Source: Crambe crambe (taxonomy: Eukaryota > Porifera > Demospongiae > Poecilosclerida > Crambeidae). From it: a stretch of 64,000 nt of DNA. Shown in pieces: positions 1 through 64,000 of the stretch. A program made the position numbers and the translations under genes. Within the stretch, counting starts at the first letter, position 1. Each line of letters starts with the position of its first letter. The stretch is taken from NCBI GenBank assembly GCA_963924555.1, contig OZ004588.1:5704001-5768000 (forward strand), written 5' to 3'. The notes under the pieces were generated by a model. It saw only the letters and a list, made by a program, of their open reading frames with translations, did not search any database and was not told the origin of the DNA.

Positions 1-362
1 CGCTAGTGATCCTTTTGCCGTGGCAGTGATATGTTCTACTGCCTCAGGCTCATCAGAAACAGTTGGCCATGTGCCCAGAAAAAATCTCCTCAATCTGCTC
101 TATTTTTCTTTAGCAAGGTGAGTCCATCCATTGTAGAGTCACAGGAACTAGACGCTACTCTAGTGATTTGCCTCAAGGTGGGCTGAAAATACCTTGCTTA
201 ATAACATTCGAAGGGACATAATGAAAGTGAAGAAGCTATTAAAAGGTGTGGTATTTTCTGAGCTAAACAGGATAATGAAAAGGCTAGTGAAAGAAGGAAA
301 CTGGATGAAAACTCTCTTGATCTTGATGCCATTTTGAATGGAGATGAGCTCTCTTGACAAGA
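1..362. other. no gene recognised
   Basis: No coding exon could be recognised on either strand. The segment lies beyond the last recognisable part of the decayed pogo-like transposase on its right and may hold that element's 3' end. No terminal inverted repeat was identified. Confidence 0.4.
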
Positions 363-444
363 CTACAGAAAGTATAGTGCGTAATTTGTTGAATGCAAGT
401 GCTTCTGTGGAGTATCAGAGTGGTTGCTACGCAGAAGCAGGAAG

Positions 445-490
445 GAAGCAAGGATTGTGGGCTCTTTGAAGCAAGGATTGTGGGCTCTTT
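445..490. repeat. 23-bp tandem direct duplication
   Basis: The unit gaagcaaggattgtgggctc plus ttt occurs twice back to back, inside the 3' part of the transposase remnant. It adds to the frame damage there. Confidence 0.85.
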
Positions 491-1075
491 GTAATAGCAG
501 TGGCAACAGCAGCTGCTTACGGAGAAAAATTTTAGCAGGTTTATTGACACTTACATCTAATGGTTGCAACCTGTCTGTACAAGTTAGCAAGAATCACAAC
601 CATATTAACATGGTTCTCTTGAAGAAGTTGAAACACTTTTTCCGTACACTGACCCTTAAACATATCAAAGAGAACTAAAACAGGGTAATTAGCATCGAGC
701 TTCAAATCTTCTCTTTTCTTCTTGATGTATGGTAAAAGTAACAATTTGATATAGTCCAACTGAACATTGTGTCCTCATTAGACCAGTGGTTGGCACTAAA
801 CGTTACATGCCAATCAGATGGGAACTTGAAAGTTGGCAAGCACTTCTTGGTTTTACCTTTATATATCAGCTGGATTGGAAGAAAATCACCAGTAATTGAG
901 CCATAAAAGACAGCTGTTATTTGTCTTCTATCGTCTATCCCAACAATTTCTACACGTTTTGCTCCTTCCTTCTCCATAGTCCAACAAGATACATACAGTC
1001 ACATAATTAATTCCAGTCTGGTCCCAGTTAAAAATCAACTCATCAGGAATTTCATTCAACTCCATAACCACTTTT

Positions 1076-1905
1076 TGCCTCGGCACCGAAGTGCCGAGGC
1101 GCAGTGCTGGAAGCGATTATGATCGGCGATGGTGGTACGTTTCACGCGCACGCGCAATGATGCACGATGATGCGTATCGAGCACGTGCATTAATTTAGCT
1201 CTGGCTAGCTAGACAAAGTACTAAGGACAAACAGACAGGCTCAGCTCAGGCTCGCAGTTACTACGCGATAACTCTAGTACTGATGATTCTTGGCCGTCTT
1301 TGCCAACAAATCAAGCCCATTATCACATGCAGAGAACTGACTAAAAGACAGCAGTGAACAAAAACAACAGAGATTGACAAGGTACACGAACTAGTGCTTC
1401 GTTTGAAGTGTCAAAGAGAGAGCCATGGTGAAGGAGAATCTCAGAACTAAGACTTTGAGGCTTCCAAACAATGAGAGAATCCAGTACACATACTTCAATC
1501 AAGCTATGCTGAGAATAACCATTAAACGACAGTTGAACAGCAAGAATAGTGTGTAAATACTAATCTTACTACAATAATTATAAGCCATGTTGCTCAGTGT
1601 GCTTTATTTGGAACTCTCCACAGAAAAAAAGCTGAGAGAAATATTTTGGCAACATTTTGTGGAAACATTTGACCCCACAACCCCCCACACTTTTCATTAA
1701 TTATGCCCACGAGTGTTCAGCCAATCATCCTTGTAGGACTGGTTTCAAGCCGGTGATCCTCAGTGTATCTTTATCGTCTCTTATATACCACTGTCACGTC
1801 GTATTCACTATAAAGCATTTAAAATTAAAATTAAATAGAGGTTGCACTTAAGTGCCGAGGCATTCCTAGTCTTTTTAAAAGACTAACTTGTTAATTATAT
1901 CAAAT
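1076..1905. mobile_element. nested short non-autonomous DNA element, copy 1
   Basis: This segment interrupts the pogo-like transposase between two coding pieces that would otherwise join. Its ends contain TGCCTCGGCAC on the left and GTGCCGAGGCA on the right, an 11-bp inverted repeat. A second copy lies in reverse orientation at about 22040-22560 and shares the blocks around 1130-1615 and 1850-1900. Copy 1 carries roughly 220 bp (about 1620-1840) that copy 2 lacks. No coding potential was found. The outer limits are approximate, because both copies also share ttcctagtctttttaaaag outside the obvious inverted repeat. Confidence 0.75.
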
Positions 1906-2549
1906 AAAAACTGTGACTTCACTTCAAAATCTTGCACACTAACTTTAGCTTTCGTGCTGGCCTTTCTTTAACCATTCCCATTCAATGCAAATACTTTTAG
2001 CCCAGTCTTTAGTCAATGATATATGACCACCATTGCATTCAAGCAAAGAACTGTCCTTCCTCTTTACAATGCCTTCTGCACAAGCAATCGTGATAGCCGT
2101 ATTAACTACGGCTCCACTCTCATGAAAAGCTGTCAAATATTCTCTTACTTGCTTATCTAGCTCATCTCCAAGAAGAAGAGGACGGCCTTTCTTTTTCTCT
2201 GGGAGTTTATCTATGTTAATAATATCTTCGTCTTCTCGTTGTTGCTTCCTCAGTTCAGATGTGTACGCACATTTCCATGTTCGAACGCTGCTTTCTTTAA
2301 GATGAGGAAATTTATCGGCATAATAGCGAATAGTAGATGCTCTGCTGCCCTTCTTCCAATCTGAGCTTTCTGCTCTGCCGTCAAAAAGGTGTACGGTCCC
2401 CGCTTGTTGCTGCTGCTAACCTTGTTTAAGACCACTTTCACACTCTTATTGGCAGATGAAATCGCAGTAGATGGTACAGTTTAGACAAAGGTCCTTTGGG
2501 GTCTGGAAGATCATCTTCTTTCTTCTTAAAATAACGAAAAGGAGCCATT

Positions 2550-3420
2550 TTTAAGACGAAGTCGAAACTCAGTTCCAGCTGCACTCTTGTTGTTGTGCCA
2601 CGTGATTCACGTGGTTAAATATTCGCGGATGGAAGAGAAATCGCGAAATCCGCGAACGGTATTCCCGGAAATTCTTTGATCTATTCTTTGTAATGGCTCT
2701 TAGCCTTGGGGGACTCAGTCATGATTATCTAACTAAGAATAGTAGATGACATAATATAACTATGTCATTTAGTTAATATTACTGAAATCCTCGCTCCCCC
2801 CCCCCCCCTAAATGAACCCCTGCTGGGACTCACTAGTGTACATGATCCACTTCAGTAGGAAAATGTAGTGGTTGTGCACAGTATATTCAAACCACAGGAT
2901 TTTGGCAGTGTGATTAGGCATGGGAGCACTGGAAAGTACATGCATTGTGTCTCAAGTTCTTTTTGCTACTGGCTCCTCAGATACTTTTCGTAATAGATCA
3001 AAACCACTTCATTAACTACTAACTCCATTAACTACTAACTCTATGGCTAAAGGTTTTACATGGCAATAAGTAACAGTAATTTGGAGACCAATATCTCTCC
3101 AGCCAACAGTTTACAAGATCTTGAGAACATCAGCAGTCTCATTCATTGAGCATGAGGAGGAAGAGAAACAATGTCGTATGCATATTATTTGTTTCTCTAT
3201 TACAGATGTATACCCAAAGATTAAACAAAGCAGCCTCAGGTGAGATTTCACATGTCTTCGATTCTTCGCCCATGATGTTGCGATGGGGAAGATATAGTTC
3301 TTCCTGGTAGATGAAGAGCCTTCTTTGTCTTCCTCCGAATGAGACAATCCAATTTGGATGCCCAGGAGCAGGAAGAATTGAGATGATACATCAGTTTTGA
3401 GGTGTATTGATTGCATCAAT
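2550..3420. other. intergenic, no gene recognised
   Basis: It contains the likely outer end of the pogo-like element (cgcgaaatccgcgaacgg near 2640) and a short C run at about 2797-2809. No exon or RNA gene was recognised. Confidence 0.4.
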
Positions 3421-3529
3421 CTTTTGCCAGTGTATAAGTTTTGAGTTGAGAATTTTTTTTCTACTGTGTCTTCAATTTCTTGGGTCTACACTTCCTCTCC
3501 TCGGCCTTCTGATCTCCACCCCCAGATAT

Positions 3530-4000
3530 TTATACGTATCCTCCCATCGGAGGGTGGGGATGGCCTGATTTTCAAAACGGAGGTAAGAAGGACTTCACAT
3601 ACTTTCCTCTTGAGCTGCTGTTGATGACCAATAAGCAGCCACATTTGCTACATTCATCCTCAAACCAGACCAGCCGTAGCAAGTTGGCTTGTCTTTGCTA
3701 AACATAGGTCATCACCATACACTAACTGCTTTACGGTGGCCCCCGTTGTCGAATTGGTAGTAGGTACCCTTCTCTCGCAGGATGGGGAGTAGGCCTTCCA
3801 GTGCAATGTTGAATAACAAGGGACTGAGTGGGCAACCTCACTCAGAGAGGGATATCTTCAGTGAATCCAAGTTTGGGAACTCCCCGAGTGAATTTCCCTG
3901 CAGAAAGTGATAAACTCCTAACCTCCCCATAGTAAATCGTGGGAGACTGACCCGAATGCATTCTTTAGTTCCAGCCATCTTTAGTTTCAGCCACATCCCT
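3530..4000 (-). pseudogene. non-LTR reverse transcriptase fragment, copy A
   Basis: This is a diverged duplicate of the better preserved fragment at 5576-6060, read on the minus strand. Recognisable pieces are an LKNAFGSVSHDLL-like stretch near 3960-3990, the region preceding the GYP/GCPLSP block near 3840-3870, and the tail after the active site near 3560-3690. Frames are broken by small indels, and part of the GIKQGCPLSP block is missing. The copy belongs to a duplicated unit that starts near 3420 and recurs at 5485. It has no intact ORF and can only be a relic. Confidence 0.7.
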
Positions 4001-4381
4001 TGGCTTCTACCGCTCGCCTTCTCCTATGACTGGCCCTTGATGTATCGGGTGAGCATCTGTCCTCTCAATAAACTGAGACCACTCCCTATCTGGGAGGGGC
4101 CTCCCCAATAGCCAACCCAGGAAAGATGTCATAGCTCTTGCTCTTCTATCTCTCAACTTTCGACTGCATTGGTATGAAAGCTTCACTGTTTGCTCAGTGG
4201 CTGAATCTGTTCTTTGGGCAAAGCCCATATCTCTCCATGGCTAGGGAGAAAGAGTACAATAAATTATAGGAGTAATATAATATTATTATTAACTAATTAA
4301 GTATGAAGTGCATACTTGAAAAAATACATAGTTGAAAGTAATGATGAAGGTGATGGTGATGGACTTCTTCCTCTGCCTTCC

Positions 4382-4402
4382 CACCCCCCCCCCCCCCCCC
4401 CT
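4382..4402. repeat. poly-C run
   Basis: A run of C with occasional T sits at the end of the duplicated segment. It is replaced by a short C tract at about 6446-6453 in the sister copy. Confidence 0.9.
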
Positions 4403-4439
4403 CCCTCCCCTCCTGCCTTATCGACCCACAGCACACCAG

Positions 4440-4682
4440 TCTCAAGTTTTTGATCGCATCCAAGGTGCATGGATTGCAGTTCGCCTGTTTAGATCTTCCC
4501 TTGTAACTTTCGCTGACATACACGATATCATTAGTATCGATGGCAATACTCTGAGGTTCAACCGGTCCAGAAAATATCCTACGAAACTTCCCCTCAACTG
4601 AGAAAATTTGAATACAATTGTTACGACCGTCAGCAACATACACGTTTTCAGTGCTATCAAATGCAATACCACGTGGATTAGG
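4440..4682 (-). pseudogene. truncated NHL-repeat exon, copy A
   Basis: On the minus strand it encodes one to one-and-a-half NHL repeats (NPRGIAFDSTENVYVADGRN, then FSGPVEPQSIAIDTNDIVYV). The sequence is nearly identical to the exon at 6773-7105 as far as SESYK. There the coding sequence is cut and joined to a piece of the 134-bp satellite monomer (about 4440-4503). The remaining NHL repeats are absent. It is a broken duplicate with no complete product. Confidence 0.8.
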
Positions 4683-5484
4683 TGCGTGGATTGCAGCTCA
4701 CCTATTTGGATCTTCCCTCTGCCATGCTACGTACGTGAGTTTAAGTAACAGAGCTCTCACCCATTACTGTTCACAGTATCTATTGACTTGTCTCGAGTTT
4801 TTGATTGCATCCATGGTGCATGGATTGTAACTCACCTGTTTAGATTTTCCCTCTGCCATGTTACAAACAGAGCTCTCACACATTACTGTTCACAGTGTTA
4901 ATTGACTTGTCTCGAGTTTTTGATTGCATCCATGGTGCATGGATTGTAACTCACCTGTTTCGATTTTCCCTCTGCCATTGTACATACGTGAGTTTAAGTA
5001 ACAGAGCTCTCAGATTGCATCCATGGTGCATGGATTGCAACTCATCTGTTTGGATCTTCCCTCTGCCATGGTACGTGAGTTTAAGTAACAGAGCTCTCAC
5101 GCATTACTGTTCACAGTGTTAATTGACTTGTCTCGAGTTTTTGGTTGCATCCATGGTGCATGGATTGTAACTCACCTGTTTAGATTTTCCCTCTGCCATG
5201 CTACGTACGTGAGTTTAAGTAACAGAGCTCTCACACGTTACTGTTCACAGTGTTAATTGACTTGTCTCGAGTTTTTGATTGCATCCATGGTGCATGGATT
5301 GCAACTCACCTGTTTGGATCTTCCCTCTGCCATGGTACGTATGTTTAAGTAACAGAGCTCTCGCGCATTACTGTTCACAGTATCTATTGACTTGTCTCAA
5401 GTTTTTGGTTGCATCCATGGTGCATGGATTGCAGCTCACCTGTTTAGATCTTCCCTCTGCCATGGTACATACGTGAGTTTAAGG
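4683..5484. repeat. 134-bp satellite array, block A
   Basis: About six copies of a monomer run through here. Each contains catccatggtgcatggattg, ccctctgccat, gtttaagtaacagagctctc and tgttcacag. They begin directly against the NHL exon, and the array ends where the duplicated reverse-transcriptase unit restarts. Several monomers here are shortened. Confidence 0.95.
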
Positions 5485-6340
5485 GATTTAAGTTTTGAGT
5501 TGAGAATTTTTTTCTACTGTGTCTTCAATTTCTTGGGTCTACACTTCCTCTCCTTGGCCTTCTGATCTCCACCCCCTAGATAGTTATACGTGTCCTCCCA
5601 TCGGAGGGTGGGGATGGCCTGATTTTCAAACGGAGGAGAGAAGGACTCCACATACTTTCCTCTTGAGCTGCTTTTGATGACCAATAAGCAGCCACATTTG
5701 CTACATTCATCCTCAAACCAGACCAGCCGGAGAACTTTTTAGCAAGTTGGCTTGTCTTTGCTAAGCATAGGTCATCACCATATGCTAACTGCTTTACAGC
5801 GGCCCCATTGTCAAATTGGTAGTCAGTACCCTTCTCTCGCAAGATGGGGAGTAGGCCTTCCAGTGCAATGTTGAATAACGAGGGACTGAGTGGGCAACCT
5901 TGCTTAATGCCCACTCAGAGAAGGATATCTTCAGTGAACCCAGTTTGGGAACTCCCCGAGCGAATTTCCTTGCAGAAGGTGATAAACTCCTAACCTCCCC
6001 ATCATGAACTATAGTAAATCGTGGGAGACTGACCCGAATGCATTCTTTAGTTCCAGCCACATATCACTTTTGGATTCTCTTGGCTTCTACCGCTCGCCTT
6101 CTCCTATTACTGGCCCTTGATGTATTGGGGGGTGGAATGAGAATGATCATAGGAAGGGGGTGGTGAGGACAGAGTGTTGTCTATGGTGGAGTCATCATCG
6201 TCTGTGGTCTGCTGTGCTTTTCTCGCTCTTCTTCTTCTTCTCCAGTGGTCCACTGTTTGCTCAGTGGCTGAATATGTTCTTTGGGCAGAGCCCGTATCTC
6301 TCCATGGCTAGGGAGAAAGAGGATAATAAATTATAGGAGT
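5485..6340. repeat. second copy of the duplicated RT-flank unit
   Basis: The sequence from about 5485 repeats that from about 3430 (offset about 2,054 bp), starting at agttttgagttgag. The match continues through the reverse-transcriptase fragment to the ctagggagaaagag stretch near 6310. With the NHL exon and satellite that follow in both copies, this shows a tandem duplication of a composite unit. Confidence 0.85.
5576..6060 (-). pseudogene. non-LTR reverse transcriptase fragment, copy B
   Basis: Minus-strand coding sequence shows two hallmarks of a non-LTR reverse transcriptase. One is GIKQGCPLSPSLFNIALEG (about 5914-5858). The other is the active-site block QLAYGDDLCL (about 5800-5770), where the usual YADD appears as YGDD. 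Upstream, in another frame, is WLELKNAFGSVSHDLL (about 6058-6010). A frameshift separates the two parts. No endonuclease domain, 5' region or poly-A tail is present. It is a fragment carried by the duplicated unit; the exact clade is not assigned. Confidence 0.85.
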
Positions 6341-6772
6341 AATATATTAACTAAAGAAAGAAACAAGATAGAAGTATGAAGTTCATACTTGAAAAAATAC
6401 ATAAGTTGAAAATAATGATGGTGATGGACTTCATCCTCTGCCTTCCCACCCCCCTTCCCCACCCGCCTTACTCATTGGTCCCAAGTCGATGATGGGACCA
6501 GGTCCCATTGGTCCCAAGTCTATGTTGGGACTTGAGAGAAGCCACGCCCATTCCATACTAACCCTACATAGAGAGTGCTACCACACTCTCTGATATCATA
6601 GTTGCATGGCCACTCAATCTGATACACTCAATGAATTTCTATCACTTTCCTAAAAGAGCCTCCTTGCTTTTAGAAACACATAAGAATCGTATACATTGCA
6701 GAGGTAAAGGTGTTAAATTAAAGATTTTATTAGTGAATACAAATCAAATCTTTGAATGTGGTGTGACATAAA
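6341..6772. other. flank of NHL exon, no gene recognised
   Basis: This is downstream of the NHL stop on the minus strand and could be its 3' UTR. It contains attggtcccaagtc twice (about 6476 and 6509) with a gatgggacc/ggtccc inverted element between. Confidence 0.4.
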
Positions 6773-7105
6773 TCAGAACAACCGAATACAGTTATTGAAA
6801 TGATCACACACATACACAACTCCATCACTATCCACACATACACCATATGGAATAAAATGTCCTCGTTTCTTCTCAAATGATGTGATGAACTGACCCTTGG
6901 AGGTGAACACAGAAACACGATTTTTGTAACTTTCGCTGACATACACGATATCATTAGTATCGATGGCAATACTCTGAGGTTCAACCGGTCCAGAAAATAT
7001 CCTACGAAACTTCCCCTCAACTGAGAAAACATGAATACAATTGTTACGACCGTCAGCAACATACACATTTCCAGTGCTATCAAATGCAATACCACGTGGA
7101 TTAAG
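6773..7105 (-). CDS. NHL-repeat protein, C-terminal exon (partial)
   Basis: The minus-strand reading begins near 7105 with NPRGIAFDSTGNVYVADGRN. It ends at a stop after CDHFNNCIRLF at 6773. Three NHL blades are visible: FDSTGNVYVADGRNNCIHVF, IDTNDIVYVSESYKNRVSVF and VDSDGVVYVCDHFNNCIRLF. NHL repeats form beta-propellers, for example at the C-terminus of TRIM/LIN-41-like proteins; a full propeller needs about six, so this is only the tail of a gene. The exon abuts satellite monomers at 7106, and an in-frame TGA lies just upstream. The rest of the gene, if any, must lie beyond the satellite or be lost. The reading frame is intact here, unlike copy A. A role in ubiquitin ligation or RNA binding cannot be inferred from this exon alone. 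Confidence 0.7.
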   Translation of the reverse strand, partial: LNPRGIAFDSTGNVYVADGRNNCIHVFSVEGKFRRIFSGPVEPQSIAIDTNDIVYVSESYKNRVSVFTSKGQFITSFEKKRGHFIPYGVCVDSDGVVYVCDHFNNCIRLF

Positions 7106-7769
7106 TGCGTGGATTGCAGCTCACCTGTTTGGATCTTCCCTCTGCCATGCTACGTACGTGAGTTTAAGTAACAGAGCTCTCACGCATTACTGTTCACAGT
7201 GTTAATTGACTTGTCTCGAGTTTTTGGTTGCATCCATGGTGCATGGATTGTAACTCACTTGTTTAGATTTTCCCTCTGCCATGCTACATATGTGAGTTTA
7301 AGTAACAGAGCTCTCATGCATTAGTATTCATTGACTTGTCTCGAGCATCCATGGTGCATGGATTATAACTCACCTGTTTGGATCTTCCCTCTGCCATGGT
7401 ACGTACGTGAGTTTAAGTAACAGCTCTCACGCATTACTGTTCACAGTGTTAATTGACTTGTCTTGAGTTTTCGATTGCGTCCATGGTGCATGGATTGTAA
7501 CTCACCTGTTTAGATTTTCCCTCTGCCATGCTACGTACGTGAGTTTAAGTAACAGAGCTCTCACGCATTACTGTTCACAGTGTTAATTGACTTGTCTCAA
7601 GTTTTTGGTTGCATCCATGGTGCATGGATTGTAACTCACCTGTTTAGATTTTCCCTCTGCCATGCTACGTACGTGAGTTTAAGTAACAGAGCTCTCACGC
7701 ATTACTGTTCACAGTGTTAATTGACTTGTCTCGAGTTTTTGGTTGCATCCATGGTGCATGGATTGTAAC

Positions 7770-10700
7770 TCACCTGTTTAGATTTTCCCTCTGCCATGCT
7801 ACGTACGTGAGTTTAAGTAACAGAGCTCTCACGCATTACTGTTCACAGTGTTAATTGACTTGTCTCGAGTTTTTGCTTACATCCATGGTGCATGGATTGT
7901 AACTCACCTGTTTAGATTTTCCCTCTGCCATGCTACGTACGTGAGTTTAAGTAACAGAGCTCTCACGCATTACTGTTCACAGTGTTAATTGACTTGTCTC
8001 GAGTTTTTGGTTGCATCCATGGTGCATGGATTGTAACTCACCTGTTTAGATTTTCCCTCTGCCATATTATATATGTGAGTTTAAGTAACAGAGCTCTCAC
8101 GTGTTACTGTTCACAGTGTTAATTGACTTGTCTCGGGTTTTTGGTTGCATCCATGGTGCATGGATTGTAACTCACCTGTTTAGATTTTCCCTCTGCCATG
8201 TTACGTACATGAGTTTAAGTAACAGAGCTCTCACACATTACTGTTCACAGTGCTAATTGACTTGTCTCGAGTTTTTGATTGCATCCATGGTGCATGGATT
8301 GTAACTCACCTGTTTCGATTTTCCCTCTGCCATATTACATATGTGAGTTTAAGTAACAGAGCTCTCACGCGTTACTGTTCACAGTGTTAATTGACTTGTC
8401 TCGAGTTTTTGATTGCATCCATGGTGCATGGATTGCAACTCATCTGTTTGGATCTTCCCTCTGCCATGGTATATGAGTTTAAGTAACAGAGCTCTCACGC
8501 ATTACTGTTCACAGTGCTAATTGACTTGTCTCGAGTTTTTGAATGCATCCATGGTGCATGGATTGTAACTCACCTGTTTAGATTTTCCCTCATCCATTGT
8601 ACGTACGTGAGTTTAAGTAACAGAGCTCTCACGCATTACTGCTCACAGTGCTAATTGACTTGTCTCGAGTTTTTGATTGCATCCATGGTGCATGGATTGT
8701 AACTCACCCGTTTAGATTTTCCCTCTGCCATATTACATATGTGAGTTTAAGTAACAGAGCTCTGACGTGTTACTGTTCACAGTGTTAATTGACTTGTCTC
8801 GAGTTTTTGGTTGCATCCATGGTGCATGGATTGTAACTCACCTGTTTAGATTTTCCCTCTGCCATGCTACGTACATGAGTTTAAGTAACAGAGCTCTCAC
8901 GCATTACTGTTCACAGTGCTAATTGACTTGTCTCGAGTTTTTGATTGCATCCATGGTGCATGGATTGTAACTCACCTGTTTCGATTTTCCCTCTGCCATA
9001 TTACATATGTGAGTTTAAGTAACAGAGCTCTCACGCGTTACTGTTCACAGTGTTAATTGACTTGTCTCGAGTTTTTGATTGCATCCATGGTGCATGGATT
9101 GCAACTCATCTGTTTGGATCTTCCCTCTGCCATGGTATATGAGTTTAAGTAACAGAGCTCTCACGCATTACTGTTCACAGTGCTAATTGACTTGTCTCGA
9201 GTTTTTGAATGCATCCATGGTGCATGGATTGTAACTCACCTGTTTCGATTTTCCCTCTGCCATATTACATATGTGAGTTTAAGTAACAGAGCTCTCACGC
9301 GTTACTGTTCACAGTGTTAATTGACTTGTCTCGAGTTTTTGAATGCATCCATGGTGCATGGATTGTAACTCACCTGTTTAGATTTTCCCTCATCCATTGT
9401 ACGTACGTGAGTTTAAGTAACAGAGCTCTCACGCATTACTGCTCACAGTGCTAATTGACTTGTCTCGAGTTTTTGATTGTATCCATGGTGCATGGATTGT
9501 AACTCACCTGTTTAGATTTTCCCTCTGCCATGCTACGTACGTGAGTTTAAGTAACAGAGCTCTCACGCATTACTGTTCACAGTGTTAATTGACTTGTCTC
9601 GAGTTTTTGGTTGCATCCATGGTGCATGGATTGTAACTCACCTGTTTAGATTTTCCCTCTGCCATGCTACGTATGTGAGTTTAAGTAACAGAGCTCTCAC
9701 GCATTACTGTTCACAGTGTTAATTGACTTGTCACGAGTTTTTGGTTGCATCCATGGTGCATGGATTGTAACTCACCTGTTTAGATTTTCCCTCTGCCATA
9801 TTACATATGTGAGTTTAAGTAACAGAGCTCTCACGTGTTACTGTTCACAGTGTTAATTGACTTGTCTCGAGTTTTTGGTTGCATCCATGGTGCATGGATT
9901 GTAACTCACCTGTTTAGATTTTCCCTCTACCATGCTACGTACATGAGTTTAAGTAACAGAGCTCTCACGCATTACTGTTCACAGTGCTTATTGACTTGTC
10001 TCGAGTTTTTGATTGCATCCATGGTGCATGGATTGTAACTCACCTGTTTAGATTTTCCCTCTGCCATATTACATATGTGAGTTTAAGTAACAGAGCTCTC
10101 ACGCGTTACTGTTCACAGTGTTAATTGACTTGTCTCGTGTTTTTGATTGCATCCATGGTGCATGGATTGCAACTCATCTGTTTGGATCTTCCCTCTGCCA
10201 TGGTATATGAGTTTAAGTAACAGAGCTCTCACGCATTACTGTTCACAGTGCTAATTGACTTGTCTCGAGTTTTTGATTGCATCCATGGTGCATGGATTGT
10301 AACTCACCTGTTTAGATTTTCCCTCATCCATTGTACGTACGTGAGTTTAAGTAACAGAGCTCTCACGCATTACTGTTCACAGTGTTAATTGACTTGTCTC
10401 GAGTTTTTGGTTGCATCCATGGTGCATGGATTGTAACTCACCTGTTTAGATTTTCCCTCTGCCATGCTACGTATGTGAGTTTAAGTAACAGAGCTCTCAC
10501 GCATTACTGTTTACAGTGTTAATTGACTTGTCACGAGTTTTTGGTTGCATCCATGGTGCATGGATTGTAACTCACCTGTTTAGATTTTCCCTCTGCCATG
10601 CTACGTACATGAGTTTAAGTAACAGAGCTCTCACGCATTACTGCTCACAGTGCTAATTGACTTGTCTCGAGTTTTTGATTGCATCCATGGTGCATGGATT

Positions 10701-11504
10701 GTAACTCACCTGTTTCGATTTTCCCTCTGCCATATTACATATGTGAGTTTAAGTAACAGAGCTCTCACGCATTACTGTTCACAGTGTTAATTGACTTGTC
10801 TCGAGTTTTTGGTTGCATCCATGGTGCATGGATTGTAACTCACCTGTTTAGATTTTCCCTCTGCCATGCTACGTACATGAGTTTAAGTAACAGAGCTCTC
10901 ACGCATTACTGCTCACAGTGCTAATTGACTTGTCTCGAGTTTTTGATTGCATCCATGGTGCATGGATTGTAACTCACCTGTTTCGATTTTCCCTCTGCCA
11001 TATTACATATGTGAGTTTAAGTAACAGAGCTCTCACGCGTTACTGTTCACAGTGTTAATTGACTTGTCTCGAGTTTTTGATTGCATCCATGGTGCATGGA
11101 TTGCAACTCATCTGTTTGGATCTTCCCTCTGCCATGGTACATGAGTTTAAGTAACAGAGCTCTCACGCATTACTGTTCACAGTGCTAATTGACTTGTCTC
11201 GAGTTTTTGATTGCATCCATGGTGCATGGATTGTAACTCACCTGTTTAGATTTTCCCTCATCCATTGTACGTACGTGAGTTTAAGTAACAGAGCTCTCAC
11301 GCATTACTGTTCACAGTATTGATTGACTTGTCTCGAGTTTTTGATTACATCCATGGTGCATGGATTGTAACTCACCTGTTTGGATTTTCCCTCTGCCATG
11401 TTACATATGTGAGTTTAAGTAACAGAGTTCTCACGCGTTACTGTTCACAGTATTCATTGACTTGTCTCGAGTTTTTGATTACATCCATGGTGCATGGATT
11501 GTAA
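7770..11504. repeat. higher-order satellite repeat, copy 1 (about 28 monomers)
   Basis: The ordered series of variant monomers, from the gcttac variant at 7875 to the gattac variants at about 11344 and 11478, recurs in copy 2. Offsets are 3,736 bp early on (7875 and 11611, 8131 and 11867) and 3,602 bp later (9923 and 13525, 11319 and 14921). Confidence 0.9.
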
Positions 11505-14500
11505 CTCACCTGTTTAGATTTTCCCTCTGCCATGCTACGTACGTGAGTTTAAGTAACAGAGCTCTCACGCATTACTGTTCACAGTGTTAATTGACTTGTC
11601 TCGAGTTTTTGCTTACATCCATGGTGCATGGATTGTAACTCACCTGTTTAGATTTTCCCTCTGCCATGCTACGTACGTGAGTTTAAGTAACAGAGCTCTC
11701 ACGCATTACTGTTCACAGTGTTAATTGACTTGTCTCGAGTTTTTGGTTGCATCCATGGTGCATGGATTGTAACTCACCTGTTTAGATTTTCCCTCTGCCA
11801 TATTACATATGTGAGTTTAAGTAACAGAGCTCTCACGTGTTACTGTTCACAGTGTTAATTGACTTGTCTCGGGTTTTTGGTTGCATCCATGGTGCATGGA
11901 TTGTAACTCACCTGTTTAGATTTTCCCTCTGCCATGTTACGTACATGAGTTTAAGTAACAGAGCTCTCACACATTACTGTTCACAGTGCTAATTGACTTG
12001 TCTCGAGTTTTTGATTGCATCCATGGTGCATGGATTGTAACTCACCTGTTTCGATTTTCCCTCTGCCATATTACATATGTGAGTTTAAGTAACAGAGCTC
12101 TCACGCGTTACTGTTCACAGTGTTAATTGACTTGTCTCGAGTTTTTGATTGCATCCATGGTGCATGGATTGCAACTCATCTGTTTGGATCTTCCCTCTGC
12201 CATGGTATATGAGTTTAAGTAACAGAGCTCTCACGCATTACTGTTCACAGTGCTAATTGACTTGTCTCGAGTTTTTGAATGCATCCATGGTGCATGGATT
12301 GTAACTCACCTGTTTAGATTTTCCCTCATCCATTGTACGTACGTGAGTTTAAGTAACAGAGCTCTCACGCATTACTGCTCACAGTGCTAATTGACTTGTC
12401 TCGAGTTTTTGATTGCATCCATGGTGCATGGATTGTAACTCACCCGTTTAGATTTTCCCTCTGCCATATTACATATGTGAGTTTAAGTAACAGAGCTCTG
12501 ACGTGTTACTGTTCACAGTGTTAATTGACTTGTCTCGAGTTTTTGGTTGCATCCATGGTGCATGGATTGTAACTCACCTGTTTAGATTTTCCCTCTGCCA
12601 TGCTACGTACATGAGTTTAAGTAACAGAGCTCTCACGCATTACTGTTCACAGTGCTAATTGACTTGTCTCGAGTTTTTGATTGCATCCATGGTGCATGGA
12701 TTGTAACTCACCTGTTTCGATTTTCCCTCTGCCATATTACATATGTGAGTTTAAGTAACAGAGCTCTCACGCGTTACTGTTCACAGTGTTAATTGACTTG
12801 TCTCGAGTTTTTGATTGCATCCATGGTGCATGGATTGCAACTCATCTGTTTGGATCTTCCCTCTGCCATGGTATATGAGTTTAAGTAACAGAGCTCTCAC
12901 GCATTACTGTTCACAGTGCTAATTGACTTGTCTCGAGTTTTTGAATGCATCCATGGTGCATGGATTGTAACTCACCTGTTTCGATTTTCCCTCTGCCATA
13001 TTACATATGTGAGTTTAAGTAACAGAGCTCTCACGCGTTACTGTTCACAGTGTTAATTGACTTGTCTCGAGTTTTTGAATGCATCCATGGTGCATGGATT
13101 GTAACTCACCTGTTTAGATTTTCCCTCTGCCATGCTACGTACGTGAGTTTAAGTAACAGAGCTCTCACGCATTACTGTTCACAGTGTTAATTGACTTGTC
13201 TCGAGTTTTTGGTTGCATCCATGGTGCATGGATTGTAACTCACCTGTTTAGATTTTCCCTCTGCCATGCTACGTATGTGAGTTTAAGTAACAGAGCTCTC
13301 ACGCATTACTGTTCACAGTGTTAATTGACTTGTCACGAGTTTTTGGTTGCATCCATGGTGCATGGATTGTAACTCACCTGTTTAGATTTTCCCTCTGCCA
13401 TATTACATATGTGAGTTTAAGTAACAGAGCTCTCACGTGTTACTGTTCACAGTGTTAATTGACTTGTCTCGAGTTTTTGGTTGCATCCATGGTGCATGGA
13501 TTGTAACTCACCTGTTTAGATTTTCCCTCTACCATGCTACGTACATGAGTTTAAGTAACAGAGCTCTCACGCATTACTGTTCACAGTGCTAATTGACTTG
13601 TCTCGAGTTTTTGATTGCATCCATGGTGCATGGATTGTAACTCACCTGTTTAGATTTTCCCTCTGCCATATTACATATGTGAGTTTAAGTAACAGAGCTC
13701 TCACGCGTTACTGTTCACAGTGTTAATTGACTTGTCTCGTGTTTTTGATTGCATCCATGGTGCATGGATTGCAACTCATCTGTTTGGATCTTCCCTCTGC
13801 CATGGTATATGAGTTTAAGTAACAGAGCTCTCACGCATTACTGTTCACAGTGCTAATTGACTTGTCTCGAGTTTTTGATTGCATCCATGGTGCATGGATT
13901 GTAACTCACCTGTTTAGATTTTCCCTCATCCATTGTACGTACGTGAGTTTAAGTAACAGAGCTCTCACGCATTACTGTTCACAGTGTTAATTGACTTGTC
14001 TCGAGTTTTTGGTTGCATCCATGGTGCATGGATTGTAACTCACCTGTTTAGATTTTCCCTCTGCCATGCTACGTATGTGAGTTTAAGTAACAGAGCTCTC
14101 ACGCATTACTGTTTACAGTGTTAATTGACTTGTCACGAGTTTTTGGTTGCATCCATGGTGCATGGATTGTAACTCACCTGTTTAGATTTTCCCTCTGCCA
14201 TGCTACGTACATGAGTTTAAGTAACAGAGCTCTCACGCATTACTGCTCACAGTGCTAATTGACTTGTCTCGAGTTTTTGATTGCATCCATGGTGCATGGA
14301 TTGTAACTCACCTGTTTCGATTTTCCCTCTGCCATATTACATATGTGAGTTTAAGTAACAGAGCTCTCACGCATTACTGTTCACAGTGTTAATTGACTTG
14401 TCTCGAGTTTTTGGTTGCATCCATGGTGCATGGATTGTAACTCACCTGTTTAGATTTTCCCTCTGCCATGCTACGTACATGAGTTTAAGTAACAGAGCTC

Positions 14501-15106
14501 TCACGCATTACTGCTCACAGTGCTAATTGACTTGTCTCGAGTTTTTGATTGCATCCATGGTGCATGGATTGTAACTCACCTGTTTCGATTTTCCCTCTGC
14601 CATATTACATATGTGAGTTTAAGTAACAGAGCTCTCACGCGTTACTGTTCACAGTGTTAATTGACTTGTCTCGAGTTTTTGATTGCATCCATGGTGCATG
14701 GATTGCAACTCATCTGTTTGGATCTTCCCTCTGCCATGGTACATGAGTTTAAGTAACAGAGCTCTCACGCATTACTGTTCACAGTGCTAATTGACTTGTC
14801 TCGAGTTTTTGATTGCATCCATGGTGCATGGATTGTAACTCACCTGTTTAGATTTTCCCTCATCCATTGTACGTACGTGAGTTTAAGTAACAGAGCTCTC
14901 ACGCATTACTGTTCACAGTATTGATTGACTTGTCTCGAGTTTTTGATTACATCCATGGTGCATGGATTGTAACTCACCTGTTTGGATTTTCCCTCTGCCA
15001 TGTTACATATGTGAGTTTAAGTAACAGAGTTCTCACGCGTTACTGTTCACAGTATTCATTGACTTGTCTCGAGTTTTTGATTACATCCATGGTGCATGGA
15101 TTGTAA
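11505..15106. repeat. higher-order satellite repeat, copy 2 (one monomer shorter)
   Basis: Nearly identical to copy 1, monomer by monomer. It lacks exactly one 134-bp monomer, a catccattgtacgtac type present in copy 1 at about 9340-9475. The offset change from 3,736 to 3,602 bp equals that one monomer. Confidence 0.9.
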
Positions 15107-15560
15107 CTCACCTGTTTGGATCTTCCCTCTGCCATGGTACGTATGTGAGTTTGAGTAACAGCTCTCACGCATTACTGTTCACAGTGTTAATTGACTTGTC
15201 TCGAGTTTTCGATTGCATCCATGGTGCATGGATTGTAACTCACCTGTTATCTTCCCTCTGCCATGCTACATATGTGAGTTTAAGTAACAGAGCTCTCATG
15301 CATTACTGTTCACAGTGTTAATTGACTTGTCTCAAGTTTTTGATTGCATCCATGGTGCATGGATTGTAGCTCACCTGTTTGGATCTTCCCTCTGCCATGG
15401 TACGTACGCGAGTTTAAGTAACAGAGCTCTCACGCATTACTGTTCACAGTGTTAATTCACTTGTCTTGAGTTTTCGATTGCATCCATGGTGCATGGATTG
15501 TAGCTCACCTGTTTGGATCTTCCCTCTGCCATGGTACATATTTGAATTTAAGTAACAGAG

Positions 15561-16162
15561 CCCCCTAGCCCTTTTAACTGAGCTTCCGTCAAGGAAACAC
15601 TCCCTTTCCTCCTTCAAAAATTTTCGAAGAGCCATCACAATCGCAAAACAGCTAGAGCTGGCTATTAATCAAGTAGTCTTGATCTTGAGTGCGCAGCTCA
15701 TTGCTCACTGCACGTGCGAGATACACTCGAGCCCCACCCCTGGGTACAGGCCCCCATAGCTATAGATATTTGCAAACATTATTGGCAGTTCCAAGACAGA
15801 CTGCCAAACCGTCAAATTTAATACACCGCCAAATTTAATTCGTACACAGTATGTACTTCCTTCCAATGTATGAATCTCACTCAACTTGGAGTCCCAAAAA
15901 TCTCCCTGGAAGTGTGCTAAGAGGTTAGTACTGCACTAGAACTGTCACCAGCCTAGACTGCAGGAATTCAAGCAGTACGCATGCGTAGTAGTCTGTTTGC
16001 GGATGGCGCCTGACGACTGATTTTTGCAATATTGAACCGCTGTTAGTAACGAAAGAGCAACAGTGAATGTGGCGTGCAAGCGCATCATTTCCATAAGGGT
16101 CATTATTCTAGTCACTTGGGTCCAGTATCCTACACATCTAATTTTATTTCATTTTTTATTTT

Positions 16163-16205
<43 letters not shown>

Positions 16206-16207
16206 AG
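15561..16207. other. no gene recognised (upstream of carrier exons)
   Basis: No exon matching the N-terminal EF-hands of the carrier was found. A T run of about 31 bases ends near 16200 and forms the polypyrimidine tract before the first visible exon. A minus-strand ORF at 15444-15638 is partly satellite sequence. Confidence 0.5.
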
Positions 16208-19200
16208 AAAATTTCAAGGAGGTATTGAGTGCCACTACTATCCACAAAACTGTTCCGTTTGACTTCAACTCTTCCTTCGTCAAGCAGTATTTTGGGCAGG
16301 ACAGGACGGCGTGTCTCGACTACTTTGAGTTCTCCCAATTGTTGCAGGTACATACGTACACACTCTGTGGGCTAATGAGCAGGGGTTTACCCTGTGTAAT
16401 GATCAGCTGGGCTTGTCACTTTCACACAGTTTGTGACTTAATGATCAGGGATTTACCCTGTATGCTTAATTGGCTGGGCTCCCATCCTGTTTGTGGCCTG
16501 CTAATGATTAGGGATTTACCCTATGTACTAAAAGGAATAGACCTAGTTGTTACAGGTATGTGCAATTTATGGTTTGGATTTGCTGGGCCTGCCCTGATTA
16601 GTTGTTGCAGTTGTTGAAGTCCAGCAATCGGATTGGTCAGAGCTGAGTATTCTCAATCCCATAGCTACGTATGTAGCCATCCCTTGGGGCGTGGGTATCT
16701 ATCCTTTGGGGCGTGGGTATAAAGGTTCAATCTTGAAAATTAGCCATGTCAGGTTCAATCTTGAAAATTAGCCATGTAATGTAGCCATCCCTTGGGGTGT
16801 GGATATCTATCCCTTGGGGCGTGGGTATAAAGGTTCAATCTTGAAAATTAGCCATGTAATGTAGCCATCCCTTGGGGTGTGGGTATCTATCCCTTGGGGC
16901 GTGGGTATAAAGGTTCAATCTTGAAAATTAGCCATGTAATGTAGCCATCCCTTGGGGTGTGGGTATCTATCCCTTGGGGCGTGGGTATAAAGGTTCAATC
17001 TTGAAAATAAGCCATGTAGTGTAGCCATCCCTTGGGGCGTGGGCATCCATCCCTTAAGGCATGGGTATAAAGGTTCAATCAGGGTTGGTGGTTTTGAAAG
17101 TTTGCATGCATGCTTTGTATACTGTAGATTTCAGGATGGTTGTCCATAAGGAATGAGAAATAGGTAGTGGCTTAGAAACTTGATCCTTTCATGTCCTATA
17201 CAATCCATGCAGTTGTGTAAACCATAGGACAAAATGTATCCACCTATTCCCCAAACTTTCCTGACAACCAACCTGCAATGGACAGTAAACCCCTACATAG
17301 ACTGAAAATAAGCCTCTCAGTATGCATCCCTTAAGGCATGGGTATAAAGGTTCAATCTTGAAAATAAGCCATGTAATGTAGCCATCCCTTGGGGCGTGGG
17401 TATCTATCCCTTGGGGCGTGGGTATAAAGGTTCAATCTTGAAAATTAGCCATGTAGTGTAGCCATCCCTTGGGGCGTGGGTATCCATCCCTTAAGGCATG
17501 GGTATAAAGGTTCAATCAGGGTTGGTGGTTTTGAAAGTTTGCATGCATGCTTTGTATAAACCCCTACATAGACTGAAAATAAGCCTCTCAGTATAATACA
17601 ATCTCGTGTACTGTAGAATGATACACTTCACTGAGAAATGATTATATTCCCATATGAATTTTGATACAGTCATGGTTGTTGTTTTCAATCCAAGTTTTCA
17701 TTATCAATATATAATTTTTACTCTATAATTACCATGAAAAGGTCTGATTCAGTTGAAATGAAGTGAATGGTGTACAACCTTTACTTACACTTGCTGGTTA
17801 CTCAAAATCTCCCTAAAAACCAAATCTCCATTTCGCTTTCACACCCACACCTTCAATTGGGAAATTAGAATAAGAATCAGTTCATGGTATAATTGCTTTC
17901 TTACTTGTAATACTTACTGGTGATGAACTTTGAACAAACTAGAAGTTGAAGATGTACCCAGTGAATTCAAACAGAGTAACCTAGTATGTAGTATATGCAC
18001 AAGGTGTGCACATGATATACACATGGTGTGCACATGGTATGCACATGGTGTGCACATGATATACACATGGTGTGCACATGGTATGCACATGGTGTGCACA
18101 TGATATACACATGGTATGCACATGGTGTGCACATGATATACACATGGTGTACACATAATAGCATTATAACCTTTCCCAGGCTGCTTGAAATGAGGTATCC
18201 TGGACATGATAATGTTTCATTGGAATTTATGACTTAATAGGGAAATCGAAAATGTCTTGAGTTATTACTTTTGTACTCAGCCCATACTCATCTTTAATTT
18301 AGAGCTTACCTACTGAGCATGCTCGGCAAGCATTCGTCTCCAGGGATATGAAGCGTTCTGGAAGTATACCAGCTATGGAGTTTGTTTCACTCATGAAAGA
18401 CATTCGTGGATTCAAGATGTCCAGTTATGTTCAGGAGAACTTACTCTCTGTAAGTGAGGTTTCTTTCTGTCATCACCAATACCAGATTTGATAAATTGTA
18501 GCATAGTATGCATATGACAAATCAGTACTTTTAGTTTTGACATCCCTTTCCTACTTTCAAGGTTGCTGGAGGTTCTGTGGGGAGAACAGTCAGCTACCCT
18601 TATTTTAAGGCCTTCAACCAGTTGCTGGGCAACCTGGATATCTTGAAGAAGGTGATAGAAGGTGCTATCTCAGAGAATAATGTGGAAAAAGTCACACAAG
18701 GTACATGAAGTTGAATGATAGACTTTATTCCTACTATACATTTTGAGGCACATGCCCCTCCCTCCTCCCCCTATGCACCTATGTGTGTTTAGAATCGAGT
18801 ACTTCACTTTGATTTTTGATCTCTCTAGCCCAGCTGCTGAAGGAGTCACAGAAGTACGCACAGGTTACTCCATTACAGGTCTCCCTCATCTTCAACCTGT
18901 GCAGTATGGAGAATCACTCTTCGGGTACCATCTCATTAGAGGATTACTCCCGTCTCCTTCCTGATCCTTCCTCCTCCTCCTCTCTCCTGTCCAGAATCCC
19001 CCAACCACCTGTACAGACACAACCTTCCCAACCTCAAGAACAGCAAGAGGTACAGTATTATTATTAACAGGGTTCTCCCCAGGATTCATTGAAGGCGTAG
19101 GGGTAAGGCCGTGAAGGAGAGGGGCCCAATAATCATGAGATGGCTCCTAGTGTAGTCTGAAAGAGAAGCCAGTCACCAGTAATGGCATAAGGGGAAGAAC

Positions 19201-22200
19201 TGAAGGCATAGTGGCAAGACATAAGGCCGTGAAGGAGAGGGGCCCAATAATCATGAGATGGCTCCTAGTGTAGTCTGAAAGAGAAGCCAGTCACCAGTAA
19301 TGGCATAGGGGGGAAGAACTGGGCATAGTCTTAAGATCCAGGGGAAAACCCTGAGTAAGTACATAGACATAGAAGCAGGGCTCATAAATACCTTGAAGAC
19401 GTACTAAGTTGTTGACAGGTACTAAAATTTAGCAGTTAGGGGTGCATACAGCCGTGTGTGATGCTTCTTGCTAAAGTCAATATCAGGTATGCAATTAGCC
19501 TCGGACCCAGCCTCTTTTTTCCTTTTAGGGGGATGGGGAAAAAGAGAGTCTAGTATCCACTGTTTGCGCATGCGCCAATATTTGAATAATCAGTAAACGC
19601 ACATGCGATGACAAGTTTTTGGAGAGGCAACCAGCATCATCATAGAGGGTAGAATATCCTTCCCATCGTGGACTGTTTTGACAGCTCTGCGTTGTTCCTT
19701 CTTTGGAATAATGAGAAACGAAAAGCAGCAGCAAAACTATCGCTAGCAATGTGAAACTGTGCCCATTACTTATGACGATCATGTAGCGGAAATATCAGAG
19801 TGAATATCATGATACCCAAGATTTCTGCAAAAAATTGGCGCATGCACAAACAGTGAATACCAGGCTCTCTTTTTTCCCGGCCCCCCAAAAAGGAAAAAGG
19901 AGGCTGGGTTTGAGGCTAGTGTGCAATGAACTATAGTGCCCACAGTGGCCTTAAAATGATGATCCTTACCTCTCTCTTATAGCCAGAAACTGTGTCTGGC
20001 TATTACTTCAAGTTACCAGGCTCCCTTCCCTAGAGTTGGTAAAGGGTCAGCATGTGGGATAGTAAGTAGGTAAAGGGTCAGCATGTGGGTTAGTAAGTAG
20101 GTAAAGGGTCACCATGTAGGATAGTAAGTAGGTAAAGGGTCACCATGTGGGATAGTAAAAGGGTCAGCATGTCATAATAGTTCTGTTACTGTGTATAATG
20201 AGTCGTCTTTTTCCCTTTAGGTCTCTACTTCACGGTCAACTCTTTTCCAAGCACTAGAACCAATCTACAGGTTTTCCCTCGGGGCAGTGGCAGGAGGTAT
20301 ATATGTACATGTAGTTACCCAAAGCTGCAACAGGCGGGGGGTGGTCAACCCTTCCTCGCCCTCACAAAATAATAATGCCTCAGCAGGGACTATTGTAACA
20401 GCCCGAACTGCAAATATGCAGGCAAAACTGCACAGGTAGTCCATCACATAACAGGACATTTTCATCAACACTAATTTAATAGGCGAAGTAGACTTTGTGT
20501 TTGACTTGCTTTTTGTACTTGTAGCCACTGGAGCAACGGCAGTGTACCCCATCGACCTGGTCAAGACACGCCTCCAGAACCAGAGAGGGGGATTGGCCGG
20601 AGAGATCATGTATAAGAACAGCTTGGACTGTTTCTGGAAAGTCTTGAGAGGAGAAGGAATTGTGGGTCTTTATAGAGGTGAGGAGCTACAGTGAGAGAGG
20701 TCTTGGAGGAGGGGGATATGAAAAGGGAGGAGAGAAGGGAGTGTCACATTTGTGGGGGGAGGTAGAAAGAGAGTGAGTGAAAAGTGAGTAAGGAATCATC
20801 TTCTCCTCCTCAGGTTTGCTCCCTCAACTAGTGGGTGTGTCTCCTGAGAAGGCCATCAAACTGACAGCGAACTTTACAATGAGAGACCTACTGAGGTCAA
20901 AGGATGGCTCATTGGCCCTGTGGAAGGAGTGCATAGCTGGAGGCTGTGTAAGTTTCAGTTCTAGGAATATATATAATTATATGAGCTTCCAATTTCCATT
21001 TAGAGATTTTGTCAGCTTAATTGGGATGAGCCCACACTAGGAAGTTAGCTGGAGGATATTTCTATGGTTTATATTAACGTACGTATGCCCGTTCTATTCC
21101 ATTGCATAATGACCTTGGGTGAACTGAGCATGCGTGTCGCCCCACAATACTTGTATCCCTAAATAGACTTTAGACTACAGTGTACTATACTGTGTAATTC
21201 AAGTATGAATTATCTAAACAGGGTGGCCTGCCCTACATTTAGTATACTGGGGAAAATACTGGATTCCTACTTGGATTCTAAGGGGAATATAGCCCATTCA
21301 GTGTCGGGTAGTACTGACTTTCATATGTGTGTTAAGTGACCCAATTGAATGTATGTTTTGTGTGTGCAGGGTGGGATGTGTCAAGTGATGTTCACCAACC
21401 CCTTAGAGATCGTCAAGATCCGTCTCCAAGTGTCGGGGGAGATGGCACAGACTGCAAAGCTGGGAGCTGTCCAAGTGGTCAAGGACCTTGGTTTCTTGGG
21501 ACTCTATAAGGTACATTATGTGTAACTGTGCGAGAGGTACATACTGAATTGTATAGCGAGTAATTTTTGAGGACCAAAATTTTCACGAATTTCATCAAAA
21601 AAAAATCTATCATTTGCATGCTCACATTAAAGCATCGTCAATTTTGGGTGGGTATTATTTAGAGTATCAGTTGAAGCGGAGTTTAATTATTCATAAAGCG
21701 AATAGTCGAGGTATCAAGTGACCACATAGACTTTTTATATGTGACACAGTAACATTCATTCTGGCCACACCTACTAGGGTGCATCTGCGTGTTTCCTTCG
21801 AGATATCCCCTTCTCAGCGATCTATTTCCCTCTCTACGCTCATTTGAAGACAGCTTTTACCAATGACCAAGGCAAAGTTAGCACGGCAGGTCTATTTTGG
21901 GCTGGTCTTATAGCAGGTCAGTATGTAATTAGGACAGATTTGAGTGTGATTTAGGTATCAGGTCGTCCTATAATGAGATGACTTCCCTATTAAAAGCCAC
22001 TCCGCCATTCTTAGTCCTTCCAGTCCTTCCCTATTATTTCACTGCCTCATACTTTTAAAAAGACTAGGAATGCCTCAGCACGACTTCAGTGCAATTAAAC
22101 TTTCTAAATAATGCACACTGAGCAACATGGCTTATTGTAGTAAGGTTGGTATTTACACAGCTAGTATTCTTGCTGTTCAATGCTTTCAAATTGCTGTTTT

Positions 22201-24881
22201 GAATGATTCTTACGCATAGCTTGATTGAAGTATGTGTACTGGATTCTTTCATTAGATTCTCCTTCAACATGGCTCTCTCTTTGGCACGTCAAACGATCAC
22301 CTAGTTCATCTGTTGTTTTTGTTCATTGCTATCTTTTAGTCAGTTCTCTGCATGGGCTTGATTTGTTGGCAAAGACAGCCAAGAAGCTCTCTTCATGGTG
22401 TAGCATTACTGCGTAGTGACTGCGAGCCTGAGCCTGTCTGTTGGTCTTTAGTAGAGCTTAAAGTTGTGTTTGCTTAGCTAGCTAGTAGCTAGATAATGCA
22501 CGTGCTCGATACGCATCACCGCGCATCATTGCGTGCGCTATTAATACATACCATCGATCAATTCAATGTACCCTCTTCCTGCTCCAATTCCAATTCTTGC
22601 TTCTCCTTCCAGGTGTTCCAGCTGCTGGTCTTCTGACACCTGCAGATGTAATCAAGACACGCCTCCAGGTGAAGCCACGCAAGGGACAACAGACATACAA
22701 CGGCATTGTGGACTGCTTCAGGAAGATCCTGAAGGCTGAGGGAGCAAGAGCTTTCTGGAAGGGTGCACCAGGTACGTACAGGTCTGAGAGTCTTCCCTTT
22801 ACTGGAATTTTTCACTGAACATTCCTGACATGACCTGGACTGCAAGTTTTCCCTTACCAGGTGTATTATCCTATAATCTTCCCTTTACCAGGTGTATTAT
22901 CCTGACCTGGACTTATAATCTTCCGGATGGATTTCCTTTGCTACCAGAGACCCTTACTAGAGTTTTACCTTTATCGGGTCTGAACTATGTTGAGTCTACC
23001 CTTTACCAGGTCTGGACTTGTTGATAACCCTTTACCAGTCCTAGCTGAGCTGCATGTGAACATTGGTGACCCTTTACCGGTCTATTTTAGGCCTGGTACA
23101 GACTCTACCCTTTACCATACACGTACATAGCAGTATACAGCTGCATCAAGGTGTTCACTTCCATACCTATCCACATTCCATAGCTCGTATATTCAGATCT
23201 TCTCCTCAATTCGGAGTGACTCTTGCAGCTTTTGAAGTTCTACACAAGATTTTCCCTGTGAACTTCAAAACAACGTAAGGAAACAAAATGTCCTCATCAG
23301 AGAAATGAGAGGGATCCATAATATTAATTAATAGCAGGGGGTTCTATAGTACTATGTATATAGTGGTTCCCATGGTATTCATTAATAGAGGGGTTCCATG
23401 ATGCTAATCAATAGCTCTAGGGGTTCCATGGTACTATTTAATAGAGGTATTAGTAGCTCTGGGCTACTACATGAATATGCTCAGTGTTTGGGTAGTCCAA
23501 ACTACTTTTGAGGTACCGTATTTCCACGATCAGATTCTGCAGCTACTAATTATTTCATTCCGCCAGAGAGTGAGGGTACAATTCGAGAGAGGCCACTAAA
23601 CAGGAGTGGCGACTATTACTATTAGATTGTTGTAGAGCTAGTTCCTAATCATCCTCTTTTTTGGTCTTAGCAGCTTCATGAGTCTCTTGATGGCTTTTGG
23701 CTTTCCAGAAAGCAGGGAACTTGACCAACTCTAATGGACTTGTACACATGATGGCCACGAACAGAACAACAACGCTATCCACCATATCTATACCGCTATC
23801 TATCTAATGCTAACAACAAAATGGCCATGAACAACACGAGCTTGACGAAATTTAGCAGGCCACATGTTTGCACACATGATACAGGAGGCTCTTATCCAAG
23901 TGTGGCTACTATACCATTTAGCATAAAATTATGGGAGGCTACTATTCAAGAGAGGCTACTAAACGGGGGCGGCATCTGATCGCGGAAATACAGTATATGT
24001 GACCCGGTACAGGAAAATCGGGCATAACGTGGCACTAAAAATTTTTTTGATTTGTTGATATCCGTTATCTATGGCCCTTTGGCTCTCCATCGCGCAAATA
24101 TCAAAGCTTCAGGTCCTTTGATGCCCGAGGAACAGCTCTTAGAAAACTCCAGGTAGCGTCCATTAGCGTTTTAATTTTTTAGAGAAAAAGCTGAATAAGC
24201 AACGTGAACATCATTTCCGGCCACGCCCGTAGACTATCAAATTGAAGTGGGCGGAGCCTCGAACTAGAGTTAGAGAGAAGCTAGTTTCTCGCAGCCTAGA
24301 AGAGAGTAACAAAGTACCGAAGGTAGCGTAGAAAGCTTAGTTAGTTCATATTTCCAAGCGTATAAGCTGTAAAGCCTACCTTAGTTCTGGTGATTTTCAG
24401 CTGCTGGATTTTCCGTGCACGAAGGTTTCATGGCTGACTAGCTAACTTTAGCGCTTCATTTGAAGCCTTTCTACTTTAGTCTAAGTTCCAAAACTTGGTC
24501 AGAAGTTTGTTCAAGGATTATACTTTTGATCTGTACAGAAAAATATTTTTTGTTGAATAAAATATAAATGGCATCTACGTAGAAAATTGTTCTGCCGTGT
24601 TATGCCCGATTTTCCTGTACTGGGTCACATATAGTTAGCTAGTACATATAAAGTATGCTATTTTAGTTCATAGGTAGGTTAATAGCTATAGGTATATAAA
24701 ATTCCTTTCCCCCCTCAGCACACCTCCAGTGTCAAGTACAATTGTACCCACCACGCCCAAAGACTCTACCCCCTTTCATCTACCGGATCACATAGGGGGC
24801 TATAGACTTTCCCGAGACACCTTTGCTGCGGTAGAGAGCAGGTACGGTCTTGTTTTCACATCTCTTTCGAGAAATAAGTGA
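16208..24881 (+). CDS. mitochondrial aspartate/glutamate carrier (SLC25A12/13-type), 3' twelve exons
   Basis: Members of this family exchange mitochondrial aspartate for cytosolic glutamate plus a proton in the inner membrane and serve the malate-aspartate shuttle. Visible exons, all with AG/GT borders and consistent phases, are: 16208-16347, 18303-18449, 18562-18700, 18829-19049, 20221-20296, 20525-20677, 20814-20947, 21370-21510, 21778-21916, 22613-22771, 23184-23274 and 24719-24881. They give 566 residues. First comes the end of the EF-hand region and linker ([44 protein letters not shown]). Three carrier repeats follow with signatures [20 protein letters not shown] and [10 protein letters not shown]. 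The C-terminus contains [20 protein letters not shown], typical of citrin/aralar, and a TGA at 24879. About 110 N-terminal residues with the first EF-hands are not found; the satellite lies just upstream. No frame break was seen. The introns carry many inverted-repeat elements. Confidence 0.95.
16670..17545. repeat. 80-bp tandem repeat in carrier intron, two blocks
   Basis: Units beginning gtagccatcccttgggg start at 16781, 16861, 16941 and 17021, an 80-bp period. Each holds two cccttggggcgtgggtat boxes and aaggttcaatcttgaaaat. A second block occupies about 17325-17545. It repeats the same end sequence (aggttcaatcagggttggtg, ttgcatgcatgctttgtata) as the first, so the block itself was duplicated. 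A short inverted-repeat element sits between the blocks. Confidence 0.95.
17120..17290. mobile_element. short inverted-repeat element, copy 1
   Basis: The left end tactgtagatttcaggatgg and the right end (reverse complement tactgtccattgcaggttgg) form an imperfect terminal inverted repeat of about 25 bp. A second copy lies in opposite orientation at 48594-48752 in an intron of the transporter gene. It is non-coding, about 170 bp, and typical of a MITE. Confidence 0.8.
18000..18155. repeat. 12-bp-based minisatellite
   Basis: Alternating cacatggtgtg, cacatggtatg and cacatgatata units give a tandem array. ORFs on both strands here are only translated repeat. Confidence 0.95.
19068..19353. mobile_element. 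short inverted-repeat element with internal tandem duplication
   Basis: It begins cagggttctccccagg and ends ccaggggaaaaccctg, a 16-bp imperfect inverted repeat. Inside, a segment of about 120 bp around gtgaaggagaggggcccaat is tandemly repeated. The same family occurs at 41105-41379. It lies in the carrier intron after the exon ending at 19049. Confidence 0.85.
19496..19919. mobile_element. inverted-repeat element with about 85-bp arms
   Basis: The left arm runs tagcctcggacccagcctct through cactgtttgcgcatgcgcca. The right arm is its near reverse complement, ending ggaggctgggtttgaggcta. The interior of about 250 bp has no convincing gene. No clear target-site duplication was identified. Confidence 0.85.
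20038..20172. repeat. tandem repeat of about 37 bp
   Basis: Three to four copies of ggtaaagggtcagcatgtgg followed by gatagtaagta lie in the intron before the exon at 20221. Confidence 0.9.
22040..22560. mobile_element. short non-autonomous DNA element, copy 2 (inverted relative to copy 1)
   Basis: The reverse complement matches the element nested in the pogo-like transposase at 1076-1905. Shared blocks include gtgatgcgtatcgagcacgt, gagcctgagcctgtctgtt, tggattctttcattagattc and gctcagtgtgc. It lies in the carrier intron between the exons ending at 21916 and starting at 22613. It lacks the extra 220 bp of copy 1. Confidence 0.8.
22780..23110. repeat. degenerate repeat with ccctttaccaggt core
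   Basis: Irregularly spaced ttccctttaccaggt and accctttaccag boxes fill this carrier intron. No exon was recognised within. Confidence 0.6.
23514..23995. mobile_element. TA-flanked short inverted-repeat element
   Basis: It starts TA-ccgtatttccacgatcag and ends ctgatcgcggaaatacag-TA, an inverted repeat with about 20 matching bases flanked by TA. The interior has no ORF. Its right-hand TA is also the left-hand TA of the next element. It lies in the last intron of the carrier gene. Confidence 0.85.
23994..24633. mobile_element. TA-flanked inverted-repeat element, 636 bp
   Basis: It begins TA-tatgtgacccggtacagg and ends cctgtactgggtcacata-TA. The arms of about 40 bp continue with aaaatcgggcataacgtggc and its reverse complement. 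TA flanks suggest Tc1/mariner-type integration, which is an inference from the dinucleotide. No coding region was seen. Confidence 0.9.
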
Positions 24882-25904
24882 CAATGTGTTTTAATTTCTG
24901 ATATGGAATTTATGTAGTAGTATTAATATAATTACGGCACGTTTCAGTGTCACCATTATTGTTGATTATAGCACACAATGGATTATTTATCTATTATTAT
25001 TATTATTATTATTTTTTTTTTTTTTTTTGATTGTTCATTAGTGCATTTATTTTTTAGCTTCAGATGCATTAATAATACAATTTTCTTATCACTTGTGTTG
25101 AAATAATAATATACAGGTATAGTTTGTTGTTTTTTGTTTGTTTGTTTCATGATATTTAGCATAGTGAACCTCCAAATAATGGACATACTCCTTTTGTACT
25201 TTGTAGGGAAGTTGCCTTCTTTTGGAGGTTGTTGTCCATTGTCCTTTAGTCCTCTTTCAGAGGTCCTTTATCAGAAGCTTCAACTGTATCTCATATCATG
25301 CATGTCATTTTAAGTGTTGGTATGGTTCTCTTAGCAATAAACCCTAACTTTCTACATATGTTTCAAACTCGCTTCTCTTACTCAAGACAATTGTCATAAT
25401 TATGTTACAGACTCACTTCTCTTACCCAAGACAATGTCTTCTTGTGGTGTTCTTGCTGATATAGCTAGATACATTTCCAGCACTGATTTTTTGGTTTACT
25501 ACAATATCTTATTTCAAACATTATTCAGAACTTCTCCCACGTCTTAGATAACCCAAGTGTCATCACACACTCACATGAAGTATTGGATATTGATTGGAAG
25601 TTCAACGTATGAGGTGATGCACCTCTAGAACTCATAGGATCTTGAAGCTCAAGATCCTATAATTAATTCTAGAGCCACACTATAGCATAGCGTGGTACTA
25701 ATAACTCCTATGTAAGGTGGTCAACATTATTAATTATTAACAATTCATAATGAAGGGGCTACATACTGTAAACAGGACTGTGATTACTATGACTACAGTT
25801 GTGTATTAGCTAGCATAGTTTAGTAGATATAAAAGCTGGGGGTTACTTCTTAATATGCACTGTTTGGCCTAAGCATCTAACTAACTTGCTAAATCAGCAG
25901 TTGA
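24882..25904. other. no gene recognised; 3' flank of carrier gene
   Basis: It contains a (tta)n plus T-run tract at about 24992-25029. It also has a hairpin with arms taggatcttga and tcaagatccta near 25637-25661, and sequence related to gaggttgtcc elements near 25195-25290. Confidence 0.5.
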
Positions 25905-26770
25905 CTATGCTATGTAAATATTTATGAGGTTCACCAATACAGCTTCGTTTGTATCATCAGGATCACTGCCACAGATTCGCAGTTCAATATCATCAGTAGT
26001 AGCCTGAGGGAGTGTTGTACAGAACCATGGAGGGTTGTTGAATTGGCAGCAGGTGCTAGTAGGACCACACCCTTCCCCGTCCCACAACAAATTATCAGTG
26101 TAAGTTACACCGGGAGTGGCAGGCCCAGCACTTCCAGAATCACAGAAATAATAGAAGGTACTTGATATGGCCAGTTCTGATTGCTGTTAGTGCAAGAACA
26201 TGTAAATTGTGAATTAGCAGCTTGGTTTAATGCTGATATAAATGTCCAAATGTGTTTTCGTGATCCTGCAGCACCATGTGTGAGGGAGATACCATCAATA
26301 TATGCACCTTCCAAGCTAGGATTTCCAACAATTGATGAAAAAAAAGCATCTGTTGTACCTTTCTGATACGCAATAACTTGTCCACACACATGCGAGTAGT
26401 TACGACCATTGGATGGGAAGAAGGCTGAATTACAACCACTGGATCGTCGACCACAAGCTCTCACAGGTGAGGTTACAAGTCTCTAATTAGTGGGACAGTC
26501 TTGACTGGGATCAGTTGTATTAAGGTAGGCAATTTTAGTCCACCTTCCAGGTCTACTACATGAGCATCTTCTCCGATTTGCAAGCTTGGGGTTCACGACA
26601 TTTTGTATTTTATTTTCGATTTCTTGTAGCATAGCATTGGTGTGTACATTGATAGCCTCTGCAGAAGGACAGGCTCCAGGTATTGCACTACTGATAACAA
26701 CTGGTGTGATTTTGACTGGCAAGTTATGCTGCATACTACATTTATAAAGACTGAATAAAATCACAAGATG
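25905..26770 (-). pseudogene. dead paralog of the secreted Cys-rich protein gene at 60 kb
   Basis: The minus-strand sequence matches the intact gene at 60045-60959 along most of its length. Shared stretches are IPGACPSAEAINVHTNAML, SNGRNYSHVCGQVIAY, LEGAYIDGISLTHGAAGS, LWDGEGCGPTSTCCQFNNPP and TTDDIELRICG. Three lesions are visible. A TAG near 26486 replaces the Trp codon of the paralog's SNWRL. A frameshift and small deletion lie near 26150. The signal-peptide coding region is cut at about 26770-26780 by a transposon. The 5' remainder reappears beyond the transposon as ggaaagcatcatttctt at about 29032. Confidence 0.88.
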
Positions 26771-27059
26771 GGAAAGTATGGCAATCCGTTCAAGACAATA
26801 TTATCAAAGAAATATATGGGCATATGATCCTATATTTGTATGCATGTAGCTACATTTTATATATGCTCAAAATTTCAACATATATATGTTCCTCAAAAGA
26901 CAAGAAATATATATGGGCAAAATTTCAACATACTCAACAGACAAGAAATATAATGGGCAAAATTTATATTATTACTCAAAAGAATATAATATTATGGGCA
27001 AATTTCAATATATATTCATTACTCAAAAATATATATATGTATGATAATTATTTGTCAAC

Positions 27060-28600
27060 CGGGAGGTCAAAGTTCAAACTTGTCCAGTAAGCCACATGCA
27101 AGTTCTCTAATCCGTAATCACTCCGCACTCGAGAAGGGAACCCATACTGATGTCCACCACAAAGAAAACACTCTAGCACTGTTTCAGCTGAATTGTTATC
27201 TGAGCAGTTAATGTAGGTAATGAGCTGTGAGTAGCCATCAATTCCTAACAACACAACAGACAAAGATCAGTCTTATTGACTGACCACTATAAACTAACAA
27301 CAGGCACTGTAAGAGTGTACTAAGTTGTACACCAATCCCTATTACTAACTTAAAGGTAATGTTTATTGACAGGTACAAGTCTACTATAATATATATTATA
27401 CTTTTGGATTTTTTAGCAACCTTAGCAGTGAAAATTTTCATATCTCTAGGCTCAGTCCTCTCCACTCAAGTATATAGCTATTCTTGAGCTGTAATCACAT
27501 TCTTATATCAATTTGAACTTTGAACTAACTAAATAAGTACCCTCTAATAAAGTGACCTTAAGGTAATTCTACAATCCAAATCTCCATAACCTGCCGTCTC
27601 ACTACCCACTACTCCCACTGTTCTATATTACATTATATACCTCCATGTATGACTAATTTCCACCTAATCAGTTTGTGCAGCCCATCGATATGCCTTCATT
27701 AAAATATCGACCAATTATTCATAATACCTATTAATTAGATTTGCATACCATAAACTGTTGGGCGTAGGAACAGAATATCGTCTCCGGTATGTAGTTATTC
27801 TGCGTCAGATTATTTGGCTTAAAGGATCGACTCTGTGTAGAGAATCTGCTACCCTTCTACACTGGACAATAATTCCCCTCGCTTGAAGTCCACCTCGGAT
27901 CATAGACAACCCTGAATTCACGGACTCCTGTGACAGAAAAAATGCATTAAAAATATTCCCCTTGGTTTCATAGAATCTTACCTGTACTAGTGAGCGTACA
28001 ACAGTGTCTAGGTCATCGTCAGATATGTCGCTATAGTGACGCCCAGTCTGAAGTCCTAACTCAGTCCTCCTTCGGAATAAAGTTCTCTCTGATACTCCAA
28101 ACATTGCAGCCATAGAAGTATAGTTGAAACCCAAGTCTAGTAGTGTTGTGATCTGCTGTTCAGATATCACTACTGAGGGCCTTCCAGGTCTACCATCTCC
28201 TACTACTGGGCAGGCAATAGTCAATGACATCCATGGATTACAATACAAATCCTCCAATTCCATTGTTCGATCAGAAAACAAAGTTGCAAAATGTTGCAGT
28301 ATTGAAGAGAGGGCAATATAATCCTGCAGGTTTCTTGCAGCCTGCTGGGAAGAACTGTGTAACTCCTCTAAACGACCTGCAATGTAATCAATTACATTCT
28401 TATTGAGCTAGCTTTATGAGTGCCTCACCTGAAAGAACACGAAGCAGTTCTACAAACTCTTCGGCCCTGCGAGTCAATGACTCAGCCAAATTGATATCGG
28501 TAGTAGATCGGTACTGCTTTCAAGTGACGTACACAGGCTGGCACTGAGGCTATACACGTACACTGGCTTAACTCTGGATCCATTGCAATGTCTGAAGAAA
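27060..28600 (-). pseudogene. integrase-like DDE (rve-type) transposase gene, truncated
   Basis: Exons read on the minus strand. About 28490-28440 encodes LAESLTRRAEEFVELLRVLS. About 28384-27735 (possibly subdivided near 27960) encodes DGRPGRPSVVISEQQITTLL, a helix-turn-helix-like FNYTSMAAMFGVSERTLFRR, then LHRVDP. About 27693-27645 encodes HIDGLHKLIRWKLVIHGG. About 27245-27060 encodes GIDGYSQLITYINCSDNN and YGFPSRVRSDYGLEN. The HxDG and RSDxGxEN motifs carry the first two catalytic-type acidic residues of an integrase core. The third (E) region is missing because the coding sequence ends at the left arm. A TGA replaces a likely Trp codon near 27800, and the 5' end has a TGA upstream of the first exon. 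Assignment to a named superfamily is left open. Confidence 0.8.
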
Positions 28601-28609
28601 GGTAAAAGG

Positions 28610-28665
28610 TCGACGCAGCACAGGCGCGCGTGCCGGCGCCGCCACGCGCGCCGCGCCGGGGGAAG
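28610..28665. promoter_or_regulatory. GC-rich island upstream of the integrase-like gene
   Basis: A strongly GC-rich stretch (gcgcgcgtgccggcgccgcc) in otherwise AT-rich DNA sits between the right arm and the first exon. It is a plausible promoter; this is inference from position and composition only. Confidence 0.3.
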
Positions 28666-29040
28666 GTAACCTTTAACCTGATTAAACTTTGACCCCACTT
28701 GAAAAATATATAATTATGTTGAAATTAGATCATGCAATGTCGAATGTAAATTGAACTTTTGATCATATATAATCATGAAGTTACATGCACACAAATAATT
28801 ATAGGATCATATGCCCATGGATTTTTGTCTTTTGAGTGCTATGTTGAAATTTTGCCACAATTTGAGTAATATTATTATATATGTTGAAATTTTGCCCATA
28901 TATATTTCTTGTCTTTTGAGGAACATATATATGTTGAAATTTTGAGCATATATAAAATGTAGTTACATGCACACAAATATAGGATCATATGCCCATATAT
29001 TTCTTTGATAATATTGTCTTGAACGGATTTAGGAAAGCAT

Positions 29041-31333
<2,293 letters not shown>

Positions 31334-34300
31334 CTAAATGAAAGTACCTTGACCCATAGTTTCAAATTCCTTGAGAGCTTGCATTGCCCTCTGTAGATAA
31401 ACTTGGTGATTACCCTGACATTTTATCTTTTCGACAAACTCAACAGCAGCTGCTTCTTGAGTCAGGTAATCCAGTGGGGTGGTAGGGGAATAGTCATCAG
31501 CAACATAATATTCAAGGATATTTTGTGACAACAAAGAGCGGCTCCACTCGGTAATGTATTTGGCACCCATTTTCACACCTTCAGATCCATCACTAATGCA
31601 AAGAGCCAACTGCTTCTGAACAAGAAAGCCCTTAGAACTTTCTGCCTGAATAAACATATGTAAGAGCTTTGAATGGTGCTTGCTAATCGGTGAACACTTT
31701 GGTTTAAAAGTGAACGTAGATTGATCCGATAATGGGTTGAGTCCAAAAACCTTTCCACTTGCCGTGACAATAAACATGGCAGTAGCAATGTCATTCCCAT
31801 GCAGTGCAAACAGATTTTGGCATTCTTTACTGCAAAATTTAGAAGCTGTTTCATTTTCTTTCGTCACCATTGTGTATTCAGGAACTGATAGTTGTAAGCA
31901 ATTCCTACAGCGGATGGAACAGTACCAGCAACCAGCTTCACAGGGCACATCAGTAGAAAAAATATCTCTGTATAAGAAAAGATGGAAGAAGTTAGTCTAT
32001 GCAATTTTGAAGAAAGAAAAAAAAACACTGAAATATGAACTTTTCAATAGAATTAGATCATTAATTTTAGCTTAGCTAGCTATTAGCTATGCAATGATGC
32101 ATGTATGAAGTTGAATCTCACCTTGATTTTATGGCATAGAGCAAAGATTTGATGCTATAATAGCCTTTGTTACGGAGAAGTGTTTTTAATAACTTAGGTG
32201 CTGTTAACTTCATTGCTATCTCCATGTCAATATCTGGATTTATGACAAAGAACTTCTCTTTGTTGCCCATTACTAACTCAGTTCCGTGAAGATCTTCAGT
32301 GGAAATAAAAAAGGCAAAGTTCTTTTGTGAACCTGCTTTAAAGGTATGCCACAGAACATATGGTTTTTCAAGACTGAAGTTATCAGTTTGCCCAACTGCT
32401 ATGAAGAGAGTTATGCTTTGAGCATTCTGTTGGAACGTCTGGTGGAGAAGAATTCTATGGCCTTCGGGTAAAACTACATCATCAGAGAGCTGCTTGGACC
32501 GTATGTGAAATAAATTGGGCAGCAAATTCACCACTTTTGGCTCACCATCCTCTGGAGTTTTACTAGGTTCTGAAGTCATTAGTGCTAGCTCTTGCAACAT
32601 TCCACTTACAATCCCATAAGAGTCAGCAATGTTAGCTTCAGGTAAGATTTTATCTTGCTTTTCAATTGACAGGCATGGTTTGTTCAGGTGTTCATACCAT
32701 GACTGTTCAAATTCTTTTGCCATGAATTCAAAAGCAGCCCAAACTCCAATAGGAAGAATTTTTCTTCTGTTTTCTTCCACAGGTACAAGATATCGACCAC
32801 CTTCAGGATTTATGAGATAATCATTAGGAATACTTACAGATGCACATGGGCTGAATTTGACAAGAAAATTTATCATACCAATGTGAACAATAAGAAAATG
32901 AGCCTTAACCGATGTCTTGGGAATTAATTTGCCAGTTTCTAAATCAAAACAAGCTGTGTTGAGATTACAGGTACTTGTTAATACTTGATTCATGAAACCA
33001 AATCTGAGATCTTCTTCTGTGGCACGTAAAGGACTCATAAGTAGGTATATTTCTGGCTTTATTTCAATGTCAGGCAAAGATTTTGGATTTAATAAACAAG
33101 AACGACAATACTTGAATAATTGGTAACATTCATCAGAATTAACATAGGCATCAAAGTCCCAGTTGAAAGCACGAAAAATAATCCCGATACTAAACATGTA
33201 GAGTTGATACCCATACTCCAAAATTTGCTCAGGATGAGATTTGTCACGACTGTCTTTATCATACAGTTTATCAAAAAAGTGGGTGATGAACCAATTTTCT
33301 CCATGCTTGCTTAAACTGTCCTCACATTTCTGACACAGCATGTACACACTACTTTCTTTGGCAGATGCAGGCTGCTCTCTGGAAGACTGACGCCCCAACC
33401 CAGGGAGCAAGTTATCGAATATCTTCTTGTTCTTTGGAAGGGGAACAGCACTAGCAAAGCGATCCAGAATAGCTTTAGGGTAGATATGACTGGCTATTAG
33501 CTTTTCTTTCTTTCCAGTAGACTTGGCTGCTCCTTTATCAGATAGCTTCATTCTTGTTGCTAGATTTTCACGACAAAGATAGCAGCGATGGCATTCGTAC
33601 AGCTTGTTAATCTCACAAATACAATCCATCATGGCAAAATCAAGCATTCTCGAACCCTCTTCATCCAATTGATTGTGGTCAAGCAAGTCACCAAGAAGAA
33701 GAATTATTTCCTTGAGTTTAGAGAAACAAGCATCATGTGCAGTAAAAAAATGCTGTGGTGCCATTGTGCTTGTGTTGTTGAGAAGACACAACTTTTCTTT
33801 CCTATAGAGCTGAAAAAGAGCTTTCCCCTTGACAAGATTCAGCTTCATATTGCTGTCTCCATTGGTGGCAGCTATCTGTCTTTCAACCTCATCGACACAC
33901 TTTTGGTATTGCTTGTACTTGTAACAGCCTTCGATGTAAACGAGAGCCAGCTCTACACATTAGGGGTAGTATAGCTGTAAATCTGGTCTATTCCTAATCA
34001 CATTCCCTTATGTACACGAAATTTACGAAATTAAATAGGCCTAAAAACTAGTTTTTAAAATCTATATTGCAATAGAAAATTGCAAACACTTCATTATCAT
34101 TAAAGGAAGTATATAACATTCAAAAGGCCAGCAAGCAAATGCTGCTGACATTCTTAGTACAGTTTTTGCTGTTCTCAGCACAATTTGTAACGAGATATCT
34201 TATATTGTATTCACATACCTAAATCCAAATTCTCCTTTCTCATAGAAATTTGAAGACATTTTCCAATAAGTTTGACATTTGGTTCAGCTGACTGGCAGAG

Positions 34301-37300
34301 GCGATCTACTTCTTGGTTTAAAGAAGGATTATCAAAAGCAATCTGCCTAAATGAATTGTCGGAACATAACCCCCAAAGAAGTTGGCATGTCAAGGGTATA
34401 ATAGTTCCTGATCCCTTCTGAAGGAGAGAAACACATGGCTGAAGCAATTCTGAATCTAAAAGTAAGTCATAGTTGTCTGTAGACAAATGAATGAGATTCA
34501 AAATATTAAGGAGGATCTCATCAGCTGAAAACACATTGCCATGACACTCTGCAGTGAGCGTTGCTGTTAAGCTAGAAGACTTTAGCAGATGTATGACAGA
34601 TTTCATGTGTTCACGAGCACAAATCGGCATCAACTTTGTTAAATCTGATTCTGATAGGTAAGGCACCAAGAATCCAAGCAAGAACATGCAGTAAAGTTTA
34701 ATAGCTGGATTAGATGATTTCATCCAATGTTGCAATAGGCCAGCCCAAACAATTTTGTTTCGATAGACTCTGAAGAGCTCTTCCCGTGCACAGTTGTAGA
34801 TGATTCCGATATTCATGGTAACAAGGAAGCTAACAAACTGAAAAGGAGGAGGAAGAAGTATGGATTAATTCAAACATACATAAGGAAGGTAATATAAAGT
34901 TAGCAAGTACAGTGGAACCTCCGAATAGAGGACACTTGGGGGAAAAGACCTTTGTCCTTATCTCGGAGGTTGTCCTTATCTTGAAGGTTTTACAAACAAA
35001 GTATTGTTTCCATCCAAAAAATGAATTGTTTAGAAAAGTAGTCATAAATGAGTGCTTTCCTGAAAACTCAGTGAAGGAGGTGGATTTAGCAGGCTCTAAG
35101 GCTATATAATGTCCAAATGTTCATCTGCCTCTGCTACTGGACAGCTCAAGACTTAGCTAGTATGTCATTATAATAATAATTTCATTTGTGCGCTCATTTA
35201 GTAAGTAATCTGTGAGTGTGGCTTGTGGGTGTGGCCTAATGTCCACTTTTCAGAGGCAATTTTATATTGATTCTGATTGTTTTGGACATCGAGCAGTGTC
35301 CACTGTCCGGAGTTTGGAGGTAGTCCGTTTCTCGGAGGTTTTGAATACACTAGTTCTATGGTAAATTCAATCGGTGCTTTGATGGTTGTCCGTTTTATGG
35401 AGGGAGAGGTTTCACTGTACTTGGAAATGTTAATTCTTGGATAAGTGAATGGATATGAGAATCATAATGCTACCTGCAAATAATATTGTTCAGAAATAGC
35501 ATTTGTTCACATTGGTAGCCAGAAGTAAAGATGCAACCTCATTTTGGGATACTTGTGTTACATGTACTTTTTTTTAACAAAAGAAAATAATCATGATCTA
35601 CACCTTACCTTACTCTGAGTTGCTCCACCAAGTTTATTTAGCATGTCAATGCAATCAAAAATGAGTCCTTCAGCAAGAAATGCCGTGCGAAAATGCTGAC
35701 TTTTATCAGTCCAACAAATCAGGCAGTGAAGAATAGGTCCTAGACAGGCAACCAAATCGCTATTGGCATCACTTTGGCCAGTGGTAAGGCCTAAAACATA
35801 CAGTGCAATCATAATAGGGTAGTTTCCTAGTTCATCACAGCTAGATTGCATTCCTGGAAGGGGTGTGGCTTACTTTAAGTCAACATGTAATGCCCTTTTC
35901 TCAGCCTTTTATCATTCTTAGTATGGGTGGGTAACATAATCAGGGGTTATAATATACACAAGGAGACAACCGATGAGGTAAGCTGAGATCCTGATGTACA
36001 GTTGATTTAGTAAAACTTGCAACAGAGTTCTGGACTTTTGTAGCAGTGGTTAACCGAACTCTGACTACATCAATGAAATGTGGTAACCATGTAATAACAT
36101 TGTAGTAGGATGCTAAAAAAATCTGTTGCAAGTCTCATCAAATCAACTGTACCATAAGGTTTGAAAACCAAGTAGATGTTTATACTAGGTCCTGCATGTC
36201 ATGTGCATGCAAATAAGTACATCAAGAGTGAAATACAGTGAACACTCCTCTAATCAGGCCCCCTGAAATGAGGCCACCCCTCTAATCAGGACACTTCTGC
36301 TGGCCCCAAAGGTGGCCGGATTAGAGGGAGTCCAATGTACTGATTACCATTTCACTTTGGATGGGCATTATTTTAGACTACTGAACTAATCACTTAAGAT
36401 TTCCCATCACCTGTACCATAATTTCATGTTAATGTTAAATTAATACAACTAGCTTGTAATAAGCTCTAATACTAAGGTACCGGGATTTGTAATTTTCACT
36501 AATAATAATACCAGCTAAAAATACGTAATGATTTTGACCACGCCCACACGTTATCTCGCTAGCTAGCTAACTAGAGATTTCTTCATCGCTAGAGGAGCCG
36601 AGTTCTTCCAAAATAATTATTTGGAGTGATATCTTCAAACTTTCCATCTACTGACTCCTGGGCTTATTGATGGATCTACTGTACTCTCCCTGCTAACCCC
36701 TTTGAAGAAATCATGGCAACCTGTAACTAACTTTTACTTCTGACCTCTGAACTCATAACATTCACATCATTATTATAATCATGCCAATATTATATTATAT
36801 GCTTGTGCCCCTCCTTTCCTAGTCATCTCCATTTCTGTATCCACCATGATCAGAATCAGATTGTACATTGTGATGCTAAACAATGCCAGACTCGCCAAAA
36901 TTAGTACCCTAAATTTTAACTGAAAGCAAAAATCGCTAAAATTAGTCTATGTTAATAATAGTTACCTTAAGGTACACATTTTCATTGTACAGGAACAAGT
37001 ATACAAAAATATTTTTAACAAGGAAATAAAGCAAATTATCGTAGTAACCAGTAGCCACATACTGTAATGGCTAAACATTTATGGGAACTCTACATAATAG
37101 TTAGACACCAAGACCAGGGATCTACGGTATTTAGAAACCTGAGGGGTCATGGCATCCTAAGCGCGCTACTAGGGGCCCGAGGGTTTCTAAATACCATAGA
37201 TCCTGTTGGTCGAGGTGTCTAACTAATTTAGAACATAGCCATAGCAACCTACTGTTTCCAAGCAGCACTCTCTATCGTCTATAGAGAGCAAGGGCACTAA

Positions 37301-38560
37301 GCTTATGCCCTGAGTGCAAAGGGCACTAAATCACTTGATGAGGGCACTAAGTGATTTAGTGCCCTTGCAACTGACCAATCAGATTGTTCTATTCAGCAGA
37401 GCTATGTTCTAAAAGCTACTGTGCAAGGAACTAGCTATAGCAAAGGAGAAATAGAAACTAATTGATACTTGACAGCTTTCAAAGAGAAGGCTGTCTACGT
37501 ATGTAGAAAGTGTTTCATGAACTTTTTAGCAGGCTAGAGGAATGCAATTAAGTGGACATTGATACTGAAATCTGATTGGCGGTTGTTGCATGACACAAAT
37601 AGAGTCACACCAGACCCTTTCCCTTCCCTCCCTATAGTCTCGCCCCACCGATGCAAGGAAGGAGAGGGTCTGGTGATGCTGGTTGAACTTTTCTGGCAAA
37701 CAATTAATTAGTTTTGGATTTTGCATAGACCAATCAGCTGTATCAATATGACGTATGCACAGCTCACATGATATGACATAATGAACTAGCTAGCTAGGCA
37801 CCATTTCACCGCAAGTAATGGCTGACAGTACATACTGCACTGAAAGTAAACAAGAAGAGCAGCTAAGATTAGAAAGCTGTGAATCAGCTTGGATATGGAG
37901 TCAGGAGAAAGTAACGTCTCTACCCACTCCTTGAATAACGTGGGAGCTGGCATCACTGCAAATCCTCCTCCTTTTGGACAGAATATATTGCATCTCTCCA
38001 TACGTTTGCACGAACCAGCTACAGTTGCATGAACTGTCTAGCATAAACTAGCTACGGTACCAGTACATCTAGCCTGGATGAATTGCACTGCACACACGCA
38101 CGTACGAATTCACGAATCGATCAAGTCACATGAAAACACAGGAAATAGAATTTGAATACTGTATCTGGTTCGCCAGAAAAGTTCAACCAGCATCACCAGA
38201 CCCTCTCCTTCCTTGCGTTGGTGGGGGTGTGGCTTGCGAGACTATTCCCTCCCCACCAGAAAAGAAAGGTAAAGGGTCGGCCTGCCAGAGTAGATGTTAC
38301 TTGTGCATGCAATGGCACATAGTGACCACACACCTTTTCTTACCTTTAAAAATACAAGTAGCAAATGAAAAAAGAGATCCAATAGATTTTGGATTAATAG
38401 CAATATAATCAGCTAACTCCAGCTGTCGATCATTGCCAATTATTTCTCTCAGATTCTTCAGAATATCTGTCTCTGCTTTGCTGTTAGAAGCTCCATTCTG
38501 CCTGCCACCATCAGAAAGCCAATTTTCAATCTGTTTGACCAAATCCGACAGTTGCTCCAT
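31334..38560 (-). CDS. 1,181-residue protein with helical repeats, HNH-like and MYND-like zinc modules
   Basis: Five minus-strand exons join in frame with GT/AG borders: 38560-38344, 35853-35609, 34837-34219, 33952-32122 and 31967-31334. The start is the Met of MEQLSDLVKQIENWL. Exons 1-3 (residues 1-360) are Leu-rich and helical, ARM/HEAT-like, for example ALYVLGLTTGQSDANSDLVA and LTCQLLWGLCSDNSFRQIAF. Exon 4 opens with TPR-like helices (ELALVYIEGCYKYKQYQKC). It then has an HNH-like arrangement: Cys484/Cys487 (CYLC), His516 in ASHIYPK, and Cys567/Cys570 (CQKC) followed by HGENWF. Exon 5 has Cys991/Cys994 and CSKEC at 1016-1020, resembling a MYND finger. No signal peptide or membrane helix was seen. 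I do not recognise a named family. Nuclease activity is possible but unproven, because the HNH-like zinc knuckle alone does not show catalysis. An exon 1 paralog lies at 52 kb. Confidence 0.88.
34909..35419. mobile_element. TA-flanked inverted-repeat element, about 510 bp
   Basis: It begins TA-cagtggaacctccgaat and ends ggagagaggtttcactg-TA, with inward gaggacac/gttgtccg segments repeated. It lies in the intron between exons 3 and 2 of the large minus-strand gene. Non-coding. Confidence 0.85.
36236..36337. mobile_element. TA-flanked foldback element, about 100 bp
   Basis: The arms cagtgaacactcctctaatc and gattagagggagtccaatg are imperfect inverted repeats with TA on both sides. A direct ctctaatcagg duplication lies inside. 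Confidence 0.8.
37095..37412. mobile_element. compound foldback insertion absent from the 51.7-kb duplicate
   Basis: Two foldbacks lie side by side. The first is about 37096-37226 with arms tagttagacacc and ggtgtctaact plus ggatctacggtatttagaaa and its complement. The second is about 37227-37412 with arms tttagaacatagc and gctatgttctaaa. It also has an internal palindrome agggcactaaatcactt. In the duplicate segment the sequence reads straight from ggggaactctaca to agctactgtgc (about 51718-51738). Confidence 0.85.
37615..38253. mobile_element. 640-bp inverted-repeat element with empty-site support
   Basis: The arms of about 75-85 bp both contain gcaaggaaggagagggtctg and gtgatgctggttgaactttt, in opposite orientation. 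caccaga occurs at 37608-37614 and again at 38254-38260. The duplicate segment has a single caccaga at 51897-51903 with the rest missing. That fits insertion with a target duplication of up to 7 bp. It lies just 3' of exon 1 of the large minus-strand gene. Confidence 0.9.
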
Positions 38561-40127
38561 AGCCAATATTTTAATAATACACGGTATGATACAGTCGAAT
38601 CGCCAATGCACCGAAAGTCCATTGCCGTTAATTTTAGATATCCGGAAAATTACTGCAAACTCAGCATAAATAATTATGGCAGGCTTTATTGCAAAAGTCA
38701 TAGTTAGTAAACGTGCATTGAAAGATATTCAAGCATATGGAAGGTTTATTCAAGAAGGTAATGATGCATGCTTATGAAGTAGCTAGTTATAGCATCATTA
38801 AACTTTCTGAGGCTGAGAGTGCACCTAGTCCAAGTGTACAGGCTGAAAGTACCAGTGGAGAAAGTGGTCAAATTTCATTTCTCCACGAATTAGGAATTTG
38901 ATTTTTTAGTGCTCATTCCTGCCTGCAAATTTTGAAAATTTTCTTGTGATGCTACTTCCAATAATGTTATTTCATTGCAAGACCCCAAGAAGATATTTCC
39001 CCCCATGGAAAGAGTACTACAACATTTGAGCCTAGATTCATGTGATATATTTCTACAGACTCAACTATTTGGTGAACAGCTGACGTATGCTAACACAGTA
39101 TGGCAGCAAAGAAGTCAGAAATTGTGTTTGATCTTTGCATGCACACACTTTGGAACAAGTTTGATTTTTGATATAAGATAATATAATTATACCATGAACA
39201 TCTATTAAAATTTCATATGAAAAGTTTTCAGAAGTCATGATATATGCATAGCCATAACAGGGCTGGAGGAAGGAAAGTTAGAGTGATTATCCGTGCGGGA
39301 AAATTTTTCAAAAGCCATTCCCACTTTTAATTAGAAATACCGGGATGTGGCATGTAAACAGCCTGGCTTCTTCAATTTCAGGGGTTCCTTTGAACCCCCT
39401 CAAATTTGTCTAGTCTTTGATGATCCTTTCCGAATCTTGCCTGAAAAAGTGGTCAGGCTATGGCCTGACTGGCCTGACCGTTTCCTGTGTGGAACCATAG
39501 ACTATAGAGGTTCCAGAATGGACTGGAAATGATTAATTACATCCGCCTTGCGGTGTTCCGTATATTTATGGTAATACTTACCGGATATTGTATTCTGGGC
39601 CGGCTGTTTCCATCAATTAATTAACTGTCTAGTGAATTTCTACAACCAAATATGTACCCAAAATGGATAAAAACAATACCATGCAACACTGCCAACTTTA
39701 TATGAACTGCTTATATTACAGTATGAGCTGGATTGGTTAAACTTGGTCCTAGAAAATTACACAAAGCAGGTATACTATTTGACAAAGAAAGGTGTAGTAG
39801 TTAGTAACAATGTAGTAGAAAGTTGATATGTATCTTTTAAAACAATTTACTAACATGTACTTCAAGTCCTCAACCACATCAACTATGGATGATAGAACTA
39901 CTTCAGGAGATAAAATTACACAAAGTATTTATATGCAATTTTAACTGCTAGAGCATATGACAATAATCCCAAGGTCTTGGCATCCCTGGCAGAGTTCAGC
40001 CTCTTCATAGCCACTTACAAGCTTGTACAATTAACCACTAAAGTGATCTTTCCTGTTCATGGAGATACAGCTGCAGCGCAATAGGCGCAACACGGATATC
40101 ACACGAATAGGCGTTTCCAGTCCATGT
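38561..40127. other. no gene recognised
   Basis: This lies 5' of the large minus-strand gene and contains its presumed promoter. A remnant with ggaaccatagactatagagg near 39491 resembles the arms of the element that starts at 40128. Confidence 0.4.
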
Positions 40128-40639
40128 TGGAACCTATATAGTCTAGGGTACTTGTAAAAGCTGGACTCTGGACGGTGGAATGGACCGTGGACTGGACCGT
40201 GGACTGGATCATGGACCATGCCAAATCTCTTACGCATGCGCGTAGGCTCTAGCAGCTAGCTGTATATACTGCCTCGTGTGTGACTGTCATGCATGGAAGG
40301 TGAGGGCCCAACGTCAGCGATTGTGATCTCTTCCAAGTAAAAGGTGCGTTTCGCTATTTTTGATCTCTTGTATCAACCACAGCTAGCTTAGGTTGGGGAG
40401 AGAGCTGAATAACCTGTATGACATTGGGACCTACATTTGTACATAAAAAATATGAACTCATGAAGAACACTTCTTTGTTCATGTAGATCTTACTGTGCGA
40501 CTGATTCCAGTTCAGATGAAGATGTGGTTTCTCCATCGATCCTATGCTTGGCAAAGAAAAGAAAGAAAAGAAAAGGTATGTAAAATCTGCAATATCAATG
40601 ATTCAGGGATATTTTGTTTTTATTACTGTAGATTGAAAT

Positions 40640-42888
40640 TTGAAGAGGGTTTTTCTAGCAGTGATAGTGAGAGTGGAAGTAGTACTGTTGCTGAATTGGA
40701 ATATTATGATGGAGACAAAGAACTTCCGATTTTTGATAAAATGGGCAGTGGGTATCCTGTTCATTTGCTTATCAAAACACTTCTATCTAAAGATCTGGAT
40801 CTTTCTCGTGTGTGTAAAGTGCAGCCATTAGGGATTGTAAAAAATACTATCTTTCTCATTGCTATTGACTCAGTTGGCTTTGGTGATCTTAAAGCAGATG
40901 ATTAGGTTCTTGGAAGTCTACCGGTACAAAACGAACCTACTTTCGTTATACTACATCTAATTCTTTAGTATATGCCACTGCTGGAGCTGATCGTAGCAAT
41001 TATTTTTTGCTAATTCGAAGGTATTATGTCCACAAAACTTATGAGCGTTTTCATCGCATCATTTGTGATATACAAGGCAAGTTCTATGATTATAGGTTAA
41101 TACACAGGGTTCTCCCCAGGCATCTTAAGGCATAATGGGCCCCTATGCCTTCAGTTCTTCCCCCTATGCCTTATATCTTGCCACTATGCCTTCAGTTCTT
41201 TCCCCTATACCTTCTGTCTTGCCACTATGCCTTCAGCTATACCTTATATCTTGCCACTGTGCCTTACTGGTGGCTGGCTTTTATACCTGGAGCCATCTCA
41301 GAACACTCTTCATGATAATTATATGGTGGTCTTGCCAGTCTTGCCCCTATGCCTTTAATAAATCCTGGGGAGAACCCTGATACACAACCTTGATACTTAT
41401 ATAATGTACTATGCTTCAATCTGGCCAGTATGTGACAGTCCAAGCAAACTAATTGATTTCTAGAGGGGACTGTCACTTTAATAAAATTGCTAAGGAGTCC
41501 CTCGGTCAACATAAAAATCAATGTGTACGACCAATTTTTTGTACCCTTCCTTTCCCTATTACCATGATTTACACATGAGGAGGGTGTAATAATAGTATTC
41601 CATAATACTGAAGGATGCAATAACTATTTATTCTATGGCTATCTAAAATGAGACAACTTTTGGCAGATCAAAGTTGCTTGATGGGAATTTTTAATTTTTA
41701 ATTTGTTACAGGACAATCATTCTGCTATAGAATGATACAAATATCAAAATTTGTCCAGGCAAACAATTTCTGCCCACTTATCTTGAGCTCATATTTCAGA
41801 GCCTGTAGTGATGTCATCCTAGATACACCATATTTTTATTATGGCTATCTGCATTACATCAAAAAGGTGACTGCATTTTATCTAAGTGACCCTGCATTTT
41901 ATCTAAGTGACCCGTGTACAAGAAACTAACCACTTGTTTGCTAGCTGTTCAGCAGATGCTTTCCCCCCTAAAGTTGCTAGATACAGTAACTAATGTAAAA
42001 AAAAAAAAAAATGCACTGTGCTGACCGGTGATTTGTTTTTCTACTAAGCTATGATCTAATAATAATTTATTAATTCCTTTTTAGATACTACAAGGGTTCA
42101 AAATAAGTACTGTATGTTACAGTATTATTTTGATGGACCTGAGATGGAAATAAAAATCAAGCCTCATGGGAATTCTAAATCTGATGTTCCATTCTTTCGC
42201 ATTTCTGAATCTGCACAGAAATTCCACAAGGAGCTGTCTATAATGAATAAGCCCAAAGAAGTCATTTTTCTTGCTACACAGAAAGAAGGTGGTGAGGTAG
42301 AGGCAAGAGGAATGTCATCCTTACCTCGAAATCGACAGCAAATCTCCAATTTTCGAAGGGACTCCTTCAACAAATGCATGCAATATTTTGGCCTCTGCTT
42401 GTGTGTCAGTACACCAATCTGTGACTCCTCAACTTCCTACCATGTCATCTTCAAATCCACCCATAACAATTATTTGTACACCTCCACAATTGAGCACTTC
42501 CAGTATGCCAATACTACCTCCTAACATCAATCCATTTTATGTTAAATTTATTCAAGGAAATATTAGGATGTGTCAGGGGTGCAAGACCACTGTTCGGTTA
42601 TCGGATTCATCTATTCCACCCCCTCCATTTGATTTAGTGGTGGCCAGGTCAGAGAGGCGTCAGTTTCGTGATAAGAATGGGACCTTAGTGACTCCATGCC
42701 AAGAACAAACTTGTCATTACCATTTACGTTTAGACTGCATAATAGCAGCAGAGCCAAATTTCATTACACATTCTCTAAGGATTCCACAAGATATACCATT
42801 GTTAACTGTCATTCACCGAGAATACTTGAGACTGATGTTTAAAGTAACTATTTCACAAGACATATTTTCACAAGCTCAGAATATTTGA
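40640..42888 (+). pseudogene. MULE-family gene remnant lacking its DDE core
   Basis: Pieces in order are as follows. About 40640-40903 encodes ELEYYDGDKELPIFDKMGSG and IFLIAIDSVGFGDLKADD. About 40905-41085, after a frameshift, encodes YVHKTYERFHRIICDIQG. About 42114-42380 encodes KIKPHGNSKSDVPFFRISES and EVEARGMSSLPRNRQQISNF. About 42390-42888 encodes a Cys/His module, MCQGCKTTVRL, LVVARSERRQF and CHYHLRLDC. Element 2 has the same order, but with about 1 kb of transposase between the PHGNSK region and the Cys/His module. The deletion would make this copy non-autonomous. Confidence 0.75.
41105..41379. mobile_element. short inverted-repeat element, second copy, with 5-bp target duplication
   Basis: It begins cagggttctccccagg and ends cctggggagaaccctg, a perfect 16-bp inverted repeat. 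It is flanked by ataca on both sides. The interior repeats ccttatatcttgccact and ctatgccttcag boxes. It is the same family as 19068-19353 in the opposite orientation and is inserted inside MULE-like element 1. Confidence 0.92.
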
Positions 42889-43353
42889 AACTAACTAGTC
42901 ATAGTTTTCAAGCTAGTTGTTATCCAAACCATGGTATATCTATGTCCAAACCATGTACCAGTGCATATTCAAAAATATATTATTATAATTATAAAAAATT
43001 ACATACTAAAAATACAAAAAAAAATAATTTTTTTTAAAATCGATTTAGTCCACGGTCCAGTCCACGGTCCATTCCACAGTCCAGAGTCCAGCTTTTACAA
43101 GTTCCCTATAGTCTATGGTGGAACCAACACACCTGCGCCCATTACGTCACTTCGCGGTTGACCACGTACCGTACCACCGACCGGCGGCCACCTGTAGCTG
43201 TACTGTTGCGGGTGGTTATAAAACCAGGAAAGGGGAATTGGAAATGGAAACGAGGAAACGGAAGGAAATGGGGAAATGAGGAAACGGAAGATTTTTATAA
43301 TTATTGCGTTGCGCCATTTTGTGCGTAGTCTATGTGTAGCTAGCTAGCTAGCT

Positions 43354-46300
43354 ATGGCTGATCATGACCTCACTCTTGAAACTTCATCTAGTGATGATAG
43401 CTGTTGTGGACTGGCGAGTAGTGGACTGGCGAGTAGCAGTGACACTGATAACTCGGAGTGGTAAGCCTTGCTGCCTATGTTAGAACAGGAGTTGCTATTT
43501 GCCCAAGTTGTTTTATTTTGTATAATGTGTGTACTAAGGTGTTTGTTGCTTTCCCCAGGAATTATGGAGACAAACCAGCATTTTTCTGTTGAAGATCTAG
43601 CTCAAATTTTACTCACTAAATCAGTCATATCATCACAAATATGTGTTGAGCAACCCTGTTATGTGCAACGAAATGCTGCTTTTGTTGTTGATCTGCATAA
43701 ATTGAAAGACCCACTTGATATTAAAGCGGATGAAAATGGTACTTGGATTCGTAAAGGATCGCCTGTTGCTTATGTTAGTATTCACAAAGATAAAGGAGTC
43801 ACTTCTATATTTCGACGGCCAAAAATCGGAAAATATTCCCACCATTTTAAGATATCACGTACATATTATCGTCATTCGTGTTCTCCAGATTTTTTCCGTA
43901 TCATTGCTATGGCTTATGGTAAGTATGCACATAGTAGATCAGTGGTTTGAATGCGTAGTAAATAGAAAATATGCGTAACTCCACCACAAGTATAAGATCA
44001 CTGCACATAAATTTAGATCACTAATTGCAAGTTGGTTATCTTAATGTGCAGCAAAAATTTACTGCAATAAAAACTTGCATCTATTGAGGAAAAGCCACAC
44101 ATCTATTCAGGAACAGCCTCAGATTTTGCATCTTACATTGGATAACCAACTTGCAATTCACTGTACTGTCACATCACTGCACTGGAGAATAATTACAAAG
44201 TTGTTACCAGGCAACTACTAGATTCTTAGCAACCACTAACTTATTGCATCATTGTTACCTGGCAACTACTAGCTGATCATGCCGACTCCCACTTAGCTTG
44301 TAGATAACTCACTCTCATGATCTAACCTTAACCTGGTGTTCACTTCTAGATCACTGTGGAGCACTTCAGCAGTTATCATTTTGTGCAATATGGATTTGAT
44401 AGGAAGGAACATCCAATATCTTTGAATCCTCACGGTAACTCCAAAAAGAAAAACAAAGCTTTTAGTCGTACAAAGGCAAGTACCCTCAAAATGATTAAGG
44501 AGTCTGTTGGTAAACATAAGGGGAGGCCTATTAAGATATTGAGAGAGATTGAAAATGAACATGGTGGTATAATGGAAGCTCACTCAAGCTGTGACGAAAT
44601 AGGAGGCAGATCCAATGTGAAGAAGGAGAAGTCTCTGTTACCGTCTTCTGTACCAAGGACTGATACGCTTGCTTGTATTATGCAAATGTGCTTTCTACAA
44701 CTGAAGCTTTTATTCGCTCAGTGGAAGCTGCACCTGAACCTATGTGTGTTCTTTCTACAGATCAACAGCTGTATAATATGGAACGATTCTGTACACAATC
44801 TCCATCATCTGTTTTACCTACTTTCAATTTGGGTGATTTTTATGTGACTCCAACTACTTTTCATAATTTACTTGTCAAAAATAGGCAAGGTTGTCACCCA
44901 ATTATCAGTGGTCCTATATTGATATATCGTACAAAGGAATTCGAACCCTTTCATTATTTTGCTTCAACATTGGTTCGACTGAATCCAAATATTATGAATT
45001 TAAAGTCTTTTGGAACTGATGGTGAGTCACAGTTAATAAAAGCATTTCAGGTAGTGTTTCCTCATGCTGTCCATTTACGATGTTCTAATCATCTAAGGCA
45101 GAATGTCAAGGATAAATTGCATGCCCTAGCCATACCCCAAAATCTGTGGAAAGAGTTTCTTAGTGACATTTTTGGACAGCAAGTAGGTACACAATATGAG
45201 AAAGGGCTTGTCGATTCCGAGTCACCTGAAGTTTTCAAGAATGCACTTGCAAGATTGGAAAGCCGTTGGAATAATCTTGAGTCCAGTGTCTCTGAAAGAG
45301 ACCCACAATTTCATTCATGGTTTGCTCAGTATAAAATGGATCTCATTGCTAACTCTGTTTTACCTCCAGTTAGAGAGAAAGCAGGTTATGTAAGTGGTAA
45401 GATAGGAGAAAAATTTACTACAAATGTCAGTGAATCATTGAACCATGTTATAAAACAAGAAGTGGAGTGGAAGGAGAGTAAACTTCCTATACTAGTTGAG
45501 CATTTGAAAGCTATCACAAACCAACATGAAGCTGAAATGGAGAAACCTGTAATAGGCCGTGGTGAGTGGAAGTTTATAGAACTTTATAAGCATTTTGAAG
45601 TGGATAACAGGATATGGTTTCCAAAAATGAGCCTGGAATGTAGGCAGAAGCACATGAAAAAGATAAAGTCATGGATGTTGGTGAGACCAGTAGTTCAGTG
45701 GAGAAAGGTAATAGTTCGTTTACCTTGAGTGTTTCACCACTAACTTTGCACCTAAATGGATTAAAAGGCATTTGGAAGAAAGCTGAAATGCTATTGGCAA
45801 CCCCAGGGAATGTAATCAAAATTCCTTGGTCGGATAACCCAAGAAGTCACTTGATCAAGAGTTTATCTTCAGAGCACCCCCATGTTGTTGATGTGAAAAA
45901 GGGTTACATGTATTTTTGCGATGATAAGTGCCCAATGTTCATATCTGTTCTCATCTTGTAGCAGCAGCAGCAGAAGATAATGGAGAATTGAAGTCTTTTT
46001 TTTTTAATTCAGGATATCTTTTCCAACCAAATCTTACAACTATTTCCAATGAAGGCATGCCTGCATGCTGGGTCAGGAAGGAAAGGAGGTAGACAGAAAC
46101 GTAAGCGTAAATCTACTCCAGCAGTTGAAAGTGTTTCTTATCGCCCATGTTTTCAAAGAAATTCATCTTCACTTCCTCCTCAAAAGCAACTTTGTACAGC
46201 AAGTAGTGCATCTCCTTTTTTGCCATCTAATGAATCTACAGTGGATTCCATAACACAGTCACCTCAACCATCAAATTCGGTTTCAGCGTCATCAATGCCA

Positions 46301-46768
46301 CCAGTTTCCATAGTTGTGTCAATGCCTACATCAGTTTTGAGGCCCTGTGTGTCCAACATTTCAGGGCAGGTAAATATTGGCAGTGGTTTGAATGTATCAA
46401 CAAACACACCTCAAAATCTTCCAGGAATTAACACATCATTGCAAAACCCTGCTGCAGCTAACCCTTTTACTTTAAAGCTGAAAACAAATGCAATAAAGAT
46501 TTGTCAAGCCTGTCGTAAAGGATTTGATGGTGCAAATGACACACTAGGACTTGCAGTGGCTCGTAGTGAAAGACGTCTGATTCTCAATACCGTTACAGGA
46601 TCACAATTTTGGGGAAGTGAGAGCAATTCCCATTACCACTGTCATATGAACTGCTTCTCCACATTTGAGGGAAAGGATCTGCTCATCCCTGATGCAGTAA
46701 AAGCAGCCCTTTCAGTTTATCAAAAAGTATCTCATTACTTGCTTACAAATATCTTCAACTGTTCTTGA
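43354..46768 (+). pseudogene. MULE-like DDE transposase with two frameshifts
   Basis: Exon 1 is 43354-43460 (MADHDLTLETSSSDD) with donor gtaagcc, and exon 2 is 43559-43918. A spare T near 43588 shifts the frame. A third part from about 44350 encodes VEHFSSYHFVQYGFD and SLNPHGNSKKK. A second frame change near 44670 precedes the MULE-type core: FNLGDFYVTPTTF, GPILI, FASTLVRL, FGTDGESQLIKAF and HLRCSNHLRQNV up to 45728. A further frame carries on from about 45670. The last part has a Cys/His module, ICQACRKGF, AVARSERRL and HYHCHMNC (46490-46670). The position where MULE domains usually have an Asp before the TxNLG segment reads SSVLPTFNLG, so a catalytic Asp may be lost. It is probably inactive. 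Confidence 0.82.
44016..44165. mobile_element. short foldback in the transposase intron
   Basis: The arms attgcaagttggttatc and gataaccaacttgcaat enclose about 115 bp of non-coding DNA between exons of MULE-like element 2. Confidence 0.75.
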
Positions 46769-46930
46769 AGCCAACTAGCTGTACTTGCTTACAAAATTTA
46801 CTTACAGTACTGTTCTTGAAGCTAAAATAATAGCTAATGTGTTTTGATTTTTGCTTACTGCTATATTTGTTTTTGATTTTCGAATAACCTAATTTCCATT
46901 TCCGGTTTCCTGTTCCTCCCTTTATAAGTA

Positions 46931-47064
46931 CAGAGGATTTCACGGTCTTTGCAACTGCAAAAAGCCAGTCACATGACCAATAATTATGAGGAATCTGACC
47001 AATCAGTAGGTTTGAATTACTTCCGCTTATGGCTTTCCTGTGGCAAAGATCGTGAAATCCTCTG
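46931..47064. mobile_element. 134-bp MITE with perfect 6-bp target duplication
   Basis: It begins cagaggatttcacggtcttt and ends aaagatcgtgaaatcctctg, an inverted repeat of about 24 bp with one mismatch. It is flanked by taagta at 46925-46930 and again at 47065-47070. It ends 40 bp before the start codon of the transporter gene. Confidence 0.92.
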
Positions 47065-47104
47065 TAAGTACCCTACTAGCGCCCTGTATCAAATCTCATT
47101 CAGC

Positions 47105-50100
47105 ATGCAAAGATATCTATATGATTCCGATTCTCGTCATGTACAATCAGCCGAATGTGCAGTGCATATCCAAATAGAACCTGAGAAGATAAGCTTATTC
47201 CAGAACAGGCCAGAATCAGTTTCCAGTTGCAGGAAATGGATTATTGTGATCTGTTTATGGATTGCATATTTATCCTGCAATGCTGCTTTCTCAATGATAG
47301 CTCCATTCTTCCCAGAAGAGGTGTCTAGCTAACTATTTGATATTCCTTTCCCCTCACTGCACTGACCTTCTGCAGGCAAAACAACAAGAGGGGGTTACCC
47401 CTATCATTATAGGTGTAATTCTCGGTTCATCTCCTCTTTGTGTGGTTATTTTGTCTCCCATCTTCGGCTATCTGGTAAGAAGTTCAGATTACTTTGTAGC
47501 ATGAACCTGCCACTCTGTATCATTAAAGCTATACTTAGCAACATGTGGTGTTAATCTTGGTTTGTATCCTCATAGGTACCTCATTTTGGTGTCAAATTTA
47601 TGATTTTGTCTGGCCTGCTTCTAATTGGAGTATCTTTTGCGATACTAGGGTAAGCAATAAACTCATGTATGAAAAGGAATTTGTGAACTGACATGGTTTA
47701 TAGAGTGATAGTGATGTTAATCTTAACCACAAGTAGGCTATGGTCTCACACATACTTATTTAGGAGCAAAGGTTGGTTGAATTATTTAATAGGTTTGTGA
47801 TGCTCCTGTCTCCATCCTGGGTGTTCATCATGCTTTGTATCTTACTACGAATGACACAAGGAACTGGTAGTGCCTTCGTCTTCACAGCCACCTTTGCAGT
47901 ACTGCCCAAGCTTTTCCCAAACAATGTGGGAACAATCTCTGTAAGAATGTTCTAGAATACTGATGGCTAAAAAGAATGGAATCTCTCACTATCAGGGGCT
48001 TTTTGAAGTTTCTGTTGGACTGGGTTATGCTGTTGGACCTCCAATAGGAGGGCTTTTATATCAGGTAAGTACTGAGGGTATTATACTGAAAGTAAAATTC
48101 AGTGAACAAGCGCAGCGAGCGAGCTGACTTTCAGGTCATGACTCATTGAAATTGTAGATTATATGTATATATCTACACTCCACTAGGGGGTCGAATGAGA
48201 GGGTGCTATTATATTTATTACGTATATACCTTCTTCTGGTTCCATCCTTTGCAATACAGTGAAGTCACTGCTAAAGCTTCGCTTGCCACACTGCTTTGCA
48301 GGCTCCGGGCTTAGGTATAATGGTACATATCCTGCAACACTAGTGCATAATGTGCTCCATTTGTAATTGCTTGATTGATTTCTACATGGCTTAGGTATAA
48401 TGGTACATATCCTGCAACACTAGTGCATAATGTGCTCCATTTGTAATTGCTTGATTGATTTCTACCTTATAGCATGGTGAATAGTAAGTGGATTGTAGGC
48501 ACTAGGCTTATCCAAGTACAGCATGCTGCTGCCATAACCTCAACAGCAAAGATTTGAAGCATAAAATGAATTAGGCTAGAGCCTACTGTCCATTGCAGGT
48601 TGGTTGTCAGGAAGGTTAGGGGTATAAGTGTGTCCTATGGTTTACACAACTGCATGGATTGAATAGGACATGAAAGGATCAGGTTTCTTAGGTCCTTGTA
48701 AGCCACTACCTATTTCTCATTCCTTGTGGACAACCATCCTGAAATCTACGGTATCAACTCTAAAAGAACTTGCTCGCTATCAAATTTTGCACATTGCCCT
48801 TACTGGGCGTAATTCAAAGAAACTGTAAGACTTCCATTCCAGTGGAGTAGGAAAGGGGGCAGCAATAATAATATGAACAGCTAACTTGAGTATATTGAAA
48901 ATTATAGCACCAAGGACCAAGCACCGTTAATTTGTGATATTGCTAAAGAATTTATTCAATGTAATGACAGAAGGATTGATTACTTTGGACATTTTAAAAT
49001 ATTTGTTGCTATTATAATTATTACTGTGATTAACTTATTATTGTTCCTGCCCCCCAATAAATTTCCTATTCCTACTCCACGTATACTGCATTCTGAACCA
49101 CATCCTCCAATGTGGTTTCCACTGGTACAATCATTTAGCTTGGAGGTTTCAAGCTTCCTTTCATTGCTACTGGTGCTTGTGTCTTGTTCTTCATCATTCC
49201 CTGTGCCCTACTGCTCAGGAGAGATGGTAAGTCCCTGTTCATTATAGTGTCAGATGGTCAATGGATATAGTGTATAATAATATAGATTCAGCCCAAGAAA
49301 AAGTTCCTTCATTGAAGCTGGTATTTAAAGTCCTTACCAGCTTAGTCTTCTTTGTGTTAGGTAAGAATGACAACCTCACAGTTAGGTACATCATGAATTG
49401 TTCTTGGTTTCTTACAGTGCTAGCAAATATCTTTTCCATAATGTCTTTTTCTTTCTTTAATCCAACATTGGAACCCTTCCTCATTAACAAGGTATCATAA
49501 TTATTTTATTATTACCATTATACCAGTTCTTTCCTTTCTCAATTATGAAATGTAGTGCAATGTCATAATTATGTTCTCTCACACTCTCTCCTTCTCAGTT
49601 TAAATTGACTCCACTTAAAATTGGCTTTGTGATGTTTTCTGGACCTGGAGCGTACATGATTTCTGCACTCCTGGTTGGAAGGCTCTCTGATAAACTGGTA
49701 AAATAGGCATGAATCGGGGGGGGGGGGGGGGGGGGGGGAGCATGCTCTCTCAACTGGTAGTGTGTATCACATGCAGGGTCCAAGATATTTCATTATAAGT
49801 GGATTCTTGGTGTTTGGAATTGCCTATTTCTTTGTTGGACCCGCAGACTTCATAGGGAAACCGTGAGAGAATCTTATACCTCTTTCAGTCACAACATTAA
49901 TTTTATCTCTCTACAATGCATTCTACAGGAAACTGTGGCTTACCATAGTCAGTTATGCAGTTATCGGAGTGGGAGGTGCTATGGCCCTTGTCCCAATCTA
50001 TCCTAGTATGCTGTCAATAGCCAAGTAACTATCTAATAATTATGTAGTAATTTACTCTAATCAGTATTCTGGAATCTAATCAGTATTCTCCCTTGATAAT

Positions 50101-50651
50101 TCTTCTAGTCAGTATTCTCCCTTGATAGTCAGTATACTCAGTGGAAAAGGAGGTACTGGGAGAATATTGTCAGTATTCTACCTTGATAATCCTTCTAGTC
50201 AGTATTCTCCCTTGATAGTCAGTATACTCAGGTACTAGGAGAATATTGCTAGTGATCAGTGCTGTTGGATGCATAAGGATGTGTTAATTAATGTTCATAG
50301 GAGAGAGTTAAAGGATGATAATAGCATACCTGGTTTGACGGCTGTTATCTCTGGTATAATCTCCTCTTCTCTTTCATTTGGGTGAGTCTAAGGAAAATGT
50401 TAGCATCTCTCTCCCGGTAATTTTGATTTTGTGCTTATAGGGAATTCATAGGACCCCTGATAGGTGGAGCATTAGCTGAACACTTTTTATTCTCTTCGAG
50501 TACTGTGTTCTTCGGTGAAGTTCTCCTGGCAGAGGTACATGTACATAATCCCTTTGCTATTTTGTTGTAACCACTTTTATTTAAACCTTAATAGGGATTT
50601 CTGTTGCTAGGAGTTACAATAGTGGACAAATGCATCAAGACTAAGCAATGA
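47105..50651 (+). CDS. SLC18B1-type major-facilitator transporter, complete 14-exon gene
   Basis: Human SLC18B1 is a vesicular polyamine transporter of the major facilitator superfamily; this is the closest family I recognise. Exons are 47105-47320, 47376-47474, 47576-47649, 47793-47940, 47996-48064, 49139-49226, 49286-49360, 49418-49491, 49599-49697, 49777-49862, 49929-50024, 50301-50381, 50441-50534 and 50595-50651. Phases agree at every junction and encode 451 residues, close to the family's usual length. Features in order are a hydrophilic N-terminus of about 55 residues, FSMIAPFFPEE at the first helix, IIGVILGSSP, LPKLFPNNVGTISGLFE, GLGYAVGPPIGGLLYQ, a mid-loop QEKVPSLKLVF, then GPGAYMISALLVGRLSDKL and GEFIGPLIGGALAE. 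About twelve membrane helices are expected. The start at 47105 is the first in-frame ATG with a plausible exon. Substrate and membrane location are inferred from the family only. Confidence 0.93.
48308..48467. repeat. 80-bp tandem duplication
   Basis: The unit ggcttaggtataatggtaca through attgatttctacat occurs at 48308 and again at 48388, nearly identical. It lies in the fifth intron of the transporter gene. Confidence 0.95.
48594..48752. mobile_element. short inverted-repeat element, copy 2
   Basis: Reverse-complement copy of 17120-17290, sharing tcctatggtttacacaactg and ctatttctcattccttgtgg. The ends tactgtccattgcaggttgg and ccatcctgaaatctacggta form the inverted repeat. It lies in a transporter intron. 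Confidence 0.8.
49717..49739. repeat. poly-G run
   Basis: About 22 G residues lie in the intron after the exon ending at 49697. Confidence 0.95.
50060..50260. repeat. tandem repeats with agtcagtattctcccttgat core
   Basis: Two larger units (about 50100-50170 and about 50190-50255) share tctagtcagtattctccctt and agtcagtatactcag in the transporter intron before the exon at 50301. Confidence 0.9.
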
Positions 50652-51626
50652 ATATTTCTTTAAGTCAAAAGCATGTCTTCATTCAATGTCGTGTTGACAT
50701 GTAATTTTTTTATGATCATACTGTTTTATTCATGAGGCTGTTACCCACAAATCAAGTAGGAGTACACGTTTGAGAAAGATGAAGTTGTCAGGGTTTCGTA
50801 CAGGATTTTTTCATGGGGGGGACAACTGTGTGGCCATTAAGCCACAGAAAGGGGGAGGGTGGAGGACCTGGAGCACAAAAGAAAATTCTACGTACTGAGT
50901 AAGGCAGAGGCTCTGGGATAGCTAGTGGCAATAGGGCTATGAAAACATTTTCGGCCACAAATACTTCAAGGCCACCACCTATTCCTGCCTGATGTAGGAC
51001 AATAATTATTGTTCTACAAACTACTGTATAACCACCAATGGCCATACTTGAGAGAGTTGGTAGGTAAGGGGGGAAGGCTTCACATGCAACCTGTGAACAA
51101 TAGTAGTTACGCCCCTGGAATATCCTACTAATTTGGTTCCCAGTGATGAAGAATTGAAGATACACTATAGCTAGCTACTAAAAAACTATGTAGAGACTCA
51201 AAATATCAATGATTGACTGGCATGATTCCTGTACAACTTTGCCAATTGTTTGAGGAGCTATTAGGTACAAAAATTTTAGGCTCTCAAAAGATTCAGCTAC
51301 AAAAAAATTTAATACCCATTGCACAGTCATTCTCATAACATGATTTTCTTACCAGTGGCTAAACCTCCTGCCAATCTTTCTCCAACAGGGATTGCTTTTC
51401 TAAATTATGTGTCCTGGCGAGTGACACATGCAGCTATCTTAGTATTCTCAGCCATTTTGCTTTGCATGGTATCCAAATGGATGTGCACTTGGATACGCAG
51501 ATACGGCGTCATAGGGTGGAATGTCCCCCTCTTAGAATGACCCGGGGGTCATTTTACCCTAGGGTGAAGTGACCTGGGGTCACTCTAAACTAGGCTGGAA
51601 TGACCCCCCGGGTCACTCAGCCCTAC
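50652..51626. other. no gene recognised; 3' flank of transporter gene
   Basis: A minus-strand ORF at 51165-50788 has no recognisable domain. Near 51515-51620 a palindromic cluster of gggtcat/atgaccc boxes occurs (gaatgacccgggggtcattt). Confidence 0.5.
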
Positions 51627-52130
51627 AGGAACAAGTGTAAGAAAAATATTAATTTTTTAACAAGGAAAATTATGGTGCCACATACTGTAATGGCTAACCA
51701 TTGAAATACATTCATGGGGAACTCTACAAGCTACTGTGCAAGGAACTAGCTATAGCAAAGGAGAGAAATAACTAATTGACAGCCTTCAAAGAGAAGGCTA
51801 TCTAGCTATGTGGAAAGTGTTTCATGAACTTTTTAGCAGGCTAAGTGGACATGGATACTGAAATCTGATTGGCGGTCGTTGCATGACACAGAGTCACACC
51901 AGAAAAGAAAGGTAAAGGGTTGGCCCTGCCAGACTAGCAATGGCATATGGTGACCACACACCTTTTTTTTCTTCTTACCTTAAAAAATAATGAAAAAAGA
52001 GATCCAATAGATTTTGCAATAAAATCAGCTAACTCCAGCTGTCGATCATTGCCGATTAATTCTCTCAGATTCTTCAGAATGTTTGTCTCAGCTTTGCTGT
52101 TAGAAGCTCCCTTCTACCTCAATTTTGACC
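51627..52130. repeat. partial duplicate of the 36.99-38.53 kb region
   Basis: Blocks match 36,991-37,094, 37,413-37,614 and 38,254-38,530 in order and orientation, from acaggaacaag to agctcc. The two insertions of the original copy are absent. Part of the coding exon 1 of the large minus-strand gene is included. Confidence 0.9.
51985..52128 (-). pseudogene. exon 1 fragment of the ARM/HNH/MYND-like gene
   Basis: The minus strand reads GASNSKAETNILKNLRELIG followed by NDRQLELADFIAKSIGS. It is clearly the same as exon 1 at 38344-38560, with a few substitutions and an eight-residue-scale deletion. The N-terminal codons and the downstream exons are missing, so it cannot make a product. Confidence 0.88.
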
Positions 52131-52367
52131 AGGCCAACTAAATATCCCGCGCATGCGCAAATGGGCGTGGTCATATTGTCACGTGTGAATTATATAATCA
52201 TCACCTAATGTCAGCTGTCAAAACTCAACTAACATGGAAAATCTCCTACACAAAAACACCAGATAACAGGACACAATGCCAGACAGGTTTGGACACTGCA
52301 CAAATAATTACACCACAGAAATAATAACACTTAGCTACACATAACTAGAATGAAAGTACAAAAATAA

Positions 52368-53540
52368 TTATTGTTTGGCAACACTGCCATATCCACCACA
52401 CTCATCAGGGACTAATGGTGCATTCTCGGTTGTGATGTGAGTGAAGTTGTTAGTGTAGGGTACCTGAAAGTAGGTGCTGCTGGGTGGAGATACACGAGTA
52501 GATGCAGGAAATGTGGGTACAGCATGAGTGGAAAAGACTGGATTTTGTTGGAAGTGAACAACACGTTTATTCTTTGTTTTCTGCTTCATACTGAGACAGC
52601 AGGGAAACCTCCGCATCTTTTCACACAAAATAGATTTACAGAGTTTGCCCACTGGATAAAAACAAAGTAGAAATGCTACTGGGAATAGTAGCAGGCTGGT
52701 TGGATATGTGATTGCAATCGAAAGCCAGATGGAAAAATGCTGATAGTTGCTAGTCTTTGCAGTTATCATGCGAATGCTAAGAGCAATCACCACGACAATA
52801 ATATACATCAGAAAGCATATCATAACCACAAAGGTCTTTTTTAGTAGCAACCTTGCTTCATGAAGTGTGACAGGGAGCTGATAGTACACCACAGCAATTG
52901 CAATCATCAAAATTATACTAATGATACCGCCTGACTCGTAAAAGATGTGTCCATGAAAGAGTTGAGCCATCAAGCCAGACAGAGTCAGTTTACAGTTTTC
53001 ATCCAGTGCCCTAATCCAGCACCAGGCACCAGCTAATCCATAGTTATTGGTAAAATATGGTACTGATGCATATGCAAAAGTGAGTACCAATGGTATTACA
53101 ATGTATGAGATTTCTAGCAATATCCTGCGACATCTGGACTGCAGAAACCGTGGGACAGTATTCCCTTTAGCCAAGTATCTAACCAGGAAAAAGAGGTATA
53201 TCATTATTCCTACCGTGAACACAAAAAGAACAATCCCAGTCCAGTTATAGATGAATGCAATCCATGTACAAACTCTTTCTTGTCCTGGATATTTAAAGTG
53301 ATGCTCAATAGAAGCTCCAAGAAAGAGTTCTCTTATAGCTGTAGCAACCATCAAATAGAGGAACAACCTTTGGAGCACACTCTTGTATGCTTTACTGATA
53401 AGTAGAAACAGAATCACAATTAAGGAGACGAAACAACACACTGCTCCAGTTCCACTGAAGGAAAGGTTGATAGTGATCAAGTCATCTGTTGTCAAATTTG
53501 AGCAATTGCTGAAGAATTGAGATCCTCTATGATCATCCAT
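52368..53540 (-). CDS. seven-transmembrane receptor, single exon, 390 residues
   Basis: The start at 53540 gives a short extracellular N-terminus with two N-glycosylation-type sites (NCSN, NLS). Seven hydrophobic segments follow: about residues 30-52, 60-78, 91-118, 140-162, 200-222, 236-260 and 273-298. Cys near 91 (RVCTWIAF) and the Cys of WCWI before the fifth helix are placed like the usual receptor disulfide. The sixth-helix region contains MICFLMYIIVVVIALSIR. The cytoplasmic tail of about 90 residues has KMRRFPCC, a possible palmitoylation site, and ends GYGSVAKQ. There are no introns. The layout suggests a G-protein-coupled receptor outside the rhodopsin class, perhaps related to the cAMP-receptor/secretin-like groups. 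The ligand is unknown. The gene stands alone between the duplicate segment and the 5.8-kb element. Confidence 0.85.
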   Translation of the reverse strand: MDDHRGSQFFSNCSNLTTDDLITINLSFSGTGAVCCFVSLIVILFLLISKAYKSVLQRLFLYLMVATAIRELFLGASIEHHFKYPGQERVCTWIAFIYNWTGIVLFVFTVGIMIYLFFLVRYLAKGNTVPRFLQSRCRRILLEISYIVIPLVLTFAYASVPYFTNNYGLAGAWCWIRALDENCKLTLSGLMAQLFHGHIFYESGGIISIILMIAIAVVYYQLPVTLHEARLLLKKTFVVMICFLMYIIVVVIALSIRMITAKTSNYQHFSIWLSIAITYPTSLLLFPVAFLLCFYPVGKLCKSILCEKMRRFPCCLSMKQKTKNKRVVHFQQNPVFSTHAVPTFPASTRVSPPSSTYFQVPYTNNFTHITTENAPLVPDECGGYGSVAKQ

Positions 53541-53965
53541 CTTTATTGTCTAGCTAGGTAGCTATAAGCTGAAACTTCCTAAAGTGGCCAGGAATTTACT
53601 TGAACTCGATATGATTGATAAATGACTAGCTATATAGTATTGTGGTTAATGTGGGCATTTTTTTTCTATACTATAGCTACACATGCATGACTGTGGCAGT
53701 CTTATTAGGTAGCTAATACCCACTAGCTAGTGATATTTTAATTCCAAACACCTGCAATAACACTTGACTGCTCTTAATTCAGTATAGCTATAGGGTCGGT
53801 CGTGTTATTTCGTTTGAAATTGGGAAATAGGGTAACTAACTTTCTTTTTTTAAACCCTATACATACCAGCTATATAGCTAATAATTGTTTTCCTTCAGCT
53901 AACTATACATAGCTCATGTAGCTATAGCTGTACTAAGTCACCTAATGTAGCTAATGTCTATATAA
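53541..53965. other. receptor 5' flank, no gene recognised
   Basis: AT-rich with tagctatagct repeats. It should include the receptor promoter, but no specific element is recognisable. Confidence 0.4.
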
Positions 53966-54116
53966 GGCCATGGACTGTTAATGATATTCATGTTTCTGGT
54001 CAGGAATTCCCCACAAAACCACGCGGGCGGGCGGTGATTATTATCATTATGTCATTATTACAACCAGAATGAACCATTAAAAAACCCACAATGCTATAAT
54101 ACACAAAACATAAAAT

Positions 54117-57100
54117 TTAGCTTCTTCTTTTCACTGGCTCTTTATTTGCACAGTCAGAACACTGAGGGTAGGACTTCTCTTTCATCACCAGATTCTGGTT
54201 GGAACAACAATAAATGCAAATATTTTCATAAGTTCCAACAGAATAGTATAGCTTTTCAACTGGCTGGTAGCATTGTACGATCCTCATGGCCACACCATCT
54301 CTCAATTTACCTTCCAAATCAAGGTCATCCAATTGGGCTCCACAGGTGTAAGTAAATTCATCAAGCAAGTTCTGGAGGTACTTTCTCTCTGATGGCGTTA
54401 GCTTGAATTTGCTATACACCAGCCGCCACATTTCACATTCCTCACATTGCATCATCAGATTGGCATTCTTCACATGCTGCACACTAGCACTGAATGGAAG
54501 TGACTTTTGTTTTGACTTCTTAGCCTGAAGACTAGGCCTAAACTCTTCACTGGTGGATGTGCCGAATACGTCAAGAAAAGGTTTATAATGTCCTCCTTCT
54601 CCAGGCACTGGATCTGGTAGATGGCACAGAAGATCAAATTTCTCCATAGGCATACGAATAGGCTTGCACATGGTACAAGTAGATCGGCCACACTTCTTTA
54701 CTGTAAAAAAATAATGGCGTGACTTACAGCAGTGAGATAAAAAGTCAACCAATTTCTTATGACTCTCAAGGGATTTCTTGCGATACTGTTCGCCATGCTT
54801 CAAAGTGTTGTCAACACTTTCTAAGACAGACCACATCTCTTCCATGTTGTGATCAGATGCTGCAGAAAAGACTTGAAAGGTCTTGCTATGCAATTCAAGC
54901 CGCTGCAAGATGTCAGAGAGAAGGATCTTGACAGGTGCAATGCTATCCATGATGCCTGGAATCAAATCTGGCATTTTCTCTCCAGCTTGACGTAACTGAG
55001 ACATGTTGTTGCATCTCAAAACTGCAGCCTCGTGTTCTGGACTCATCTGTCCTCGCATCATTCCAACACATTGTAATCCAAGATTTATAATTGACATAAT
55101 CCTCTCTGCTGGATTGCGCCACGAATGGCAAGGTGCAGTCCTTGCTGCACATAAAAAATCGAGGTCTAACTCCAAGAAAATTGCAATGAGGCTTAACTGC
55201 ACCGAAAGGTAGGTAATTCGGTGGTCAGGACCACCATCACTGTAAATAAACAAAAGAGATTTTTCATTTAGAAGGTTTCCATTCCTAAGCACATTACAAA
55301 GTTCAGTAATGTGCCTGTGGGGAGATGAGGGTTCAAAAGTACCTTCTTTCAATCCAACAACAACAGTACCATCATACCATGATTCTGATACGTCATCAGG
55401 TATATCAATTGCAAAAATGACAGAAGGGATCATGTTCAGTTTGGTAAAATCATGATCTCCAACTTCGAACATCTCATTTTTTCGGACAAGCACTCTTCTC
55501 CCTCGTTCAGCAGCTGCAACCGGGTAGTTTGGTTCACCAATTTTAATCTTGTGTTTATCGTCCATACAAATAAATACACTGTGTTCTTTGAACTTGACTG
55601 CATATTCTCTTTGATACCGAAAAATTGCAGCTGCGTAATGGGAATCTTCATGCTCCTTCCTGAATTGGCGTGCTTGAACCATATATTTGACATTGAATCG
55701 TCCGGTGTACTGCAGTCTGCTCTTAGCATGCATGGTTTTTGGCCAAAACTGCAAGCTAAGCCATGAACGGGAAGGTATGGGTGTTGATGGGGGACACCTA
55801 GCTGTGACCTGCTGAAGAAGATCCCGGACAGATAATACCCTGGCAAGATGAGTTACACTGGTATGTCTTCGTTCATCCACTGCTAAGCCAATGTCTTCTT
55901 GAAGGAATTTCTCACACTCAGTCCAGAAGATATCGTACTTCGTACCATGGCCAGTGTTATGGCTTCTCAGATCCATGATGATGTCAGGGTCTTCCAAATC
56001 AACATACATCTTAACCCTCTTGTCTACCTCTTCTTCAGACAGATTTGAGGCTGCTGAAGCATCACCTATGCATGTAACAAGATATACACACATGAAGCAC
56101 TATTAGGCCACTCCTATGCAGACAGGTAACAAGGTGTTGAATAGAAGTCACCCACACTACATGTATGTATACTCACCAGTGAGGGTGCGATAGATGTGTC
56201 TCATGATAGCAGGTTTTACAGAAGAGGTAAGTCTGCCAAACAAAGAAAATACTTCTCTTCTCATTGCCCTTGTATGAAATTTGGGAATGTCTTTCTTAAT
56301 ATTTTCAATCACAGGTTGGCACTGTGAAAAGGATAAGTCTGATATGGATTGAACTTTCCAGACGAAATTGAGATTTCCAACATTGTTCCCATGAGTATAG
56401 GTGAGTAATGCTGTGGGAAACTGAAGACCACTGGATTTAAGTGTTTTGAAGTAGGTGTACTTCTCTTTAGGGTCACTTGGAGAATACTCCTCAACTGAAA
56501 CAGGTACAAGTTCAGGTTGTGATTTTAAGTGGTTGTGAAGCTTTTTGAGTGTCTCTGACACCAACTCACAATGAATTACAGGCAGGAATTGGAACAAAAG
56601 GTGCTCTGATATTTCACGCACTGGAAATGATAAAGATTGGTTGAATATTACCTTCTTGCAACTTCTTTGAAGGTAGCTAGAGTAATCATCAATACTTTTT
56701 GTGAGTTGTTCAATGTCAACTTTGATTCCACTCCAGTAATCACGGCTCCAGTAGGCCCCCTGAAGACACATAAATAGATGAGAAGACAAAGATTTCAGGA
56801 TTTGAGCAGACATGTTTCCTCTCTCACGCTTTCTGTGCTTAGAGAGTTCGGGACAATTGTAACCCATGAATGAACTGAAAGTGCTGGGTATAGAGTAACC
56901 TTGTTTGCCGAAGACATCATGCTGACCATCCACGTACCACAAAGCATTTGTGAGGGCTTGCACAAGACTAACACCACATGAAGCAATTTCTCCACTTCTC
57001 CACTTACAATTTTTGTTGGAAAGAAATTGAATAACATCATTCCATAGTTTTTGTTTGTTGGTTCTACTGGAGATGGTAGACAGTGTCTACAAAGTTCCTT

Positions 57101-57520
57101 TTGAGCTTTCATCATCACTTCAAACGCATTTTTTTTCTAAAAAACAAAATAATTTTCATGATAACAAGCTAGATTCACAGTAGCATATAGTAGATCATGC
57201 CTAGCTAGCTAGCTATATATGCCTACCTCAACAATCACTTCTGGTTCTTCAGTTTCTACTGTAAACCTCACAAAATTCCCAAATACGCTGGAAACATCCG
57301 TAATGGTGAGTGAAGGATCCACCTGATCCAGCATTTCCTTTGCTTTTCCAACGTGGACTTGACTCATCCGGCAACTGTCACTGGCAGGACACTTACACTT
57401 CACCTCAGACTCGAAAAAAGACTGGTAACTGTGTGATGGGGGGTGGACAGAGACTATCTGCCACGGAAGAAGTGTCATCTTGGATGAGCTGCAATACACA
57501 CTGTAGTTCAGCAATGTCAT
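54117..57520 (-). CDS. DDE-transposase-like protein of 1,050 residues, intact three-exon gene
   Basis: Minus-strand exons are 57520-57227, 57086-56177 and 56065-54117. The junctions have GT/AG borders, agree in phase and leave no stop. The N-terminus has CKCPASDSC. The middle (residues 99-401) has NKNCKWRSGEIASCGVSLVQ then ALTNALWYVDGQHD. The third exon has a possible RNase H-like core: FICMDDKHKIKIGEP (Asp570/571), FIYSDGGPDHR (Asp678) and SWRNPAERIMS (Glu722), with Asp678 and Glu722 separated by 43 residues. The C-terminus is Cys-rich: CGRSTCTMCKP, CEECEMW and CIYCCSNQN with CSDC. Family knowledge says such D-D-E spacing catalyses strand transfer; that these residues do so here is inference. 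It fills the left part of the 5.8-kb element and is the only mobile-element gene in the window without a visible lesion. I do not recognise a named superfamily. Confidence 0.85.
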
Positions 57521-57720
57521 GATGAGCGCTGCTAAATCGCAAGTATATGGCTAAATCTTAGATAATTAGACTACGTACACAGGATTGGAAACAATTATTC
57601 GCGCGCGGACCATGCGCGTTGCGCCAAATTATTGCAGCTGTTTACAGTGTGTGGTTTGTTTCTCTAAGTGTGTGGCTTGTTAGTGCTTGTATAGCTGGAG
57701 AAAACCTGATTTACAAGGTA
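57521..57720. promoter_or_regulatory. probable bidirectional promoter of the 5.8-kb element
   Basis: It lies between the minus-strand gene start and the plus-strand companion. It contains a GC-rich core (cgcgcgcggaccatgcgcgt) and one copy of a 37-bp sequence that recurs inverted at 59664-59700. The promoter role is inferred from position. Confidence 0.45.
57557..57593. repeat. 37-bp inverted repeat, inner copy
   Basis: cttagataattagactacgt through acacaggattggaaaca occurs here and, perfectly inverted, at 59664-59700. In the outer copy it lies next to the right arm of the transposon. Confidence 0.95.
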
Positions 57721-58249
57721 AAATTGTGTTGTTATTGGCTAGCCAGTGGTAAGAGACCTAGCTATGATCTAGCTAGCTCTATCAGCTAGCTGGCTACTGC
57801 TAATTTACAGTGCTAGAGACCTAGCTAGCTAGCTATTAACTGAAGCTTACATGACCACTTCATTGAGCTTAATTGCTTTAACTATAGATCCTAGTGGAAT
57901 TATTGTCCAAGTTTTGCAACAAATTGTGAAGACTAAGATGTTCTCTCATCCACACAATATTGCTGTTCGAGAAATTGCTACTGCAGCTCTTGAGTGGTGC
58001 ACAAATCCTTCAAGCTATGAAATGTTGAATTGCTTCTAATAAAATTACTTGACCCTCATCCCTTAGAGAAAATACAACGAATTATGTGGGGGCAGTACCA
58101 TAAAATTAGAACCACCACAGAGTTTCAGAAAATCTGAAAAGACTTTTTTTTGTCAAGCTGGTATAGCAATCACCCCTCCTGTACTAAAAAATTACAGATG
58201 TGTTAGCTATTTGAACGAGTAATTCCTAATAACTGCCCTATTTCAAGTG

Positions 58250-58775
58250 ACCTCAGCTCCGCCTCCCAGCATGATTATGAGTGTGTAATTACTTACGAAG
58301 AGAGTAATGCATTGCGGTATGCAGCAGGGTACATCCCAAGGGCTCTGCACAAGAGATTAAAAAGTTCCTCTCACCCTTGAAAGAAAATTTGATATGTTAT
58401 ATTGATGATTTGTTACTATGATGATGATGAAGAATCAGAGGATTGGATATAGACTTGGTCGATAGGAGATTACTCCACATTTCAAACTCCATGTATAGTT
58501 TCATGGTGGAGATGGAGAAAGAAGTTCAGAATCATTTGATAAAGCCCATTGATAACATTAAGAAAAGTATTAAAGAAGGAATGTACAAAAATAGTCTGAA
58601 ATTTCTGAGGATTGGGATGAAGAGGAGAGCAAGGTGATTGAAATGATAGTGGACCTTTGGATCACCACACGAGGCTTTGCTTTTGCTGGCTCAAAATGGC
58701 AAGTAGCTAAGAAATTGACCCAGAAAACCAAGGGCATAAGGAAGACTACTAAGACCCTCAATAGATTATCATAAA
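58250..58775 (+). pseudogene. decayed companion ORF of the 5.8-kb element
   Basis: Coding-like pieces in shifting plus-strand frames read NALRYAAGYIPRALHKRLKS then SSHPLKENL (about 58305-58390), DDDEESED (about 58420-58442), LLHISNSMYSFMVEMEKEV (about 58465-58525) and VIEMIVDLWITTRGFAFAGS (about 58632-58690). They end with KWQVAKKLTQKTKGIRKTTK (to about 58755). The order and spacing suggest one protein with several frameshifts and stops. An upstream ATG exon may lie at 57851-58037 (MTTSLSLIALTIDPSG). The function is unknown; its place beside a DDE gene suggests an accessory protein of the transposon. Confidence 0.6.
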
Positions 58776-59663
58776 ATTAATTATGTAGGTATTATAATTT
58801 TATAATTATAAAGTTTCTACTGCTGATATACTAGCTTAATTTTGATGATATGGTAACACTAAAGAGTGAACAAACTGCTGTGGAATTTGGGCATTTTGAG
58901 AGTTTCACCAAGGTGAGGTTGGGCTCTTTCAATCTGACCCATTTAGATGGAAGTCTGTCCAGGGTGATTGAAAGATCACTGATACTAGAAGCAGGACTTG
59001 AAGATAATGGCACCTTGAGAATGTTATTACTTCCATGTTTTTTGACACACAGTTTGCTTTTTTTCCTCCTTGGCATAGCTGTAACTAATAAATCAATGTG
59101 GATAAGTTAGCATGTACGTTAGCTATAATTTTGGTCACTGCAGCTTATGGGATTGATGCTATTCCAAACTGCAGCACTAACTTTATCAGTCACCAAAATT
59201 TCATTGCTCATGCAACAGTGCCTTTTGTGTGAAAGAAAGCAAAAATATACACCTCCAAACACAGAAAAAGCCAGAAAGCATCAAAGATTCAGGATAAAAA
59301 CATATATTATGCACACCATTCCGTATGGCAAGCATCACTCAATAACATAAACTTCATTAAAAGGACACAGGAATTATGCCTTTGCAATGAAAGAAGAAAA
59401 AAACTTTATCCGTTGCTAGGGTGATAAAAATCTTCATGGAAAACTATTTTATGAGCAAACTAACTATACTTAAGAAACACATTTCACATCCCTGGAACAT
59501 ACTCTGTAAAGTAGCCCTTTATTTGATGCTAAAACTCACCAGTTTATTCTCCTTTCATGAAAGTATACTCGAGAAACAAGGAATAAATTTCCAATTTTCC
59601 TTCGCGCATAGCAACACGGATCGTCCGCGACGATTTGTATTAGCATAATGGGCGCACGTGAGC
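58776..59663. other. interior of the 5.8-kb element, no gene recognised
   Basis: Several short ORFs occur on both strands (for example 59076-58831 minus and 58850-59110 plus, antisense to each other). None shows a recognisable domain. Confidence 0.4.
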
Positions 59664-59700
59664 TGTTTCCAATCCTGTGTACGTAGTCTAATTATCTAAG
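59664..59700. repeat. 37-bp inverted repeat, outer copy
   Basis: Exact reverse complement of 57557-57593, immediately inside the right arm. Confidence 0.95.
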
Positions 59701-60044
59701 GCTAAATTATGTAATAATGACCATAATGAGATTCTTCAAGCGGAGCCAATTTCCTGCGCGGGCGGGTGACCAGAAACATGAATATCATTAACAGTGGCCT
59801 AAAGATAATTCATTTCAGTTAGCTACCTCTCTAGGGATCATTGTAATAATTGTTACTTAATTCACACTGAAGGCCCCACATGCAGAGTTATTGCAAATGA
59901 AAGGTAAGTTGTTGATCAGGAAATTATATTGGTAAACATGGGTCATTTTGGATCAGTTTCAAACACACCTAAAGAGCTACAAATTTCATGAGCTATAGCT
60001 AGCTATAGCTAAGAATGATAAAATCTAGCTACTGCATGAACTAG

Positions 60045-60959
60045 CTACATTATAGAGATGTCAATTAGATTCACCAATACATCTTCATTGCCTGTATTTT
60101 GATCAGCACAGATTCGCAGTTCAATATCATCACTTGTAGGCTGAGGGAGTTTTGTACAGAACCATGGAGGGCTGTTGAACTGGCAGCAGGCATTAGTAGG
60201 ACCACACCCCTCCCCATCCCATAAAGGGTCATTAGAATATATTATATTAGTTCTAAATCCTGGGCCGGGGTTTCCAGTGTCACAGAAATAGTTGTTACCA
60301 ACAAACAAAGGTACTTGGTGTGGCCAGGTAACATTAGTGTTAGTACAAGGACAGTTCCATTCTGTGACATAACTTGGATCTGTTTCATAAATCGAAGCTG
60401 GAAAAGACCAAACATGCTGTCGTGATCCTGCAGCACCATGTGTGAGTGAGACGCCATCAATGTATGCACCTTCCAATCCAGGATTTTCATTGATCGATCG
60501 ATTAAAAGCATTTGGTGTACCACTGTGAAATGCAATAACTCTTCCACACACATGCGAGTAGGAGCGGCCATTAGATGGAAAGATGGCTGAATCACACCCT
60601 GGAACTCTAGCTCTAAGAGATCGACCACAAGCTCTGACTGGTGAGGTTATAAGTCTCCAATTCGAAGGACAGTCTTGACTGGGATCACTCATATTGAGAG
60701 AGGCAATTTTAGTCCACCTTCCAGGACCACCACATGGACATCTTCTCCGATTTGCTAGCTCAGGGTTCACGACATTTTGTATTATATTTCGGATTTCTTG
60801 TAGCATAGCATTAGTCTTTACATTGATTGACTCTGCAGAAGGACAGGCTCCAGGTATTGTATTACTGACTAAAACTGGTTCAATTTCGACTGGCAGTGCA
60901 AAGTTCTGCAGCATACTACATCTATAAAGACAGAATAAAATCACTAGATGGAAAAGCAT
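60045..60959 (-). CDS. secreted Cys-rich protein, single exon, 304 residues
   Basis: The start at 60959 gives a hydrophobic leader (MLFHLVILFCLYRCSML) suited to secretion. An in-frame Met at 61064 would add 35 residues ahead of it and is less likely. The mature part is rich in Cys, Pro, Asn and Trp. It contains ELANRRRCPCGGPGRWTKIA, CPSNWRLITSPVRACGRS, LEGAYIDGVSLTHGAAGSRQ, WNCPCTNTN, DPLWDGEGCGPTNACCQFNS and TSDDIELRICADQ. It ends VNLIDISIM. The many paired Cys fit an extracellular disulfide-rich fold. I do not recognise a named family. A dead paralog in the same orientation lies 34 kb away at 25905-26770. No intron is visible in either copy, and no neighbouring gene suggests its role. Confidence 0.8.
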   Translation of the reverse strand: MLFHLVILFCLYRCSMLQNFALPVEIEPVLVSNTIPGACPSAESINVKTNAMLQEIRNIIQNVVNPELANRRRCPCGGPGRWTKIASLNMSDPSQDCPSNWRLITSPVRACGRSLRARVPGCDSAIFPSNGRSYSHVCGRVIAFHSGTPNAFNRSINENPGLEGAYIDGVSLTHGAAGSRQHVWSFPASIYETDPSYVTEWNCPCTNTNVTWPHQVPLFVGNNYFCDTGNPGPGFRTNIIYSNDPLWDGEGCGPTNACCQFNSPPWFCTKLPQPTSDDIELRICADQNTGNEDVLVNLIDISIM

Positions 60960-61064
60960 TATTTCTTTAATGAAATGTAGAGCTTTGTACATTTTGCAGC
61001 TACAGATAACTCCAATATCCAAATGAATATGAATTGAAAATGGCTTGCTCGGCAGTTTAATCAT

Positions 61065-62560
61065 TCTTTATAGCTATGCTATAACAGATAAACTCTAAGG
61101 TTTGTTGCATCCTGCTTGTTTTGTATGCAGGTTCCAGGAATTTTAACATTCCATAATAAAGAGCATCTGTTTACATCAGCTTACCTTCACTTTGTATATA
61201 GGGCATCAAGTTTACAGTGAGATACCCACAGGCTGCATGGAAAAATTGGTGGAGATTAATAATATTGCCAGATGTAGTGACAAAGTGCTTGCTAGCTTAT
61301 AAGCTAGCTAGCATTGCATACTAGCTACAGCTATAATACGTACCTGTAACTGCTTAAGTATTAAAGGAAAATAAAACTCTGACATTGCTTCATTCCTTCC
61401 TTGCAGCTATCAGCATGTGTGTGAGGATTTTCTCTTCTTGAATGTTAGCTAGCTATAGCTACATCTGCAGATTCTAAATGACAGGGAAGAATTGCCATGT
61501 TCCAATTAAGATTCTTTCTTTGATCTTATAGTTGTGTTTTGTTTTTTTTTTGCTTGTTGTTGTTGTTGTTGTTGTTTTTTGTTTTTTTTTAACCTATCTA
61601 TAGCTATAGGCTATGCACACCATCCGCTGATTTTATAATACACAAAATTAGCTACTACATCAGCTAAAATATAATTTTCCTTGCTTCCTCTCGGTTGTCT
61701 AAGCTGTGTCTGGCATGGTGCTCTTTCCTACTCAACTTTCAACTGAAGCCTAAGAAGTGCAAGATCAGCAGGAAGTTACATTAATGATTATAAAATTTAA
61801 TGTGCTATCTCTAAAATTAGCCTTGGACATAGGGGAGATGGGTTTATGAAACATTGGAATCCCTATTACAGGCGGGCCGCCAGCGTACAAAATTATTTGT
61901 AACGGATGTGGGCGGCAACCTAGTCGATCTAGTGAAAAAATGGCGGGACTGTTCTGCTGACAGTTTTGCTTCTTGTCAAGAGGTAGCGCATATATTGATA
62001 GTCAGTTTTAGAAGTAGGTAACATATCTACCTAGCTGTGATGAATTTTTTATCGTGGTAATCGATTTTTGTGGCAAGAGGCGGTCTTTTGGAACCAAAGA
62101 TGGACTTCAAATTGAAAGGACCCATCATATCAGCGTGGATCAACGGAAAGTGGTAAGCAAGACACTAAGGTAATCTTTGGTATTATAATATGGTCATATT
62201 CAGTTGCAATGTAAACAATGGTTACATTGCAACTGAATACTGTTTAGAATGTAATACTGTTTAGAATGTAAACAATGAATACTGTTTAGAATGTAATACT
62301 GTTTAGAATGTAAACAATGGTTTATTACAGCAAATATATCATGGTCATATTCAATAGTGCTGGATCATGTAGTATATATTACCTGCATCTCATTTGGCTT
62401 TCTAGGTGTGTAAATTTCAGTTGTATCAGGATAACTATCCAAGTCAAAGACATTTTAATGGGTCACTAGTATAAGGGTATATTAGACAATGCACTTGTAG
62501 GGTAAATGTATTTTTAACTGGTACAGTAGCCACCTAGGAATTTTTCCATCTCCCAATTCC
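61065..62560. other. no gene firmly recognised
   Basis: It contains (gtt)n and T runs near 61545-61590 and a GC-rich spot near 61870-61930. A possible short first exon lies at 62101-62153 (MDFKLKGPIISAWINGKW with donor gtaagc), but no partner exon was found. A perfect hairpin lies at 62197-62239, and short taatactgtttagaatgtaa repeats lie to about 62330. Confidence 0.4.
62197..62239. repeat. perfect 18-bp-arm hairpin
   Basis: The arms tattcagttgcaatgtaa and ttacattgcaactgaata enclose acaatgg. Direct repeats of tactgtttagaatgtaa follow at once. Confidence 0.95.
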
Positions 62561-62564
62561 AGGT

Positions 62565-63142
62565 AGAGCTCATCTTATCTTGTGTTCTGTGAGTAGTTAT
62601 CAAGAAATACTGTAATGGCATGGGGAAGAAGAAGTGCTCTCTTCGGTAGCTTTTTAGCAAACTTGCAAGAATTGCTCTGGTCAGTTCATCAATATTTTCA
62701 TCTTTTATTTTTTTCCTTCCATAACATCAACTCTATAAGAGCCATGAGCCTGTTCCTCTATCTGATTTAATATAACTGAATGTATGTCATATATCAGGAT
62801 TTGCATACAGTGTCTAAACTCCTGTTGGATTAAGCATAACAAATCTGAAATGTTTCTTTGGCGGGCATGATTATCTTTTGCCTAGATGTGATTATGTAAC
62901 CCATCAGAGCTCTGTTTCCATATTTTCGCTTCCCTGGTGTGTGCATGGCATATGCAGCTATTGCTTGGAATTTCAGAGGTCATCAAGAACTCTTGTTCAC
63001 TCTCGATTAGCTTACTGAAGTGGTCATACCTTGGTTGTTCCTTTTTACAGATAAAGCAGGGCCCACAGCTGGACATCACCTTTGGCCAGACTTTTTTACT
63101 GGAACTTGCAATAATTTTTTTCACTTGTATAATAATTATCAT
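62565..63142 (-). pseudogene. decayed coding segment with a Cys/His module
   Basis: The minus strand encodes SSCGPCFICKKEQPRYDHFS, SEQEFLMTSEIP and SCICHAHTREAKIW (about 63085-62905). This is a CxxC followed by a CxCHxH arrangement. Further coding-like pieces follow in changing frames to about 62565 (ISDLLCLIQQEFRH, HRTQDKMSSTW). No intact ORF remains. The pattern resembles transposon-associated zinc modules, but no family name is given. Confidence 0.5.
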
Positions 63143-64000
63143 TATTATTATTCATCTTTGAGGTATTAATGTATTGCTAATAAAATTGTTTCTACACAGA
63201 TATAACGCAGACACTTATGATAATGCACTTATAGGAATTAGTGGTGGTTTATCTTCTAGATAAAACGCATCACTTATCTGAACAGGTGCAAAAACAGCAG
63301 TGTGCCACTACATTCCATTGGCTATCAGTGACCAATGAAGCGCTCTTTTTGCACGATAAGAAGGAATTTAAGGGCCATAATTATTACTAGCAGTACCTGC
63401 CCGAAGCATCTTTAGATCAGCAAAATTTCATAACTTAAAATTTAGTATTTATTGCGATATAACCGAAATCATTCAGAAAGCTTGATCAAGAAGAAAATTG
63501 GGCATTAATTGGAGTTGCAATTAAATCACCCCGTTTAGAACGTTTTCGCGGTCGGTGGCGGTCCACCTGATAGAGGGGTAGTAAGTGAAATTATAAAGTG
63601 CTCCATAACTATGGCAATCCGTTCAAATTAATAATATTAGCTACGAGCAATTAGCTAGGCCATACCAATTTGATTATATGTTTCTCGGGCCCTACTACCC
63701 AATTTTTTCAACTTTGAAATGAAAATTAAAATGATAAAGGTAAAACCCTTGCCAACTCTCACCTGTCACCCAAAACAGCAAATATAGCTTGGCTCAGTGT
63801 GACAGCTAAGTAACCTTCCACTAGGCAGGCCAACAATAATATGGTTAAAAAATTGCCACCAAGGAGTAAATTTTTGTTCTTTTATATTTTAATAATTCAT
63901 GTTACCATGATAATGAGAATCATTATCATTTTCATTTCTACCTAGTAGCTACCTACCCAACATCAAGAGTAGGCATGGGGCTATTTATGCTTTTTTTTTT
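63143..64000. other. no gene recognised; possible transposon end
   Basis: At 63613-63626 the sequence ggcaatccgttcaa matches the left terminus of the 2.25-kb element at 26780. The rest is AT-rich and unassigned. Confidence 0.4.

Follow-up and report, generated by a model that had tools for sequence, protein, structure and literature searches.

Nested transposons in the sponge Crambe crambe: a probable Zator/ISAzo13-type element carrying a P-type insertion

Two nested elements

Positions 53966–59799 of the window (the whole 64,000-nucleotide stretch of Crambe crambe contig OZ004588.1 analysed here) hold two nested transposons, and not the one 5.8-kb, two-gene transposon of the preliminary description. 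We consider it quite likely that the outer one is a degenerate 3.7-kb, single-gene cut-and-paste transposon with a Zator/ISAzo13-type DDE transposase, later hit by a 2.14-kb P-type insert. The nesting, the ends, the target site duplications, a 7-bp difference in the gene and the family can all be read from sequence comparison. The features are:

53963–53965, unstranded: target site duplication TAA, left (supported by the TWA flanks of bounded copies)
53966–54002, plus strand: outer left inverted end (GGCC, then four extra bases, then ACTGTTAATGATATTCATGTTTCTGGTCA)
53966–57556, minus strand (that of the gene): left part of the outer, probably Zator/ISAzo13-type, element (homology of 53974–57556 to C16)
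54117–56065, minus strand: outer gene exon 3 with stop, holding the D-D-E core and Cys-rich tail (frame, motifs)
55050–55709, minus strand: catalytic core, used for the ISAzo13 alignment and the structure model (MAFFT, model)
56177–57136, minus strand: outer gene exon 2, from a pyrimidine-rich acceptor, with a putative 7-bp deletion relative to C16 at about 57059 (frame comparison)
57227–57520, minus strand: outer gene exon 1, putative ATG at 57520 (reading frame, C16 comparison)
57550–57556, unstranded: left copy of GCTAAAT, the inner element's 7-bp duplication (window sequence)
57557–59700, unstranded: inner non-autonomous P-type element with 37-bp perfect inverted ends (C16 without insert, its own copies)
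59701–59707: GCTAAAT, second (right) copy (window sequence)
59701–59799, minus strand: right part of the outer element (C16 homology)
59767–59799, minus strand: outer right inverted end, pairing with the left one
59800–59802, unstranded: target site duplication TAA, right (read in the window; TWA flanks across bounded copies)

The nesting is directly visible in a second copy of the outer element, C16 (C16:5220000–5223693; 3,694 bp), which is the same element without 57557–59700 and is 99.4% identical to the window over 53974–57556 and 100% identical over 59700–59802. In C16 the similarity goes no further than the element's ends, and different copies lie in different flanks; the boundaries first proposed, 53966 and 59799, are real; the unit that they enclose is about 3.7 kb long with one gene, and its inner part is a separate P-type element. 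The outer ends bound both parts, as they would in a single 5.8-kb two-gene element of which C16 was a deletion derivative, but the inner part is bounded by 37-bp ends and a 7-bp duplication of its own and occurs elsewhere in another 17 near-full copies (97–98% identity); C16 and these copies refute the one-element reading, to which we assign virtually no probability. A composite of a MITE and a P element was also considered and is not supported, there being no similarity between the two spacers compared.

The inner P-type element

The 2.14-kb inner element is flanked by 7-bp duplications in 11 of the 12 copies read, and P elements make target site duplications of 7–8 bp. The divergent companion ORF, previously taken for a second gene, lies within it and is no gene: the eight copies examined from its own subfamily, like the majority sequence made from them, contain no open frame longer than 92 aa; four copies of a diverged subfamily have open frames of 122–169 aa. 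A relative of 4,918 bp (L171) shares these ends, is likewise flanked by a 7-bp duplication, and matches PF21787 (3e-18) and PF21789 (9.8e-8), which we take to be the RNase H domains of P-type transposases. L171 also holds an unnamed 342-aa reverse ORF.

The outer gene

The acidic triad (Asp570/571, Asp678, Glu722) and Cys-rich tail are present as originally noted, and the tail may well bind zinc; the gene itself does not appear to be lesion-free. The 1,050-aa reading depends on an acceptor at 57086 that has no pyrimidine tract. A good acceptor, tttgttttttag, opens an exon from 57136 that reads NAFEVMMKAQKELCRHCLPSPVEP, a stretch with a counterpart in the relatives, which back this longer reading; after NAFEVMMKAQKELCRHCLPSPVEP the frame is lost because 7 bp of C16 are missing from the window, and it stops after 211 aa. 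The difference is probably a deletion in the window copy, to judge from the relatives' frame, although with the two copies alone it could be an insertion in C16, whose exons themselves have +4, +1 and −1 changes.

Outer ends, target site duplications and MITEs

The near-identical outer inverted ends of the preliminary description comprise 29 perfectly matched bp (53974–54002 and 59767–59795) plus the terminal GGCC, and TAA does flank the element on both sides. Ends of this kind (at most two mismatches) number 166 in the genome, versus 0 for a backward-pattern control. Matching TWA flanks are present in 22 of 24 copies bearing the window's ends and a matching 3-bp flank is absent in the other two; the rows L009/L065 and L066/L067 are not independent, since each pair has common flanks. 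At least 22 MITEs, roughly 140–260 bp long, have these ends (from end pairs among 100 listed of the 166 ends), and TWA also flanks three MITEs interrupted by other sequence. Three 2.5-kb units with the window's ends (C1, C3 and C6) were at first taken for autonomous elements because of a DDE_3 match inside one; this was rejected, as each is a MITE into which other sequence has been inserted.

The outer family

Twenty-eight further loci in the same genome encode relatives of the outer protein (35–61% identity), 11 of them with open frames of 1,000–1,110 codons. Ten, from about six subfamilies, are bounded by GGCC-starting inverted ends in units of 3.5–3.8 kb; in all nine whose flanks can be read the 3-bp duplication is TWA, the tenth being cut off on the right. 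Two loci with open frames and matching ends, L036 and L037, are 99.7% identical over 3.7 kb. No relatives were found in viral contigs or in the prokaryote contigs searched.

Searches of Pfam, NCBIfam and PDB sequences gave nothing above cut-off for the window protein or for the family alignment (A1), so the earlier reading of a DDE transposon with a gene of unrecognised family holds at that level; an IS630 model of NCBIfam matches one of 26 members at E 0.099. The zf-CW family was considered for the tail and rejected, its matches (7 of 26 members, best 4.2e-5) being below cut-off and covering 16–40 residues, a local resemblance.

The catalytic core and ISAzo13

The family is not, as had been thought, beyond placement: its catalytic core appears distantly related to the bacterial ISAzo13 transposases, with profile matches of 51–58% probability that exceed all controls. 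A core profile made from 23 of the 26 rows of A1 matched five ISAzo13 proteins in hhalign with score 41.8 (probability 58%, P 9.8e-5) and 77 such proteins with score 38.8 (51%, P 1.5e-4); 20 column-shuffled decoys scored at most 22.9, and reversed profiles, three of the sponge's own Tc1/mariner-type and two of its own Harbinger proteins gave 0.1–0.3% probability. The full-length profile gave 18–28% with ISAzo13. Of the 16 Pfam families found at E ≤ 1 with the 26 members, PF07592 (ISAzo13) alone models a DDE transposase; it matches one member, at E 0.028 and 13.9 bits (below the cut-off of 26.9), in a region that includes the first Asp and HDF motifs. When aligned with ISAzo13 by MAFFT the three motifs coincide to within one residue (the second Asp is one residue off), and the spacing from second Asp to Glu is 43 residues in the window and 42 in 40 of 41 ISAzo13 rows, the 41st falling outside the pattern used.

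A weak model of the core has the RNase H topology, and the triad falls where such a fold should have it (first Asp on strand 1, second Asp at strand 4, the Glu in the final helix); its mean pLDDT is 57 (strands 2 and 3 below 50), and it assumes part of the ISAzo13 link because its alignment was made with ISAzo13 rows. Its best PDB match in Foldseek is the Mos1 transposase at E 2.8e-3, with none at E ≤ 0.001 and top TM-scores of 0.33–0.34; a single-sequence fold of exon 3 had pLDDT 36.

ISAzo13 elements themselves were collected by an end search that favoured equal 3-bp flanks, and 29 rows have 18-bp ends with at most two mismatches. The flanks are equal in 22 and unequal in seven; they are TAA or TTA in 12 of the 22 (10 of these with GGG ends) and differ in the other 10, which include a group with GGAGCCGT-like ends.

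Placement among eukaryotic superfamilies

Tc1/mariner was rejected: DDE_3 matches not one of the 26 members at E ≤ 1, hhalign gives 0.1–0.2%, and the duplication is TWA, not TA. A 3-bp TWA duplication, GGCC-starting ends and short MITEs form the Harbinger/Tourist signature. A diverged PIF/Harbinger transposon with Tourist-type MITE ends would explain the outer ends and duplication, and true Harbinger genes are present in the genome (46 matches to DDE_Tnp_4), yet DDE_Tnp_4 has no match among the 26 members at E ≤ 1, the hhalign probability with two own Harbinger proteins is 0.1%, and, judged by open frames, one long frame occupies most of the bounded units; we regard such an origin as highly improbable.

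We prefer a Zator-like lineage because Zator, a eukaryotic superfamily, is described in PMC10045372 as similar to ISAzo13, both having 3-bp target site duplications. The outer family has this duplication length (22/24 copies, 9/9 bounded relatives with readable flanks) and, distantly, an ISAzo13/TP36-related transposase. Whether it belongs within Zator is a closer question. The frames of 1,000–1,110 codons, whose ~400-residue N-terminal part and Cys-rich tail have no match above cut-off, and the genome's lack of any ISAzo13-type gene over the Pfam cut-off (one weak match), argue for a separate superfamily, an ISAzo13 relative that is sister to Zator; the duplication length and catalytic motifs shared with ISAzo13, the kind of link through which PMC10045372 describes Zator, argue against it, and we rate separate status somewhat below an even chance. 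If it were so, and we hold this more elaborate version just as tentatively, the family would be an undescribed eukaryotic branch of ISAzo13, independent of or sister to Zator, that gained the N-terminal part and a Cys-rich tail bearing a CW-zinc-finger-like motif (which might read chromatin and so guide insertion), and that yields MITEs whose ends and duplication cannot be told from those of Tourist/Harbinger MITEs.

Proposed mechanism and significance

In intact members of the Zator-like family the transposase most likely binds a subterminal GTTTCTGGTC-like motif and cuts next to the terminal GGCC by means of a D-D-E/RNase H active site; insertion into TWA would duplicate these 3 bp, and the enzyme probably also mobilises the MITEs with the same ends. 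The P-type element came in later, 36 bp upstream of the outer gene's putative start codon.

These results put a large transposase family, for which Pfam has no model, beside ISAzo13 and Zator, and its activity is testable since copies like L036 and L037 exist. A TWA duplication with GGCC ends does not by itself identify PIF/Harbinger, because in this genome such ends delimit elements that carry another transposase, as well as at least 22 MITEs; were the family a superfamily of its own, some animal TWA/GGCC MITEs would be filed under the wrong transposase.

Comparison with known systems

The outer family resembles ISAzo13 (bacterial insertion sequences; PF07592, called TP36) in D-D-E core motifs that coincide in profile comparison, in 3-bp duplications (TWA here, often TAA/TTA there) and in ends that start with GGCC here and GG in many ISAzo13 copies; unlike those prokaryotic elements it has frames of ~1,000–1,110 codons, extra N- and C-terminal parts and, in some copies, introns. 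With Zator, known here by its published description, it shares the 3-bp duplication and an ISAzo13-related transposase. It is like PIF/Harbinger and the Tourist MITEs in its TWA duplication, GGCC-starting ends and short MITEs, but its transposase is matched to Harbinger by neither Pfam nor hhalign. The inner element resembles the P element superfamily in its 7-bp duplication and in the P-type RNase H domains of its autonomous-type relative L171, and differs from it in that the inner copy has no transposase.

Two nested transposons

The stretch 53966..59799, which the preliminary description took for a single 5.8-kb two-gene transposon, resolves into the following parts:

53966..57556 and 59701..59799, outer element, a DDE transposon with its gene on the minus strand
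57227..57520, minus strand, exon 1 of the outer gene
56177..57136, minus strand, exon 2
54117..56065, minus strand, exon 3 (D-D-E core and Cys-rich tail)
57557..59700, inner element, P-type

The inverted ends described for the unit are present as a 29 bp pair (53974-54002/59767-59795), but a second pair of 37 bp lies inside it (57557-57593/59664-59700). A search of the sponge's own genome (143 Mb) splits the unit accordingly: a second copy of the outer element, C16:5220000-5223693, is 99.4% identical to 53974-57556 and 100% identical to 59700-59802 and lacks the interval between, and 57557-59700 is also found alone in at least 17 near-full copies of 97-98% identity (inner-copy tallies were counted by hand from the genome search and are lower bounds), as well as in split copies and a diverged subfamily. 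GCTAAAT stands on either side of 57557-59700 in the window, and 7-bp duplications accompany 11 of the 12 inner-element copies read. We think it quite probable that the whole is a nested pair of DNA transposons of ordinary kinds, the outer one belonging to a Zator-like lineage that is large and poorly modelled; our confidence is slightly reduced by the pLDDT of <50 in strands 2 and 3 of the fold model discussed below and by the lower scores of the full-length profile.

The inner element

Neither the 8 own-subfamily copies examined nor their majority sequence contain an open frame >92 aa, and four copies of the diverged subfamily (about 89% identical) have frames of 122-169 aa. A protein remnant pointed to seven places in the genome: at six of them a 342-aa frame is open, at the other a frame of 322 aa. 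The one such place fetched, L171 (4,918 bp), has the inner-element ends and a 7-bp duplication, and its frames match PF21787 (3e-18) and PF21789 (9.8e-8), which we take to be RNase H domains of P-type transposases. Because its own frames are short and this relative carries such domains, the most plausible reading of the inner element is that of a non-autonomous P-type transposon; the companion ORF, formerly assigned to the larger unit as its second gene, sits inside it. The autonomous-type relative L171 also has a second, reverse 342-aa ORF (3749-4774, minus strand) with no Pfam match.

At three places (C1:2816702-2819455, C20:6313521-6316120 and C13:1679752-1682595) an inner-type P element has an outer-type MITE as a neighbour, no more than about 420 bp away; a rough estimate from 32 P places, about 83 units and 143 Mb gives about 0.02 such cases expected by chance. 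The two P element-to-MITE spacers compared show no similarity.

The outer gene and its family

The splicing first proposed for the outer gene gives 1,050 aa with no stop, through an exon-2 acceptor that has no pyrimidine tract. A good acceptor lies further upstream, and its frame reads NAFEVMMKAQKELCRHCLPSPVEP, which has a counterpart in relatives (e.g. NAFDVLQEGQRRLEAKKLPSHIEP in locus L023); in C16 this frame runs on into RTNKQKLW via 7 bp absent from the window, where it closes after 211 aa. Since the C16 frame continues and relatives share the counterpart, a 7-bp deletion in the window copy is the most likely explanation, and the gene is not the lesion-free one it was thought to be. The inner insertion precedes the putative ATG by 36 bp, and the C16 exons have +4, +1 and -1 changes of their own; judged from their sequences, neither copy looks functional. 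At the left outer end (53966-53977), GGCC is followed inward by 4 bases that the right end and C16 do not have. Beside the element, 52368-53549 (minus strand) is an open frame that by eye resembles a seven-helix receptor.

An exon 3 search of the genome found 79 matching stretches. The set fetched comprised 30 loci, namely the window, C16 and 28 more whose identity is 35-61%. The longest open frame is 1,000-1,110 codons in 11 of the 30. A self-inverted-end search bounded units of 3.5-3.8 kb at 10 of the 28 other loci, from about six subfamilies; the remaining 18 show no clear end pair within the fetched flanks. All 10 bounded units start with GGCC, the nine whose flanks can be read all show matching TWA duplications of 3 bp, and five carry GTTTCTGGT about 20 bp inside their ends, with variants in the remainder. 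Two loci, L036 and L037, are 99.7% identical over 3.7 kb and have a common open frame of 1,086 codons, in which 9 of 1,082 codons compared differ (dN 0.0012, dS 0.0087). The Cys-rich tail (e.g. residues 706-729 of the L026 frame) has a CW-zinc-finger-like CxxCxxWR motif, matched by zf-CW below the Pfam cut-off in 7 of 26 aligned family members; this motif could read chromatin.

The end pattern of the window element has 166 matches in the genome (backward-pattern control, 0). The 100 places listed include 22 pairs spaced by 141-263 bp (MITEs), three with a spacing of about 2.5 kb, and C16. Both ends were read in 24 copies; in 22 of them the 3-bp flanks match, always as TWA, and two pairs of copies share flanks and are not independent. 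The three 2.5-kb units (L085, L086 and L087) were rejected as autonomous elements, being MITEs with other sequence inserted; the L085 insert is a unit that matches DDE_3 and has a 355-aa ORF, and the frames in that of L087 look retroelement-like by eye.

Affiliation of the outer transposase

The window protein matches no Pfam family up to its cut-off, and to that extent the family is unrecognised, as had been stated, but profile comparison links its core to ISAzo13 above controls. Across the 26 aligned members, 16 Pfam families appear at E <= 1, PF07592 (ISAzo13) being the only DDE transposase model; it matches one member (E 0.028) over the first Asp and the HDF motif. NCBIfam gives a single IS630 match (E 0.099). 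ISAzo13 transposases were gathered from plasmids and prokaryote genomes (80 loci kept of 569 in the latter), and the core profile (23 of the 26 rows) was compared with them by hhalign (Table).

Table. hhalign comparisons of the outer-family profile
Core, 5 ISAzo13 proteins: score 41.8, probability 58%
Core, 77 of 85 ISAzo13 proteins: score 38.8, 51%
Full length, ISAzo13: 28% and 18%
20 column-shuffled decoys: maximum score 22.9 (1.5%)
Reversed profiles: 0.1-0.3%
Three own Tc1/mariner-type proteins: 0.1-0.2%
Two own Harbinger proteins: 0.1%

The alignment pairs the outer-family motifs MDDKHKIKIG, GDHDF, SDGG and NPAER with ISAzo13 SVDTKKKELVG, HDF, AD.GG and NKIEH, the third pairing hitting the Asp in hhalign and lying one residue off in MAFFT. 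From the second Asp to the Glu there are 43 residues in the window; in the aligned ISAzo13 rows there are 42 for 40 of 41 (the 41st did not fit the spacing pattern). The alignment favours Asp570 over Asp571 as the putative first catalytic residue.

A fold model built from the window core and 41 ISAzo13 rows has a mean pLDDT of 57; values are about 72 as far as strand 1, 80-82 for helix A, 68 at strand 4 and 73-81 at residues 171-190. Its elements follow one another as in RNase H, and the triad residues fall on strand 1, at the end of strand 4 and in the last helix. Foldseek returned no match to E 0.001; Mos1 transposase took ranks 1, 2, 4 and 5, and RuvC, RNase H1, Argonaute, UvrC, YeaZ and unrelated chains the others, with TM-scores by query length of about 0.2-0.34. 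The model faintly suggests an RNase H-type fold, and no more strongly because its input alignment presupposes the ISAzo13 relation.

Comparison with known superfamilies

The TWA/GGCC signature is by habit filed under PIF/Harbinger. The outer family has the same signature, but its transposase does not support placement there.

An inverted pair was reported at 76 of 85 ISAzo13 loci, 43 with equal 3-bp flanks, in a scoring that favours equal flanks and in which many weak rows are chance. Among the 29 rows with <=2 mismatches, a hand count gives 22 with equal and 7 with unequal flanks; TAA or TTA flanks make up 12 of the 22, ten of which have GGG ends, and the remaining 10 of the 22 include a group with GGAGCCGT-like ends. 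ISAzo13 copies within genomes likewise have AT-rich 3-bp duplications: TTA, TAA (L098, L099), TAA, TAT and ATA (L106-L108). As these duplications are AT-rich and often TAA/TTA, a target preference common to the outer family and part of ISAzo13 is likely.

Zator is similar to ISAzo13, and both make 3-bp duplications, according to PMC10045372; PMC5718144 pairs the two as well. The outer family has both traits of Zator, which is compared here by its description, and so it appears to work like Zator, whether as Zator proper or as a sister superfamily.
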